The notes beneath the pieces were generated by a model. It made no database searches. It saw nothing but the letters and a program-made list of their open reading frames with translations, and was not told the origin of the DNA. The position numbers and the translations under genes are program-made. Of a stretch of DNA of 64,000 nucleotides, positions 1 through 64,000 are shown one piece after another (positions within the stretch are counted from its first letter, which is position 1; each line of letters opens with the position of its first letter). The stretch is from Bryobacterales bacterium (GTDB lineage Bacteria; Acidobacteriota; Terriglobia; Bryobacterales; Bryobacteraceae), in assembly GCA_020854055.1 (NCBI GenBank), contig JADZGD010000071.1, positions 1 through 64,000 of the forward strand, read 5' to 3'.

Positions 1-399
1 GGCGACAACCAGCGCATGACCACGCTGTCGCGCGGAGTCGAACCGTTCTGGATGAACGACCTGGACGCGGCCCAACTCGGCATTCTGGATAACGACTGGG
101 TGGAGGTGCACAACGACAACGGCGTGGTTGTGACTCGCGCGGCGGTCAGCGCGCGTATTCCGCGCGGCATCTGCATTCAGTATCACTCGCCCGAGCGCAC
201 CTACTCGGTGCCGCGGTCTCCACTGCGTGGCTACAAGCGCGCCGGCGGCCACAACAGCCTGACCCGCGTGCGGTTGAAGCCCAACCTGATGATGGGCGGA
301 TACGGGCAGTTCACCTTCCATTTGAATTATTGGGGTCCGACGGGCGCTAACCGCGACACGCATGTGCTGGTGCGCAAGCTCTCGGATCTGCGTTGGTAG
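1..399 (+). CDS. narG: Respiratory nitrate reductase alpha subunit, C-terminal fragment
   Basis: This is the last 132 codons of a molybdopterin-dependent nitrate reductase catalytic subunit; the 5' part lies outside the window. The visible part matches the C-terminal dinucleotide-binding region of NarG: TTLSRG, then [11 protein letters not shown], then GGHNSLTR and GGYGQF, then [11 protein letters not shown] and a terminal VVRK-like VLVRKL. The subunit would reduce nitrate to nitrite with a Mo-bisPGD cofactor and receive electrons from the NarH iron-sulfur subunit encoded 16 bases downstream. Nitrite oxidoreductases of the Nitrobacter type belong to the same clade, so the direction of catalysis cannot be settled from this fragment; the adjoining narJ, narI and narK favour nitrate reduction. 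Confidence 0.9.
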
Positions 400-415
400 A
401 GGAAAGGAAGATTCC

Positions 416-1906
416 ATGGACGTTCGCGTGCAAATGTCGATGGTGTTCCACCTGGACAAGTGTATCGGGTGCCACACCTGCAGCCTGGCCTGCAAGAACA
501 TCTGGACGGACCGCAAAGGCACCGAGTACATGTGGTGGAACAACGTCGAGACCAAGCCCGGCACGGGCTATCCGACGGGGTGGGAAGACCAGGAAAAGTA
601 CCACGGCGGATGGGAGCTGAAGGACGGCAAGCTGGGGCTGCGTTCCACCAGCAAGACCCAGACGGTCTTCAATATCTTTCATAATCCGAACCAGCCGTCC
701 ATGGACGATTACTACGAGCCGTGGACCTACGATTACCAAAACCTGTTCAATGCGCCGGAAGGATCCGACCAGCCGACGGCGGTGCCGCTGTCGATGGTTA
801 CCGGTGACCTGATCCAGATTAAAGCCGGACCCAACTGGGATGACGACATGGGCGGCTCTCCGGTCTATGCCGAGAGCGATCCGAATCTTGCGGCGCTCAA
901 TCCGGATCAGAAGGCGCAGATGTTCGCCATCGAGCGGCTGATGTTTTTCTATCTGCCGCGTATCTGCAACCACTGTCTGAATCCAAGCTGCGTGGCATCG
1001 TGCCCCTCGGGCGCGCTGCACAAGCGCGGCGAGGATGGCATCGTGCTGGTGGATCAGAAGCGCTGCCGTGGATGGCGCGCCTGTATTGCGGCCTGCCCGT
1101 ACAAGAAGATGTATTACAACTGGCAGACCGGCAAATCGGAGAAGTGCGTGCTGTGCTACCCGCGCCTGGAGACGGGGCAGGCGCCGGCCTGTTTCCACTC
1201 CTGTGTAGGGCGCATCCGGTACCTCGGCGTGATCCTTTATGACGCCGACCGTATCCACGAAGTGGCCAGCCTTCCGGAAGATCAGTTGATCGAAGGACAA
1301 CGCTCGCTGATTCTCGATCCGCGGGATCCGGTGGTGATTGCGGGCGCGCGGCAGAACGGCATCCACGACGCGGTGGTGGAAGCGGCGTGCAAATCGCCCA
1401 CCTACCGCTTTGTGAAGGATTGGAAGATGGCGCTGCCGCTGCACGCCGAGTTCCGGACGCTGCCGATGCTATTCTACGTGCCGCCGATGGCGCCGGTGAT
1501 GGCTCACAAGAGCGAGACCGCATTGGAAAACAACTCCGAGGATCTGTTCGCCGACATCGAAGAGGCGCGCGCGCCGATCGAATACCTGGCTTCCATGTTC
1601 GGCACCAAGCACACCGGCAAGGTGCGCTATGCCCTGCGCAAGCAGAAGGCAGTGCGCTGGTACCGGCGGGCGATTACGGTTGGCGACGTGGACATGCCTA
1701 CTGCCGAGCGGATGTTGCGCGAAGCCGATTGCACGCCCGCCGAAGCCGAGGCGATTTACCGGTTGACATCGCTGTGCAGCTTCGAGGAACGGTTTGTGAT
1801 TCCGCCGATGCACCGCGAGCAGGCGATCGAAATGCTGGAGGATCCGCTGGAACACAAGCAGGGTGTGGGCTTCGGATTCATGGACGGACCGCGGAGGGGA
1901 TTGTGA
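416..1906 (+). CDS. narH: Respiratory nitrate reductase beta subunit (Fe-S)
   Basis: The 496-residue iron-sulfur subunit relays electrons from the NarI haems to the NarG active site. Four cysteine clusters are visible. Cluster one is C16, C19, C22 and C26 (CIGCHTCSLAC). Cluster two has C184, C187, C192 and C196. Cluster three is a CRGWRACIAACP motif, where a Trp replaces one Cys, as expected for the [3Fe-4S] site. The last is KCVLCYPR with CFHSC. Length agrees with E. coli NarH (about 510). The ATG at 416 follows an AGGAAAGGAAG ribosome-binding stretch directly after the narG stop. An upstream in-frame ATG at 362 lies inside narG and is less likely. Confidence 0.96.
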   Translation: MDVRVQMSMVFHLDKCIGCHTCSLACKNIWTDRKGTEYMWWNNVETKPGTGYPTGWEDQEKYHGGWELKDGKLGLRSTSKTQTVFNIFHNPNQPSMDDYYEPWTYDYQNLFNAPEGSDQPTAVPLSMVTGDLIQIKAGPNWDDDMGGSPVYAESDPNLAALNPDQKAQMFAIERLMFFYLPRICNHCLNPSCVASCPSGALHKRGEDGIVLVDQKRCRGWRACIAACPYKKMYYNWQTGKSEKCVLCYPRLETGQAPACFHSCVGRIRYLGVILYDADRIHEVASLPEDQLIEGQRSLILDPRDPVVIAGARQNGIHDAVVEAACKSPTYRFVKDWKMALPLHAEFRTLPMLFYVPPMAPVMAHKSETALENNSEDLFADIEEARAPIEYLASMFGTKHTGKVRYALRKQKAVRWYRRAITVGDVDMPTAERMLREADCTPAEAEAIYRLTSLCSFEERFVIPPMHREQAIEMLEDPLEHKQGVGFGFMDGPRRGL

Positions 1907-2415
1907 AGCTGGCAACCTGGGCTCCGCTGCTGGCCTATCCGGCAGCGGATTATCATGCCCGCGCGCAGGAGGGGGCGGCGGTGGCGCCATCGCCTGAGAT
2001 GGAACAGTTTCTGCGCAACATCGGAGAGGTTCCGGTGGAGGCGCTGCAGGAACTCTATTCGCAGAATTTTGACTGGGATCCCGATCGCACGCTGGACATC
2101 AGTTGGCATGTGTTCGGCGAGAATTACGATCGTGGCGCCCTGCTGGTGAAGATTCGCGAGTTGCTGCGCCAGTACGGTATCGCCGAATCGCACGAACTGC
2201 CCGACCACCTTTCTCACGTTCTGCCGCTGCTCGATTCGATGCCTGAGAACGAGCGGGTTGAGTTTGCGGCTAAATACCTGCAGCCGGCGCTCGAAAAACT
2301 GCATGCCGGCCTGGCCAAGGCGGAAAGCCCTTTCCTGCCGCTAATTGATTCTTTGCGCGGCGAAGTTGCCGCGCTCGTGCCGGAAAGTATCTCTTTGGGA
2401 GTGAAGGATGAGTAA
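1903..2415 (+). CDS. narJ: Nitrate reductase molybdenum cofactor assembly chaperone
   Basis: A 170-residue TorD/NarJ-type chaperone, which in this family binds apo-NarG and oversees cofactor insertion before membrane docking. The start is a GTG at 1903 that overlaps the narH stop in a GTGA arrangement and follows a GGAGGGG ribosome-binding site. The protein is mostly helical, with an acidic NarJ-like stretch (SHVLPLLDSMP) near residue 106. Its position between narH and narI is the standard narGHJI order, which supports the call more strongly than any single motif. Confidence 0.92.
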   Translation: MKLATWAPLLAYPAADYHARAQEGAAVAPSPEMEQFLRNIGEVPVEALQELYSQNFDWDPDRTLDISWHVFGENYDRGALLVKIRELLRQYGIAESHELPDHLSHVLPLLDSMPENERVEFAAKYLQPALEKLHAGLAKAESPFLPLIDSLRGEVAALVPESISLGVKDE

Positions 2416-3109
2416 CCTCTCCACCTACTTCAACGCGTTGTTTTTCATCGCGCTGCCGTATGCCGCGCTGGTGCTTTTCTTTTTGATCGGCATCCGGCGC
2501 TACCTGAGGCGCGGGTTTACCTATTCCAGCCTTTCCAGCCAGTTTCTGGAGAACAAGCAGCATTTTTGGGCGCTGATGCCGTTCCACTATGGAATTATCA
2601 CGGTGCTTACCGTCCACATTGCAGCGTTTCTGATTCCCCGTCAGGTGGAGTGGTGGGGCCGCGTACCGGCTCGCCTGTGGTTCATGGAGATAGGAATGCT
2701 GGCAGCCGGCCTGCTGACGCTTGCCGGACTGGTGGCGGCGATGGTGCGCCGCAAGGTGAATCGCAAGATTGCGGTGGTGACGAGCGCGGCCGACTGGATC
2801 ATCCTGGTGTTGCTGCTGCTGCAGATCGTTTCCGGACTCGGCGTGGCGATTCTGCATCCGTGGGGATCGTCGTGGTTTTCGATCGCGGTGACGCCCTATC
2901 TGTGGTCGATCGTCAAGCTCGATCCGAATATCGCGCTGGTGGCGGTGATGCCGGCACTGGTGAAATATCACATCATTAACGCGTTTCTGATTATCGCGTT
3001 CTTCCCTTTCACGCGCCTGGTGCATATTCTGGTGATGCCGAATCCGTATCTGTGGCGGCGTCCACAGGTGGTGCGCTGGTACCGGCGGCCGCAGGCGGCG
3101 CGAGGGTAA
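2408..3109 (+). CDS. narI: Respiratory nitrate reductase gamma subunit (cytochrome b)
   Basis: A 233-residue membrane cytochrome b with five predicted transmembrane helices, which anchors NarGH and takes electrons from quinol. All four haem b ligands of the family can be placed: H60 and H70 in helix 2 and H188 and H206 in helix 5. The spacings of 10 and 18 residues are identical to H56/H66 and H187/H205 of E. coli NarI. The ATG overlaps the 3' end of narJ by 8 bases, so translation is probably coupled. The complete ligand set argues for a functional quinol-oxidising subunit. Confidence 0.96.
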   Translation: MSNLSTYFNALFFIALPYAALVLFFLIGIRRYLRRGFTYSSLSSQFLENKQHFWALMPFHYGIITVLTVHIAAFLIPRQVEWWGRVPARLWFMEIGMLAAGLLTLAGLVAAMVRRKVNRKIAVVTSAADWIILVLLLLQIVSGLGVAILHPWGSSWFSIAVTPYLWSIVKLDPNIALVAVMPALVKYHIINAFLIIAFFPFTRLVHILVMPNPYLWRRPQVVRWYRRPQAARG

Positions 3110-3119
3110 ACCGATCGCG

Positions 3120-4460
3120 ATGACACGAACCACTTACGGTACACCCGCGCAAGGCCTGTGGGGCGCGACGCTGGGATTTTTCTTCGGCTTCGCGGCAGTG
3201 GCGCTGTTTGGTCCGACGGCGGCCCGGTTCCAACAGGTGATGGGGCTTAGCCCGGTGGCGGTGGGATTCCTGGTAGCGATGCCTGCGCTTTCCGGATCGC
3301 TGCTGCGCATTCCGTTTGCCGCCTGGGTGGAGACTACCGGGGGGCGCAAGCCGTTTTTGGTGCTGCTGGCTCTTTCGTTGATCGGCATGGCCGGACTGAC
3401 CGCGGTGTCGCTGTGGGTCTACCCGCAGCACCTTACTGCCGGGTGGTACCCGGCCCTGCTGGGGCTCGGCATGCTGTGCGGCTGCGGTATTGCAACGTTC
3501 TCGGTTGGGGTCGGCCAGGTCTCATACTGGCACCCGCAGCGCCAGCAGGGGCGGGCACTGGCCGTCTATGCGGGCGTTGGGAACGTGGCTCCCGGCATCT
3601 TCACGTTCGTTCTGCCGTTCGCGTTGATGTGGTGGGGGCTGGCGACTTCTTACGTGGCGTGGTTTGCGATGCTGCTTGCCGGCACCGTGCTCTATGCGCT
3701 TAGGGGCCGCAACTCGTGGTACTTTCAACTTCGCGAGCAAGGCGCCAGCGAAACCGAAGCGCGGCGCGAGGCCGCCTCGCTTGGCCAGGAACTTTTTCCG
3801 GCTCGTAATTTACTGGAGAGCCTGCGGATATCGGCGCGCTGTCCCAAGACCTGGGCGCTGGTTTGCATCTACTTCACCACCTTCGGCGGATTCATCGCTC
3901 TGACGGCCTGGCTTCCAACCTATTACATGCAGAGCTTCGGGCTGTCGCCGGTACTGGCCGGCGGGCTTGCCGGATTGTTCTCGTTGCTTTGTTCTTTGAT
4001 TCGCGTGGGGGGAGGCGTGCTGGCCGATAAACTCCGCGAAGGGGGCGAGAACACAGCGGTACTGGCGCTGCTGATTATGCTGTCGGGCACGCTGGTAATG
4101 ATCAATGCTTCCCGATATGAACTGGCGCTTCCGGGCGAGGTACTGATGGCGTTCGGCATGGGTGTCACCAATGCAGCGGTCTTCAAAATGGTTCCACAGG
4201 CGGTTCCCAATGCCGTGGGCGGCGCATCGGGATGGGTCGGCGGATTGGGTGCGTTTGGCGGATTCGCGATACCACCGGTGCTGGCTTTCGCCGTCCGGGA
4301 TTTGGGCGAGGCGGGATATGCCATCGGGTTTATCGTTTTCGTATTTCTCACGCTTTTGTCTTTAACCATGGTCTGGGTGCTGAAGTATTCCGGCGATCCG
4401 GCACCGGCGGCGCCGGCTCCGGCGCCGGGCAAACCGCGGCAGGCCATGACGAGTCACTGA
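3120..4460 (+). CDS. narK: Nitrate/nitrite transporter, MFS family
   Basis: A 446-residue major facilitator protein of the nitrate/nitrite porter family with about 12 hydrophobic segments. It carries the MFS loop signature after helix 2 (WVETTGGRKPFL) and glycine-rich helices typical of NarK (VGVGQVSYW near residue 129, GGASGWVGGLGAFGG near 364). It would import nitrate and export nitrite for the cytoplasm-facing NarG. The gene starts 10 bases after narI and continues the same transcription unit. The C-terminus is a short Ala/Pro-rich tail. Confidence 0.93.
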   Translation: MTRTTYGTPAQGLWGATLGFFFGFAAVALFGPTAARFQQVMGLSPVAVGFLVAMPALSGSLLRIPFAAWVETTGGRKPFLVLLALSLIGMAGLTAVSLWVYPQHLTAGWYPALLGLGMLCGCGIATFSVGVGQVSYWHPQRQQGRALAVYAGVGNVAPGIFTFVLPFALMWWGLATSYVAWFAMLLAGTVLYALRGRNSWYFQLREQGASETEARREAASLGQELFPARNLLESLRISARCPKTWALVCIYFTTFGGFIALTAWLPTYYMQSFGLSPVLAGGLAGLFSLLCSLIRVGGGVLADKLREGGENTAVLALLIMLSGTLVMINASRYELALPGEVLMAFGMGVTNAAVFKMVPQAVPNAVGGASGWVGGLGAFGGFAIPPVLAFAVRDLGEAGYAIGFIVFVFLTLLSLTMVWVLKYSGDPAPAAPAPAPGKPRQAMTSH

Positions 4461-4461
4461 T

Positions 4462-5115
4462 ATGAATAGCCGCATCGTCACTATCGTTCTTCTAATCGGG
4501 CTGGCTGTTACGGGCGCAATGCTGGTAGCCCGGATGAGCGAGTTCCACCTGCCGGGCAACCAGCAAGGATATTCACCCGTGCAGCCGATTGCATATTCGC
4601 ATCTGCTGCACGCCGGCGAGATGCAGATTCCCTGCCTTTATTGCCATTACGGCGCACAATTCAGCCGCCATGCGAGCGTCCCGCCGGCTAATGTTTGCAT
4701 GAACTGCCACCGTGAGGTAACGGCGTCGCTGGGCGCCATGCACGCCGAGGATGCGCTGGCTGAGAAAGAGAAGCGCAAGCCCCGCCAGGTGGTATCGCCG
4801 GAACTGAAAAAGCTCTATGACGCCCTGGCGCTGGACGCCAATCTGAAGCCGGATCCGAATAAGACGCCGTATCCGATTGTTTGGAACCGTGTTCACACGT
4901 TGCCGTCTTTTGTGTATTTCGACCACCGGGCGCACGTAAACGCCGGTGTGGAGTGCCAGAAGTGTCATGGTCCGGTGGAGACGATGGAGCGCGTCCGGCA
5001 GTATTCCGATTTGAGCATGGGCTGGTGTGTCAATTGCCATCGCGACGCAAACAAGACGGGCATTGCGGGCAAGCAGGTACGCGCCTCGATCGATTGCTCA
5101 ACGTGTCACTATTGA
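4462..5115 (+). CDS. actA: Alternative Complex III subunit A, pentahaem cytochrome c
   Basis: A 217-residue protein with an N-terminal hydrophobic anchor (residues 4-22) and exactly five CXXCH haem c sites, at C58, C79, C165, C189 and C212. This matches ActA of Alternative Complex III, the quinol:cytochrome c/HiPIP oxidoreductase that replaces the bc1 complex in many bacteria. It should lie on the periplasmic face and pass electrons from ActB to downstream carriers. The ATG comes one base after the narK stop, so nitrate reductase and ACIII genes appear cotranscribed. Confidence 0.93.
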   Translation: MNSRIVTIVLLIGLAVTGAMLVARMSEFHLPGNQQGYSPVQPIAYSHLLHAGEMQIPCLYCHYGAQFSRHASVPPANVCMNCHREVTASLGAMHAEDALAEKEKRKPRQVVSPELKKLYDALALDANLKPDPNKTPYPIVWNRVHTLPSFVYFDHRAHVNAGVECQKCHGPVETMERVRQYSDLSMGWCVNCHRDANKTGIAGKQVRASIDCSTCHY

Positions 5116-5128
5116 GGGATTTTGAATC

Positions 5129-8083
5129 ATGCCGGAGAAATTTTGGACTAGCTTCGAACATTTGCAGGCGCCTGTCGAGCCGGATCTTGCCGAGTTTTCC
5201 GATACTCCTCTCAGAAACGAAACCGGACCGGACCGCCGCGGCTTTCTAAAAGCGGCCGGCTTCAGCTTCGGCGCGGCGATGCTGGCCGGTTGTACCCGTA
5301 TCGTAAACAAGATTGAACCCAATCTGATCCAGCCCGAAGGTTTCATTCCGGGCCGGTCCGTGTATTACGCGTCAACGTGCAACGCGTGCAGCGCGGGGTG
5401 CGGAACGCTGGTGAAGGTGAGAGACGGCAGGCCGATCAAAGTGGAAGGCAACCCGGAGCACCCGGTTTCCCATGGCGCCCTGTGCGCGATGGGGCAGGCG
5501 TCGATCCTTGGACTCTACGATAGCCACCGGGTGATGCAGCCGGTGGTTGAAGGTAAGAACGTATCGTGGAACGATGCCGATGCCTTCATGCGCAACCGTC
5601 TCGAGGAAGTCCGCAAGAGCGGGGGTGCGGTACGGTTGCTCACGGCGACGGTTCACAGCCCGACCGAATTGGCGTGGATCAGCCGTTTTCTCGAGGGCTT
5701 CCGAAATGGCCGGCACGTGCAGTACGATGCGCTGTCCTCTTCGGCGATCTTGGATGCGCACCAGCAGACGCATGGGTCGCGATTCCTGCCCCGCTACCGG
5801 TTTGATAAGGCCGATGTGATCGTCGGGATTGACGCCGATTTTCTGGGTACCTGGATTTCTCCGGTGGAATTCATGCGCGGCTACAGCGCTTCGCGCAACC
5901 CCAACGGCTCGCGCTATGCATGGCATGCGCAGGTAGAGCCGCGAATGTCGCTCAGTGGATCGAAGGCGGACCGGCGGGTGATGCTGGCTCCCTGGGAATT
6001 GGCGGTATTTGTCAACGATCTGGCTGACGCCGTGCGGACGGGCAACTCGAAGCGCGCCGAGGTTGCCGAGATCGCCAACCGGCTGCGCGCAGCGCGCGGG
6101 CGCGGGCTGGTAGTTTGTGGCTTGCAGGACACCGCGGCGCAACAGCAGGTTAACAGTATCAACGAGACGTTGGGCAATTACGGCGCGACCATCGAGACAG
6201 CCCAGGCCAGCCGCCAGAAACGGGGTGACGACCGTGCGCTCGAGAGCCTGATGGGAGAGCTTCGCGCCGGGCAGGTTGACGTGCTGATCACCGCCGGGGT
6301 GAATCCCGTTTATGACGTGCCCGGCGGCGAAGTGGCGGCGAAGGCGAAAACGCTGGTGGCACATGCGCTCCGGATGGACGAGACAGCGGCCAAGGCGCAG
6401 GTGGTGCTGGCCGGCTCCCATTCACTGGAATGCTGGAGTGATAGCGAGCCCGTGGAGGGAATTGCGGGTATCGTGCAGCCCTGTATCCGGCCGTTATTCC
6501 AGACGCGGTCGTGCCTGGAGACGCTGGCGGCGTGGTCCGGCAAGCCGGAAAGTGGATTGAACCTCATTCGTGATCAGTGGCAGAAGGAGATTTTCCCAAA
6601 GGCAAAATCGAATCTTGCTTTCGACAAATTCTGGGAACAGAGCTTGCAGGCAGGGTTTGCAGGGTTCGAGCCCTCCCCGCGGCCGAAGACGGCCGGGACA
6701 GCCCGGCCGGCGGCAGCGCCTCCGCCCGCTGCGCGGCAGGAAGGCTTCGACGTGGTGCTCTATGCGAAGCCCGCGCTGTTTGAATTCCGGGAGGCCTACA
6801 ATCCCTGGCTTCAGGAAGTGCCGGATCCCATCAGCAAAGTGGCCTGGGACAACTACGCCTGCCTGGGGCCACAGACAGCGGAAAAGCTGGGCGTAACGAT
6901 GGGCGATGTGGTGCGCATCGAATGCGGCGGACAGACGCTGGAGTTGCCCGCGCTGGTGCAGGCGGGGCAGAGTGAAACCGTGGTGGCGGTGGCGCTGGGT
7001 TATGGCAGCCGTCTTTCGGAGCGCTTCGCCAAGGTAGGTCCGGAGTGGATTGAAGCGCGGCCCACCCTGAACGATAAAGGGCAGGTGGGTGTGAGCGGCA
7101 CGCCGCTGATGAGCCTGGAGGGCGGATTGCTGCGCTATTCGCGATCCGGGGCGAGGGTCTCAAAGACCGGCAAGAAGGCCGATCTTGCCTGTACCCAGGA
7201 ACATCACTCGCTGACCGCGCCCGGGCATCTTCGTCCGGCGGCGGGCGCCACGCGGCCGATCGTTCAAGAGACCACGCTCGAAGAGGTCCGGGCAAGCGGC
7301 GGACACCGCCCGAAGGAGGCACCGGAGCCCCAGTTGTGGGAGAACGATCATCCCACACCCAATCATCGCTGGGCGATGGTGGTTGATTTGAACGCCTGCA
7401 CCGGATGCTCGGCTTGTGTGGTGGCCTGCCAGGCAGAGAATAACATCCCGGTGGTTGGCAAAGACGAGATGCGGCGCAAACGGGAGATGCACTGGATGCG
7501 CATCGACCGTTACTACTCCGGCTCCCCCGAAGACCCACAGGTTGCGCACCAGCCGATGTTGTGCCAGCACTGCGAGAACGCTCCGTGCGAAACGGTGTGT
7601 CCGGTGCTGGCGACGGTTCACAGCGAGGAAGGGCTCAACCAGCAGATTTACAACCGCTGCGTGGGTACGCGCTACTGCGCCAATAACTGCCCGTACAAGG
7701 TCCGGCGATTCAACTGGTTCCAATACTCGCACGAAGACCAGATCGCGAACCTGGTGCTGAACCCCGACGTTACGGTGCGCAGCCGTGGCGTGATGGAGAA
7801 GTGTACGTTCTGCGTGCAGCGCATTCAAGAGGCGAAGATCGAGTCCCAGCGCACCGGCGCGCCGCTGCGCGACGGCGACGTGAAGACGGCCTGCCAGCAG
7901 ACCTGTCCGGCCAACGCCATCATATTCGGCGACCTCAACGACAAGAACAGTAACGTCTCGCGCCTGATGGCCGATGACCGCCGCTTCAAGGTGCTTGAGG
8001 AGATCAACGTCCGGCCCTCGGTTGGGTATCTCAAGATCGTGCGGTCAGAAGCGCAGCGAGACACGGAGAAAGAGAATGGCTGA
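5129..8083 (+). CDS. actB: Alternative Complex III subunit B, MopB-like Fe-S protein
   Basis: A 984-residue fusion of a molybdopterin-oxidoreductase-like domain (about 70-680) and a multi-cluster ferredoxin domain (about 740-980), the standard ActB layout. The N-terminus has a TAT-type RRGFLKAAG motif (R36-R37) followed by a lipobox-like LAGC with C55. C84, C87, C91 and C119 form a CxxCx3Cx27C site typical of MopB proteins. The C-terminal half has repeated ferredoxin motifs ([52 protein letters not shown]). It would relay electrons from the quinol site of ActC to the cytochrome subunits. Confidence 0.95.
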
Positions 8084-9440
8084 TATCTCGTTGAGCCCGC
8101 CCCTGGTGGTGGGCTACAAGAAAATTTCCGACGTCACCGACGATATATGCCGGCCGATGGAACGCTGGCCCGGCGGGACATGGTGGATGGCCTTCGCCGT
8201 GGCGTTTTCCATGCTGCTGCTGGGCGCGGTCGCGATCACTTATGAAATCGCCACCGGCATCGGCACCTGGGGACTGAATCCCACGGTGGGCTGGGCGATG
8301 GGCATCACCAATTTCGTCTTCTGGATCGGTATCGGCCACGCCGGCACGCTGATTTCGGCGATCCTTTTTCTGTTCCGGCAACGCTGGCGGACGGGCGTAA
8401 ACCGGGCGGCGGAGGCGATGACGTTGTTCGCCGTAATGTGCGCCGGCCTGTTTCCGATTATTCACATGGGCCGGCCGTGGTTTGGCTACTGGATTTTCCC
8501 TTATCCGAACTTTCGCGGATCGTTGTGGATGAACTTCCGCTCGCCGCTCGCCTGGGATGCGTTTGCGATTTCGACCTACTTTCTGATCTCATTGACCTTC
8601 TGGTATGTCGGTCTGATTCCGGATCTGGCCACGGTGCGCGATCGCGCCAAGCCGGGCTTCCGCAAGACGATCTTTTCGATTTTCAGTCTGGGCTGGGATG
8701 GCGCTTACCGCACCTGGAACCGTTATGAACTGGTGTACCTGTTGCTGGCCGGACTGGCGACGCCGCTGGTGGTTTCGGTTCACACAATCGTGAGTTGGGA
8801 CTTTGCCACGGCGGTGATCCCGGGCTGGCACGCGACGATCTTTCCACCCTATTTTGTCGCGGGCGCGATCTTTTCCGGAATGGCGATGGTGTTGACTTTG
8901 ATGATCATCGCCCGCAAGGTGATGGGGCTTGAGGCGTATATCAACCTCCGCCATCTGGATGTGATGTCCAAGCTGATCGTGCTGACCGGAAGCATTGTCG
9001 GATTCTCATACATGACGGAATTTTTTACCGCCCAATACGGCAATAACATGTATGAGCAGTTTGTATTCCTGAACCGCGCCATGGGCCCGTTTGCCTGGGC
9101 TTATTGGACGATGGTGAGCTGCAATGTGATCATCCCGCAGTTCCTCTGGTTCCGGAAGATCCGGCATAGCTGGACGCTGGTCTTTATTATTACGATTTTC
9201 GTGAATATCGGTATGTGGTTTGAGCGGTTCGTGATTATCGTGACCTCGCTGCACCGTGATTATCTGCCGTCGAGTTGGGCCAGTTACACGCCCACGTCGG
9301 TGGAGATTGCGATCCTGATAGGCAGCTTCGGTCTTTTCTTCACGCTGTTTCTGATCTTCTGCCGCCTGCTGCCCGTCATTGCGATCGCGGAGATCAAAGG
9401 CGTGCTGAAACACGGCGCACACATTGAGGAGGCCCACTGA
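8076..9440 (+). CDS. actC: Alternative Complex III subunit C, NrfD/PsrC-type membrane protein
   Basis: A 454-residue polytopic membrane protein of the NrfD/PsrC family with roughly ten transmembrane helices, expected to form the quinol-oxidation site of ACIII. The start MADISLSPP at 8076 overlaps the end of actB by 8 bases and is preceded by GGAGAAAGAGA. A longer upstream reading of this frame lies inside actB and is rejected. Conserved NrfD features include [11 protein letters not shown] near residue 87 and [11 protein letters not shown] near residue 130. The C-terminus ends in a short charged tail. Confidence 0.94.
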
Positions 9441-9973
9441 TGAGCCAGTTCCAGTTAATGGGCATATTCGATGATGAAGACGGCGTCAAGAGCGCCGTCC
9501 GGGCTGCCAAGGAGCAAGGTCTACGGATTGTCGAAGTGTACACCCCGTATGCCATACACGGGTTGGAGCGCCTGCTTGGTTTGAAACGCTCCCGGCTTTC
9601 GATCGTCTGCCTGATTGCGGGCGCGCTGGGCGCCGGGCTGAAGCTGTGGTTCGAAATTTGGGCCTCGGCCATCGATTGGCCGATCAATGTCGGCGGAAAA
9701 CCGTGGAACTCGTTGCCGGCCTTCGTTCCGATCACGTTTGAGGTGATGGTGCTGTTTGCGGGATTGTTCACCGTCCTGGCATTGTTCATGGTTACGCGCC
9801 TGTATCCCGGCAAGCAGGCGGCGATCATTCATCCACAGGTGACCAACGACCGATTTGCGGTGCTGATTGAGGAGAGCGACGCAAGCTTCGATGTGGACCG
9901 CGTACGGGAGATGTTAAAGCAGCATGGAGCGGTGGAGGTGACCGAGAGGCTCACTGCGGAGGTGCCGGCATGA
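9440..9973 (+). CDS. actD: Alternative Complex III subunit D (DUF3341)
   Basis: A 177-residue protein with two transmembrane helices (about 53-74 and 96-117) flanked by a ferredoxin-like N-terminal region (MGIFDDEDGVKSAVRAAKE) and a C-terminal region with FAVLIEESD. This is the ActD/DUF3341 layout. The subunit carries no cofactor and is thought to stabilise the complex next to ActC. The ATG overlaps the actC stop by one base (TGATG), which implies coupled translation. Confidence 0.92.
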   Translation: MSQFQLMGIFDDEDGVKSAVRAAKEQGLRIVEVYTPYAIHGLERLLGLKRSRLSIVCLIAGALGAGLKLWFEIWASAIDWPINVGGKPWNSLPAFVPITFEVMVLFAGLFTVLALFMVTRLYPGKQAAIIHPQVTNDRFAVLIEESDASFDVDRVREMLKQHGAVEVTERLTAEVPA

Positions 9974-10593
9974 TGGCCAAACTGAATTGGGCGCTGACAG
10001 TGCTGCTGGTGGCCTCGATCGCCATTCTGCTCTGGGTGCGGCGGAATTACGGTGAACCAAATATCCAGGTCGAGATCCTTCCCAACATGGCTCACTCTCC
10101 GGCCTATGCATCGTTTACGCCGAATCCGGTTCTCCCCGACGGTAAGACTTTGCAGTTGCCGGTTCCCGGGACGCTGCCGCGAGGGCCTCAGCCGCTCGAT
10201 CTTGGTACGACTCCAGCAGAGACAATGCACGCCGCCGAACAGTTGAAGAATCCGCTCGATCCGGCCAAGGCGAAAGTGCGGGGGGCGGTGGTTTACCAGA
10301 ACTTCTGCACGCCCTGCCATGGCGGATCGATGCGCGGCGATGGAATGGTTCCGCAGCATGGCTTCCCGGCGCCACCGAGCCTGTTGAGCGCGCACAGCGT
10401 AGGTTTGTCCGAGGGGCAGATGTTTCACATCCTGACCTATGGCCAGAACAAAATGCCCTCTTATGCCGTGCAACTGAGCGTGGATGACCGCTGGAGCGTA
10501 ATTGCCTATGTGAAATCGAGCCAGCCAGCCGCCACGGCGCCTGCTGCCACGCCTGCCGCCGCGACGGTTCCAACCGGGGGGATAGCGAAATGA
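9970..10593 (+). CDS. actE: Alternative Complex III subunit E, monohaem cytochrome c
   Basis: A 207-residue cytochrome c with an N-terminal membrane segment (residues 7-23), one haem site (C113, C116, H117 in NFCTPCHGG) and a probable axial Met at M162 in NKMPSY. It would be the electron exit of ACIII towards a soluble cytochrome or terminal reductase. Unlike the lipoprotein form of ActE in some species, no lipobox is visible; the N-terminal helix probably stays as an anchor. The C-terminus is an Ala/Pro/Thr tail. The ATG overlaps actD by four bases. Confidence 0.92.
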   Translation: MMAKLNWALTVLLVASIAILLWVRRNYGEPNIQVEILPNMAHSPAYASFTPNPVLPDGKTLQLPVPGTLPRGPQPLDLGTTPAETMHAAEQLKNPLDPAKAKVRGAVVYQNFCTPCHGGSMRGDGMVPQHGFPAPPSLLSAHSVGLSEGQMFHILTYGQNKMPSYAVQLSVDDRWSVIAYVKSSQPAATAPAATPAAATVPTGGIAK

Positions 10594-11753
10594 GTCAACT
10601 GGAATTTACGTATCAACCGCCGCGGGCACTGGTCCAGACTCTGGCTGCGCTGGTTGGCTTGGGCGTCCTCACCTGGGTTGCCGGGCTATTCGTCGATCCT
10701 CAACGGGCGTGGGGAGTCCTGCTGATGGTCTCGTTCTGGTTGCTGTCGATGGGGTTGGCGGGCAGCCTCTTCGTGGGACTCCAGTACGCCTGTGGCGCCG
10801 GGTGGGCGGTGGCGTTCCGACGCATTCCCGAAGCGATGACGGCGGCGTTTCCGCTGGGGGCGGCCGGACTGATGATGGTCTTCCTGTTTCATCCTGAAAT
10901 CTTTCCATGGGTGACGCACCATGGCAAGGCGGGAAGCTTCCACGCCATTTGGCTGAATCGCCCGTTCTTCCTGGCCCGGGCGATCGGTTACTTTGTGATC
11001 TGGTTTGTGTTTTCGGCGGTATTGATCCGGAACTCGCAGCGCCAGGATGTAGATGGTGATATGCGGCATACGCGACGGAACATCCGCGCGTCGATGGCTT
11101 ACATGGTGGTCTTCTCGTTCACTTTTGCGTTAGCCAGCATAGATTGGGTGATGTCGCTCCAGCCGGAATGGGTCAGCACCATTTTTGGGATGTACCACAT
11201 GTCCGGCCTGTTTGTGTCCGGAGTCGCAATGATCATCCTGCTGATGCTGTGGCTGAAGAGATCGAGGCCGCTTTGCGATTTCGTGAACGATGAACATCTG
11301 CACGACCTTGGCAAGCTGCTGTTCGCTTTCAGCACTTTTTGGATGTATCTCTACTTCAGCCAGTACATGCTGATCTGGTACTCCAATATGACGGAAGAAA
11401 CCGTGTACTTCATCCTCAGACACGAGGGCGTGCTGAAGTCCATGTTCCTGTTGAACTTCATATTGAATTGGGCCGTGCCGTTCACGATCCTGCTGCCGAT
11501 TCCATCGAAGCGGAGCCCGCGTGTGATCGCCTCCATGGCAGTGTGCGTGCTGGCCGGCCGCTGGCTCGATCTCTACATGGGTATCATGCCGCCCATTACC
11601 AACGGTCACGTTGCGGCGCCGTGGATGGAATTCGGCATGATGGTGGGAGCGATGGCGCTGTTCGTGCTGGCGTTCCTGGCGTGGTTCCGGCGGGCGCCAC
11701 AAACCCCGGTTCGGGATCCACTGCTTGCCCAGAGTCTGAGCTATCACAGCTAA
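10590..11753 (+). CDS. actF: Alternative Complex III subunit F, NrfD-like membrane protein
   Basis: A 387-residue polytopic protein with about ten transmembrane helices, the second NrfD-like subunit of ACIII and a paralogue of ActC. Recognisable ActF features are GGxHxxWLNRPFFLAR-like KAGSFHAIWLNRPFF near residue 111, SIDWVMSLQPEWVST near 183 and FSQYMLIWYSNMTEE near 253. The ATG overlaps actE by four bases. It is the last recognisable complex subunit; no cytochrome c oxidase genes follow, in contrast to the usual ACIII locus. Confidence 0.93.
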   Translation: MSQLEFTYQPPRALVQTLAALVGLGVLTWVAGLFVDPQRAWGVLLMVSFWLLSMGLAGSLFVGLQYACGAGWAVAFRRIPEAMTAAFPLGAAGLMMVFLFHPEIFPWVTHHGKAGSFHAIWLNRPFFLARAIGYFVIWFVFSAVLIRNSQRQDVDGDMRHTRRNIRASMAYMVVFSFTFALASIDWVMSLQPEWVSTIFGMYHMSGLFVSGVAMIILLMLWLKRSRPLCDFVNDEHLHDLGKLLFAFSTFWMYLYFSQYMLIWYSNMTEETVYFILRHEGVLKSMFLLNFILNWAVPFTILLPIPSKRSPRVIASMAVCVLAGRWLDLYMGIMPPITNGHVAAPWMEFGMMVGAMALFVLAFLAWFRRAPQTPVRDPLLAQSLSYHS

Positions 11754-12091
11754 GAAGGCCGAAATGAAACTGCGGATCAAAGGTAACTCGCTGCGCCTGC
11801 GGCTGACCCGGCCGGAGGTGGCTCGTCTCGATGCCGGCGAGGCGGTGGAAGAGTCCACCGAGTTTACTCCGGACCAGGTGCTGCGGTACCGGATTCAATC
11901 CGGTGACGGACCGGACGGGCTCCAGGCATCTTTTGAGTCCGGAGTGGTCGTGGTGACCGTGGCCGGCAGCCGGATACACCAGTGGGCGCCTTCGGCCGAG
12001 GTGGGAATCTACGGCAGCGCCGGCGCTTTGGAGATTACAGTGGAGAAGGATTTTCGCTGTCTTACGCGGCCCGAAGAACGAAGCGATCCGG

Positions 12092-13228
<1,137 letters not shown>

Positions 13229-13237
13229 CATGGTTTC

Positions 13238-13792
13238 ATGCCCGCAAACATGCCCCTGGACCCGTCCGAGCTCCTGGTTCTCTCTCATCGGCAGATTGTG
13301 AGCGCGCTGGCCTCCCTGGCCGGAATCAGCAAGAAGTCCAGTGGTGGATCCCTTTGTGACCGGGCAACCTTCTGCAACGCGCTGCATTTTTTGCGCATAG
13401 TCGCTCCTGAACACAGCGCGGCCGAGGAAGAGGTCGTATTTTCCCGCCTTCGCAGTGCGATTTCGCGGGAGCAAACTGATCTCCGGCGGTTGCTGGATGA
13501 TCTGGAAGAAGAACACGGCTGCACGGACCGGGTTCATCGGGAGGTGGACCAACTGGGTGAGTCGTGGTTGGCTGCCGGTGGTCTATCCCCCGCGGAAACA
13601 ACACGATTGATCGATCTTCTGGACGGTTTAGCGCAGCTCTACCGGCGGCACATCGAGCTGGAGGAAACGGCGATTTTCCCGCTCCTGGCGGGTGCCCTGA
13701 CAGCGGCCGGGGTCGAGGAGTTGGGGCGGGAGCTAGCCCGGCGGCCCCTGGTGAGCGGGAGCCGCCGCGAAGATCGCCGGCCGAAAGTGTGA
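13238..13792 (+). CDS. Hemerythrin HHE-domain protein
   Basis: A 184-residue four-helix protein carrying the hemerythrin pattern: H17 (SHRQI), H50 (LHFL), H59 with E63 (PEHSAAEEE), H93 (EEEHG), and H138 with E142 (RRHIELEE). These fit a diiron site. Hemerythrin-like proteins bind O2 or NO or help repair Fe-S clusters damaged by NO. With nitrate reductase and many Fe-S subunits upstream, NO sensing or detoxification is a reasonable guess. The gene starts nine bases after the channel gene. No clear ribosome-binding site is visible, and M5 at 13250 is an alternative start. Confidence 0.85.
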   Translation: MPANMPLDPSELLVLSHRQIVSALASLAGISKKSSGGSLCDRATFCNALHFLRIVAPEHSAAEEEVVFSRLRSAISREQTDLRRLLDDLEEEHGCTDRVHREVDQLGESWLAAGGLSPAETTRLIDLLDGLAQLYRRHIELEETAIFPLLAGALTAAGVEELGRELARRPLVSGSRREDRRPKV

Positions 13793-13869
13793 GATGAGTA
13801 CGCCCGGTTACTTACTAAACAAATGAAGGTCGTGGTCGATAAGCCTCTCGACCGAGGCCACTAGATCAT

Positions 13870-14586
13870 ATGCTCACCATGTTTCCAGGCGACACGGTTC
13901 GCCCCCCCGCGGAGACGCCCGCGCCGTCCCACCGGCCCGACGAAGACCGGCTGCGATGCAGCGTAGCGGTCTGTGACACCCAGCCTGTCACGGCGGAGGG
14001 GCTGCGCAGTCTTTTGGGGTGTAATTCGGAATTCAGCTTCAGCCGGTCGGTAGACAACCTCCGCGCGGCGTGGAAGATCGTTGTCGATCACGGCCCGGAC
14101 GTCGTGGTCATCGATAAGTCGTTCGGGCCTCAAGCGATCCTGGATTGGATGCGATCCCTGCAATCGGCCGGTCACCGTACGCGGGTGGTTGTTTGGGGCG
14201 CCGCCATTAGCGAGTCGGAGGCGCTCCACTTCCTCCAGGCGGGAGCGAAAGGGTTGATTCGTAAGACGGCCGACCTGCCGGCGCTACTCGCTTGTATCGG
14301 GGCGGCCGCGAATGGACTGGTCTGGCTGGAGGATTCGGTTTTCCGCGACGGCCATCGTTCGGAGATGAAAATGCGATCGGACCTGACGCCCCGTGAGCGG
14401 CAGGTGGCCGACCTGATCGAGACCGGGTTGACAAACAAGGAGATTGCCGAACAACTTGGAATCAGCCCCGGAACGGTCAAGATCCATTTGAAGCACATCT
14501 TCGAAAAGACCGGCGTTCACGGCCGCTACGGTTTGGCTCTGAGCGGTATGAGAGAGAAGGGATTGTTGACGGCTACCGAGAGCTGA
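13870..14586 (+). CDS. NarL/FixJ-type response regulator
   Basis: A 238-residue two-domain regulator. The receiver (about 30-150) has the phospho-acceptor D82 (VVVIDKS), K132 (LIRKTAD) and only one residue of the usual acidic pair, D36 after C35. The LuxR-type helix-turn-helix spans about 172-226 (LTPRERQVADLI, TNKEIAEQLGISPGTVKIHL). It carries a non-conserved Pro-rich N-terminal extension of about 28 residues; M4 at 13879 is another possible start. It follows the respiratory cluster on the same strand with no histidine kinase nearby, so it is an orphan regulator and a good candidate for controlling the upstream operon. Confidence 0.9.
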   Translation: MLTMFPGDTVRPPAETPAPSHRPDEDRLRCSVAVCDTQPVTAEGLRSLLGCNSEFSFSRSVDNLRAAWKIVVDHGPDVVVIDKSFGPQAILDWMRSLQSAGHRTRVVVWGAAISESEALHFLQAGAKGLIRKTADLPALLACIGAAANGLVWLEDSVFRDGHRSEMKMRSDLTPRERQVADLIETGLTNKEIAEQLGISPGTVKIHLKHIFEKTGVHGRYGLALSGMREKGLLTATES

Positions 14587-14680
14587 GCGTGGCCCTGGAT
14601 GGCTGCGGAGTGATCCGCGAGCAACTGGGCGAGACCGGCCGCGCGCTTTGAGATCCTGCGGCGTGCAACGTTGGCGGGAG

Positions 14681-15544
14681 TTACGCCGTAGCCGAGCCGC
14701 CGTGCTGGCCGAACAGTTGCCGTAGAAAGCGGACGCCGTCGCGCGCAATGGCTTCGGGCGAGGGCGCAAGATCGCGCCAGATGGAGGCGGCCGCCGAAAG
14801 TTCGCCGAGCGCGAAGCCGAAGCTCTCGATAGTGACCCAGCCGTCGTAATTGAGGCCGGCAATCGCGTCGCGAACCTCTGCCCACGGCACGTGGCCGGAA
14901 CCCGGCGTGCCACGATCGTTCTCGCAGGTGTGGACGTGCCCCAGCACTCCGGCGGTTGAACTGAGCGCGGATGCCACCTGTTTCTCCTCGATATTGGCGT
15001 GGAAGGTGTCAAACAGAATGCGGATGCGGGGATGATTGACGGCGTGCATCAGCGCCACGGCGTCGGCGGTAGTGTTGAGAAAATAAGTTTCGAAGCGGTT
15101 TAGCGGTTCGATGCACAGGGTTACGCCGTGCGCTTCGCAGATGGGCGCAAGCGTCTGATAGCCTTCAATTGCGCGGTTCCACTCGTCGCTGGTGCGGCGG
15201 CGTCCGGGCAGGTAGCCAACCGGCGAGTAGAGCGGCCCGGCGATAATCCCGATTCCGGCCGATGCCGCCACTTCGATGGAGCGTGTCAGATGTTGGATGG
15301 TCTGGCGGCGCACATCGGTGGAGTCGGAAATGAGGCTTAGACCGGCGGGCAGCACCGCGCAGGCGGTGGCATCGAGACCGTTATCAGCCAGTCCCTTGCG
15401 CACCTGCTCGACCGGAAACGCGCCGGGATTGATCAACGGCGTCTCGATGCCGTCGAACCCCCACTCTTTGATGGCCGGCAGCAGTGGGGGGATCGAGTTG
15501 TCAAAACTCGCCGACCAGATAAAAACGTTTACGCCAAATCGCAT
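14681..15544 (-). CDS. D-tagatose/D-psicose 3-epimerase-like sugar isomerase
   Basis: A 287-residue TIM-barrel enzyme of the AP-endonuclease-2/ketose 3-epimerase family. Diagnostic motifs are GFDGIETPLINP near residue 32, CIEPLNRFETYFLNTT with the catalytic Glu near 147, ILFDTFHANIEE with a metal-binding Asp, and GHVHTCENDRGTPGSGH. These match D-tagatose 3-epimerase and D-psicose 3-epimerase closely, so a Mn2+-dependent C3 epimerisation of ketoses is likely. The start at 15544 is preceded by a GGAGGG ribosome-binding site; an upstream reading of the frame is not supported. No signal peptide is present. Confidence 0.88.
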   Translation of the reverse strand: MRFGVNVFIWSASFDNSIPPLLPAIKEWGFDGIETPLINPGAFPVEQVRKGLADNGLDATACAVLPAGLSLISDSTDVRRQTIQHLTRSIEVAASAGIGIIAGPLYSPVGYLPGRRRTSDEWNRAIEGYQTLAPICEAHGVTLCIEPLNRFETYFLNTTADAVALMHAVNHPRIRILFDTFHANIEEKQVASALSSTAGVLGHVHTCENDRGTPGSGHVPWAEVRDAIAGLNYDGWVTIESFGFALGELSAAASIWRDLAPSPEAIARDGVRFLRQLFGQHGGSATA

Positions 15545-15656
15545 GAAGACCCTCCGTTGGGGTGTCGAGCGAAGCGTACACATTTGGAGGGCGCCCAGTC
15601 AAGCCGGATCAACAGGCGGGTTCGGCGGGAGGGTCGAATGCCGGTATCATGAAGCG

Positions 15657-17615
15657 ATGAAACGCCGTGATTTTGTAGCTGCTTTTGGCGCTTATTCGGT
15701 AATTGTCCGGGCGGACAACCTGCCGCCCGCGGCTGTTACGCCGGCTTCGATGGAAGACATCCGGAAACGGCTCGATTCCGTCGCTCCCGGGCGTTCGCCC
15801 GCGAATCAGGGTCCGTCGCGGGCATTGTCTCTGCTCGAACTGGAGACCGATGTTCTGGTGGCCGGTGGGGGGCTGGCCGGTATTTGCGCGGCGATTGCGG
15901 CCGCACGGCATGGCGCCAAGGTGGTGTTGGCGCAGGATCGCTCGCGGCTGGGAGGCAACTCTTCGAGCGAGGTGAAGATGCATGTCGTTGGAGCGGATTG
16001 CTCCGGTTCGCGTCCCGGGTGGCGCGAGAGCGGGCTGATTGAAGAGTTCCGCCTGGATGACGCGTCACAGAACCCGCAGCGCAGCTTCGAGATGTGGGAC
16101 CTGCTGCTCTATGACAAAGTGGTGAGCGAGCCGAATATCGTCCTGCTGCTGGATAGCACGGTCGCCGAAGCGCACGTTAACGGCGGGCGTATCGAGGATG
16201 TGCTGGTTCGCTGCGAACGCACCGAGCAACTGTATCGCATCCGTGCCCGCATTTTCTGCGACTCTACCGGCGATTCGCGGCTGGGGGTGGAGGCAGGGGC
16301 CGATTTCCGTATTGGCCGCGAAGCGCGCTCGGAGTTTGGCGAGTCCTTCGCCCCGGAGGACGCCGACGGGCACACGCTCGGCAGCAGCATTCTTTTCACC
16401 TCGCGCATGCACCGCATGCCGATGCCGTTTCAGGCCCCCAAGTGGGCGCGCAAGGTGACCGCGCGCGACCTGAGGATCCGTAAGCCCAACAGTTGGGAGT
16501 ACGGCTACTGGTGGATCGAGTGGGGTGGCGACCGGGATACGATCCGTGACAACGAGCGGATTCGCTTTGAACTACTTTCGATCGTGATGGGTGTTTGGGA
16601 TTACATCAAGAACAGCGGCGCTTGTCCGGACAGCGCGAACTGGGCTATCGACTGGGTGGGGATGATGCCGGGCAAGCGCGGTAGCCGGCGGCTGGTGGGC
16701 GACACCATCCTAACGCAATCGCACCTGATGGAGGGTGGAAATTTCCCGGATGCGGTTGCCGTCGGAGGTTGGCCGATGGACGATCACCCGCCGGGAGGTT
16801 TCGATCTGCCCGATGTTGCGCCGAACCGCGCGCTACGGAGCCCCGAGGTTTATAACCTCCCGCTCGGCAGTCTTTACAGCCGGAATATTGAAAACCTGAT
16901 GATGGCCGGGCGTAACATCAGTTGTACGCATGTCGCCTTCACTTCGGCGCGCGTGATGGCGACCTGCTCGGTGATTGGGCAGGCGGCCGGCACAGCCGCG
17001 GCTATGTGCGTGGAGCGCAGTCTGACGCCGCGGCAGCTCCGCAACGATCCGGCGCAGATGATTGCCCTGCAGCAGCGGCTGTTATGCGATGACCAGACGA
17101 TTCGTGGTTTAACTAACAGCGATTCGGACGATCTCGCCCGCGAGGCCAAGGTGAGCGCTTCGGCCGAGGCGCCCACGGCGCCCGCCGCAAATGTCATCGA
17201 CGGCCACGTGCGGGATGTTCCCACAAAAACGGGTACCGTGATTCACCACTGGGAGGCGCCGCTGGCCGATGACGGCGCGTGGGTTGAACTGGCGTGGCCG
17301 CAACCGGTAGAGGCCAGTAGTATTCAGATTACCTTCGATACCGGGTTCCGCCGCGCGCTGTCGCTGACAGCCGAGGATGGGTTCAACCGCAAAATGATTC
17401 GCGGGCCGCAGCCAGAGACCGTGCGAAATTACACGGTACTGGCGCGCGCGGCGGACGGAGGCGATTGGGAGCCGCTGGTGGAAGTGCGCGATAATCACCA
17501 GCGTGTGAACCGCCACCGCTTCACCCGGCGCAAGCTGGCGGCGGTGCGCATCCACGTCCACAGCACGCACGGCGCGCCGGTAGCCCATATTTTCGAGGTG
17601 CGCTGCTACGCCTGA
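15657..17615 (+). CDS. TAT-exported FAD-dependent oxidoreductase
   Basis: A 652-residue flavoprotein of the FAD_oxidored family common in Acidobacteriota and Planctomycetes. The N-terminus MKRRDFVAAFGAYSVIV is TAT-like. The dinucleotide-binding motif VLVAGGGLAGICAAIAA begins near residue 65, with GGNSSSEV after it. A late FAD-site segment reads NLMMAGRNISCTHVA near 418. The C-terminal region (about 520-650) is beta-rich and resembles an F5/8-type C carbohydrate-binding domain. The substrate is unknown; exported sugar or glycoside oxidation is plausible beside the divergent epimerase gene. Start chosen because MKRRDF gives the export signal. Confidence 0.82.
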   Translation: MKRRDFVAAFGAYSVIVRADNLPPAAVTPASMEDIRKRLDSVAPGRSPANQGPSRALSLLELETDVLVAGGGLAGICAAIAAARHGAKVVLAQDRSRLGGNSSSEVKMHVVGADCSGSRPGWRESGLIEEFRLDDASQNPQRSFEMWDLLLYDKVVSEPNIVLLLDSTVAEAHVNGGRIEDVLVRCERTEQLYRIRARIFCDSTGDSRLGVEAGADFRIGREARSEFGESFAPEDADGHTLGSSILFTSRMHRMPMPFQAPKWARKVTARDLRIRKPNSWEYGYWWIEWGGDRDTIRDNERIRFELLSIVMGVWDYIKNSGACPDSANWAIDWVGMMPGKRGSRRLVGDTILTQSHLMEGGNFPDAVAVGGWPMDDHPPGGFDLPDVAPNRALRSPEVYNLPLGSLYSRNIENLMMAGRNISCTHVAFTSARVMATCSVIGQAAGTAAAMCVERSLTPRQLRNDPAQMIALQQRLLCDDQTIRGLTNSDSDDLAREAKVSASAEAPTAPAANVIDGHVRDVPTKTGTVIHHWEAPLADDGAWVELAWPQPVEASSIQITFDTGFRRALSLTAEDGFNRKMIRGPQPETVRNYTVLARAADGGDWEPLVEVRDNHQRVNRHRFTRRKLAAVRIHVHSTHGAPVAHIFEVRCYA

Positions 17616-17656
17616 GGCGGCCGGCAGCCCGTTCGGATTCGCAGTACCGTAATGGT

Positions 17657-19321
17657 ATGCGGCATTGGCTTTTGGTGGTGAGTTTGTTCACTACAACGCT
17701 AGCGGCAGGTGAACCCTTCGATCGCTTTTTCAACGAATATCTTTTCCCCTACTCGCCCACCACGGCGACTTCGGATGGATTTCATCAGTACGATTCGAAG
17801 CTTGAAGATTACTCCCCTGCTTCGAGGGAGCGGCAGGTTGTGCTGCTCAAGCAGTTTTTGGCCGAGTTCCGCCGAATGCCGCCGAGCGCTGACCGGGATC
17901 TGGTATTAAGCCGCATTCAGGCTGGTCTGTTGGAGTTGGAGACCATCCGGATGTGGGAGAAGAACGCCGATATCTACTCATCCGGTCTCACCTATTCGGT
18001 GTTCACGATCATTAGCCGCACGTTCGCGCCGCCGGCCGAGAGACTCCGCTCGTTGATTGGGCGCGAGCGCCAGGCGCCGGCGATGCTTGCCGCCGCTCGC
18101 GAGAATTTGAAAAACCCGCCGCGCATTTATACCGAGGTGGCGATCGAGCAGCTTCCCGGCACGATTCATTTTTTTGAAAATGACGTTCCGGCGGCGTTTC
18201 ACGGAGTGAGTGACGCGAAGCTGATGGCCGAATTTCGCCAGGTGAACGGACGGGTGGTGGCCGAACTGCGCAGTTACGGTGATTTTCTCAAGTCGGATCT
18301 GCTGCCGCGTTCCAACGGCGATTTTCGCATCGGGGCAGCGGCATTTTCGAAGAAGCTGCTGTATGACGAGATGGTGGACTTGCCGCTCGACCGCTTGCTC
18401 GACGTGGGCTATGAGAACCTGCGGCAAAATCAACGGGCGTTTCGCGAGACAGCGGCGAAACTTGATTCCAAGCGAACGCCGGAGCAGATTCTGGAGGGCC
18501 TGAATAGTGACCATCCGGCGCCTTCGGCGCTGCTTGCGACGTTTCGTCACGTGCTCACAGGGTTGCGAAGTTACATTGAAGACCGGCATATCGTGACGAT
18601 TCCCTCGCCGGTGCTTCCGGTGGTGGAGGAGACACCGCCATTCATGCGCGCGCTGACGTTCGCCTCGATGGATACTCCAGGGCCATATGAAAACATCGCC
18701 AAGGAAGCCTTCTTCAACGTGACCCTGCCCTCGGCCGGGTGGAGCCGGGAGCGAGTAGCGGAGTTCATGGGCGGGTTCAACCGCGGCACGATCATCAGCA
18801 CAGCCGTACACGAGGTGTATCCCGGGCATTACACGCAGTTTCTGTGGTTGAAGAAGGCCCCGACCAAGGTTCGCAAACTTCTCGGCTGCTCCTCGAATGC
18901 CGAGGGTTGGGCGCACTATTGCGAGCAGATGATGCTGGATGAACGCTACGGCAACGGTGATTTGCGGTTGCGGCTGGGCCAGTTGCAAGATGCGCTGCTG
19001 CGCAATGCCCGTTACATTGTGGGCATCGAGATGCACGCCGGCAAAATGACCTACCAGCAGGGGATCGACTTCTTCGTGAAAGAGGGTTTCCAGACTCGCG
19101 CCAATGCCGAGCGCGAAACGAAGCGCGGCACTTCAGACCCCACCTACCTGGTCTACACGTTGGGCAAGCTGGAGATCCTGAAACTGCGCGCGGATTATCA
19201 GCGCGCCAAGGGCGCGGCGTTTCGCCTGGGCGAGTTCCACGACCGCTTTCTGGAACAGGGCTACCCGCCGGTGCGTATTGTTCGCCGGGCTCTGCTCGGC
19301 AACGACGGACCGATGCTGTAA
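17657..19321 (+). CDS. DUF885 family metallopeptidase-like protein, exported
   Basis: A 554-residue protein with a Sec signal (MRHWLLVVSLFTTTLAAG, cleavage near residue 19) and the DUF885 domain. The zinc-like motif HEVYPGHY has H385, E386 and H391, and NAEGWAHYCEQMM about 30 residues later supplies a candidate third ligand. DUF885 proteins are distant relatives of gluzincin peptidases and are thought to act on peptides or modified amino acids. It follows the FAD oxidoreductase by 41 bases on the same strand and is convergent with the next gene. Confidence 0.85.
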   Translation: MRHWLLVVSLFTTTLAAGEPFDRFFNEYLFPYSPTTATSDGFHQYDSKLEDYSPASRERQVVLLKQFLAEFRRMPPSADRDLVLSRIQAGLLELETIRMWEKNADIYSSGLTYSVFTIISRTFAPPAERLRSLIGRERQAPAMLAAARENLKNPPRIYTEVAIEQLPGTIHFFENDVPAAFHGVSDAKLMAEFRQVNGRVVAELRSYGDFLKSDLLPRSNGDFRIGAAAFSKKLLYDEMVDLPLDRLLDVGYENLRQNQRAFRETAAKLDSKRTPEQILEGLNSDHPAPSALLATFRHVLTGLRSYIEDRHIVTIPSPVLPVVEETPPFMRALTFASMDTPGPYENIAKEAFFNVTLPSAGWSRERVAEFMGGFNRGTIISTAVHEVYPGHYTQFLWLKKAPTKVRKLLGCSSNAEGWAHYCEQMMLDERYGNGDLRLRLGQLQDALLRNARYIVGIEMHAGKMTYQQGIDFFVKEGFQTRANAERETKRGTSDPTYLVYTLGKLEILKLRADYQRAKGAAFRLGEFHDRFLEQGYPPVRIVRRALLGNDGPML

Positions 19322-19333
19322 GTTTGCGCGGGC

Positions 19334-20605
19334 TTATAAGTGCCGGATGTCGATGCCGGACTCCCACTTGCCCGCAGGTTGCTGCACTTCGGCCCAGGTG
19401 ATCTGGCGGCCGGCGGTGGCGGCTTCCCGGCCGAGGATGGCGCTCACGGCGGCGTCGGCTCCGTCGGCTGCCTCATTCAGAAAATGCCCGCTGGTGATGC
19501 TATCGATGAAGGCGCGTTCTTTTTGGGGATCGGCATCCTCGAGCGCTCCCTTGAATGCTCCGGTAGCGGCGACCGCGCTGTTCTTCATGACTTCCGCATC
19601 GGTTCCGAGACCCGGGAAGTTCCACCTGGTGCCACCGGTAATGCGCACGGGACGGCCGTAGTTTGCTTCGGCGCTGGCTTTGGTGCCGTAGTAACGCATA
19701 TCAACCTCCCAGGACCCTTTGATGAACTGTGTGGAGGTCAGGGTGATGTGTACATCGTTCGGGTAAGTGTAGGTGACATTGTAGTGGCTGGAGCAATCGC
19801 CCGAATCGACCCGCCCGCGTTTGCCGCAGGAACCGGACGCGGCTACCGGCAGCATTCCGAAAAACCAGTTGGTGGTGTCGATCAGGTGAATGTTCTGCTC
19901 TACGATGATGTCGCCCGATAGGGTGCGATCGAAAATCCAATTGCGCAGGCGGCGCTCGGTGGGAGTGGCGTTAGGCCACTCGGGCCGGGGAATGTTGCCC
20001 GCATAGTAATAGGCCAGACCGCAGATCAGATCACCCAACGCGCCGGCATCCAGCCGCTTTTTGAGTTCGCGGTAAGGGGTGGAGTGGCGCAACTGGAAGC
20101 CAACTGCCAGACTCAATTTTCCGGCCGCTATCTGACCCAGGCGCCGCACGTGGTAAGTGCCGGGCACGTCCACCGCTACCGGCTTTTCGACGTAGACGTG
20201 TTTGCCCGCCAGCACCGCCAGTTCCAGGTGCTCGGGATGGAAGTAGGGCGGCGTGGCGATATAGACCGCGTCGATGGCGGGCGAAGCCACGGCCTGGGCC
20301 ACGGCGTCGGGGCCCCGGAAGATCAGTTTCTCCTCAATAGCCGGCTTGCCGCGCTTGGCCGACGCGGCGTCCAGTTTGGGGCGGGCCTTTTCCAGCGCAT
20401 CGGCGAACAGGTCGGCGATGCCCACCAACTGAGCGTCCGTATTTTCGATAAAGCTTTGGGCGACGCCGGTGCCGCGTCCACCACAACCGAGCAATGCCAG
20501 GCGCACGGCGGAATTCCTCGCCGACCCGCGCAGGATGTCCGGCTTCACCAACAGGATATTTGCAGCCGCGGCAGCTTCCAGAAATCTCCGCCGGTCAATT
20601 GGCAT
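19334..20605 (-). CDS. Gfo/Idh/MocA oxidoreductase with TAT signal
   Basis: A 423-residue NAD(P)-dependent oxidoreductase. The N-terminus MPIDRRRFLEAAAAANILLV has an RRRFLE TAT motif, then a Rossmann fold (LALLGCGGRGTG near residue 35). The family motif EKPVAVDVPGTYHVRRL follows near residue 140, and NIHLIDTTNWFFG near 235. Relatives oxidise hexoses, inositols or their glycosides, or act as glycosidases with bound NAD. It starts 13 bases downstream of the xylose isomerase gene on the same strand, indicating a two-gene sugar operon. Export of a cofactor-bound enzyme would explain the TAT signal. Confidence 0.87.
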   Translation of the reverse strand: MPIDRRRFLEAAAAANILLVKPDILRGSARNSAVRLALLGCGGRGTGVAQSFIENTDAQLVGIADLFADALEKARPKLDAASAKRGKPAIEEKLIFRGPDAVAQAVASPAIDAVYIATPPYFHPEHLELAVLAGKHVYVEKPVAVDVPGTYHVRRLGQIAAGKLSLAVGFQLRHSTPYRELKKRLDAGALGDLICGLAYYYAGNIPRPEWPNATPTERRLRNWIFDRTLSGDIIVEQNIHLIDTTNWFFGMLPVAASGSCGKRGRVDSGDCSSHYNVTYTYPNDVHITLTSTQFIKGSWEVDMRYYGTKASAEANYGRPVRITGGTRWNFPGLGTDAEVMKNSAVAATGAFKGALEDADPQKERAFIDSITSGHFLNEAADGADAAVSAILGREAATAGRQITWAEVQQPAGKWESGIDIRHL

Positions 20606-20618
20606 GGCGCGCTCCTTG

Positions 20619-21854
20619 CTATAGAGAATACGTACGGCCGCGATGCTGGCCGATCAGGATTTGGAACAGCCGGTGGCTGATCAGTTCGTGCAGCGTGAGC
20701 AGTTCCTTGTTGGCTGACACGATCTCTCCAACCGGCTTGCCGATCGCTCCGCCGCCAGCCTTGAGCGCATCGGTGGCTTCGCTGATGATGGGGTCGCTGA
20801 TGACTTCACCGGCCATCTCCCATAGCGTGATGAACCGGTCCACCGCCGTGGGGAGACTGACCGAGAAAACTCCCCAGTTGCTGGTGGTGCGCGGGGGTTT
20901 GTAGTCTAGGTTGAACGGTCCCGTGTAACCGTAGCTGCGCAACAACACCAGCACGTTCAGCCAGTCGAGCGGGTTCACCAGGCCGATGGCGATATCGACG
21001 TCGTGCTTCAGGCGGTAACCGTCGTTGATATCGAAGTGGAACAGCTTGCCGCAAAGCAGAACACGGGCCAGCGCGGCGCGCGGCGCGGCGCCCCACATCA
21101 GCTCATGCAAATATTCGGGATTGAGGCCCACCATCTCGGGATGAGTCAGCAGGCCGGAGTGGATGAAGGCCAGCATGGCGTCGCTGGTGGGCAGCAGAAT
21201 CTCCGCCGCCGGTTCGAAGGGTTTGGCCTCCAGGCAGTGCTTCAAGGTAGGACGATTCTTTTCGGCGGCCGTCTGAATGTCCTGCTCACAGGCCGCGTTG
21301 AGGCCTTCGGCATACCACTTGAGCGTCTGTGTCTCATCGATGGCGCCCTGCACCTGATAGCCGAGCGACCCCGGCCAGTAGACGGCGTAACTTGCGCCAA
21401 GCTCATGGCCGATCTTGACTGTGTTGCGCAGACGGCCGGCAGCGTACTCGCGGACCTCCGGCGCTTCAGCCGCCGGGCTGGCGGCAAACACGGCGTGATG
21501 AAACGTCTCGGTGGTCACCATGGAGCACTGGACGTTATTTTCTTCGAGTGATTTCTTGATGCGGGCTACCGTCTCCCACTGCGCGCCGGTACCCAGCGTT
21601 TCGGTGGGAATGACGTCGGTATCGTGGGTGGTCCAGCAGCGTATGCCCAACTGGCCGAGCCGGCGGATGACTTCTTCAAAGCCAACGGGCTCGCGGGTAG
21701 GCGCATGAAAGAGGGCCTGGCCCTGGTAGGCCGCGGCCCATTGCGGACCGGAGATATAGTATTTGCGCCGCGTTTCAGGTGAGTATGCGCCGCCACAGGC
21801 GGTGGTCAGGCGCTCCACAAGAGCTTGTTGCCGATCGATGGGGACAGGTTGCAT
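20619..21854 (-). CDS. Xylose isomerase-type TIM-barrel sugar isomerase
   Basis: A 411-residue xylose isomerase-like enzyme. Metal and substrate motifs are visible: TTHDTDVIP near residue 76 with the catalytic His, TETFHHAVF, LEAKPFEP with a metal-binding Glu, GLNPEYLHELMWG, and LFHFDINDGYRLKHDVD with the second metal site. It probably interconverts an aldose and a ketose; length and motifs are close to the actinobacterial XylA class, though substrate is not certain. The start at 21854 is preserved by a GGAG ribosome-binding site nine bases upstream; a start nine codons earlier lacks one. Confidence 0.85.
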   Translation of the reverse strand: MQPVPIDRQQALVERLTTACGGAYSPETRRKYYISGPQWAAAYQGQALFHAPTREPVGFEEVIRRLGQLGIRCWTTHDTDVIPTETLGTGAQWETVARIKKSLEENNVQCSMVTTETFHHAVFAASPAAEAPEVREYAAGRLRNTVKIGHELGASYAVYWPGSLGYQVQGAIDETQTLKWYAEGLNAACEQDIQTAAEKNRPTLKHCLEAKPFEPAAEILLPTSDAMLAFIHSGLLTHPEMVGLNPEYLHELMWGAAPRAALARVLLCGKLFHFDINDGYRLKHDVDIAIGLVNPLDWLNVLVLLRSYGYTGPFNLDYKPPRTTSNWGVFSVSLPTAVDRFITLWEMAGEVISDPIISEATDALKAGGGAIGKPVGEIVSANKELLTLHELISHRLFQILIGQHRGRTYSL

Positions 21855-21928
21855 GATGAGTTTCTCCGAAACGTCAATCATAATACGCCAGCAAGGCCAA
21901 AGGCCGAATGAGGCGATGGAGCGCTTTC

Positions 21929-22729
21929 CTACTGGATCAGGGGAAGCATCTTGATGCCGGCGGGCAGTGTGAAAAGTTCGTCGGTTAAATGGTTGTTCGC
22001 CGTAACACTGTCCGAGTACAGTTGGAAGATCTTCTCGCCGTCGCGCTCGCGCTCAATCGTGTAGGGCCACTGAATGCCTCCGCCGATGTCACGATATTTC
22101 GAGTAGAGCGCCACCTCCTCGAAGCGGTTCCGTGTTTTGGCGTCGCGCCGCACGGTGTACTGGCGCAGCGGCAACTTGGTTGACTTGTGGAAATAGACCG
22201 TCACCGTGCGGTTCCCGGAGTCGGTGATATCGACAATCTCCACCGGCTGGTTCATCCATACGTCGGCGCCTTTGGATTGCAGGATGATGCCCGGCTCCTT
22301 CAGGCGGTACTTCAGGATGTAGAAGACGTTCGTGATGGTGGTGAAGAAGTGACGAGCCTTGATGTCAGGGGGGAGCGGCCGCGCTCCCCGCCAGGTGATC
22401 TCCCAGGCGCCCATTTCGTTGAATAGCACGGCGCTATCCTCCGTCTTGCCGAAGGACTGGCGTTCGCGTTCATAGAGTTCGTTGGGATTCGGGATCGTGG
22501 GCGCGGTCAGATACCGCGTGTAGATTCTGGTGATGGAAAGCCCCGCCAGACGCTCGCGGTAGAACGAGTAAGCTCGCCCGCTCTCGGTGCAATCAGCCAT
22601 GTTGAGAAACGCGTCGCCGCCCAGCGCGGCGATCGCCTCGTTCACCACCCGCTTGCCGCGGGCGAAGATGTCATCGTCCTGCGCGGTCAAGAGCGCGGGC
22701 AACAGGACAAGTAGTGTGGCGAATCTCAT
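21929..22729 (-). CDS. Exported LolA-like outer-membrane-lipoprotein-sorting type protein
   Basis: A 266-residue protein with a Sec signal (MRFATLLVLLPALLTAQ) and a beta-rich body beginning with GKRVVNEAIAALGGDAF, like the lipoprotein-sorting (LolA-like) fold common in Acidobacteriota. The same opening pattern (LNRALEAAGGAARFATV) occurs in the C-terminal module of the M16 protein encoded just upstream, so the two share a domain type. The ATG overlaps the M16 stop by four bases. It is the third gene of a protease operon. Function is unknown; lipid or lipoprotein binding is only a fold-based guess. Confidence 0.75.
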   Translation of the reverse strand: MRFATLLVLLPALLTAQDDDIFARGKRVVNEAIAALGGDAFLNMADCTESGRAYSFYRERLAGLSITRIYTRYLTAPTIPNPNELYERERQSFGKTEDSAVLFNEMGAWEITWRGARPLPPDIKARHFFTTITNVFYILKYRLKEPGIILQSKGADVWMNQPVEIVDITDSGNRTVTVYFHKSTKLPLRQYTVRRDAKTRNRFEEVALYSKYRDIGGGIQWPYTIERERDGEKIFQLYSDSVTANNHLTDELFTLPAGIKMLPLIQ

Positions 22730-24825
22730 GGTTTCTTCGCAAGTTCGGCGGTGGCAAGGCCCGTATTGAACTTCACGTCCTCGACCACGCCTTCACTGAA
22801 GGGCTGGCCGCCTTGGAGAATGGTCAGTTTGAAGGGCACGCGGATGCCGTTCACTTCGCGGTAGTCGGAGAGCCGTTCTTCAATCTGTTGGGTGCCACCC
22901 ATGCCGCGCTGGCTGTAGGATTCGCTCTCCGGCAGACCAGTGGCCTGGTCGAACTTCACCCTGACGCGGTTGCCCGATTTGTCGGAGATTTCCACGGTTT
23001 GGTCGCCAACATAGTTCACCGTCCGGCCGGGATCGGCATCGCTGGCGAGCAGGCTGAACCAGTCGCGAAACAGGCTGGCGCGCACCTGCTGGGCGACGGG
23101 AGCCGGAATCGGCATGGCGCCCTGCGGCGTGGCGACCCAACCCGATTGGCCGTCGAAATAGACCGACTGCTTGCCGAACGGAGCCTCCATATCCTGGCGG
23201 AATTCCGATGCTCCGATCTTGCGGTTGATCTGGCGGATCTTCATTCCCCCCATAGCGTTCATGGTCATGTCGATGGTCCGGGTGACATCCTTCACGGTGG
23301 CGAATCTGGCCGCGCCGCCCGCCGCTTCGAGCGCGCGGTTCAACAATTGCCTGCCCTTTTCCAGGCTGGCGGCATCCATCTTCGCTTGGGGCGCTTTGGG
23401 TTCGGGAATAGTGAGGTCAATGGTCTTTACCGGGAGGTTCAGCGCGGTCAGCGGTTCGCCGAAATCCTTGGCGTTGCCTACTGCCACATAGGTCAACTTG
23501 GCCGGGTCGATGTGTTGTTGCGCCACTCTCAGCACGTCTACCGCGGTGGTGGCGCCCACCGCCTTCTGATACTCAAAGATGAAATCGGGCGGGTAACCGT
23601 AATAGTCGTAGGTGAGCATCCGGTTCAGCGTCTTGCTGGGGCGGTCGAAGTTGAACACGAAACTGTTCAGCACTTTGTCTTTCGACGTCTGAAGTTCCTC
23701 GCTGGTGACCGGTGTGGTGCGAATCTTGTCCAGGTCGCTGCGAATGGCCTGCAGCGTGGCCACGGTGGTACTGGACTTGGTGCCGCCGGAGATGGTGAAC
23801 AGTCCGGGGTAGGCGTACTCGGCTCCCCAATCGGCGCTGATGGCGTAGGCATAGCCGAGTTGCGTCCGGATGTGATTGAGCAACCGGCTGTTGAAGCCAC
23901 CGCCGAGAATGTCGGCCATGACGCTGAGTGCGGGGAAGTCCTTATCCCGCAGCGTGGTGCCCATCAGCCCTACTTCGAAATAAGTCTGGGTCGTGTCGCC
24001 CTTTTGAGCAAAGTAGATACCCGGCACGGCAGCTTTGGTTACCGATGGCAGTGGGGGAATCGGCTGTTGTTCCACTTTCCAGCCGGCGAACAGTTCGCTT
24101 AGTTTGCGGCGCATTTCAGCGCTGGAGAAATCGCCGTAGACTGCCAGCATGATATTGGCGGGAAAGTAGTAGCGCTTGTGGAATGCCACCAGGTCGGCCC
24201 GCTGGATTGCATCCACGGTGGCGTACTCCACCTCGCGGCCGTAGGGGGTGTCCTTGCCGTAGACGATGTCGGAGAATTCACGCATCGCGATTCCGGGGGC
24301 CGAGTCGTTACGGCGGGCGATACTCGAACGGAATTGAGTTTTTTCCAGGTCGACCTTGTCCTGCCGAAACTCGGGTGACGTGAGCACGTCGTGGAAGATT
24401 TTCAGGACCTGGTTGGAATTTTCGGTAAGACACGAGAACGACAGCGTGCCCATGGAGTCTGAGACGCTGCTTTCCACCGACGCGGCCACGTCTTCGAGTT
24501 GCTCGTCGAGTTGATCACCGGTTTCCGTCGTTGTACCGCCGCTGCGCAGTACCGCTCCGGCTATCGAGGCCAGGCCGGCCTTGTCCGGCGGGTCGAAGAG
24601 TCCGCCGGTGCGGATCAGTGCGACGCCTCGCACCAGCGGCAGTTCGTGATCTTCGAGCAGGTAGACCTTCATTCCACCGGGTAGGCGGAAGACTTCCGGC
24701 TTAGGTATCTCCACCTGCCGCAGCGGCGGAAACTTGAGCGCCGCGACGGGGTTGGCCGGCTTCACTGCGGGCGCCTGGCCGAACATAGGAAAAACCATCA
24801 GCGAGAGCAGTAACACCTGTCTCAT
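22726..24825 (-). CDS. M16 family non-catalytic subunit fused to LolA-like module
   Basis: A 699-residue exported protein: signal peptide (residues 1-16), a two-lobed M16 peptidase-like region (about 40-470) and a LolA-like C-terminal module (about 490-699). The M16 zinc motif HxxEH is absent; the equivalent helix reads GLASIAGAVLRSGG. This is typical of the inactive partner in heterodimeric M16 proteases. The late R/Y motif region (LNHIRTQLGYAYAIS, near 315) that binds substrate is kept. The gene overlaps the catalytic partner upstream by four bases. Fusion of the LolA-like module is less usual. Confidence 0.87.
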   Translation of the reverse strand: MRQVLLLSLMVFPMFGQAPAVKPANPVAALKFPPLRQVEIPKPEVFRLPGGMKVYLLEDHELPLVRGVALIRTGGLFDPPDKAGLASIAGAVLRSGGTTTETGDQLDEQLEDVAASVESSVSDSMGTLSFSCLTENSNQVLKIFHDVLTSPEFRQDKVDLEKTQFRSSIARRNDSAPGIAMREFSDIVYGKDTPYGREVEYATVDAIQRADLVAFHKRYYFPANIMLAVYGDFSSAEMRRKLSELFAGWKVEQQPIPPLPSVTKAAVPGIYFAQKGDTTQTYFEVGLMGTTLRDKDFPALSVMADILGGGFNSRLLNHIRTQLGYAYAISADWGAEYAYPGLFTISGGTKSSTTVATLQAIRSDLDKIRTTPVTSEELQTSKDKVLNSFVFNFDRPSKTLNRMLTYDYYGYPPDFIFEYQKAVGATTAVDVLRVAQQHIDPAKLTYVAVGNAKDFGEPLTALNLPVKTIDLTIPEPKAPQAKMDAASLEKGRQLLNRALEAAGGAARFATVKDVTRTIDMTMNAMGGMKIRQINRKIGASEFRQDMEAPFGKQSVYFDGQSGWVATPQGAMPIPAPVAQQVRASLFRDWFSLLASDADPGRTVNYVGDQTVEISDKSGNRVRVKFDQATGLPESESYSQRGMGGTQQIEERLSDYREVNGIRVPFKLTILQGGQPFSEGVVEDVKFNTGLATAELAKKP

Positions 24826-26363
24826 TGGACACCTCCCACCGCCAAACCGCCGCGGGTCAGCGACGCGGTCTCCTGTTTGGGAGGCTGCTCGCTATAGGCC
24901 ACCGTACGCGTTTTCTCGATGAAGTAGGTACCAGCCACCCGCCGGACGTCGCCCGCGGTCACTTTGTTGATGTCGTCCAACTGCGTGAACAACTTCCGCC
25001 AGTCTCCGTAGTTGACATAGTAAGCGGTCAGTTCCTGCGCCATGCCGGAGTTACTGTCCAACTGGCGGATGATGCCGGCGCGTATTTTTGTTTTTACCCG
25101 CTTTAGCGTCTCGGCATCAACCTCCTGCTTCTTGAGGTTTTCGAGTATGCCGTAGATGGCCTTTGCGTTTTCCGCTACGGTGCGGCCGCTATTTGGAAGG
25201 TCGAATAGAACGAAGAGGTTCGTATGGCTTCCCGCGGGGAACGTGGATGTGCTGCTGGCGGCCAGCGCCAGTTTCTTGTCGCGAACCAGCTCTTTATATA
25301 GAAGACCGGTGCGGCCGCTCGATAGCACGTCGCTGAGCACGTCAAACACCGGGTCGTCCTTGTCGTACTGGTTCGGGCGCTTGTAGCCGATCAACAGCAT
25401 CGGCTGCGCAGGCGTATAGATAATCACCTGCTTGGGGCCGTCCTGGGGGAGTTCCCGGGTGATCACCCGCGGAGGCGTTGGCCCGCGTTTCAGGCGGCCG
25501 AAGTACTTTTCGGCGAACACCTTCATTTGCGCCGCATCCACGTCGCCGGCAATCGCGATTACCATGTTATTGGGAACATAGTAAGTTTCAAAAAACGCCT
25601 TTGCTTCTTTCTCGCGCAGGTTATCGATATCATCCGGCCATCCGGCGGGGCCCACGCGATAGGGCGATGAGGCAAAGGCAGTGTTCAGAAAGGCGCGGAT
25701 CAGCAGACCCCGGGGACTCGACTCGGTGCGCATGCGCAGTTCCTCGCGCACCACGTCCCGCTCCTTGTAGAATTCACGAAATACGGGATGCAGGAAACGT
25801 TCGCTTTCCAGCAGAAACCAGAGTTCGGTCTTGTTGGATGGCAGGTTGTAAAAGTAGACCGTTTGTTCGAGGCCGGTGCCGGCGTTCAATCCGACGCCTC
25901 CGGCCTGCTCGATGATCTGGGAGTAGCGGTTCGGTTCGACGAAGCTGTTGGCGTGCTCGATCGCCGCTTTCACCTCTTTTTCGAGCGCGGCGATGACTTC
26001 CTTGTTCGCCTGCCGCCCCTTGTTTCGTTCGTCGTCGAGTTTGTCATACAGGGCCTCCACCTGGGCCAGCGCCTTTTTCTCCTCGGGATAGTTTTTCGTG
26101 CCGATGGTGGTGGTGCCCTTGAAAGCCATGTGCTCGAACATGTGCGCGAGGCCGGTTTCGCCCTTCGGGTCGTTCACCGAGCCGACGCGGACGTAAGTGT
26201 AAAAGGACACAACCGGCGCCTCGCGCCGCTCAAAGATGATGAAGTGGAGTCCATTGGGTAGCGTGAATTCCTTGATGCGCTGTTCAAACTCGTGCAGATT
26301 CTGCGCCACGAGGAATGCCGGCGCCAACGCCGCCAGCAGCAGGCCGCATATTCTTGTTTTCAT
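24822..26363 (-). CDS. M16 family zinc metalloprotease, catalytic subunit
   Basis: A 513-residue exported protease with signal peptide ([21 protein letters not shown]). It keeps the inverted zinc motif H74-M-F-E77-H78 and a third ligand candidate in ERDVVREE near residue 207. An insertion of about 60 charged residues between them (about 92-150) is probably coiled coil. As the first gene of the operon and the one with an intact active site, it should pair with the non-catalytic M16 protein encoded downstream to degrade or process periplasmic peptides. It is divergent from cysE. Confidence 0.9.
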
Positions 26364-26478
26364 TGGAAACCGATCTCCCGGGTACGCGAACAGGTTTTTC
26401 GATCAGGATTCGTCCCATATTGTAGCGATTCCGCCGGCAGGACCGCCTCCCCCGGCGGACTGCGATAATAGACAGATA

Positions 26479-27129
26479 GTGTTCCGCACGATCCGCGAAC
26501 AGATGGATACGATTTTCCGGGAGGACCCGGCGGCCAGAAGCATTCTGGAAATCTTCCTCTGTTATCCCGGCTTTCACGCCATCCTGCTGCACCGCCTGGC
26601 GCACCGGCTCTATGGCGCCGGAGTTCCACTGCTGGCTCGGATGATGTCGCAGTTCAGCCGCTGGATGACGGGAATCGAGATCCATCCCGGAGCGGTGATT
26701 GGCCGCCGGTTTTTCATCGATCACGGGATGGGCGTGGTAATCGGTGAGACCGCCGAAATCGGAGACGACGTGCTGATATACCAGGGAGTCACGCTGGGCG
26801 GCACGGGCAAGGAGAAAGGCAAGCGCCACCCGACCATCGGGAACAACGTTGTCATCGGTACCGGCGCCAAGGTGCTGGGTAACATTGTCATCGGCGATCA
26901 CGTCAAGATCGGAGCCGGCTCGGTGGTGATTCACCCGGTTCCGCCACACTCGACTGTAGTCGGCATTCCCGGCCGTGTTGCCCGCGCGAACGGCGTCGCG
27001 GTGGAGGACCAACTGGAGCATGGACGCCTGCCGGATCTCGAGGGGCAGGCTATTGATGAGCTGACCGTGCGCGTGGATCAACTGGAGAAGTTGCTGCGCG
27101 AGATGGCCGAACGCGAGCGGACACGCTAG
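26479..27129 (+). CDS. cysE: Serine O-acetyltransferase
   Basis: A 216-residue cytoplasmic enzyme that makes O-acetylserine from serine and acetyl-CoA, the first step of cysteine synthesis. A helical N-terminus ([26 protein letters not shown]) leads into a left-handed beta-helix of hexapeptide repeats with [18 protein letters not shown] and [10 protein letters not shown]. Short SATs begin with MF.xIREDI, so the GTG at 26479 (VFRTIREQM) is chosen; ATG 26503 is the alternative, and the longer upstream frame has no support. The C-terminal 40 residues are charged and probably coiled coil, replacing the usual short tail. Confidence 0.93.
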
Positions 27130-27650
27130 CCCGGAAGTTCCCTGACGCAGTACAGCACGTGATTGCCGGTCCAGGCTTCCTTCACGCCAAACGGTAGCGG
27201 CAGGGGCTTGGTGGTGTCGAAATGCTCCGGCTGGCGCGCGGCCAGAATCTCGATCACCTTCTCAATCAGCACGGGCGGCACCTTCAGGTTTTGCAGATAG
27301 GCCTTTTCCACAGTCCAGGTGAAAGTGCCGTCGTGCGACTGGAAGCGGAAATCAAGCAGGAGCGTCTTTCGTCCATTCAACGCCAGCCGTAACAGAGGCG
27401 GGATGGTTCCCGGGCGAGCGCGTTCCACTTCATCGAAGTTGATGGCGCTGTATGTGGAAACGTAGTTGCCGGGAAACAGCTTGATGGTCGCCTGCTCGAT
27501 GCCGGGGCGCGGGTGGGAACGCAGTTCGGCGCCGAGGTAGTCGTTGATCTGCTTCTCGCTGATGGTGAAACGCTCGATTACGGCGCGGCGGGGCGCGGCG
27601 GGCGCCAATAGTGCCAGCGCCAGCATCGTTATGACCGCTCCCAGTCCCAT
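27126..27650 (-). CDS. Exported protein of unknown function
   Basis: A 174-residue protein with a Sec signal ([20 protein letters not shown]). The mature part begins with an alternating charged/hydrophobic segment ([12 protein letters not shown]) and continues with beta-rich sequence ([32 protein letters not shown]). This has the general look of bactericidal/LmeA-type lipid-binding proteins, but I do not recognise a family. It is convergent with cysE, with a four-base overlap of stops, and divergent from selD. Confidence 0.65.
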
Positions 27651-27686
27651 GCCTTCTAGTGTCGCAGGCTAAACTGGGGAATTGGT

Positions 27687-28709
27687 ATGGCTGAATCGAA
27701 CCTGAGCGCGCGCGTCAAGGGCGGAGGATGCGCCTCGAAGCTGAGTCCGAAGATTCTGGACCAGGTTCTCTCCCGGATTCCACGGCAGACCAATCCGGCC
27801 GTGATTGTGGGATTCGACACCGCCGATGACGCCGGTGTCTACCAACTCAGTGCCGATTGCGCGTTGGTGCAGACCATCGACTTTTTCACGCCGGTGGTGG
27901 ACGACCCGTTCACGTTTGGCGCGGTGGCGGCGGCTAACGCGCTCAGTGACGTGTGGGCCATGGGCGGACGGCCGCTGACGGCGCTCTCGGTTCTGGCCTG
28001 GCCTGGCAGCGGCGATTTGGAGGTGCTCGAAGAGATTCTTCGCGGCGGTGCCGAGAAGATGCAGGAAGCCAGTTGTGTCATTCTGGGCGGCCACAGCGTA
28101 AGCGATGAAGAGTTGAAGTTTGGTTACGCCGTTACCGGCACCGTAGACCCGCGGCGGGTACTGACCAATGCGGGCGCGCAGCCGGGCGATGCGCTGGTGT
28201 TAACCAAGCGCATTGGTACCGGGGTGGTGTCGAGCGCGCTGAAAAAGCGCATTGCCGCGAAGCGCGATGTGGATGCAGCCATTCAGTCGATGCTCACGCT
28301 GAATCGAGGCGCTTGTGAGGCGCTGTTGCCGCTGGGGCCTCACGGCTGCACCGATGTTACCGGTTTCGGCCTCATCGGCCACGCGCGGGAGATGGCGCTG
28401 GCGTCGGGAGTGACCCTGGAGATCGACACCGCGGCGGTGCAGTTTCTTCCTGGTGCTCTCGAATACTCGCGCCAGCAGGCGTACTCGAGCGGCTTACGGA
28501 ATAATCGCGAGTTTGCCTTCTGCGTGGTGGAGGCCCGTGTTGAACTGCCCCCCGAGATCGAGGCTCTGCTTTACGATCCACAGACCTCGGGAGGGCTGCT
28601 GGCGGCGCTGCCCGAAGCGGCCGCCGGGCAGTTTCTTGGCGCGTACCCGGCGGCATACCGGGTGGGACGCGTTTTGGAACGCGGGGCGAAGCCATTGCTA
28701 CTGATATGA
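27687..28709 (+). CDS. selD: Selenide, water dikinase (selenophosphate synthase)
   Basis: A 340-residue SelD that makes selenophosphate from selenide and ATP for selenocysteine and selenouridine synthesis. The Gly-rich N-terminus has the catalytic Cys and Lys, C15 and K18 in KGGGCASKLSP; Cys rather than selenocysteine is used. Metal/ATP motifs are VGFDTADDAGVY, QTIDFFTPVVDDP and GGHSVSDEELKFG. A late GCTDVTGFGLIGHA and DPQTSGGLL complete the family pattern. It overlaps pyrF by four bases. No selA, selB or selU is in the window, so the user of selenophosphate lies elsewhere. Confidence 0.95.
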   Translation: MAESNLSARVKGGGCASKLSPKILDQVLSRIPRQTNPAVIVGFDTADDAGVYQLSADCALVQTIDFFTPVVDDPFTFGAVAAANALSDVWAMGGRPLTALSVLAWPGSGDLEVLEEILRGGAEKMQEASCVILGGHSVSDEELKFGYAVTGTVDPRRVLTNAGAQPGDALVLTKRIGTGVVSSALKKRIAAKRDVDAAIQSMLTLNRGACEALLPLGPHGCTDVTGFGLIGHAREMALASGVTLEIDTAAVQFLPGALEYSRQQAYSSGLRNNREFAFCVVEARVELPPEIEALLYDPQTSGGLLAALPEAAAGQFLGAYPAAYRVGRVLERGAKPLLLI

Positions 28710-29389
28710 CGGAAAATCCTCTGATCATTGCGCTCGACGTGGAAGATGCCAGCCAGGCGCGTGATATTGTTTCGCGGCTCGGCGGTTCGATCTCTATTTA
28801 CAAGGTCGGAATGGAATTGTATGCGGCCGCCGGCATGGAGTTTGTACGCGAACTGATTGGCGCAGGCAAGCAGGTCTTTCTCGACATGAAGTTCTATGAC
28901 ATTGGGGAAACGGTGAAGCGGGCGGTGGCGCAGGTTGCGCGCACGGGCGTGCGGTTTCTCACCATCCATGGGAGTAGGGCGGTGATGCGGGCCGCCGCGG
29001 ACGGCCGCGGCGATTCGGGCCTCCGGCTGCTAGCGGTCACCGTGCTCACCAGCTTTGACCGGGCCGACCTGGCCCAGATGGGTTATCCCTGTGACGTGGC
29101 GGAATTGGTTAGCCTGCGAGTGAACAACGCGATGGCGGCGGGAATCGACGGCCTCGTCTGCTCACCGCTGGAAGCCGCTCGTGTCCGGGCGCTGGCCGGT
29201 CCGGCGGCGATACTGGTGACGCCCGGCGTCCGCTCGGCAGGCGCGGGCAAGGGCGATCAGAAGCGGGTGGCGACACCGGCCGAAGCGATTCGCGACGGGG
29301 CCAACTACCTGGTCATCGGCCGCCAGGTGACTCGCGCCGCGGACCCGGCGGCGGAAGTGGCGCGAATTCTTCAAGAGATCAGGGCCTGA
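28706..29389 (+). CDS. pyrF: Orotidine 5'-phosphate decarboxylase
   Basis: A 227-residue type-1 OMP decarboxylase, which converts OMP to UMP at the end of pyrimidine synthesis. The active-site motif FLDMKFYDIGETV (residues 55-67) has the Asp/Lys/Asp core. ALDVEDASQA opens the barrel, VTVLTSFDRADL is in the middle, and VTPGVRSAGAGKGDQKR and LVIGRQVTRAADP form the phosphate-binding end. The ATG overlaps the selD stop (ATGA), so the two genes are likely cotranscribed. Confidence 0.96.
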   Translation: MTENPLIIALDVEDASQARDIVSRLGGSISIYKVGMELYAAAGMEFVRELIGAGKQVFLDMKFYDIGETVKRAVAQVARTGVRFLTIHGSRAVMRAAADGRGDSGLRLLAVTVLTSFDRADLAQMGYPCDVAELVSLRVNNAMAAGIDGLVCSPLEAARVRALAGPAAILVTPGVRSAGAGKGDQKRVATPAEAIRDGANYLVIGRQVTRAADPAAEVARILQEIRA

Positions 29390-30698
29390 CTGGAGAGCCG
29401 TCCACCGCACGCACGGTGAAGGAATCCTCCTTGGGGACGTTTACCACCATCGGGTATTTAGCCACCAGCTTTTCGTCGATGTCGATTCCCAGGCCCGGTG
29501 CGTTGGTGCCATAGAGGTAGCCCTTTTCGATCCTGCCGATGCCGGGGAACATCTCCTGGGCGGCGGGCGTGAAGTGATTGTCCTCCTGGATGCCGAAGCC
29601 GAGCGATGCCATATCGACGTGGTAGGCGGCGATCTGATTAATGGGATCGTGATCGCCTCCCTCCTGCCAGGCGGTGCGCACGCCGAAAGTCTCGGCCAGA
29701 ATGGCCACTTTGCGCGCCGGTGTGATGCCGCCGATCGATGATACCCGGCAGCGGATGAAGTCGATCAGCCGGTCAGCAATCAGCCGCACCCACTGTTCCT
29801 GGTTGACGAAGAGTTCGCCCATCGCCATTGGAGTGGAGGTCACCCGGCGGATGTTGGCGAACCAGGAGATCTGCTCCGGCGGCAGGATGTCTTCAACGAA
29901 GAACATCCGGTAGGGTTCCATGCGGCGGGCAAACTCCACCGCCATGGTGGGGGTGAGGTGCTCGTGCACGTCATGGATCAGTTTCACGTCCTGGCTGACG
30001 TTGGCGCGCAGGTACTCCATCAGCTTGGGAATGGCCACAGCGTACTGTTCCTCGTCAAACGCAATACCGTTGTAGCCGGTGCGGGGCCGGGTGCCCTGGC
30101 CGGGAGGCACCATTCCGCCGCCTCCGTAGCCACCCATTTGTGCCCGCACGTGAACGTACCCCTGGTCCATGAATTTGCGAACGTTTTCGCCCACCTGTTG
30201 CATGTCGCGGCCGTCGGCGTGGCCGTAGACCGGGACTGCGTCGCGCACCTTGCCGCCGAGCAGGTCGTAGACCGGCATTCCGGCGCGCTTGCCTTTGATA
30301 TCCCACAGCGCCATGTCCAGCCCGCTGAGGCAGCAGTTCAACACCGCGCCGCCGCGCCGGTAGACATGGTTATTGGAGTGCATCGCGGCGTCGTCGATGC
30401 GGTCCACGTCGCGGCCGATCCAGAACTGCCTGAAGTGGTTTTCGATGTTAGCGACGATTGCCATCGGCTCTTCCAGATTGCTGGCCGAGCCCACGCCGTA
30501 CAACCCGGGTTCGGTGGTCAGAACCTTGACGAAAACCCACTGGTAGCGGGATCCCCCGCTGGTGGCAAACACTTTGACGTCGCGGATCTTCACCGGCGAG
30601 AGCCCGCGCAAGGCTCTCTGAGCCTGCTGTTGGGCGGCGGCAAAACGGGGTGCGCAGGCAGCGGCAACGGTGCTGGCAAACAGTTGGCGGCGGTTCAT
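29379..30698 (-). CDS. Exported mannonate dehydratase/RspA-family enolase-superfamily protein
   Basis: A 439-residue member of the mandelate racemase/muconate lactonizing superfamily, closest in motif to the ManD/RspA group. LIHDVHEHLTPTMAVEFARRM and FFVEDILPP carry metal ligands, then PMAMGELFVN with the third. RTAWQEGGDHDPINQIAAYH forms the late acid/base region, and GIQEDNHFTP follows. ManD enzymes dehydrate D-mannonate or D-gluconate. The N-terminus MNRRQLFASTVAAACAPRFAAAQQ is an export signal of TAT type, unusual for this family, so a periplasmic sugar-acid role is inferred. It is convergent with pyrF. Confidence 0.85.
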   Translation of the reverse strand: MNRRQLFASTVAAACAPRFAAAQQQAQRALRGLSPVKIRDVKVFATSGGSRYQWVFVKVLTTEPGLYGVGSASNLEEPMAIVANIENHFRQFWIGRDVDRIDDAAMHSNNHVYRRGGAVLNCCLSGLDMALWDIKGKRAGMPVYDLLGGKVRDAVPVYGHADGRDMQQVGENVRKFMDQGYVHVRAQMGGYGGGGMVPPGQGTRPRTGYNGIAFDEEQYAVAIPKLMEYLRANVSQDVKLIHDVHEHLTPTMAVEFARRMEPYRMFFVEDILPPEQISWFANIRRVTSTPMAMGELFVNQEQWVRLIADRLIDFIRCRVSSIGGITPARKVAILAETFGVRTAWQEGGDHDPINQIAAYHVDMASLGFGIQEDNHFTPAAQEMFPGIGRIEKGYLYGTNAPGLGIDIDEKLVAKYPMVVNVPKEDSFTVRAVDGSPVRP

Positions 30699-30724
30699 AG
30701 GGTCCCTCCGTGGACTTATCTATC

Positions 30725-33700
30725 CTACACGGCCCGGCGGGAGGGTACAGAGCGCAGGATCAGCCAGATTCCTGCCGTGATGGCAACTGCCGCTGCCAGT
30801 ACCCCGTTCCATCGGAGTGCGGCGTCCGGTTGTACCAGCAGCACCAGAACACGCGACGAGAGGTGCGCCCAGTAGAAGGCGACTACATAGCTGACCAGGT
30901 CGCCGCCACAGGTGCGCAACACCAGTAGCAGAACGGCTATCGACGCCGCTATCAGAAAAGCGAACGCGGCAAATTGTTGTACGGTCTGCGCGCTGCCGGC
31001 TGCCGTTGCGAAGCAGGCTACGCCAATGAAGACCCTTTGGGCACGCCGGGTTAGAAAGTGCCGGCCGCCCAGCAGTGCCACCGCAAGTACTACCGTCACC
31101 GCCATCAGCGCCAGGAAAGAGTGCTGGAGTACGGTAATGGCAGGCAGCCAGGTCCCGGCTCCGGGTACCTGCCAGACGGGAATCGAGGGCCAGGGGCCCG
31201 GCACTGCTTGGGCAATCGCCACCAGCAGCCGTGTTCCAGCAGCGAAGAGCGCGGCCAGCGCCAGGGTGGTTGTTACTGACGGAGCATTGAACCGGACGCC
31301 GTGCAACGTCAACTGCCAGAAGACGTCCACCACCATTGCCGCGACCAGCGCCAGCAGGGTGAGGAAAACGATGCCCAAAAGACGCATGATCCAGACCTGA
31401 GCCATGAAGTTGCCAAGCGGCGTGGCCGTATCGTAGGCGGTGAACAGCAGCCGGGAATCGTTCCAGGAAGACAGGGCCGATAGCGCCAGCCCCGCTCCGG
31501 CAACGGTCAGATAGGCCCTCCAGTGATACCGGTGGGCCGGCGCGCCGGGCGCGTGGCGTCCGCTCAAACGGCGCAGAAAGACCACTAGCGCAGGCAGGCC
31601 GATGGCGCCTAGCAGTCCCGGCAGCAGAAAGGCTTGAAGGCGTGGACGGTTGAAGTTCCGCAGCCAGTTTTCGGGGAGCTTCAAGAATTTTCGGAACTGG
31701 GACGGCTCATCGCCGTTGATGCGGAGTGAAAGCCGCGCTCGGGCTTCACCGGCATGGAAGGAGAGGTTTTCCCAGGTAAAAGCATGGTCGGTGCGGTTGT
31801 CCCGGTGTTCCTGTTCTGAATCCACCAGCCGGTAGCTGGCGGGATTGATACCGCGGGCTGCCAGGAACCGGTCTGCTACTTGAAGGGCGTCCTGGCTGCT
31901 CAACCGCGGTCCAGGAGCCGTTTCTTCCAACTCGTGATCGATCCGGAACAGTTGGGCGCCGGCGGTGAGAATCACCTGCCATTGCTCGCGCCTTTGAGGC
32001 TGGAAGTAGCGAACCACCCAAACGCCGCTGGTGGTGTATTGACGAAGAATTTGTTCGGCACTGTGTATGCCGGCCACCTCGCGCAGGTACTCAAACTCCG
32101 CGCTGCCGATGTTAGAAAGGAAGCGGGATGCGCGCATCCAGCGGGTGGGGTCCACACCGCGCGTTCGTAGAGCCTGGCCAGCCACTTCTTCGGCCCGGGT
32201 TTCGGCGGAACCGATCCGGATCCAGGAACCGACGATTACCGGCCGGGCGAAGACTCCGGCGGTTACTGCCAGCACGGCGGCGACATAGATCCAGCGTTTC
32301 GGCCAGAGCCGCTGTGGGGCCGGCACGGGAAGGGCGGCATCCGACTCCACCCCGCCGCCTGCCGGCAGAGACTCCTGTTCGGCCAGTTGGGCGGCGCGGT
32401 CCAGACTGGAGTTGAGCACCTGCTCATCACCTTTGAAAGAGCCCCTGCGGGCGTAGCCGGCGAGCGAGATCAGCAGCGGAAAGAGCACCGCGCCACCCAC
32501 CAGGACACCGCTGAGGCGGAAGTACCAGTTCTCTGATTGAAACAGGAAGGTACTCATCAGTACCGCGTCCACCGTGTAGTGCCAGACCAGCGTGGTGATG
32601 ATGCCGAAGCGCAGCATCAGGACACCGGCGGCGATGCCGATCAATCCCACCTCTACGCCGCGGATATAGGCCGGCTCCTGGGGATAGTTGGCGTGCAGGA
32701 ACCCCCAGATGAGGGCCGGCACGACCAACGCCAGCGGGGTCCAGCGGAACAACTGTCTCAGCATCGGAATGGCAAACAGGCGGAACCAGAACTCTTCCGA
32801 AGCGGCGGCCATCAATGCAGTGGCCAACGGATAGATCCAGGGCAGCCAGGTGGAGATCAGGTCGGAGTAGCTGACATCCTGGGGGCTCCAGACGCCGAAT
32901 CTGCGGCCGATCAGGTAAAAAGCGACCACGTAAGCGAGATGAGCCGCGGCAAATCCATAACCGGTCAGCGTGCCCAGAAAGAACTTCTTCGTGTAGATAC
33001 CGCGAAGCGTGAATATCCCCGGCAGTGATAGCTTCGACGGCAACATTGCCCGGTAGAGCGGCTCTCCAGCGGCCGCCGGAATAATGAGGTAGAAAAACAT
33101 GGCGACCCCCGCCCCCATCGCCTGCAATACTCCGAGCGCCAGAGTGTTGGCGAAGTGGGAACTGGTGGGCATGTGGTCGAAGAAGAATGGCAACTGGTTC
33201 CACTGGTTGATGACCACCAGCGTGGCGACCAGCAGCGAGACCTGGAGAAGCCTCCGCCAGGGGATGTTGTGGCGCCGCATGGAGATCACAACCCAGACGA
33301 TGGCGGCGATCACCAGCGGCACCCACAGCGCCTCGGCACCCAAGGCGTAGAGTTGGTTGCGCGACCGCATGGCGGCGAAAGAGCGCTGCCAGGATTCCGG
33401 GATGTGCAGGCCTTCGCGATACTCACCGATCCGATCGCCCTGGACGACGATGTTGATGCGGTAGGTCGCCTCCTTGACACGGAAGCCCTGTCGCTCCCAG
33501 GTGAAGGAGTAGTCGCAGCGTGCCGGGCGCTCGATCAACTGTGTTTCGATCAGCCGCTGCGGACGGGAAGTAATTGATTTAAGAAATGCTTCCGCCTTCT
33601 GGAAGGCGGCATCACGGGCTAGCCGGGCGCCTGGGGAAGCCTCTGGAACCGGGTGGGAGAAACCGACGACGGTGCCATCGGGACTCAGTTGAACACGAAA

Positions 33701-34054
33701 CTCCTCTTTATGCGGCGGACGATACCAGCGGGCGCGCCAGCGCCACACCGAGACCTCGCCCTGCATGAGCCGGTTTGCCCGCTCCAGGCCGATTTCACGT
33801 TCCAGGTAGATGCGGGCGTCGTCGTCGGGGTCAAACAGGGTCAGGCTGCGGTAGCCCACCGGAGAGAAGCCCTGGGTTTGTAAAAATCGCTGCGCGGCGG
33901 TGGTGATCTGGTCTCGGGTCAGCTTCAGGTTTAAGGAAGCCTGCGGAAACGCGGCGGTGTAGTTGGCGGAAATGTAGATGGCGGAGGCTGCCGTAACCAG
34001 CAGAATCGCTCCAATCAGGAGGCGGTCATTGCGGCTGAGCTGGCTGGAGGGCAT
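30725..34054 (-). CDS. Large CPBP-family intramembrane metalloprotease with internal duplication
   Basis: About 1109 residues from the ATG at 34054, with two copies of a soluble plus membrane layout. Copy one is an N-terminal extracytoplasmic domain (about 40-230), then eight or so helices with CPBP protease motifs: EEFWFR, FLHANY and HYTVDA. Copy two repeats the soluble domain (about 620-800, with LPENWLRNF matching IPESWQRSF of copy one) and ends in a second helix bundle that lacks those motifs. CPBP proteins are Rce1-like glutamate/metal proteases. Gene is preceded by the putative RNA element at 34097-34203. An upstream in-frame start would run into the hairpin. Confidence 0.8.
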   Translation of the reverse strand: MPSSQLSRNDRLLIGAILLVTAASAIYISANYTAAFPQASLNLKLTRDQITTAAQRFLQTQGFSPVGYRSLTLFDPDDDARIYLEREIGLERANRLMQGEVSVWRWRARWYRPPHKEEFRVQLSPDGTVVGFSHPVPEASPGARLARDAAFQKAEAFLKSITSRPQRLIETQLIERPARCDYSFTWERQGFRVKEATYRINIVVQGDRIGEYREGLHIPESWQRSFAAMRSRNQLYALGAEALWVPLVIAAIVWVVISMRRHNIPWRRLLQVSLLVATLVVINQWNQLPFFFDHMPTSSHFANTLALGVLQAMGAGVAMFFYLIIPAAAGEPLYRAMLPSKLSLPGIFTLRGIYTKKFFLGTLTGYGFAAAHLAYVVAFYLIGRRFGVWSPQDVSYSDLISTWLPWIYPLATALMAAASEEFWFRLFAIPMLRQLFRWTPLALVVPALIWGFLHANYPQEPAYIRGVEVGLIGIAAGVLMLRFGIITTLVWHYTVDAVLMSTFLFQSENWYFRLSGVLVGGAVLFPLLISLAGYARRGSFKGDEQVLNSSLDRAAQLAEQESLPAGGGVESDAALPVPAPQRLWPKRWIYVAAVLAVTAGVFARPVIVGSWIRIGSAETRAEEVAGQALRTRGVDPTRWMRASRFLSNIGSAEFEYLREVAGIHSAEQILRQYTTSGVWVVRYFQPQRREQWQVILTAGAQLFRIDHELEETAPGPRLSSQDALQVADRFLAARGINPASYRLVDSEQEHRDNRTDHAFTWENLSFHAGEARARLSLRINGDEPSQFRKFLKLPENWLRNFNRPRLQAFLLPGLLGAIGLPALVVFLRRLSGRHAPGAPAHRYHWRAYLTVAGAGLALSALSSWNDSRLLFTAYDTATPLGNFMAQVWIMRLLGIVFLTLLALVAAMVVDVFWQLTLHGVRFNAPSVTTTLALAALFAAGTRLLVAIAQAVPGPWPSIPVWQVPGAGTWLPAITVLQHSFLALMAVTVVLAVALLGGRHFLTRRAQRVFIGVACFATAAGSAQTVQQFAAFAFLIAASIAVLLLVLRTCGGDLVSYVVAFYWAHLSSRVLVLLVQPDAALRWNGVLAAAVAITAGIWLILRSVPSRRAV

Positions 34055-34056
34055 CG

Positions 34057-34066
34057 CCAATATTGG
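34057..34066. repeat. Perfect 10-bp palindrome next to the CPBP start codon
   Basis: CCAATATTGG reads the same on both strands and ends two bases before the CPBP ATG. It could be an operator for a dimeric regulator or simply chance. Confidence 0.35.
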
Positions 34067-34089
34067 AGCATACGGCGTGTTCCCGCGCG

Positions 34090-34203
34090 TATACAGAAAT
34101 GCCCATCCTTGAAGGATGGGCATTTGAACCCCGACTCAGACGGGGCGATGTTTAAAGGGAGAATCAGATTCGACGGTATCGCAACCGTAAAATCTTTGCT
34201 GTG
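34090..34203 (-). ncRNA. Putative small RNA or leader with three stem-loops
   Basis: No protein is encoded between 34055 and 34423. On the minus strand a consensus promoter would start a transcript near 34203. It contains hairpin 1 (34166-34195; AGATT and ACGGT arms paired to ACCGT and AATCT across a small internal loop), hairpin 2 (34129-34145; CCCCG and CGGGG around a 7-base loop) and hairpin 3 (34097-34125), a perfect 12-bp stem with a TTCAA loop followed by TTTCTGT. This suggests an RNA of about 110 nt ending at hairpin 3, or an attenuated leader for the CPBP gene 43 bases further on. No known RNA family is recognised. Confidence 0.55.
34097..34125 (-). terminator. Perfect 12-bp hairpin, probable intrinsic terminator
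   Basis: Arms AAATGCCCATCC and GGATGGGCATTT are perfectly complementary around a five-base loop. On the minus strand the stem ends in TTTCTGT, a short U-rich tail. The A-rich 5' arm means it could also act weakly on the plus strand. Confidence 0.6.
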
Positions 34204-34209
34204 ATTTGG

Positions 34210-34238
34210 ATATTAGGCGGTCGGCGAGGTGAAGTCAA
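34210..34238 (-). promoter_or_regulatory. Consensus sigma70-type promoter for the putative small RNA
   Basis: On the minus strand TTGACT (34233-34238) and TAATAT (34210-34215) are separated by exactly 17 bases. This is the closest match to the housekeeping consensus noticed in the window and lies in a local AT-rich patch. The predicted start is near 34203. Confidence 0.65.
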
Positions 34239-34258
34239 GCAAAAAAGCCGGAGGCTCA
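34239..34258 (-). terminator. Weak intrinsic terminator after the membrane-protein gene
   Basis: On the minus strand a short GAGCC/GGCT stem with a TCC loop runs into six T residues. It lies about 165 bases after the stop at 34424 and directly before the promoter at 34210-34238. The short stem makes it uncertain. Confidence 0.4.
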
Positions 34259-34423
34259 ACTATGGCTCCAAATTATTGATAAGCAATAGTTTACAGCTTT
34301 AGCAACGGATGTAAAATTAATACCGGCGGTCTTCATTCTGGGCTTTTCGGCCTGTGGAAAACTGGCTAGAAGCCTGAATCTATTGAGGATTTCGATTTAA
34401 TCTCAACGTGGAAATTCTAGCCC

Positions 34424-35355
34424 TCAGCGGCGTTGTTGATCGTCGATATGCAGTACGATCATCGCTTCAGGTTCTCCTTTGGTGCCGGATAACTTCCTTT
34501 GTAGCAGACGGATAGCGGAAAACAGCAAGCCTGCGACGAGACAAAAAACGATCACGATTCCAGCCAGGGCGAAGATGCTAAGTAGCATGCTTCCGATGCT
34601 GCGAACCTGCTGGTTGGGAGTCCTCTCGTTCCAGGTGACCTGCGCCTGATACCTTACTTTGGACAGAACGATTTCGGCCACATCGCGCGTTGGGGCGCTG
34701 GTTACCACCGCGATCAGGGGGCCGTCACGCTTCACCATCACGTTGGATAGTTTTTGGAACTCGGGCATTTGCGCCCGGGCGATCTGGTGGCTCGGGTAGG
34801 AAAAGACAGTTAAACGCAAAGGGCCGGCTTTCGTTTTGTATTCCAGCGTCTCACCCTCGGTACCGAAGTGGAATCCGGCAGCTGATGGTGGGATTGAAGG
34901 AACGAACTTCGCCAGCGCCACGGGGCCTAGTATGTAGCGTGCGGAACCCGGAATGGGATCTTTAGGAAGAAAGCCTGGCAGTGGCGGCAGCGGAGACTGC
35001 TCCAGGCGTGGCAGCACGACATAGAGCTTGTCAAACTCGTTGCCGGCAGGTTTCGGACCTTGAAACTCCAGGATGTAGTTACCGAGCCGCATCAACCCTT
35101 TGGGTTGCGGCTTCTCGCCTTCGAGCCAGTCGAGAATCGCGAGCGCACCAGTGGAGTCTCGAGCGCGCCAGGCGGTAGCGAGCAGCTTTCCGTCTCCGTA
35201 CTCGGCCCGTTCACCGGCCTCGAAGCCATATTCGCCGGCGAGTGAGGCATCGGGAAGCGTTACCGTAGTGACCTTGCCGCGCGTAAGACCGTTCAGTTGC
35301 TGCGGCCAGATGGCGCCCCAAGCGGCGGGCGCGGCCAGCAACAACAGGAGCGGCG

Positions 35356-35371
<16 letters not shown>
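34424..35371 (-). CDS. Exported single-pass membrane protein, DUF6599-like
   Basis: A 315-residue protein with a Sec signal ([19 protein letters not shown]), a globular domain of about 240 residues and one C-terminal transmembrane helix ([24 protein letters not shown], about 262-285) followed by a basic cytoplasmic tail. I recall similar acidobacterial proteins under DUF6599, unchecked. The start at 35371 overlaps the secA 3' end by 16 bases; a start nine codons earlier would lengthen the signal with charged residues and is disfavoured. Cotranscription with secA suggests an envelope role, but no function is known. Confidence 0.75.
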
Positions 35372-38202
<2,831 letters not shown>

Positions 38203-38269
38203 GGAACTCCACCTTTAATTTTAGCGCACGGGGTGGAGATGGACGAAAAAGAACGGTTGCGGGGCGGGT

Positions 38270-39460
38270 CTACTTCAGGAAACGATCGAGAGTGGCGTAC
38301 AGCTCCTCGGCCTGGACGGGCTTCGGAACAAACGCCTGCATGCCGTATTCGCGGCACAGGTGGCGGTACTCGTCGGAGGTATTGGCGGTAAAGGCCAGAA
38401 TCGGCGTGCCGGCATAGCCGTTAATCCGGCGGATGGCGGCGGTGGCTTCGATACCGTCCATGCCGGGCATCTGGAGGTCCATGAGAATCAGGTCGTAATG
38501 GCGGCCACCGACGGTAGCGATCGCATCGGCGCCGCTGTCGACACAGTCGACCTGGTATCTGCGCCGGCGAAGTATATGCGTGACAACCTGTTGCGCCACG
38601 TGATTGTCCTCGACCACCAGAATTCGGACAGCGTTGGCCGTTGCGCGGCGGGAGGATTCGTGAGCGGTGCTGAGCCCCGGGTGGACCGGAATTTTCAATG
38701 GGATCCGGACGCGAACCGTGGTGCCGCGGCCGGGCTGGCTGTCCACGGTGATCTGGCCGTTGAGCAGGTGGGCCACCTTCTGGGAGATTGCCATGCCCAG
38801 GCCGAGTCCGGAGTATGAACGTGCCAAACCGGACTCCACCTGGCGAAACGAGTCGAAGATCAATCGCAGATGCTGCTGCGAAATTCCGATTCCAGTATCA
38901 CGAATCTCGACGGTGATCAGCGATGTCGCCTCATCCGTGGTCTCCCCGAAGGCTCGGATCTCCACGCTGCCCCGAGGTGTGAATTTAATGGCGTTATCAA
39001 GCAGCGGCGCCAAGAGTTGGCGAATTCGCACGGCGTCGCCGAGAACCAGGCTGGGGACGGTGACGTCAGTCGCATTAACAATGGCGAGCCCCTTCGCTTC
39101 GGCCTTCAGGCGGTGCTGCTCCACGCTGGCACGGATCGTTTCGTGCAAATGAATCTCGCCCTCCTCAACCGGCTGGTTCCCAGCGGTCAGAGCAGAGTAT
39201 TCGAGCGTGGCGTTGAGAATCTCGAGCAGATTTTCGGCGCACATCCGCGCCGTGCCGATATACTCCTTCTGCTCTTCGTCGAGTGTGGTCTCCATGACCA
39301 GGTCGATCATGCCGAGGATGCCGCTGAGAGGTGTGCGGATCTCGTGGTTGAGGCTGGCCAGAAACTGGCCCTTGAGCCTGGTCAACTCATCCGGCTCACC
39401 CGCCGTCATGGTGACCGCGTCGCTTGGAAATGATCTTGTTTGATCCACCACTCTGGACAT
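38270..39460 (-). CDS. Soluble hybrid histidine kinase/response regulator
   Basis: From the ATG at 39460 the protein has 396 residues. HisKA (about 25-90) carries the phospho-His in FLASLNHEIRTPLSG, HATPase (about 135-250) carries DNAIKFTPRG, DTGIGI and GLGLGMAI, and a C-terminal receiver (about 275-396) has ILVVEDN, the acceptor Asp in LILMDLQMPGMDG and the Lys in FVPKP. No sensor domain or membrane segment is seen in the N-terminal 25 residues. The frame extends 107 codons further upstream, but that part has no domain and spans the promoter region of the divergent gene. ATG 39409 is also possible. Confidence 0.88.
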   Translation of the reverse strand: MSRVVDQTRSFPSDAVTMTAGEPDELTRLKGQFLASLNHEIRTPLSGILGMIDLVMETTLDEEQKEYIGTARMCAENLLEILNATLEYSALTAGNQPVEEGEIHLHETIRASVEQHRLKAEAKGLAIVNATDVTVPSLVLGDAVRIRQLLAPLLDNAIKFTPRGSVEIRAFGETTDEATSLITVEIRDTGIGISQQHLRLIFDSFRQVESGLARSYSGLGLGMAISQKVAHLLNGQITVDSQPGRGTTVRVRIPLKIPVHPGLSTAHESSRRATANAVRILVVEDNHVAQQVVTHILRRRRYQVDCVDSGADAIATVGGRHYDLILMDLQMPGMDGIEATAAIRRINGYAGTPILAFTANTSDEYRHLCREYGMQAFVPKPVQAEELYATLDRFLK

Positions 39461-39567
39461 CAGATCGGCAGATTTTGCATAGGGGTTTAGACATTTTTCT
39501 TCGCGTCGGGGATGAGATGGAGCGGAGATCGCGCTCCTATTGGCAACCGATGAGGTTCGGAACCGTC

Positions 39568-39576
39568 TGATATACT
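39568..39576 (+). promoter_or_regulatory. Candidate extended -10 promoter for the S41-family gene
   Basis: TGATATACT fits an extended -10 element about 92 bases before the start codon at 39668, in the divergent spacer with the histidine kinase gene. No good -35 box is seen at the right distance. Confidence 0.35.
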
Positions 39577-39667
39577 TGTAAGGAGTAGGAACTGGGGAGG
39601 GAGGAGTCTGTTCGGACCCGGCCGGGTCCCCGGTCAAAAATCTCCAACCGGCACCCTCGGAACCCGT

Positions 39668-40981
39668 ATGAACAGAAGCTTTAAGTATGCGATCGTGACG
39701 ACTTCGGCACTGCTGGCAGGCATGCTGCTGCTGGGGTCGGTGATGGGTAAGACCACCGCGCCGGATGATCCCTACCGGCACCTGGGCGTCCTAACCGACG
39801 TACTGATGAAGATCAAGAGCGATTATGTGGAGGAGCCGAACGTAAAGAACGTTACGGTCGGCGCCATCAACGGATTGCTCGAGTCCGTAGACCCGTTCGC
39901 TTCCTACCTGAACGCCGACCAGTACAAGTCGTACCTGAAGGCGAAGGGTGAGCACCAGGGCGATGTTGGGCTGATCCTCTCCCGGAGGTTCGGATATGTC
40001 AGCGTGGTGGGTTCTGTTTCCGGCTCCCCGGCTGCCAAGGCTGGTCTGAGCACCGGGGACATGATCGAGACCATCAAGGGAGTCGCGACCAGGGACATGC
40101 CACTGGCCTATGCCGGTTTGCTGCTCAAAGGAGAACCTGGCAGCACGATCGAGTTGACGGTGCTGCGGGCCCGCCGCAACCCGGAGCCACAGAAGATTTC
40201 ACTCACCCGTGCCGTGCTGAAGTTCCCGCCGGTGGAATCGAAGATGCTTGCCGATAACATCGGCTATATCGGGGCCAGCAGCCTGGAAGCAGGCAAGGTT
40301 GCGGAAGTGGAGAGCGCGGCGGTGACTCTGGAAAAACAGGGAGCCCGAAAGCTGATCCTCGATCTGCGTGACAACGCCTGGAGCGACCCGGCGGCAGGTA
40401 TCGATCTAGCCTCCGGCTTCGTGGCCAAGGGATTGCTCGGGTACTTGCAGGGGCAAAAGGTGCCCCGGAAGAATTTCAACGCCACCGCGCCGAAAGTGAA
40501 TCCCGACATTCCGTTAGTGGTATTGACCAACCGCGGAACGGCGCGGGGAGCGGAAGTTGCGGCCGCGGCGCTGGAGGACAGTAAGCGGGCCGAGGTGGTT
40601 GGCGAGAGGACGTACGGTTACGCGGGCCTCGAGAGGACGGTGACGCTCGATGACGGTTCGGCGGTAATTCTGGCGGTAGCTAAGTATTATTCGCCGGCCG
40701 GCAAGTCCATTCAAGACATGGGAGTAGCGCCGACGGTTCCGGTTGCGCAGTTGGATGTCAGTCTGTCGCCGGACGGCGATGAGGATTCCACCGCCGCTGA
40801 ACCTGGCGCAGAGGCGAAGTCCAAGCCGGGCGACGACCCGATTTTGAAAAAGGCGGTGGAAGTACTGTCAAAGGGGCTGCAGGCGTCCGGTACATCGGGA
40901 TCGCCGGCCGATTCCGCTCACCCGGGCGCGGTACTTGGACCGCTGAACGTTCCAAAGAATCCCAACAGGCAGAACCAATGA
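39668..40981 (+). CDS. S41-family carboxyl-terminal-processing protease homologue lacking catalytic residues
   Basis: A 437-residue exported protein (N-terminal anchor 7-26) with the CtpA layout: helical DPFASYL region (about 75), PDZ domain (about 98-170), S41 core (about 195-350), then a low-complexity tail. In active members the core reads LDLRxNPGG, NxxSASASE and TFGKG. Here these are LDLRDNAWSD (232-240), NRGTARGAE (288-296) and TYGYAG (315-320). The nucleophile Ser, the general-base Lys and the oxyanion glycines are therefore replaced (R293, Y318). The fold is clear but proteolysis is unlikely, so a PDZ-based scaffold role is inferred. Confidence 0.85.
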   Translation: MNRSFKYAIVTTSALLAGMLLLGSVMGKTTAPDDPYRHLGVLTDVLMKIKSDYVEEPNVKNVTVGAINGLLESVDPFASYLNADQYKSYLKAKGEHQGDVGLILSRRFGYVSVVGSVSGSPAAKAGLSTGDMIETIKGVATRDMPLAYAGLLLKGEPGSTIELTVLRARRNPEPQKISLTRAVLKFPPVESKMLADNIGYIGASSLEAGKVAEVESAAVTLEKQGARKLILDLRDNAWSDPAAGIDLASGFVAKGLLGYLQGQKVPRKNFNATAPKVNPDIPLVVLTNRGTARGAEVAAAALEDSKRAEVVGERTYGYAGLERTVTLDDGSAVILAVAKYYSPAGKSIQDMGVAPTVPVAQLDVSLSPDGDEDSTAAEPGAEAKSKPGDDPILKKAVEVLSKGLQASGTSGSPADSAHPGAVLGPLNVPKNPNRQNQ

Positions 40982-41011
40982 GTTCGCCCGTGGAACTACA
41001 GGAGATCTGCA

Positions 41012-41356
41012 ATGCCGATCTATGAGTATAAGTGTGCGAAGTGCGCGAAGGTCTTTGAAGTTTTGCAGAAGTTCTCTGATGAACCGCTGAAGGTTCACGA
41101 GAACTGCGGTGGCGCGGTGCAGCGCCTGATTTCTCCGCCCGTGTTCCAGTTCAAAGGGAGTGGCTGGTACATCACCGACTACGCCCATAAACACGGTTCA
41201 AGCGCGACGAACGGCGACGGGCACAACGGTTCCTCCAACGGTACTTCAAATGGCGCCTCGAACGCGCCGGCGAAGGAGAGTCCCAAGGAGAGTTCCAAGG
41301 ACGGCGCGGCGCATGGCGCGGAGAGCAAACCGGCGGCGCCGGCTCCTAAATCGTAG
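41012..41356 (+). CDS. FmdB-type zinc-ribbon protein
   Basis: A 114-residue protein starting MPIYEYKCAKCAKVFEVLQK, the FmdB regulatory zinc-ribbon opening. The first knuckle C8/C11 is intact; the second, normally CPxCGG, reads HENCGG so one Cys is replaced by His or lost. After residue 55 the sequence becomes a Ser/Asn/Gly/Lys-rich disordered tail. AGGAGA lies upstream of the ATG. It follows the S41-like gene by 30 bases and is followed by a strong terminator, so the two form an operon. Function of FmdB proteins is poorly known. Confidence 0.85.
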   Translation: MPIYEYKCAKCAKVFEVLQKFSDEPLKVHENCGGAVQRLISPPVFQFKGSGWYITDYAHKHGSSATNGDGHNGSSNGTSNGASNAPAKESPKESSKDGAAHGAESKPAAPAPKS

Positions 41357-41384
41357 CCGGTTCTCCGCTTATTCGACTACAGGA

Positions 41385-41406
41385 GACCGCCCACGGGCGG
41401 TCTTTT
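41385..41406 (+). terminator. Rho-independent terminator after the FmdB gene
   Basis: GACCGCC and GGCGGTC pair in a 7-bp GC-rich stem with a CACG loop, followed by TTTT. It lies 29 bases after the FmdB stop and insulates the next oxidoreductase gene. Confidence 0.85.
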
Positions 41407-41491
41407 CGCGTCTTTGGGCGCAGTAAAATACCGAAGGAGGCTCCGGCGGATTGCCGCGTGCAACGGCCGGCAGAGCAGGAGGCGATTTGGC

Positions 41492-42823
41492 ATGGTGTCG
41501 ACAAGAAGGGCATTTCTCGGCTCAGCCGGGCTGGTGGGGTTGGCGGGGCAAGCGATCGCGGAGCCAGCGCCCGCCGCCAATGACCGGATTCAAATCGGCC
41601 TGATCGGTGCCGGCGGGATGGGGCAGGGCGACGCCCGCTTTGCCACTTCGCTTCCCGGTATTCAACTGGTGGCGGCGGCAGATTGCTATGACGGACGCCT
41701 GGAGCACGTACGGGAGGTGTGGGGACCACAGGTGGCCATCACCCGTGACTACCGTGAATTGTTGACCCGAAAGGATGTTGACGCCGTGATTATCGCCACG
41801 CCGGATCACTGGCATTCGATCATCACAGTGGATGCACTGAACGCCGGGAAGCACGTCTACTGCGAGAAGCCGATGGTTCAGAAGGTCGAAGATGGTCCGG
41901 CCGTGGTGGAGGCGCAAAAGCGTACCGGCCGCGTGCTTCAGGTGGGCAGCCAGTATGTCACCTCGCTGGTGTTCCAGAAGGCCCGGGACCTGTACCGCGA
42001 AGGATCGATCGGCCAATTGAACATGGTAGAGGCATGGCTGGACCGCAACACCGCCCTTGGCGCCTGGCAGTATTCCATCCCTCCCGACGCAAGCGAACAG
42101 ACCGTGGACTGGGATCGGTTCCAGGGCCGGGCGCCCCACCGGCCGTTTGACGCGAAGCGTGTTTTTCGTTGGCGTAACTATCAGGACTACGGCACCGGAG
42201 TGGCGGGCGACCTGTTTGTTCATCTGCTCAGTGGACTGCACCTGGTGACCAGTTCGCAGGGTCCGGCGAGAATCTTCGCCACCGGCGGCCTGCGCTACTG
42301 GAAGGACGGCCGTGACGTGCCGGACGTGATGCTGGCGCTGCTCGATTATCCGAAATCGGCCGAGCATCCCGAATTCACCCTTGTACTCAAGGTCAATCTG
42401 AAAGCCGGGAGTTCGAACGAGAATTTTGGATTCCGTTTCATCGGTGACGAAGGGATCATGACGACTTCGATGACCGAACTGACGCTCGGTAAAGCAGTGC
42501 CGCAAAAGGAACCGGGCTACTCGATCGGCACCTTTAGCACAGCAATCCAGCAGGAGTTTTTGAAACAGTACCGGGAGCGTTACCCGCAGAAACCCGCTGC
42601 GGAACCCGCTGCCTCACGGGAGAACGAATATCAGTACGTGCCGGGCGACAACGCCCATCTGGAGCATCATCGCCGGTTCTACAATTCAATACGCACCGGA
42701 GCGCCGTCGGTGGAAGACGCCATCTTCGGATACCGCGCGGCCGGGCCGGCATTGCTGTGTAATGTAAGCTACGCCGAAAAGCGCGCCTGCGGGTGGGATC
42801 CGAACGCAATGCGGCGTACATAG
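41492..42823 (+). CDS. Gfo/Idh/MocA oxidoreductase with TAT signal
   Basis: A 443-residue NAD(P)-type oxidoreductase. The N-terminus MVSTRRAFLGSAGLVGLAGQAIA is a near-perfect TAT signal, followed by a Rossmann motif (IGLIGAGGMGQGD near residue 36), the family motif YCEKPMVQKVEDG near 128 and the catalytic-type segment DLFVHLLSGLH near 247. The start at 41492 has an AGGAGG ribosome-binding site nine bases upstream. It stands alone between a terminator and a convergent larE. Substrate unknown; exported sugar or glycoside oxidoreduction is inferred. Confidence 0.88.
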   Translation: MVSTRRAFLGSAGLVGLAGQAIAEPAPAANDRIQIGLIGAGGMGQGDARFATSLPGIQLVAAADCYDGRLEHVREVWGPQVAITRDYRELLTRKDVDAVIIATPDHWHSIITVDALNAGKHVYCEKPMVQKVEDGPAVVEAQKRTGRVLQVGSQYVTSLVFQKARDLYREGSIGQLNMVEAWLDRNTALGAWQYSIPPDASEQTVDWDRFQGRAPHRPFDAKRVFRWRNYQDYGTGVAGDLFVHLLSGLHLVTSSQGPARIFATGGLRYWKDGRDVPDVMLALLDYPKSAEHPEFTLVLKVNLKAGSSNENFGFRFIGDEGIMTTSMTELTLGKAVPQKEPGYSIGTFSTAIQQEFLKQYRERYPQKPAAEPAASRENEYQYVPGDNAHLEHHRRFYNSIRTGAPSVEDAIFGYRAAGPALLCNVSYAEKRACGWDPNAMRRT

Positions 42824-42864
42824 ATCACAGAGCGGGGGGCACAGAGCGGACGAACTTCACTCAA

Positions 42865-43716
42865 TCAGTGTTTCAGAACCTCGTTCAAGGCTCCCTGGCG
42901 ATAGCCTTCCAGATCGAGCGTGACATAGTGGAAGCCAAGCGGCTTAAAGATGGCCACAAAGGCTGCCGCCATTTCCAGCGTGAGCGCGCGTTCCAGCTCC
43001 TCGGGCGCAATCTCCAGCCGTACCAGTTCACCGTGGAAACGCACGCGGAACTGGCTGAAGCCGAGAGCCTTGATGGCCTCTTCTCCGGCTTCCACCGTCT
43101 TAACCGTCTTCGCCGTGACCGGTGTGCCATAGGGAACACGGGAGGAGAGGCACGCCGAAGCGGGCCGGTTCCAGGTGGGTAATCCGGCGCGGCGGGAGAG
43201 TTCGCGGATTTCGGCCTTGCGCAGGCCGGCTTCCGCCAGCGGCGCCTTCACGTTGTGAAGGTTGGCGGCATTCTGGCCGGGCCGGTAGTCGCCCAGGTCA
43301 TCCACATTGACGCCGTAGATTATGTGCGGAATGTCATGCTGCCGTCCGAATTCCTCCAGGCAGTGGAAGAGTTCGTCTTTGCAATGAAAACAGCGATCGG
43401 GAGCGTTCTTGACGTAGTCGGGATTATCGAACTCGCGAGTTTCAATGTATTGGTGGCGCAAGCCACAGCGGCGGGCGAACTCCTCGGCATCCCGCTTGTG
43501 AGAGGACGCGAGCGATGCTGAATCGGCTGTGATGGCCACTGACTGATCACCGAGCGCCTGGTGCGCTGCCCAGGCGAGATACGCCGAGTCCGTGCCGCCC
43601 GAGTAAGCGACCATCACACGACCGAGGTCACGCAGAATCGCAAACAGACGGCTTTCTTTTTGATCGAGCAACACCGGGTCAAACTTTTCCGGGCCGAGCG
43701 ATACTAAAGCTGCCAT
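42865..43716 (-). CDS. larE: ATP-dependent sacrificial sulfur transferase LarE
   Basis: A 283-residue PP-loop protein. SGGTDS (39-44) binds ATP, CFHCK holds C109 and C112, and RPASACLSSRVPYG holds C189, aligned with the Cys that donates its sulfur in LarE. The family makes the nickel-pincer cofactor of lactate racemase and related racemases with LarB and LarC. Neither partner is in the window. A TTG three codons upstream is a possible start, but the ATG at 43716 is preferred. Convergent with the oxidoreductase gene. Confidence 0.88.
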   Translation of the reverse strand: MAALVSLGPEKFDPVLLDQKESRLFAILRDLGRVMVAYSGGTDSAYLAWAAHQALGDQSVAITADSASLASSHKRDAEEFARRCGLRHQYIETREFDNPDYVKNAPDRCFHCKDELFHCLEEFGRQHDIPHIIYGVNVDDLGDYRPGQNAANLHNVKAPLAEAGLRKAEIRELSRRAGLPTWNRPASACLSSRVPYGTPVTAKTVKTVEAGEEAIKALGFSQFRVRFHGELVRLEIAPEELERALTLEMAAAFVAIFKPLGFHYVTLDLEGYRQGALNEVLKH

Positions 43717-43858
43717 ACAAGTCAATTATAAAGGAGGGCGCCATCTGGTGCTTGGCGTCCCGCTTTTACATTTTTTTACGAACGATCTCACCATCAGGAT
43801 AACCTTTGCGCGGTTCCGAACGCTTTTCAATAGAAGGGTTCCCCGCGGGGAGTCTACC

Positions 43859-45031
43859 ATGCCTCGAATTCTACTTAGCATATGCCTGTTCCTGTTCACG
43901 GCCATTGGTGGGTCCGGAGCACAAACGCCGGCGTCAACACGGGCGCGGGGAGTAGTGACGGCGGTTGACAAGGACGGCCGGAAGCTGAGCGTCCACTCCG
44001 ATGCCGGATCGGATCTGACCATAACGGTGGACGATGCCACGGCCATATTGAAGGCGACGCCGGGCACGCGAGATTTGCGTACGGCGCCACACATTACCCT
44101 CGCCGAGATCAACAGTGGCGACCGGGTGCTGCTGTCAGGCGCCGCCGGGGCGGATCCTAAAGTGATTGCCGCGCGAACGCTGGTGGTAATGAGCAAGGCG
44201 GATGTGGCCAGCAAGCAGGAGGCGGACCGGGAGAAGTGGGAGCGTGGAGTCACCGGGGTGGTGAAGTCGGTGGATCCGGAAAGAAAAGTAATTACGGTCA
44301 CTGTACGCGCATTCGGTGGCGGCCATGACGTGATGGTTCTCGCCGATAAGGCGGAGTTCCGCCGTTATGCGCCCGATTCGGTGAAGTTCAGCGATGCGCG
44401 GCCAAGTACACTGGCCGAGATCAAGACCGGCGATCAGCTTCGCGCCCGCGGCAGCTCGAGCGGGGATCACACGCAGTTTACAGCCGAAGAGATTGTCTCC
44501 GGAAGCTTTCGCAATATGGCGGCGACTGTCAAGAGTATCGACACGGCCGCTAGAACTCTGGTGGTGACCGATCTCGACACCAAGAAACCGGTGACCGTTC
44601 ATATCGACGCCGATTCGGCGATCCGCAAGATGGAAGAACCAATGGCCGAGCGCCTTGCAATGATGCTCCAAGGTGGTGGGTTCCGGCGGCCGGGAGGCGA
44701 ACGGAGGGCTGGAGGTGAGGGCGGCGCCGCCGAGCGCCGTCCACGCGCGGAGGACTCCAGCGGCGAGCCGCATTCCGGTGGTTTCGGCAGCCCGGGCGGA
44801 GAACGCAGCGGGCGGGGAGGGATGTCGCGCATGCTGGAGCGGCTTCCGGCCATTACGCTCGGCGATTTGAAGCCCGGCGATGCGTTGATCGTTGCGAGCA
44901 CCGCCGGCGCCAGGCCGGGCGAGGTCACCGCGATTACGATGATTGCCGGCGTGGAACCGATCCTGCGCGCCCCCAACCGGCAGGTGATGCTGGGCAACTG
45001 GAACGTCAACATGAATATGGGCGGCTTCTGA
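43859..45031 (+). CDS. Exported protein with repeated DUF5666-like domains and Gly/Arg-rich segment
   Basis: A 390-residue exported protein (signal MPRILLSICLFLFTAIGGSGA). The body holds three or four beta-rich repeats of the DUF5666 kind: RGVVTAVDKDGRKLSVHSD, TGVVKSVDPERKVITVTV, AATVKSIDTAARTLVVTD, each followed by an LAEIxxGDxL phrase. Near residues 274-325 lies a Gly/Arg/Glu-rich low-complexity stretch (FRRPGGERRAGGEGG). A GGGGAG ribosome-binding site precedes the ATG at 43859; earlier codons are not signal-like. It is followed 22 bases later by a TonB-dependent receptor, so it may assist that receptor. Function not known. Confidence 0.78.
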   Translation: MPRILLSICLFLFTAIGGSGAQTPASTRARGVVTAVDKDGRKLSVHSDAGSDLTITVDDATAILKATPGTRDLRTAPHITLAEINSGDRVLLSGAAGADPKVIAARTLVVMSKADVASKQEADREKWERGVTGVVKSVDPERKVITVTVRAFGGGHDVMVLADKAEFRRYAPDSVKFSDARPSTLAEIKTGDQLRARGSSSGDHTQFTAEEIVSGSFRNMAATVKSIDTAARTLVVTDLDTKKPVTVHIDADSAIRKMEEPMAERLAMMLQGGGFRRPGGERRAGGEGGAAERRPRAEDSSGEPHSGGFGSPGGERSGRGGMSRMLERLPAITLGDLKPGDALIVASTAGARPGEVTAITMIAGVEPILRAPNRQVMLGNWNVNMNMGGF

Positions 45032-45053
45032 CGGCCGCTTCTAGGAGAAGGGA

Positions 45054-47924
45054 ATGCGATTTTTCACGATGCTGTCACTGGCAGCAGCGCTCACTCTGAG
45101 CCTCTGCTCTGGGCAGCAGTTGGGTACGTTGCGCGGCCAGATCACCGACGCCACCGGCGCCTCGGTGCCGGGCGCGACAATCACCGCGACCGGTCCCGGT
45201 GGAGTGGTCAAGGTGGGGCAGTCCCTGGGCGACGGTACCTACAGTATGGCTGGCCTGCCGGTGGGAACCTACACGGTTCGCGGCCTGGCAAAGGGTTTCG
45301 CGATCTTCGAACGCACGGGTGTAGCGGTCCGCGGCGGCGCGGCGACAACGCTGAACATGGCGATGGCGGTAGCGGCGGAAAAGCAGGAGGTGACGGTCAC
45401 CGACACGGCGCACGTGGCGGTAGACCCGGCCAAGAACGCCGGTGCGTTGGTACTAAAGGGCGAGGACCTGGATGCGCTCTCCGATGATCCCGACAGTCTA
45501 CAGGATGACCTGCAGGCGCTGGCCGGACCGTCGGCCGGCCCAAACGGCGGACAACTTTACATTGACGGCTTTACCGGCGGACGGCTGCCACCGAAGGAAT
45601 CGATTCGAGAGGTTCGGGTGAACTCCAATCCGTTCTCTTCCGAGTATGACAAGCCCGGATTCGGACGAATCGAAATTTTCACAAAACCCGGCTCAGACAG
45701 GTTCCATGGGCAGGCAATGTTCTTCTACGGCAACGACGCGTTGAACTCGCGCAACCCATTTTCCACCAACAAGCCGCCCTTTTCGCGGAAAATGTTCACT
45801 GGTAACCTGGGTGGGCCACTGACGAAAAAATCCTCGTTCTTTGTCGACGTGGAGAAGCGCAACACAGACGAATCGGCGCTGGTCAATGCAACCCTGCTGG
45901 ATTCTTCGTTCAACCCGGTGCAGTTTCAACAGTCGTTCCTGACGCCGCAGGTACGAACCACGGTCAGCCCGCGGCTGGATTATCAGCTCAGCACCAATCA
46001 CACGCTAATGGCGCGTTACAGTTGGACCGGACTCACCGATGACAACAGCGGCATCGGAAACTTTAATCTGCCCACTCAGGCCACCAACGTTAGCAACACG
46101 CAGCAGACCGTGCAACTGACCGAGACGGCCGTATTGAACTCCAGGGCGATCAATGAGACGCGCTTCCAATACATGCGGACACGAAACAGCACGACGGGCA
46201 ACAGTAACGGACCGACCATTTCGGTGACGCAGGCCTTCACCACCGGCGGTACACCGGTCGGGCTGGCATTGATGAATGAGGATCGCTACGAACTGCAGAA
46301 CTACACGTCAATTACGCATGGCACGCATTACACCAAATTCGGCGTGCGGATTCGGGGTGTAAATCAGGCAAACGATAGCAATGCCGGCTTCAACGGCAGT
46401 TACACCTTTGCTACATTCAACTCCTACCGGGTAGCGGCACAGGGCCTGGCCGACGGACTGCCGATGGACCAGATCCGCGCGCTTGGCGGCGGTCCATACC
46501 AGTTTCGCCTGAGCGCCGGCAATATGAACATTCCGGTGAACCAGATCGATGTCGGTGGATTCATCCAGGACGACTGGAAGGTGCGGCCGAACATCACCTT
46601 GAGCGGCGGGCTGCGCTATGAAGGGCAGACCAATATCGGTGACCACCGGGATTTCGCGCCGCGATTGGGCGTGGCCTGGGGAATCGGTAAGAACACCGGC
46701 CCGTTCCGGCAGCCAATGATGGTGCTACGCGCCGGTTGGGGCATATTCTACGACCGGTTCAGCGAAGACATGGTGCTGAACACGATTCGTAATAACGGAA
46801 TCAACCAACAGCAGTATCTGGTACAGTATCCGGACTTCTATCCGGCGGTTCCGGCTCCGGCGAGCCTGCAGGCAAGCCTGGTGCCGCAGGCTGTAACGCG
46901 ATTGGATGCCAACCTGCGCGCGCCGTACATGATGCAATCGGCAATCAGCCTGGAACGGCAGTTGCCGAAGAACATTTCGCTGGCGCTAACGTACATGGAT
47001 ACCCGTGGCGTGCACCAAATTTATCAGCGCAACATCAACGCGCCGCTGCCTGGCACCTTCATCCTCGGCGACAGCGCAAGCGGGGTGCGGCCGTATGGCG
47101 ATGTGGGCGACATCTATCTCTATCAGTCAGACGGCATTTTCAAGCAGCAGCAACTCATTCTTAACTCGAGTGTGCGCGTGGGGAACCGGATCAACATATT
47201 CGGCTATTACTCATACGGACACGTTCATGGCCTGACGGACGGAGCGGGTGGCTTCCCGATGAGTTCCTATAACGTCAATGAAGACTGGAGCAGGGCAGGA
47301 TTCGATATCCGCCACCGGGTGTTCATCGGCGGTTCCGTTCTGGCGCCGTTCAATCTGCGAATCAGCCCGTTTATTCATGCCAGCACCGGCAGGCCGTTTA
47401 ACATCGTCGTGGGCCGTGACTTGAATGGCGACAATCAATTGAATGACCGGCCGGCCTTTGCAAGTCCCGCGACGCTGCCGCAAAACCTGGTCCAGACGGC
47501 TTATGGGGCTTTCGATCTGAGCCCGATGCCGGGCGAAATGATCATTCCACGAAACTATGGCGATTCGCCGGGACAATTCTCGGTAAACCTGCGCATTACC
47601 CGAACGTTCGGCTGGGGTGAGCCGACCGGCGCCGCTTCCAGCGGAATGACGGGTCCGCGTGGTGGGCCGCTCGGCGGCGGAATGCGAGGGCGAGGGCGAG
47701 GCGGGCACGGCGGAGGGCACTTCGGCGGGGATTCGAGCGGCCGGAAGTATTCGCTGACGATCGGGGCCGATGCGCGCAACGCGCTCAACAACGTCAATCT
47801 GGCATCTCCATACGGCAGTCTGACGGGACCGCTGTTCGGCCAACCGCGCGGCATCGTCAACGGCTTCGGCGGGAGCGCGTCAGCCAACCGAATGATCTCG
47901 TTGCAAATCCGATTTGCATTCTAG
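45054..47924 (+). CDS. Oar-like TonB-dependent receptor with carboxypeptidase-regulatory domain
   Basis: A 956-residue outer-membrane protein: signal peptide (1-20), a carboxypeptidase-regulatory-like beta-sandwich (about 22-110; GTLRGQITDATGASVPGATI), a short plug and a 22-strand-type barrel. The final residue is a Phe (RFAF), the usual outer-membrane signal. Near residues 861-901 a Gly/Arg/His-rich segment (GRGRGGHGGGHFGGD) interrupts the barrel, probably as an extracellular loop. Such Oar/SusC-like receptors are expanded in Acidobacteriota and import large substrates or carry adhesion roles. An AGGAGAAGG ribosome-binding site precedes the ATG. Confidence 0.88.
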   Translation: MRFFTMLSLAAALTLSLCSGQQLGTLRGQITDATGASVPGATITATGPGGVVKVGQSLGDGTYSMAGLPVGTYTVRGLAKGFAIFERTGVAVRGGAATTLNMAMAVAAEKQEVTVTDTAHVAVDPAKNAGALVLKGEDLDALSDDPDSLQDDLQALAGPSAGPNGGQLYIDGFTGGRLPPKESIREVRVNSNPFSSEYDKPGFGRIEIFTKPGSDRFHGQAMFFYGNDALNSRNPFSTNKPPFSRKMFTGNLGGPLTKKSSFFVDVEKRNTDESALVNATLLDSSFNPVQFQQSFLTPQVRTTVSPRLDYQLSTNHTLMARYSWTGLTDDNSGIGNFNLPTQATNVSNTQQTVQLTETAVLNSRAINETRFQYMRTRNSTTGNSNGPTISVTQAFTTGGTPVGLALMNEDRYELQNYTSITHGTHYTKFGVRIRGVNQANDSNAGFNGSYTFATFNSYRVAAQGLADGLPMDQIRALGGGPYQFRLSAGNMNIPVNQIDVGGFIQDDWKVRPNITLSGGLRYEGQTNIGDHRDFAPRLGVAWGIGKNTGPFRQPMMVLRAGWGIFYDRFSEDMVLNTIRNNGINQQQYLVQYPDFYPAVPAPASLQASLVPQAVTRLDANLRAPYMMQSAISLERQLPKNISLALTYMDTRGVHQIYQRNINAPLPGTFILGDSASGVRPYGDVGDIYLYQSDGIFKQQQLILNSSVRVGNRINIFGYYSYGHVHGLTDGAGGFPMSSYNVNEDWSRAGFDIRHRVFIGGSVLAPFNLRISPFIHASTGRPFNIVVGRDLNGDNQLNDRPAFASPATLPQNLVQTAYGAFDLSPMPGEMIIPRNYGDSPGQFSVNLRITRTFGWGEPTGAASSGMTGPRGGPLGGGMRGRGRGGHGGGHFGGDSSGRKYSLTIGADARNALNNVNLASPYGSLTGPLFGQPRGIVNGFGGSASANRMISLQIRFAF

Positions 47925-48073
47925 CTGCGTCCAGCCACCACTCCCTCCGGCGCCGGCATCGGCTGGCGCCCGCCCTACGACTTCCGTTCCGGCGCGCTCG
48001 ATTTCGCGCTGGCGCTCCTTGCCGAGGGGGCCGGTTCCGCTTCGGCAGACTGATAACGCGGCTGCGCGTGCAC

Positions 48074-48100
48074 ACCTGCCTGGAGAAGAAGCAGGCAGGT
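48074..48100. repeat. Hairpin after the TonB receptor gene
   Basis: ACCTGCCTG and CAGGCAGGT form a perfect 9-bp stem with a 9-base loop in the 231-base spacer between the receptor and acyltransferase genes. No T-run follows, so it is not a standard terminator; rho-assisted termination or mRNA protection are options. Confidence 0.4.
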
Positions 48101-48155
48101 CAGGCAGACGTTGTTACACTGGAAATTGTCCTTGAGGGAGCCCGCTATCCGCTAA

Positions 48156-49454
48156 ATGTTGAATGCCGTTCTTGAAATCGCTCGTGGGCTGGCCGCGCTG
48201 TGGGTATTCCTCTATCATCTTCGTTTCTATTTCGAGACAGGCCTGCTGCGCCGGTTGGCCGACGGCGGGTTTCTGGGTGTGCCGCTCTTCTTTGTCATCT
48301 CCGGCTACTGCATGATGGCTTCCAGCCGCGGCGTCATCGCGCGAGGGCAGCCGGCATGGCACTTTCTAAAGCGCCGATTGAGGAGGATTTTCCCTACGTT
48401 CTGGTTGTCAATCGGGGTGGCAGTCATCGCGCCATTCCTGATTGCGATCATTTATGGCGCGCGCAGCGGAACCTATCAGTGGCCTGCCATGAAATGGAGC
48501 CAGTTTACGGCGCTCGATTGGGTGGGACTGGTGACGTTGACCAAGGGCTTGTTGTGGCTGGGACCGGCGCACCGGCCCTATTCGCCGGTGAATGCCGTTT
48601 ACTGGAGCTTGGCGATCGAGGTCCAGTTCTACCTGGTGATGAGCATAGCGCTGGTCTTCCGCGGCTGGTTCAATCGAATCCTCACTGGCGTTTCGGTCAT
48701 TTGCCTGGCGATTTGGGCGTGGCATGGGCCGTACTATCCGGGCCTGTTTGGTGAGTATTGGCCGATGTTTGCACTAGGGCTGTTGCTGTTCGGACTGTTG
48801 GACGGCGGCATCCGTCCAGAGCGGTTCTTCGGCCGGCACACGGCCTGGATGAGCGCGGGCACGGCCACCGGTTGTCTTCTGGGAGCGCTGGCGCTGGTGA
48901 TGTTCGCCCCTTCCGAAAGCCTTAACAGACAGACGCTATTTGCTGTCTGTTCGGCGGTAATTCTATGGGCGGCAAGCGGGTTGGAACCTCGGATACCACT
49001 GCAGGCGGCAGCGACCCGGGCACTGATGGGGTTGGGAAAGATGTCCTACTCGGTATATCTGCTGCACCTGCACATGGTCTCGCTAGCGGCGGCCTTTGTC
49101 GTTTTGTTGAGTCCTCGCGCGACGGCATTCGTTTTGTTTCTGCGAGTGGCGCTGGCGCTGGTGTTCTGCCGCGTCTTTTATGAGGTTTGCGAGAAACGCT
49201 TCGCAACCAGCTCAAACCGACTGGCACTCCGGCGCGATCGTGGCCGGGGCGGTGGTTGGACCCAAGAGCCAGGGAGCCCCGGCGGGCTAGCGAGAAGAGC
49301 CGAACAGGGCCGCCGAGTGGCTGGAGAGCAGACGCCAGCCATGACCGCTGCGGATCCAGGTGTGCATGTAGTGCGTGCGGATGTCGGTACTCGTTCCCCC
49401 GGCCTGATAGCGCTGGTGGAGTGTTCCGGCGACGATGGCAGTGTCGCCGTGTAA
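48156..49454 (+). CDS. Membrane acyltransferase 3 family protein (OafA-like)
   Basis: A 432-residue polytopic protein with about ten helices. The N-terminal family motif LEIARGLAALWVFLYHLRF (about 6-24) carries the conserved Arg and His, followed by GVPLFFVISGYC. Such enzymes move acetyl or other acyl groups onto surface glycans. The hydrophobic part ends near residue 350; the last 75 residues are charged, poorly conserved in look and lie antisense to the DUF4440-like gene. The true product may end there as annotated or the tail may be a chance extension. Confidence 0.83.
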   Translation: MLNAVLEIARGLAALWVFLYHLRFYFETGLLRRLADGGFLGVPLFFVISGYCMMASSRGVIARGQPAWHFLKRRLRRIFPTFWLSIGVAVIAPFLIAIIYGARSGTYQWPAMKWSQFTALDWVGLVTLTKGLLWLGPAHRPYSPVNAVYWSLAIEVQFYLVMSIALVFRGWFNRILTGVSVICLAIWAWHGPYYPGLFGEYWPMFALGLLLFGLLDGGIRPERFFGRHTAWMSAGTATGCLLGALALVMFAPSESLNRQTLFAVCSAVILWAASGLEPRIPLQAAATRALMGLGKMSYSVYLLHLHMVSLAAAFVVLLSPRATAFVLFLRVALALVFCRVFYEVCEKRFATSSNRLALRRDRGRGGGWTQEPGSPGGLARRAEQGRRVAGEQTPAMTAADPGVHVVRADVGTRSPGLIALVECSGDDGSVAV

Positions 49455-49745
49455 GCGGATTGCCATATGATACGGCTCATTCCTCTCGTAGACCCGGTCG
49501 GAGGAGGCTACGCGGCTGACGACATCCTGTTCGGACAGGATCCCGACGTTGCCGATGAATACCATGCAATCGTCGGCGAGCAGAGAACGGATGGTGGTCA
49601 GTTCCCGTTTGGCGATGGACTGGAAGAAACGGTGCTCCAGGTCGATCAATGCGTCACGCTCCGATCGCATGGCCACGGCGCGAGTTCCTGCCCAGACGGC
49701 GATGGCCAGAAAACAGATAACACCGACGAGTTTTCGAACCGGCAT
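49287..49745 (-). CDS. DUF4440/SnoaL-like NTF2-fold protein, membrane-anchored
   Basis: A 152-residue protein with an N-terminal anchor or signal (PVRKLVGVICFLAIAVWAGTRAVA) and a DUF4440-type domain: LIDLEHRFFQSIAKRE, LLADDCMVFIGNVG, ending with HGWRLLSSHSA. NTF2-like proteins of this kind often bind small ligands or are hydrolase-like, with unknown substrates. Start at 49745 is chosen because the preceding 37 codons are not conserved in look and cross the promoter of the divergent kinase. Its 3' end overlaps the acyltransferase gene by 168 bases. Confidence 0.75.
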   Translation of the reverse strand: MPVRKLVGVICFLAIAVWAGTRAVAMRSERDALIDLEHRFFQSIAKRELTTIRSLLADDCMVFIGNVGILSEQDVVSRVASSDRVYERNEPYHMAIRLHGDTAIVAGTLHQRYQAGGTSTDIRTHYMHTWIRSGHGWRLLSSHSAALFGSSR

Positions 49746-49863
49746 TGTGCTTCCAGAATGACGCAAAGCCGGCAAAATTTCCACACGATTTAGCGGGTTC
49801 GGTACCAGGGAATGCCACGATGCGGTGGTAGTCATCCGATCCGCGCTAAAATGCAAGCACGCA

Positions 49864-51642
49864 ATGGACCGGATCGGCCGTTATCGAATCCTTGGAGAGT
49901 TGGGCCGTGGCGCAATGGGGGTAGTGTATAAGGCCCAGGATTCGAAAATCGGACGCACCGTGGCGATCAAGACGATCCGGTTATCCGATCTTACCGAGCG
50001 GCGAGAGCGCGCGCGCTTGCGTGAGCGGCTTTTTCGCGAGGCCCAGTCGGCGGGAATCCTTTCTCATCCGAACATCGTTACCATCTACGACGTCCAGGAG
50101 GAAGGCGAAACCGCATACGTTTTCATGGAATTTGTGGACGGGCCTACGCTTGACTCGGTGATCCATTCCGTCACACCATCCCAGGAATTGATTCTGAGTG
50201 TGCTGCGGCAAACGGCGGCAGCGCTCGACTACGCGCATAACAAGGGGATCGTTCACCGCGACATCAAACCGGCCAATATCATGATCGGCGAGAACGGCAC
50301 GGCCAAGATCACCGATTTCGGCGTCGCGAAGCTGGTGTCCCAGCAGATGACACAGACCGGAACGATGATGGGGACGCCGAGCTACATGTCGCCGGAACAG
50401 ATCGAGGGGCGGCAGTTGGACGGGCGCTCGGACCAGTTTTCTCTGGCGGTGATCGCCTACGAGATGGTGACCGGCGAGAAGCCGTTTGTCGCCGAATCGC
50501 TGCCGCCGCTATTGTTCAAAATCGTGCGTGAGGAACCGGCGTCGCCGCAGAGACTGAACCCGACGCTGGGGGCGATGCTCCCGGCGGCGATTCTCAAGGG
50601 GTTGTCGAAAAAGTCATCGGAAAGATACTCCAGTTGCACCGAATTTGTGGAGGCGGTCGTGGTGGCGGCGCGATCGACGCCGGGGTGGCAGCCGCTGCCA
50701 CACGGTTCGGTGGAGGAATTGCCGACGGTAAGTGCGACTACGGCGGACACTGCCGGCGCGACCGGCGCCGGGAAGCAAACGCCGGCGCCGCAACTGGTGA
50801 TGCCGCCACTCAGAAACCGGCCTCCACGACTGGATGATGATCGCCGGGGAAAGCGGCGAAAGCGGCTGGGCATGCTGCCGTTCGCGGTGATGATGCTGGC
50901 GGCATTCGCGGTGCTCGGTGTTTTCGTCGCGGCATCGCGTGGCTGGATTCCGGCTCTCAACAGCCTGCCCGTGTTCGGCGCCGGGGGGCAGCCTTCCTCA
51001 AACCCGCCCAAAGCTGCCGATGAGCCACCGGTTCCGGCTAAGCCCAGTCCGCTAAGCGGGGCGCCGGCGCCTCTGCCGGATCAAGCGCCGGCGGGGCAGG
51101 AAGCCGCCACACCACCGGCCGCCGTTAACCCGCAATCCGGCTCGCCGGCTGCTGAACCGGAACCAACGCCACCGGGGGTAACCGAACCGGAAAGCCTGGC
51201 GCGCAAACCGGCGCCAGCGCAACTCAGGGTGCGATCGACATCGGTTGCCGTCCGGACGGCACCCGGCGGAGCGCGGGTGACGGTTGACGACAACGGCGGC
51301 AATAGCTGTTACACACCATGCTCGCTCGAGCTGGCGGCTGGGCGGCACATTTTGAAATTCAGCCTGACGGGCTACCGGGATGAGGTAAGGACGATCGAGG
51401 CTCCGGCGGAGACGGCGGTGGAGGTGAGCCTCTCTCAACCCTCCGGTTCTCTGTTTATCACCACGAAGCCGGAGGGTGCCGCAATCTATATCGATGGCCG
51501 CCATTTGCCTCAAACTACGCCATCGACCATTACGCTGCCGGCGGGCCAGCACAGGCTGAGGTTGGAGCTGAATGGCCGCAAGGTGGAACAGATGGTGGAG
51601 ATCAAGGACCGTCACATTCTGGAAGCGACGATCCAATTTTGA
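49864..51642 (+). CDS. PknB-type Ser/Thr protein kinase with PEGA repeats
   Basis: A 592-residue receptor kinase. The N-terminal cytoplasmic kinase has the Gly loop GRGAMGVVYKA, K36, HRDIKPAN (H131-R132-D133), DFG at 151-153 and an SPEQIEG activation end, all intact. A juxtamembrane Pro/Arg segment leads to one helix (about 337-358), then a Pro/Ala-rich linker (about 370-460) and two PEGA beta-domains (about 463-523 and 526-592). The first PEGA has a CYTPC pair that could form a disulfide or bind metal. PEGA repeats probably bind envelope components. M at 49864 is preferred over the earlier frame start. Confidence 0.93.
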   Translation: MDRIGRYRILGELGRGAMGVVYKAQDSKIGRTVAIKTIRLSDLTERRERARLRERLFREAQSAGILSHPNIVTIYDVQEEGETAYVFMEFVDGPTLDSVIHSVTPSQELILSVLRQTAAALDYAHNKGIVHRDIKPANIMIGENGTAKITDFGVAKLVSQQMTQTGTMMGTPSYMSPEQIEGRQLDGRSDQFSLAVIAYEMVTGEKPFVAESLPPLLFKIVREEPASPQRLNPTLGAMLPAAILKGLSKKSSERYSSCTEFVEAVVVAARSTPGWQPLPHGSVEELPTVSATTADTAGATGAGKQTPAPQLVMPPLRNRPPRLDDDRRGKRRKRLGMLPFAVMMLAAFAVLGVFVAASRGWIPALNSLPVFGAGGQPSSNPPKAADEPPVPAKPSPLSGAPAPLPDQAPAGQEAATPPAAVNPQSGSPAAEPEPTPPGVTEPESLARKPAPAQLRVRSTSVAVRTAPGGARVTVDDNGGNSCYTPCSLELAAGRHILKFSLTGYRDEVRTIEAPAETAVEVSLSQPSGSLFITTKPEGAAIYIDGRHLPQTTPSTITLPAGQHRLRLELNGRKVEQMVEIKDRHILEATIQF

Positions 51643-51655
51643 GCGTCGGCGTGCA

Positions 51656-52099
51656 TCAGGCCTTGCCCGCATCAATGCGGTTCAGCAGCCGTATGATCTC
51701 GCCATGCGCCAGGACCACGTTCGGATCGCGCTGCATGGCGTCGTCGTACTTTTTGGCGAAGCCCGAACCGTTCTCTTCCGGCTTGAGAAGAGAACGCGTC
51801 TCGGCCAGAAACGCTGCGGCCTGTTCTCCGGTGACCTGCTCGGTGCCATCGAGCGCTTCGTCGATTGCCACCACCAGCAGGGAGATGTCGCGCAGCCAGG
51901 CGAACCAGGGATCGTTCATTAATAAATCGAGCATTTCCAGGCTGGTGTTGATGCGGCGCACATCCCGCTCGTAGGCGCCGCGCTCGGAATCGAGCAGAAT
52001 CTTGTGGTGCCGCAACAGTCCGTCACGCAGGGGCTTCAACCGGGCCGCCATGGGCTGCTCGGGTTTAATCTTCCGTGGAATGATCACCTCCGCTCTCAC
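51656..52099 (-). CDS. Conserved hypothetical helical protein
   Basis: A 147-residue helical, charged protein without signal or membrane segment. The motif LLRHHKILLDSERGAYERD and INDPWFAWLRDISLLVVAIDEALD-like LLMNDPWFAWLRDIS look conserved; I recall similar bacterial proteins of unknown function. A GTG start at 52099 is taken; ATG at 52051 (MAARLKPL) is an equally possible start. It is convergent with the kinase and divergent from the beta-helix protein. Confidence 0.7.
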   Translation of the reverse strand: MRAEVIIPRKIKPEQPMAARLKPLRDGLLRHHKILLDSERGAYERDVRRINTSLEMLDLLMNDPWFAWLRDISLLVVAIDEALDGTEQVTGEQAAAFLAETRSLLKPEENGSGFAKKYDDAMQRDPNVVLAHGEIIRLLNRIDAGKA

Positions 52100-52140
52100 T
52101 CCAGGGTACCGCTATTGGTACGGAGGCCGGTTAGGGTAGC

Positions 52141-54057
52141 ATGGCGGTGATGACGCGCCTGGTTGTAGTGTTGCTCATAATGCCGGTCCTGCCGGCGGCG
52201 GATCTGACCCTATCCACCGGGGGGCCGCTTCGCACGCTTGAGGCGGCGAGAGACAAGGCGCGGGAGATTCACCGTAGCCGGCCGGCGGAGATGGTAACGA
52301 TCCACATCGAATCAGGCACTTACCAGATAGATAACACCCTGGTGCTTACGGCTGCCGATTCCAACGTGGCCTGGGTCGCGGCACCGGGGGCGCAAGTGGT
52401 GATCAGCGGCGGGCAGAAGATTGACGGCTGGACGAAGAGTGGGGCGGGGGAGTGGAAGGCCCGGATGCCGGGCGCCGATTTCCGCCAACTTTTCATCGAC
52501 GGGCGCCGGGCGGTGAGGGCGCGCACACCCAACGAAGGCTATCTCCGGCTGGCAGGGAAACCGGTGGCTCGACCGAAGATCCGCCTGCAGTATCGCGGCG
52601 AGGATGTGAAGCGCGAGTGGTTGAACGGTCCGGCGGAGATGATGGTCTTGATGAACTGGTTTTACCTGAGGATGCCGATGACCGCAATGGACCAGGCCAC
52701 TCACACGGTGACACTGGCCGGCGCGGGTAACGATAACGTCAACGAGGCCGAGGCGCGCTACTGGGTTGAGAATGTTCGGAATGCGCTTGATGCCCCTGGT
52801 GAATGGTTCCTGGACCGGGATTCGGGCGAAGTATTTTACCGCCCGCTCGGGGACGAAGATCCTACTCGGATGCGGGCGGTCGCCGGACGGCTGCTACAGT
52901 TGCTGCGGATCGAGGGCAGACCGGAATTGGGGCAGTTGGTGCGCAACCTGAGCTTTCGTAACCTGATCTTCGCCTATTCGGATTGGTCGATGCCGCCGGA
53001 AGGCGTAGCCGACGTACAAGCGGCTATCGGCACCGCCGCGGCGATCGAGGCGACGGGCGCGCAGGAATGCTCTTTTGAGCACTGCCGCTTCGAGCACCTG
53101 GGTGGTTACGCCATCCTGCTGGGGCGAGGAGCAAAACGCAACCGCGTGAGGGCGTGCGAGTTTGCCGATCTGGGCGGGGGAGGCGTCCGGGTGGGCGAAA
53201 CCGCCGGGCGGCAGAACGTACTCGAACAGAACTCGGAAAACGTGATCAGCGACAACGAAATGCACGGGTTGGGACGCGTCGCGCCATCGGCCGTCGGGGT
53301 GTGGATTGGCAATAGTTCGGCGGACGAGGTGTCGCACAACCACATCCACGACCTCTCTTACACGGCGATCTCGGTGGGGTGGACCTGGGGCTACAAACCC
53401 AGCCAGTGCCGGGGCCACCGTATCGAGTACAACCACCTGCATGACATCGGACAGCGCCGTTTAAGCGACATGGGCGCGATCTACACCCTGGGCATCCAGC
53501 CGGGAACGGTGATTCGAAATAATCTGATCCACGACGTCACGTCGTTCCGCTATGGCGGGTTTGGAATCTATCCCGACGAAGGCTCGAGCGAGATCGTGAT
53601 TGAAAACAATATTGTCTACGGTTGCAGCAGCGCCGGCTTCGACCAGCACTACGGGCGGGAGAACACGATTCGCAACAACATCTTCGCCTTTAATCACGAA
53701 TACCAGTTGATGCGGTCCCGGGCGGAAGATCATCTTTCGTTCCGCTTCGAGGGAAACATCGTGCAGTTTGACGACGGCAGGCTGCTCGGGAGCAATTGGT
53801 CGGGCAATGGGATCCGGATGGACCGCAACATTTACTGGGATGAGCGCGGCGGGGTTCCTGGGTTTGCCGGGTGGACGTGGGAGCAGTGGCGCGCCAGGGG
53901 ACTCGATACACGTTCGAAGATCGCCGACCCACTTTTCCGCAATGCGGCGAACGGCGATTTCCGGCTGCTCGACGGTTCGCCGGCGCTTGCCATGGGCTTC
54001 CAACAGATCGACATGAGCACGACGGGGCCGAGGACACGGCCAGGGTTAGAGCCTTAG
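52141..54057 (+). CDS. Exported right-handed parallel beta-helix protein
   Basis: A 638-residue protein with a Sec signal (MTRLVVVLLIMPVLPAADL). An initial SxGGPLRTLEAARDKAREI motif is typical of pectate-lyase-like folds. From about residue 255 to 560 short repeats rich in Asn/His/Ile (VIRNNLIHDVTSF, EIVIENNIVYG, NTIRNNIF, HNHIHDL) build the beta-helix. Such proteins degrade or bind polysaccharides; the family resembles glycoside-hydrolase-like acidobacterial proteins, but no catalytic residues can be assigned. ATG 52150 is an alternative start. Confidence 0.83.
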   Translation: MAVMTRLVVVLLIMPVLPAADLTLSTGGPLRTLEAARDKAREIHRSRPAEMVTIHIESGTYQIDNTLVLTAADSNVAWVAAPGAQVVISGGQKIDGWTKSGAGEWKARMPGADFRQLFIDGRRAVRARTPNEGYLRLAGKPVARPKIRLQYRGEDVKREWLNGPAEMMVLMNWFYLRMPMTAMDQATHTVTLAGAGNDNVNEAEARYWVENVRNALDAPGEWFLDRDSGEVFYRPLGDEDPTRMRAVAGRLLQLLRIEGRPELGQLVRNLSFRNLIFAYSDWSMPPEGVADVQAAIGTAAAIEATGAQECSFEHCRFEHLGGYAILLGRGAKRNRVRACEFADLGGGGVRVGETAGRQNVLEQNSENVISDNEMHGLGRVAPSAVGVWIGNSSADEVSHNHIHDLSYTAISVGWTWGYKPSQCRGHRIEYNHLHDIGQRRLSDMGAIYTLGIQPGTVIRNNLIHDVTSFRYGGFGIYPDEGSSEIVIENNIVYGCSSAGFDQHYGRENTIRNNIFAFNHEYQLMRSRAEDHLSFRFEGNIVQFDDGRLLGSNWSGNGIRMDRNIYWDERGGVPGFAGWTWEQWRARGLDTRSKIADPLFRNAANGDFRLLDGSPALAMGFQQIDMSTTGPRTRPGLEP

Positions 54058-54083
54058 TGGCAGCGCAGGGTACAATACGGGCG

Positions 54084-54425
54084 ATGGCTTGTCCGTACTT
54101 CTACCCTACCGAACCGATGGACTGGCCGTCGGCGCCGAGGGTGCCGCTGGGTGCTCCTTATGAGGGGGTCTGCCAGTCGCCGGCGGAAGGCGAGATCCGG
54201 CCGGAAGCCGAAATCGTGCGAGACTTGTGCAATTTTGGCTATGCCCGAGGCCGCTGCCCCCATCATCCAGCGGAATCGGAACAGCCCGACGCGGTGCGCT
54301 TCCATGCCGGCCGTTATATTTTGGAGAGAAATTATGGCCCGTGGCGGACGGGGCCGGCCGCACTGATCGAGGGACCGCGCCTGCGCCGGCAGGCGGCGGT
54401 TTTCCAGGAGAATTTGATCCCTTGA
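54084..54425 (+). CDS. Small conserved Cys-containing protein
   Basis: A 113-residue protein beginning MACPYFYPTEPMDWPSAPRVPLGAPYEGVC. Four Cys (C3, C32, C54, C65) with nearby His (CPHHP) could hold a metal or Fe-S cluster. I recall related acidobacterial proteins starting MACPYFYP but know no function. The ATG at 54084 gives this conserved opening; the longer upstream frame is antisense/out-of-frame to the beta-helix gene. It overlaps the thioesterase start by four bases (TTGA), so the two are coupled. Confidence 0.72.
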   Translation: MACPYFYPTEPMDWPSAPRVPLGAPYEGVCQSPAEGEIRPEAEIVRDLCNFGYARGRCPHHPAESEQPDAVRFHAGRYILERNYGPWRTGPAALIEGPRLRRQAAVFQENLIP

Positions 54426-54973
54426 GCGCCAACAAAGGAACCCCATTGATTGCACGCCCGGTACGCGAGTCGATCTCGGAGTATTCGGAACTGGCGCTGC
54501 CTAACGACGCCAACCCGCTCGGCAACCTGCTGGGTGGACGGGTGATGCACCTGGTCGACATGGCTGGCGCGATGGCTGCCATGCGCCACTGCCGCCGTCC
54601 GGTAGTGACCGCATCCATCGACAAGATGACCTTTTTGCGGCCGATCCATATCGGCCAACTGGTGGTGCTGCGGTCGTCGGTGAACCGGGTGTTCCATACC
54701 TCGATGGAAGTGGGGGTAAAGGTGACGGTGGAGGATCTGCAAACCGGCGACATCTTCCATACCTCGTCGGCCTACGTCACGTTTGTGGCTCTGGACGAAC
54801 GGGGGCATCCGACTGCGATAGCGGCGGTGATTCCGGAGACCGCCGACCAGAAACGGCGGTTTGAGGAGGCCGGCAACCGGCGGCAGTACCGTCTAGAACT
54901 CCGCGAAAAGGCATCCAATAGGAGATTCGCGGGCGGCACTAAACGGAGACGCGGCGGCTCTCAGGCCTTATAG
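54422..54973 (+). CDS. Hot-dog-fold acyl-CoA thioesterase (YciA-like)
   Basis: A 183-residue acyl-CoA hydrolase. The hot-dog motif [23 protein letters not shown] with the catalytic Asp lies near residues 36-58, followed by [16 protein letters not shown] and a beta-sheet with VTFVALDE. It would cleave acyl-CoA to free acid. The C-terminal 40 residues are basic. The start is a TTG overlapping the preceding stop (TTGA), with AGGAG 11 bases upstream; no better in-frame ATG is present before the domain. Convergent with hfq by 13 bases. Confidence 0.85.
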
Positions 54974-55269
54974 AGGTACTTGATATTACGCTTGTAAATC
55001 AGGAGATTTGGCCCCTCCTCCCGGTTTACTTTGATACAGGTGCGGTCGTACCATTCGATGACACCGTGAAGCAGTTCGCCGTCTTTGAGGACGATCACCA
55101 TCGGCGTTTTCGACTGCATCTGCTTGACGTAATAAAAATTCTCGGCGTTGGTTTGCTCCGGCGGCACAGACTTCTTCTGCGTGGCGCTCTGGCTGCTGCG
55201 TTTCGGATTCATTTGTTCCTTGAGCTCGTTCAAGGACGGGCGTATCAATTTCCGGTTTCCGGGCTCCAC
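54961..55269 (-). CDS. hfq: Divergent Hfq-like RNA chaperone with N-terminal extension
   Basis: A 102-residue Sm-fold protein. The Sm1 region (about 45-85) is [31 protein letters not shown]-like, and Sm2 is [13 protein letters not shown]. The core aligns with E. coli Hfq, but the YKH motif reads YKR and the distal-site Tyr (SIYLVNG) is Val (VIVLKDG). A basic 40-residue N-terminal extension replaces the usual short helix lead. Start is a GTG at 55269 with a perfect AAGGAG ribosome-binding site seven bases upstream. It probably binds RNA, with altered specificity. Confidence 0.85.
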
Positions 55270-55423
55270 TGGACCACTCCTTAGTTATGAAGAGAAATCG
55301 GATTTCCTAGGTCGCGCCTGCCGAGCGCCGGGCCTGTGGTGAAATTTGTTGCGTCCGACTTATTGTTTATTCATAGCATAGGATTCTCGGCGCCATCAAC
55401 CTGGTTGTCCCGCGCAAGCGCGG

Positions 55424-56467
55424 TCAGAGCGCGCGCAGCTCGACGACCAGGGCATCCAGCGCGATCCCCTTTTGAATATTGCGGCGAACCAGTTGGACGA
55501 GGCGATCCACCTTTTTCACTGCCGCCAGCAACCACTCGAATGAGACCTTGGCGGCCAGGGCGCTCAGTTCCGGACGAAGATCGGGGTTCCGCAGCGCGGG
55601 TGGATCGCCGCCGGCAAATTCACGGAGCACCACTACATCCTCGAGCAACAGATAGAGCACGCGGAGGTAGTACTCGAGTTTTTCGTCCTTTCGGGTGGCG
55701 ATGTTGGCGGTGAGACGCCCCCAGCCGGAAAAAGGAGTGAGGCCGGCGGAGGCGTTCAGAAGGGCGAGCATCCCGGCGCGGCGGTGGTCGTAGGCTTCCA
55801 GGTCGATGGTCGCCACCTGGCCGGGACAGCCTCCGGCAAGAGCGATCCGGCGCCCGGCATCGGGGAGAGCGCGAGCTTGCGCAAAATCGCGCATCTCCTG
55901 CTCGCTCAGCGGCGCAAGGTGAAAGGTCACGCTGCGGGAACGGATGGTCGGCAACAGGTCATAGGCGTTAGCAGCCGTAAGTAGAAGCACCAGGTAGGGG
56001 GGCGGTTCCTCGAGGATCTTCAGCAGCGAATTGGCAGCCTGCTCATTGGCGCGATCAAGATGATCAATCAGAAAGACGCGGTAGCGGCCACGCAAGGGTC
56101 GATACTGCGCTCGCTCCTTAAGCAACCGCATCTGCTGGATGGAGATCTGACGCAAGGGGCCGTCGGGTGGAAAAGTGATGAAATCGGGATGCGAGGCGAA
56201 CAGCAGCGGATCTTCGGCACGCTTCTCGGAAGGCCACTTCTCGCGCTCCGACAAAACAGCGACATTTTCCGGATTGCTGAGGTCGTCCTTTTCGATGCGC
56301 GGGTCGGCTCCCAACAGTAACCCGGCCAGACGGCGGGCGAGCGTGGCCTTACCCACGCCTTCGGGTCCGTGCAACAGCAGCGTCTGCTGTACACGGTCGT
56401 CAGCCGCCATTTGCTCCAGCGATGCTCGTACCGAAGCGTTACCGTAGAAATCACTGATGGCCGCCAT
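55424..56467 (-). CDS. holB: DNA polymerase III delta-prime subunit
   Basis: A 347-residue clamp-loader subunit. The AAA+ Walker A region GPEGVGKATLARRLAG (about 35-50) is recognisable. DHLDRANEQAANSLLKILEEPP is the classic sensor region shared by DnaX and HolB, and PTIRSRSVTFHLAPL follows it. The Zn-module cysteines of E. coli delta-prime are absent. The ATG overlaps the tmk stop by one base, and tmk-holB is a common pairing. It is the last gene of the minus-strand operon. Confidence 0.9.
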   Translation of the reverse strand: MAAISDFYGNASVRASLEQMAADDRVQQTLLLHGPEGVGKATLARRLAGLLLGADPRIEKDDLSNPENVAVLSEREKWPSEKRAEDPLLFASHPDFITFPPDGPLRQISIQQMRLLKERAQYRPLRGRYRVFLIDHLDRANEQAANSLLKILEEPPPYLVLLLTAANAYDLLPTIRSRSVTFHLAPLSEQEMRDFAQARALPDAGRRIALAGGCPGQVATIDLEAYDHRRAGMLALLNASAGLTPFSGWGRLTANIATRKDEKLEYYLRVLYLLLEDVVVLREFAGGDPPALRNPDLRPELSALAAKVSFEWLLAAVKKVDRLVQLVRRNIQKGIALDALVVELRAL

Positions 56468-57150
56468 CAGCGTTGCTCCCGAAGAGGTGAGACGGGAAGA
56501 AGCGGTTCAAGCGCGGCCCAAACGTTCCGGTGGATGGTGGCAGGATCGGAATTGGCGTCAATAACGCGAAAACGGTGAGGCTCGCGAGCGGCCATCTGGT
56601 GGTAGGCGTCACGGACGCGACGGTAAAACTCGATTGCCTGGTCATCCATCCGGCTTTCATGAATCGCGCCCTGGTTCAGGTTGCGGGCGTGGGCGCGGCG
56701 AAGGCCGGTTTCGAGATCGATATCGAAGACGAAGGTGAGGTCGGGCGCCAGTCCGCGGCAGGCGATTCGGTCCAGATCGAGTACGGTGGCGGCGCCCAGG
56801 CCTCGTCCGTAGCCCTGGTAAGCCAGGCTGGAGTCCGTGAAGCGATCGGTGAGCACGATCGCGCCGGCGTCCAAAGCGGGCCGGATACGCTCATCCACAT
56901 TCTGGGCTCGAGAGGCGAAGTAGAGCAGCAACTCGGCGGTGGGAGAGAGTTCCCGGCTGGCGGGGTCGAGGAGAATTCCACGGATGCGGGCGCCGATGGG
57001 GGTTCCGCCGGGTTCGACGGTCTCCACGGTCCGATAACCCTCCGCGCGCAACTTTTGGGCGAGGAGTTGAAGCTGGGTGGACTTGCCGCAACCCTCGGTG
57101 CCCTCAAAAGCGAGGAAAAGGCCGCGGGCGGGTTGATGGCGGTCAGTCAT
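56467..57150 (-). CDS. tmk: Thymidylate kinase
   Basis: A 227-residue dTMP kinase. The P-loop FEGTEGCGKSTQLQLLA lies at about 13-29, EPGGTPIGARIR is the substrate-binding DR/EP segment, and DRFTDSSLAYQGYGRG the dTMP-binding region. It makes dTDP for DNA synthesis. The start overlaps the glycosylase gene by eight bases. Confidence 0.95.
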   Translation of the reverse strand: MTDRHQPARGLFLAFEGTEGCGKSTQLQLLAQKLRAEGYRTVETVEPGGTPIGARIRGILLDPASRELSPTAELLLYFASRAQNVDERIRPALDAGAIVLTDRFTDSSLAYQGYGRGLGAATVLDLDRIACRGLAPDLTFVFDIDLETGLRRAHARNLNQGAIHESRMDDQAIEFYRRVRDAYHQMAAREPHRFRVIDANSDPATIHRNVWAALEPLLPVSPLREQR

Positions 57151-57895
57151 AGACGAAGTGCAGTACCTTCTTCAGATCTTCCCACGCCTCGCGCTTGGCG
57201 TTCTGATTGTATGGGCGCAGCAGGTAGCTGGGGTGGTAGGTGACCATCACCGGGATATCGCGCCACTTATACCAGTTTCCCCGCAGGCGGGTGACGCCTT
57301 CCTTGCGCCCGAGCAGCGCCCGGGCAGCGGTGCCGCCAAGGGCGCAGATGGCTTTGGGTTTGATGACCGAAAGCTGGCGGAACAGGAATTGGCCGCACAT
57401 CTCCATTTCGTCGGGTTCCGGGGTGCGATTTTCCGGAGGGCGGCACTTCACCACGTTGCAGATATAGACATCGGCGCGCTTGAGTGGAATACCCTCCTTG
57501 ACGGCGGTATTCTCGATCATTTGCGTAAGCAACTGCCCGGCGCGGCCGACGAAGGGAACACCCTGTGCGTCTTCTTCGGCGCCCGGCGCTTCGCCCACGA
57601 AGACTAGCGGGGCGGATTCGTTCCCAGCGCCGAACACAAGCTGCGTACGGCTCTTGCAAAGGCGGCATCGGGTGCAGTCGCCCATGTCGGCCCGGATCCG
57701 GGCCAGCGAGTCATGCTCCGGAACGGGTGGAAACAGGATTTCCGAGTCTGTCATGGCGGGTGGCGGTATAACGCTGCCGGAGGCCGCCTCCGGCACGGCC
57801 TCTACCGGCGGTGGAAGCACTGTCCGGCGATAGAAGCTCTTGACGCCGAGGTCGCGGTAAAACGCTACGTACTGTTTGAGCAACTCCCGGTTCAT
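57143..57895 (-). CDS. Type-4 (Fe-S) uracil-DNA glycosylase
   Basis: A 250-residue UDG that removes uracil from DNA. A family-4 domain begins near residue 65. Cluster ligands are C74 and C77 (DCTRC), C151 (KCRPPENRT) and C167. The catalytic motif GEAPGAEEDAQGVPFVGRAG is at 101-120 and the late HPSYLLR motif near 228. The N-terminal 60 residues form a Pro-rich lead not found in short UDGs. The ATG at 57895 follows the coaBC stop by seven bases with GAAGG upstream; the longer frame would begin inside coaBC. Confidence 0.92.
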   Translation of the reverse strand: MNRELLKQYVAFYRDLGVKSFYRRTVLPPPVEAVPEAASGSVIPPPAMTDSEILFPPVPEHDSLARIRADMGDCTRCRLCKSRTQLVFGAGNESAPLVFVGEAPGAEEDAQGVPFVGRAGQLLTQMIENTAVKEGIPLKRADVYICNVVKCRPPENRTPEPDEMEMCGQFLFRQLSVIKPKAICALGGTAARALLGRKEGVTRLRGNWYKWRDIPVMVTYHPSYLLRPYNQNAKREAWEDLKKVLHFVYD

Positions 57896-57902
57896 GAGGC
57901 CT

Positions 57903-59123
57903 TCAGCCGGCCTGATGAAGAGCGGGCCGCAGCAGCAAAATATGGTCGAAGATCCGGTCGGCCAGCTCACGCTTGGGAGCGAACGGAAGATGGGTTATGC
58001 CGCCGTCACGGCTTACCAGTACAACTTCATTATCATCGGCTTCAAAACCGGTACCGGTTGCCTGGCCGCCGACGAGGTTGCCGACAACCAGGTCGCAGTT
58101 CTTCGTTTCCAGCTTGCGGCGGGCGTACTCCACCAGGTTCTCCGTTTCGGCGGCAAAGCCGACCAGCAGGCGATTCCCTTTGCGGCGGCCCACTTCGGCC
58201 AAAATGTCTACGGTCGGATCGAACTCGATGGAGAACCGGGCGGCGGTCTTCTTCAGCTTTTGCCGGGGGATGTCGGCTACGTGGAAGTCCGCCACGGCGG
58301 CAGACTTGACGATGATGGTAGCCGGTTCGAGGTGATCCATCACGGCACGGAACATCTCATTCGCGGTACGGACGGGGATGAGCTCGACACCGGCAGGTTC
58401 CGGCAGCGCAACCGGACCCGAGACGAGGATGACACGGGCTCCGCGGGCAGCAGCGGCGGCGGCCAGGGCATAGCCCATCTTGCCGCTGGAGCGATTCGTA
58501 ATGTAGCGTACCGGATCGAGCGGCTCCTGGGTAGGACCGGCGGTAATCAGCACGGTTTCCTTGTCCAGGTCGCGCCGCATGTCGCACCGGGCATCGACGA
58601 AGGCGGCGATCGCTTCGGGCTCGGTCATGCGTCCGGCGCCAACCGTACCGCAGGCCAGCGGACCACTGTCAGGACCAATAATGTGATGACCACGAAGGCG
58701 CAACATTTCCAGGTTGGATTGTGTCGCCGGGTGGCTCCACATGTTGTTGTTCATCGCCGGGGCAAGAAATACGGGTCCGGTGAAGGCCAGATAGACCGTG
58801 CTGAGAAAATCGTCCGCAAGGCCGTGGGCGAATTTGGCCAGCAGATCGGCGGTGGCCGGGGCGACGACAAGGAGGTCATTTTCCTGGGACACACGAATGT
58901 GCTCGATGGCGCTCGAAAGAATATCGCCATCCACCGGGCCGGAAAACATTCCAGTGATGACTTTCTGGTTGGTGAGGGCGGCAAAAGTAAGCGGGCGCAC
59001 AAATTCCTGGGCGGCGGCGGTCATGATCACCTGAACGGTATGGCCCGCCTCCATCAGAGCCCGGGCGAGTTCCGCCGACTTGTAAGCAGCGATACCGCCG
59101 CCGACTCCCAGCAGGATACGCAT
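57903..59123 (-). CDS. coaBC: Bifunctional phosphopantothenoylcysteine decarboxylase/synthase
   Basis: A 406-residue fusion catalysing two steps of coenzyme A synthesis. The CoaC half has the flavin-binding LLGVGGGIAAYKSAELAR opening, the catalytic-type PAMNNNMWSHPATQ and the GxLACGxxGxGRM-like PLACGTVGAGRM. The CoaB half has ITAGPTQEPLDPVRYITNRSSGKMG-type nucleotide binding and IPRQKLKK with the reactive Lys. Located 10 bases after rpoZ, as in many bacteria. Confidence 0.96.
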   Translation of the reverse strand: MRILLGVGGGIAAYKSAELARALMEAGHTVQVIMTAAAQEFVRPLTFAALTNQKVITGMFSGPVDGDILSSAIEHIRVSQENDLLVVAPATADLLAKFAHGLADDFLSTVYLAFTGPVFLAPAMNNNMWSHPATQSNLEMLRLRGHHIIGPDSGPLACGTVGAGRMTEPEAIAAFVDARCDMRRDLDKETVLITAGPTQEPLDPVRYITNRSSGKMGYALAAAAAARGARVILVSGPVALPEPAGVELIPVRTANEMFRAVMDHLEPATIIVKSAAVADFHVADIPRQKLKKTAARFSIEFDPTVDILAEVGRRKGNRLLVGFAAETENLVEYARRKLETKNCDLVVGNLVGGQATGTGFEADDNEVVLVSRDGGITHLPFAPKRELADRIFDHILLLRPALHQAG

Positions 59124-59133
59124 GGCGCCGTCT

Positions 59134-59385
59134 TTATTCGTTGCGCCGCGCTTCCTGTTCGGCCAGAGCGGCGTCGCGAGTGGGGTCCTCGTACTTCACC
59201 AGGCCGCGGCGCACTTCTTCCATGGAACTGACGGTGGGCTTGCGCGAGGTGGTGGGGAGGAAGGAACGGGCGCCGTTCTGGAGTTGGCGGGCTCGCTTTG
59301 CGGCGACGATGATGAAACGATAGGTGCTGGCTTCCGGATCATCGGGAATTGAAAACTGTGCGTTGTTCCGAACTCTCTCGCTCAT
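59134..59385 (-). CDS. rpoZ: RNA polymerase omega subunit
   Basis: An 83-residue omega subunit that helps assemble RNA polymerase. The conserved YRFIIVAAKRARQLQNGA segment (22-39) marks the family; the C-terminal acidic tail is short. A GGAGAGCAAC ribosome-binding stretch precedes the ATG. The gmk-rpoZ-coaBC order is typical across bacteria and supports the call. Confidence 0.93.
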   Translation of the reverse strand: MSERVRNNAQFSIPDDPEASTYRFIIVAAKRARQLQNGARSFLPTTSRKPTVSSMEEVRRGLVKYEDPTRDAALAEQEARRNE

Positions 59386-59400
59386 GGTGTTGCTCTCCTC

Positions 59401-60069
59401 TTACTGCTGAAACGTTTCCAGGATGGGGCGCAGGCGGCCTTCCATCCTCGATCTTCGTGCCCGCTCCGCTCGTACGATCGCGGTCAAAATCTCGGATGAT
59501 TCTTCTACTCGATCGTTGATAATGACATAGTCATACAGGCCGGATTCGGCCGAACGACCGCCACTTCCCTCTAGCGCTTGCAGAGAGTTGACGGCTTCCT
59601 GAAATACCTCCAGCTCCCGGGTGGCATCGTGCAACCGGCGCTGGATTACGGTTTCAGAATCCTCCGAGCGTGCCCGCAACCGGCGTTCCAGCTCGGTACG
59701 GGAGGGTGGAAGCACAAAAATCGCGACGGCATCCGGAACCCGCTCCTTCAATTGTCGCGCACCCTGAACGTCGATGTCGAGCAGCAGATCGGACCCCTCC
59801 GCCTCAGCGCGATCCAGGAAACGCCGGTGGGTGCCATAGTAGTTGCCGAAGACCTCGGCATGTTCGAGGAACTCGTTGCGCCGGATACAGGCTTCAAACT
59901 CGTCGCGGCCGATGAAGTGGTAGCTTTCGCCCTCCCGTTCGGAGACGCGTGGAGCGCGGGTGGTATAGGAGACTGAGAACAATAAATTGGGCACTCGCGA
60001 GCGGAGGCAACCGACGAGCGTGGATTTACCGGATCCGGAGGGTGCCGAAATGATGAAGACGATGCTCAT
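59401..60069 (-). CDS. gmk: Guanylate kinase
   Basis: A 222-residue GMP kinase. The P-loop SAPSGSGKSTLV (8-19), VSYTTRAPRVSEREGESYHF with the GMP-binding Arg, and DIDVQGARQLKE are clear. The C-terminal LDYDVIIND-like LYDYVIINDRVEE completes the family. It makes GDP, and may indirectly tie to (p)ppGpp control via neighbouring omega. Overlaps the yicC gene by four bases. Confidence 0.96.
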   Translation of the reverse strand: MSIVFIISAPSGSGKSTLVGCLRSRVPNLLFSVSYTTRAPRVSEREGESYHFIGRDEFEACIRRNEFLEHAEVFGNYYGTHRRFLDRAEAEGSDLLLDIDVQGARQLKERVPDAVAIFVLPPSRTELERRLRARSEDSETVIQRRLHDATRELEVFQEAVNSLQALEGSGGRSAESGLYDYVIINDRVEESSEILTAIVRAERARRSRMEGRLRPILETFQQ

Positions 60070-60955
60070 TCGAGATTCAGCGCCTGCTCTCTGATTTTTT
60101 CGATGTCGGATTTGGCGCCGAGGGCCAGTTCGGTGATGCCCAGGCCGAGTTCCCCGATACCGGTGGTCTTGGAAAGAATGGTGTTGGTCTCGCGGTTCAT
60201 TTCCTGGAGCAGAAAATCGAGTTTCTTGCCGAGTTCGCCACCCTGATCGAGCAATTCATCGAGATGGCGGGAGTGAATACCAAGCCGGGCGACCTCCTCG
60301 TGGATATCGCTGCGGTCGGCCAGGATGGCAGTTTCCTGTGCCAGCCGCTGGGGATCGATGGCAACGGATTTCAGCAGTTCGGCGAGCCGCTCGGTGAGCC
60401 GGCTCTGAAGGGCGGGCAGGGCGCGTTCGCGGATCTCGCCGATACGAAGGGCTGCCGCCGCAATGTTGGCATTGCGCTCGCGCAGAATGTTCAGAATTTC
60501 GGCTCCTTCGCGTTCGCGGAACGAGTTGAAGGCAAGCAGCGCCTGGTCCAGCACGGCCAAAAGCGCGCTCTGGAACCCGGCATCCAGGTCTGCGCCCGCC
60601 GGTTCGCTGAACATGCCGGGAATTCGCAAAGCGGCGTTCAAGTCGGGCCGGGAGTCGATTCCCAGTTCTTCTGAGGCCCTGCGGAACGAGTCAAGCCAGG
60701 ACTGAAGAAGAGGCTTGTTGAGCGCGCTATCGGCGCCGCTTGCGCTGCGCGCCAGCGAGGCGCGGATTTCGACATGACCGCGGGCCACTCGCTGTTTGAG
60801 CGCGGAGCGCAGGGCGCTTTCGAAGGCATCGAAGTCCGATGGCATGTGGAAGTGGAGATCGAGCCCGCGATGATTGACGCTCTTAACGCTCAAAGTCAAC
60901 TCGCCTTGTGGGGTGTGGTGGCGAATGCGGGCATAGCCGGTCATGCTGCGGAGGA

Positions 60956-60959
<4 letters not shown>
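60066..60959 (-). CDS. YicC/YloC family protein (endoribonuclease-like)
   Basis: A 297-residue YicC family member. MTGYARIRH opens it, SVNHRGLDLHFHMP and ALKQRVARGHVEIR follow, and the C-terminal DUF1732 reads KLDFLLQEMNRETNTILSKT. E. coli YicC is reported to act as an endoribonuclease; the gene is commonly linked to gmk. ATG at 60959 overlaps the ABC transporter stop by four bases; M6 is an alternative. Confidence 0.93.
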
Positions 60960-62784
<1,825 letters not shown>

Positions 62785-62788
<4 letters not shown>

Positions 62789-63675
62789 GCGGCCACCTTC
62801 AGACGCTCGATGGCACTGATTACCCGGGAAACGGACACCTGGGCCAGCGCGCCGCCGGCGGCGATGGCTTCGGCCTGCGCTTTCCACGGGGCCCAGATCA
62901 CCGGATCGGAGTCGCCAAACAGGACTACCAGCGGGAGATGGAATGCGGCGGCCATGTGCGCCGGACCACTGTCATTGCCGACAAACAGCGAGGCTCCCGA
63001 GAGAATCCGTTTAACCTCCGTGAGCGGCTGGCCGGCAAGGGTGGTGAATTCTTGAAATGGAGAGAGATCGTCAGCGGGGCCTCCGATGAAGATCGGGTCC
63101 AGATCCAGGCGCGCGCGCAGCCAGCGGGCGGTTTCGATGAAGCAACTGGCGGGCCAGGTCTTGCCGGGTTCCGACGCCACCGGGTGCAGGACCACGTAGG
63201 GAGAACGTGGTTCGGGCGCGGCGGCGAATAGCCGGGCAGCGGGTATGTCGCCGGGAGCGACGCCGAGCCAGAATACGGCCGAGGCTAAGTGCTCGGCCGT
63301 GTGCACTTTCCGGTTTACACCGAAGATCTCTTGGGCCGTGGGAATGCGCAGGTTATAAAGCCAGGAAAAACGGAAGTGGGCGAATCCAGCGCGATACCGG
63401 GCTCCGGAACGAACCGTGAGCGACAGGCTGCGAGTGCCGCCGTGCAGGTTCAGACACAGATCGGGACCGAACAACCGGACGGCCATGGCGCTGGGGGGCA
63501 AGACGGCTGCCAGATCGGGATTTCCGTCAAAAACCGCTTCCCAGGCATTCTCGACCACAACCGCAATCTCGATGTCCGGACGATAGTTCTTGAGCAGCGC
63601 AATCGCTGGCGTGGTCAACACACAGTCGCCCAGCGAGCGGAGGCGAATAATGGCGATCCGCGAGCCGGGCGGCAA
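62785..63675 (-). CDS. Glycosyltransferase family 9 (heptosyltransferase-like)
   Basis: A 296-residue GT9 enzyme. The N-terminal motif IIRLRSLGDCVLTTPAI, the middle VVLHPVASEPGKTWP and the late LFVGNDSGPAHMAAAFHLPLVVLFG donor-binding region are all present. Such enzymes add heptose or a related sugar to lipopolysaccharide core. The start is a TTG at 63675 (MPPGSRIAII); no in-frame ATG or GTG lies between it and the preceding gene. Pairing with an MsbA-like flippase supports an outer-membrane glycolipid role. Confidence 0.9.
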
Positions 63676-63709
63676 CCGGTCGAGAACAGATTGCTTCGGA
63701 CGGATGCGG

Positions 63710-63880
63710 TTACTCCTCTATGCGGGCTTCGTCAATCAGCATCACCGGGATGTCATCCCGAATCGGGTAAACCCGGTGGCACTGAACACACTTCAGGCCA
63801 CTCCCGTCCGGCTTCAGTTCCACTGTCGCTTTACAGAGAGGGCAAACGAGGATTTCCAGTAGGTCCTTGCTGATAGCCAT
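63710..63880 (-). CDS. Trm112/YcaR-type zinc protein
   Basis: A 56-residue protein read directly from the sequence: MAISKDLLEILVCPLCK, then CVQCHRVYPIRDDIPVMLIDEA. CPLC and CVQC give a four-Cys zinc site and IPVML is the family ending. Bacterial Trm112 relatives (YcaR) are often found beside lipid A genes and may partner methyltransferases. The ATG is at 63880; the stop lies 34 bases before the GT9 start. Confidence 0.88.
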   Translation of the reverse strand: MAISKDLLEILVCPLCKATVELKPDGSGLKCVQCHRVYPIRDDIPVMLIDEARIEE

Positions 63881-63882
63881 GA

Positions 63883-63999
63883 TCAGCCTATCAGTTTAAC
63901 AGCTTGCCGGATGAGCCGCGCCGGCGGCTGGCGGGTTTTGAAGTTTGGAACCCGGGTAACTATGTCCGCCAAATGGACGTCGTTTGGAGCAGGTAGTAT
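63883..63999 (-). CDS. Possible C-terminal end of an upstream gene (partial)
   Basis: An open frame of 38 codons runs in from the window edge and stops at 63883, two bases before the Trm112 start. It reads HLADIVTRVPNFKTRQ, then PARLIRQAVKLIG at the end. Basic, without clear family; in other bacteria lpxK or a glycosyltransferase often sits here. Only the close spacing supports it. Confidence 0.4.
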   Translation of the reverse strand: MLPAPNDVHLADIVTRVPNFKTRQPPARLIRQAVKLIG

Positions 64000-64000
64000 A

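Follow-up and report, generated by a model that had tools for sequence, protein, structure and literature searches.

The spacer between a conserved membrane protein gene and a CPBP protease gene in the window (the whole stretch of 64,000 nucleotides of Bryobacterales DNA analysed here) carries a promoter-like sequence followed by a run of hairpins on the minus strand, and raises the question of whether it harbours a small RNA (sRNA) gene in its own right or a regulated leader of the CPBP gene, both of which had been proposed in a preliminary description of the locus. Comparison of sequences makes it very likely that this is an independent, conserved sRNA gene whose product would pair in trans with the mRNA of one micropeptide, most likely blocking its translation.

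The analysed unit extends from 34238 to 34090 on the minus strand (positions are those of the window throughout, Table 1). Its promoter, TTGACT-17-TAATAT, is present as described, and is counted as real because CTTGACTT and TAakATCCAA are conserved in about 30 orthologs. Its strength and its rarity within the window had been overstated, since it agrees with a simple consensus at nine of 12 positions and three further promoter-like sites lie less than 200 bp away. Promoter-like sites on both strands are seen at 34288–34317, in the spacer upstream of the sRNA, including a plus-strand TTTACA-16-TAAAAT that agrees with the consensus at ten of 12 positions.

Three hairpins fold 3′ of the promoter, confirming the reported region of about 110 nt with three stem-loops, with an energy of −58.3 kcal/mol compared to a shuffled mean of −38.3 kcal/mol (z = −5.0, none of 200 shuffles being as stable). 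The last hairpin is indeed perfect, and is larger than the 12 bp ascribed to it, consisting of two perfect 14-nt arms (34097–34110 and 34112–34125) separated by 1 nt, or 13 bp with a 3-nt loop. As expected for a trans-acting sRNA, the unit possesses its own promoter with conserved −35 and −10 elements and an intrinsic terminator with compensated pairs, its U-tail being weak here. Apart from its first base, the seed is unpaired with a probability of 0.7–0.99. The reported lack of an ORF is essentially correct, for although the CPBP frame is formally open from an ATG within the hairpin (34123), its sensible start is the ATG at 34054. The element occurs as a single copy in its own genome, where a covariance model of the RNA (R1) matches it at 34209–34089 with 105 bits. 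The window also encodes an Hfq-like protein, much as had been stated (ORF 54961–55269, minus strand, identified by eye alone), and Hfq may take part in the action of the RNA.

Table 1. Features of the sRNA locus and its syntenic markers (window positions)
Feature	Position	Strand	Remarks
secA (syntenic marker)	35356..38202	-	
Conserved predicted membrane protein, 5′ of the sRNA (syntenic marker)	34424..35371	-	No Pfam match
-35 element TTGACT	34233..34238	-	Preceded by a T-run; CTTGACTT with little or no variation among about 30 orthologs
-10 element TAATAT	34210..34215	-	17-nt spacer; TAakATCCAA kept in orthologs
Small RNA gene, about 110 nt	34090..34203	-	Ends inferred from the -10 position and the terminator
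P1, 5′ hairpin AGAUUUUACGGUUGCGAUACCGUCGAAUCU	34166..34195	-	Fold; covariation in the family and class-wide; in 74 sequences
Seed UGAUUCUCCCU, complementary to the micropeptide Shine-Dalgarno region	34156..34166	-	Unpaired except for the first base
Second pairing block AAACAUC, against GAUGUUU upstream of the target Shine-Dalgarno sequence	34147..34153	-	AACAUC conserved in the family
P2 hairpin GCCCCGUCUGAGUCGGGGU	34128..34146	-	Fold; compensatory changes in 5/5 pairs; missing in some relatives
Terminator hairpin AAAUGCCCAUCC.../...GGAUGGGCAUUU	34097..34125	-	Weak U-rich tail CUGUAU

Of 150 genomes of the window's own family (f1), 106 gave matches at E ≤ 0.1 when searched at the DNA level; most had a single match, and many E values fell between 1e-8 and 4e-19. 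In the covariance search suggested for related genomes, which covered 200 genomes of the order, R1 identified the RNA in 169 (139 of the 159 good ones), nearly always as one copy, with all matches in f1 save a marginal one (E = 0.04). Most of the named genomes recovered by a pattern scan were Bryobacterales, Bryobacteraceae or Solibacter records, so that f1 is probably Bryobacteraceae. The RNA pattern is also contained in records labelled Opitutaceae, Pseudomonadota and Acidimicrobiia (L138, L143, L162; 100–108 bits for L138 and L162), which are probably mislabelled or misbinned MAGs. Aligned orthologs retain the −35 and −10 elements, P1, a nearly invariant unpaired CUGAUUCUCCC and the terminator hairpin; the AACAUC block is kept in most of them, and P2 is variable and absent in some. 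The terminator varies in sequence (AAUGCUCACCC, AAGGGCCUAUCC, AAACCCGGCUG) with its pairing maintained, 11 of its 12 pairs exhibiting compensatory changes at 97% paired. When 70 family sequences were aligned to R1, paired cells made up 94.4% and 19 of 28 pairs had changed on both sides, cells changed on both sides numbering 165 as opposed to 41 in shuffles (a value reached by none of 500), and displacing the partner by 1–3 columns lowered pairing to 35–54%. The R1 alignment is fitted to the structure, while the MAFFT alignment A1, which is independent of it, gave 91.0% pairing with 16 compensated pairs (0/500 shuffles). Promoter and paired bases are conserved in orthologous spacers, the point on which the preliminary description had made its proposal depend, lending strong support to a small RNA gene.

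The genomic context of the RNA bears upon two other readings of the hairpins. A typical order of secA, conserved membrane protein and RNA is found in most of 41 genomes, and the membrane protein marker in 145 of 151 genomes of the class, whereas the gene 3′ of the RNA changes from genome to genome in its family and frequently in its strand, marking the RNA as independent of it; a conserved tie to one downstream gene, as in a cis-regulatory leader or riboswitch, was not found among these 41 genomes. For a regulated 5′ leader of the CPBP gene, an attenuator with the last hairpin as its terminator, one may cite the common strand, the distance of about 36 nt between hairpin and probable CPBP start, and the weak U-tail, which makes read-through into CPBP possible. 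However, CPBP orthologs in relatives reside on contigs other than that of the RNA, and the terminator hairpin closes the unit before a gene that differs in family and strand, so that this second proposal of the preliminary description is unsupported, contradicted by synteny and highly improbable. It is hardly conceivable that the element is the terminator or a repetitive palindrome of the upstream secA operon without a function of its own; a co-directional gene does lie upstream in most genomes, but the element has its own conserved promoter, a nearly invariant unpaired seed and a covarying partner mRNA (see below), and it is present as a single copy in the genome, on which account a repetitive palindrome was rejected.

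The independent sRNA gene is not restricted to f1. Weak R1 matches in family f4 (probably Acidobacteriaceae) are located 3′ of the same membrane protein as in the window, and in the DNA 3′ of this protein, read in 60 genomes of other families, the unit is found again in f4, f89, f90, f91, f92, f95 and f96, often in a shorter form consisting of promoter, P1, AUUCUCC(C/U) and terminator; at least six families other than f1 have such shorter syntenic forms. The predicted P1 of the 74 sequences has a mean energy of −15.4 kcal/mol, and can reach into the seed in f4 and f91. Class-wide pairing amounts to 91.1% (0/500 shuffles), 8 of 11 pairs being compensated in P1 and 11 of 12 in the terminator, and a second model, R2, finds the RNA in 45 of 46 f4 genomes among those listed. 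With the patterns used no syntenic RNA was found in f3, f93 and f94. In f5 (L274–L278) the membrane protein is followed by a promoter-like site with a hairpin, UUUUUCUCUUUACAACU and, next to a tRNA gene, a terminator; this unit may be a highly diverged form of the RNA. Strong R2 matches outside the class in family f25 (E ~1e-7) proved to be false positives, each a glutamine-type tRNA followed by a terminator, and the antisense strand was rejected as a model match since it matches through the palindromic terminator only. Because the better-scoring matches outside the class are of this tRNA-plus-terminator kind, the RNA is taken as confined to the class Terriglobia and present in most of its families.

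At gathering level, Rfam identified nothing but tRNAs in the window or in its relatives, and a cmscan of the element at E up to 10 gave a best chance match of 15.6 bits compared to a gathering score of 80, so that no Rfam family, including 6S RNA, accounts for it and a known RNA family was rejected. Among noncoding RNA candidates of Acidobacteria, Acido-1 (RF01686) and Acido-Lenti-1 (RF01687) are both in Rfam (PMC2864571) and differ from the present candidate in showing no match at E up to 10. The Solibacter-1 motif, which is outside Rfam, is listed for S. usitatus only (PMC2864571), and by this published listing alone contrasts with an RNA that is usually single-copy and occurs in many genera.

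A probable partner is indicated by the unpaired stretch CUGAUUCUCCC...AACAUC, which is complementary to the Shine-Dalgarno region of a gene located elsewhere in the genome and encoding a Lys/Ala-rich micropeptide (MKNATKKAAKPAAKKKAAPKKGKK in the window's genome, gene at G000:C20:19293). This gene, probably unannotated, has its own promoter-like site and hairpin terminator (G000:C20:19150–19450, L443; also loci L443–L482, L413–L418, L434–L442 and L483–L500), and its product, which is without a Pfam match, is 11–26 amino acids in length (longer in some genera), with a median of 21, 49% Lys and 31% Ala for the 40 read. In the f1 set all seven third codon positions vary, compared to three of seven first and three of seven second positions, and the Lys/Ala frame is kept class-wide, suggesting that the peptide is translated and matters. 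The sRNA and target genes are unlinked, lying on different contigs, and in the one-contig f4 genome G435 at 3.51 and 3.03 Mb, respectively.

The target search was based on patterns, with duplex energies computed for GGGAGAAT-type sites. The sequence GGGAGAAT-N-ATG occurs 17 times in the window's genome and 19 times in G435, as opposed to once in each for the reversed pattern, and in both genomes one such site precedes a Lys/Ala-rich ORF of 22–24 codons. The own-genome leader AUUUGAUGUUUAGGGAGAAUCAAUCG-AUG and the sRNA are predicted to form an 18-bp duplex with a 2-nt bulge (−25.8 kcal/mol), followed at −19.4 kcal/mol by the next best GGGAGAAT site of that genome. With no condition on the protein, the two-part f1 complement followed by ATG was found in 72 of 150 family genomes, almost always once and never in the reversed control (the other 78 are without the exact two-part site as written), and of 20 loci read from this search 19 were the micropeptide and one the antisense strand of the sRNA gene itself. 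A class-wide pattern of Shine-Dalgarno sequence and Lys-Lys-Ala start matched 118 of 200 genomes (a handful for the reversed control), part of these matches being unrelated genes, mainly in f91, f93, f94 and f5. A 126-aa Lys-rich protein of G435 (G435:C1:3726301, L410) also has a GGGAGAAU ribosome-binding site and matches DUF6496, and HC2 weakly (N-terminal part), so that the regulon may extend to other histone-H1-like genes. Genus g41 (L436, L438–L440) encodes a second, longer Lys/Ala/Pro-rich protein of 74–90 aa with a GGGAGAAUCA-type leader; at least one genome has both this gene and that of the micropeptide.

The sRNA and its predicted target covary, as seen in 39 genomes containing both partners, 36 of them with an intact core entering the family matrix. 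In most f1 genomes the perfect run is about 10 nt, with GAUGUU/AACAUC as a separate block; runs comprise 11–13 nt in f4, 9–19 nt in f90 (19 nt in G697 and G641, start codon included) and up to 16 nt in f92, where two of five genomes (G658, G631) match weakly or at a shifted position. The Shine-Dalgarno core GGAGAA is itself common, which makes some of the complementarity trivial. Own-family means for f1, f4, f90 and f92 are 9.8, 11.8, 16.0 and 14.3 nt, respectively, versus 7.0–9.7 nt when families are swapped, and the observed sum was reached in none of 5000 permutations, a figure that is not a strict probability because the genomes are related. Within f90, pairs from the same genome match better than pairs from different genomes (P = 0.0013), whereas within f1 and f4 the own-genome match is no better than that between genomes of the family, so that few covariation events are independent, namely those between families and those in f90. 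It is the contrast between families and the f90 signal that form the robust part of this result.

Two readings that retain the sRNA assign the micropeptide mRNA another place. The RNA could be a general anti-Shine-Dalgarno sRNA with a broad regulon in which the micropeptide is merely the best conserved target, a tenable if less favoured possibility in view of the nearly invariant core UUCUCC and the enrichment of GGGAGAAT-N-ATG in both genomes, with sites that by inspection include gpmA, tatA and DUF6496/HC2-like protein genes. Such sites are, however, also simply good ribosome-binding sites, and the second block and family-specific extension occur in the micropeptide leader only. Alternatively, the micropeptide mRNA may act on the sRNA, titrating it as a sponge or decoy instead of being its repressed target, as would befit a short mRNA that carries its own promoter-like site and hairpin terminator and matches the sRNA over as many as 19 nt; this is unlikely, since the codon-position variation and class-wide Lys/Ala frame indicate that the peptide matters, and the pairing is located on the Shine-Dalgarno sequence and AUG.

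Repression of the micropeptide by a dedicated sRNA would then proceed as follows. Transcription from its own promoter to the intrinsic terminator would yield an RNA of about 110 nt, in which two hairpins would expose the unpaired CUGAUUCUCCC...AACAUC stretch for pairing in trans with the Shine-Dalgarno region, and in some families the start codon, of the polybasic micropeptide mRNA. Pairing over Shine-Dalgarno sequence and AUG suggests a block of ribosome binding, and the most likely outcome would be arrest of micropeptide translation, with or without mRNA decay, so that the sRNA very probably controls the amount of micropeptide. Other mRNAs with GGGAGAA-type ribosome-binding sites might be weaker targets.

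This kind of mechanism, antisense control at the ribosome-binding site, is known, and it is the RNA family, its hosts and the polylysine micropeptide target that appear new. A C-rich single-stranded seed directed against Shine-Dalgarno sequences is also a feature of RsaE/RoxS and of the alpha-proteobacterial cuckoo sRNAs (UCCC and CCUCC motifs), which differ in hosts, structure and targets, the present RNA having no Rfam match. Type I antitoxin-like trans antisense RNAs repress small-protein mRNAs and share the long pairing (here up to 19 nt) with the Shine-Dalgarno/start region of a tiny-protein mRNA, whereas here the genes are unlinked and the peptide is polybasic rather than hydrophobic. 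The cyanobacterial sRNA Yfr1, with its ACUCCUCACAC motif (PMC2190773), is likewise a short, single-copy trans RNA in which two stem-loops flank an unpaired, strongly conserved CUCC-bearing motif, an arrangement reproduced by the core form of P1, seed and terminator, and is similarly conserved phylum- or class-wide with little sequence retained elsewhere. In contrast to Yfr1, the RNA described here belongs to Acidobacteriota rather than cyanobacteria, displays AUUCUCC(C/U) in place of the ultraconserved ACUCCUCACAC, and has motif flanks that covary with one mRNA, many forms adding a second block and an extra hairpin.

A literature search for Acidobacteria sRNAs or lysine-rich sRNA targets gave nothing relevant among the matches listed, and no published description of a regulatory sRNA and its target came to light for Acidobacteriota, one of the commonest soil phyla; the partner predicted here is backed by sRNA–mRNA covariation in at least four families. 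More speculatively, and with considerable doubt, the two genes might constitute a class-wide module in which an unlinked, dedicated sRNA restrains a polylysine micropeptide (~11–26 aa) resembling a histone tail, the peptide either acting on a polyanion such as the nucleoid or being toxic when unchecked. Through the sRNA a conserved micropeptide gene comes into view that would probably escape routine annotation and, if the proposed pairing is true, the two would represent a new trans-encoded antisense-controlled micropeptide system in Acidobacteriota.
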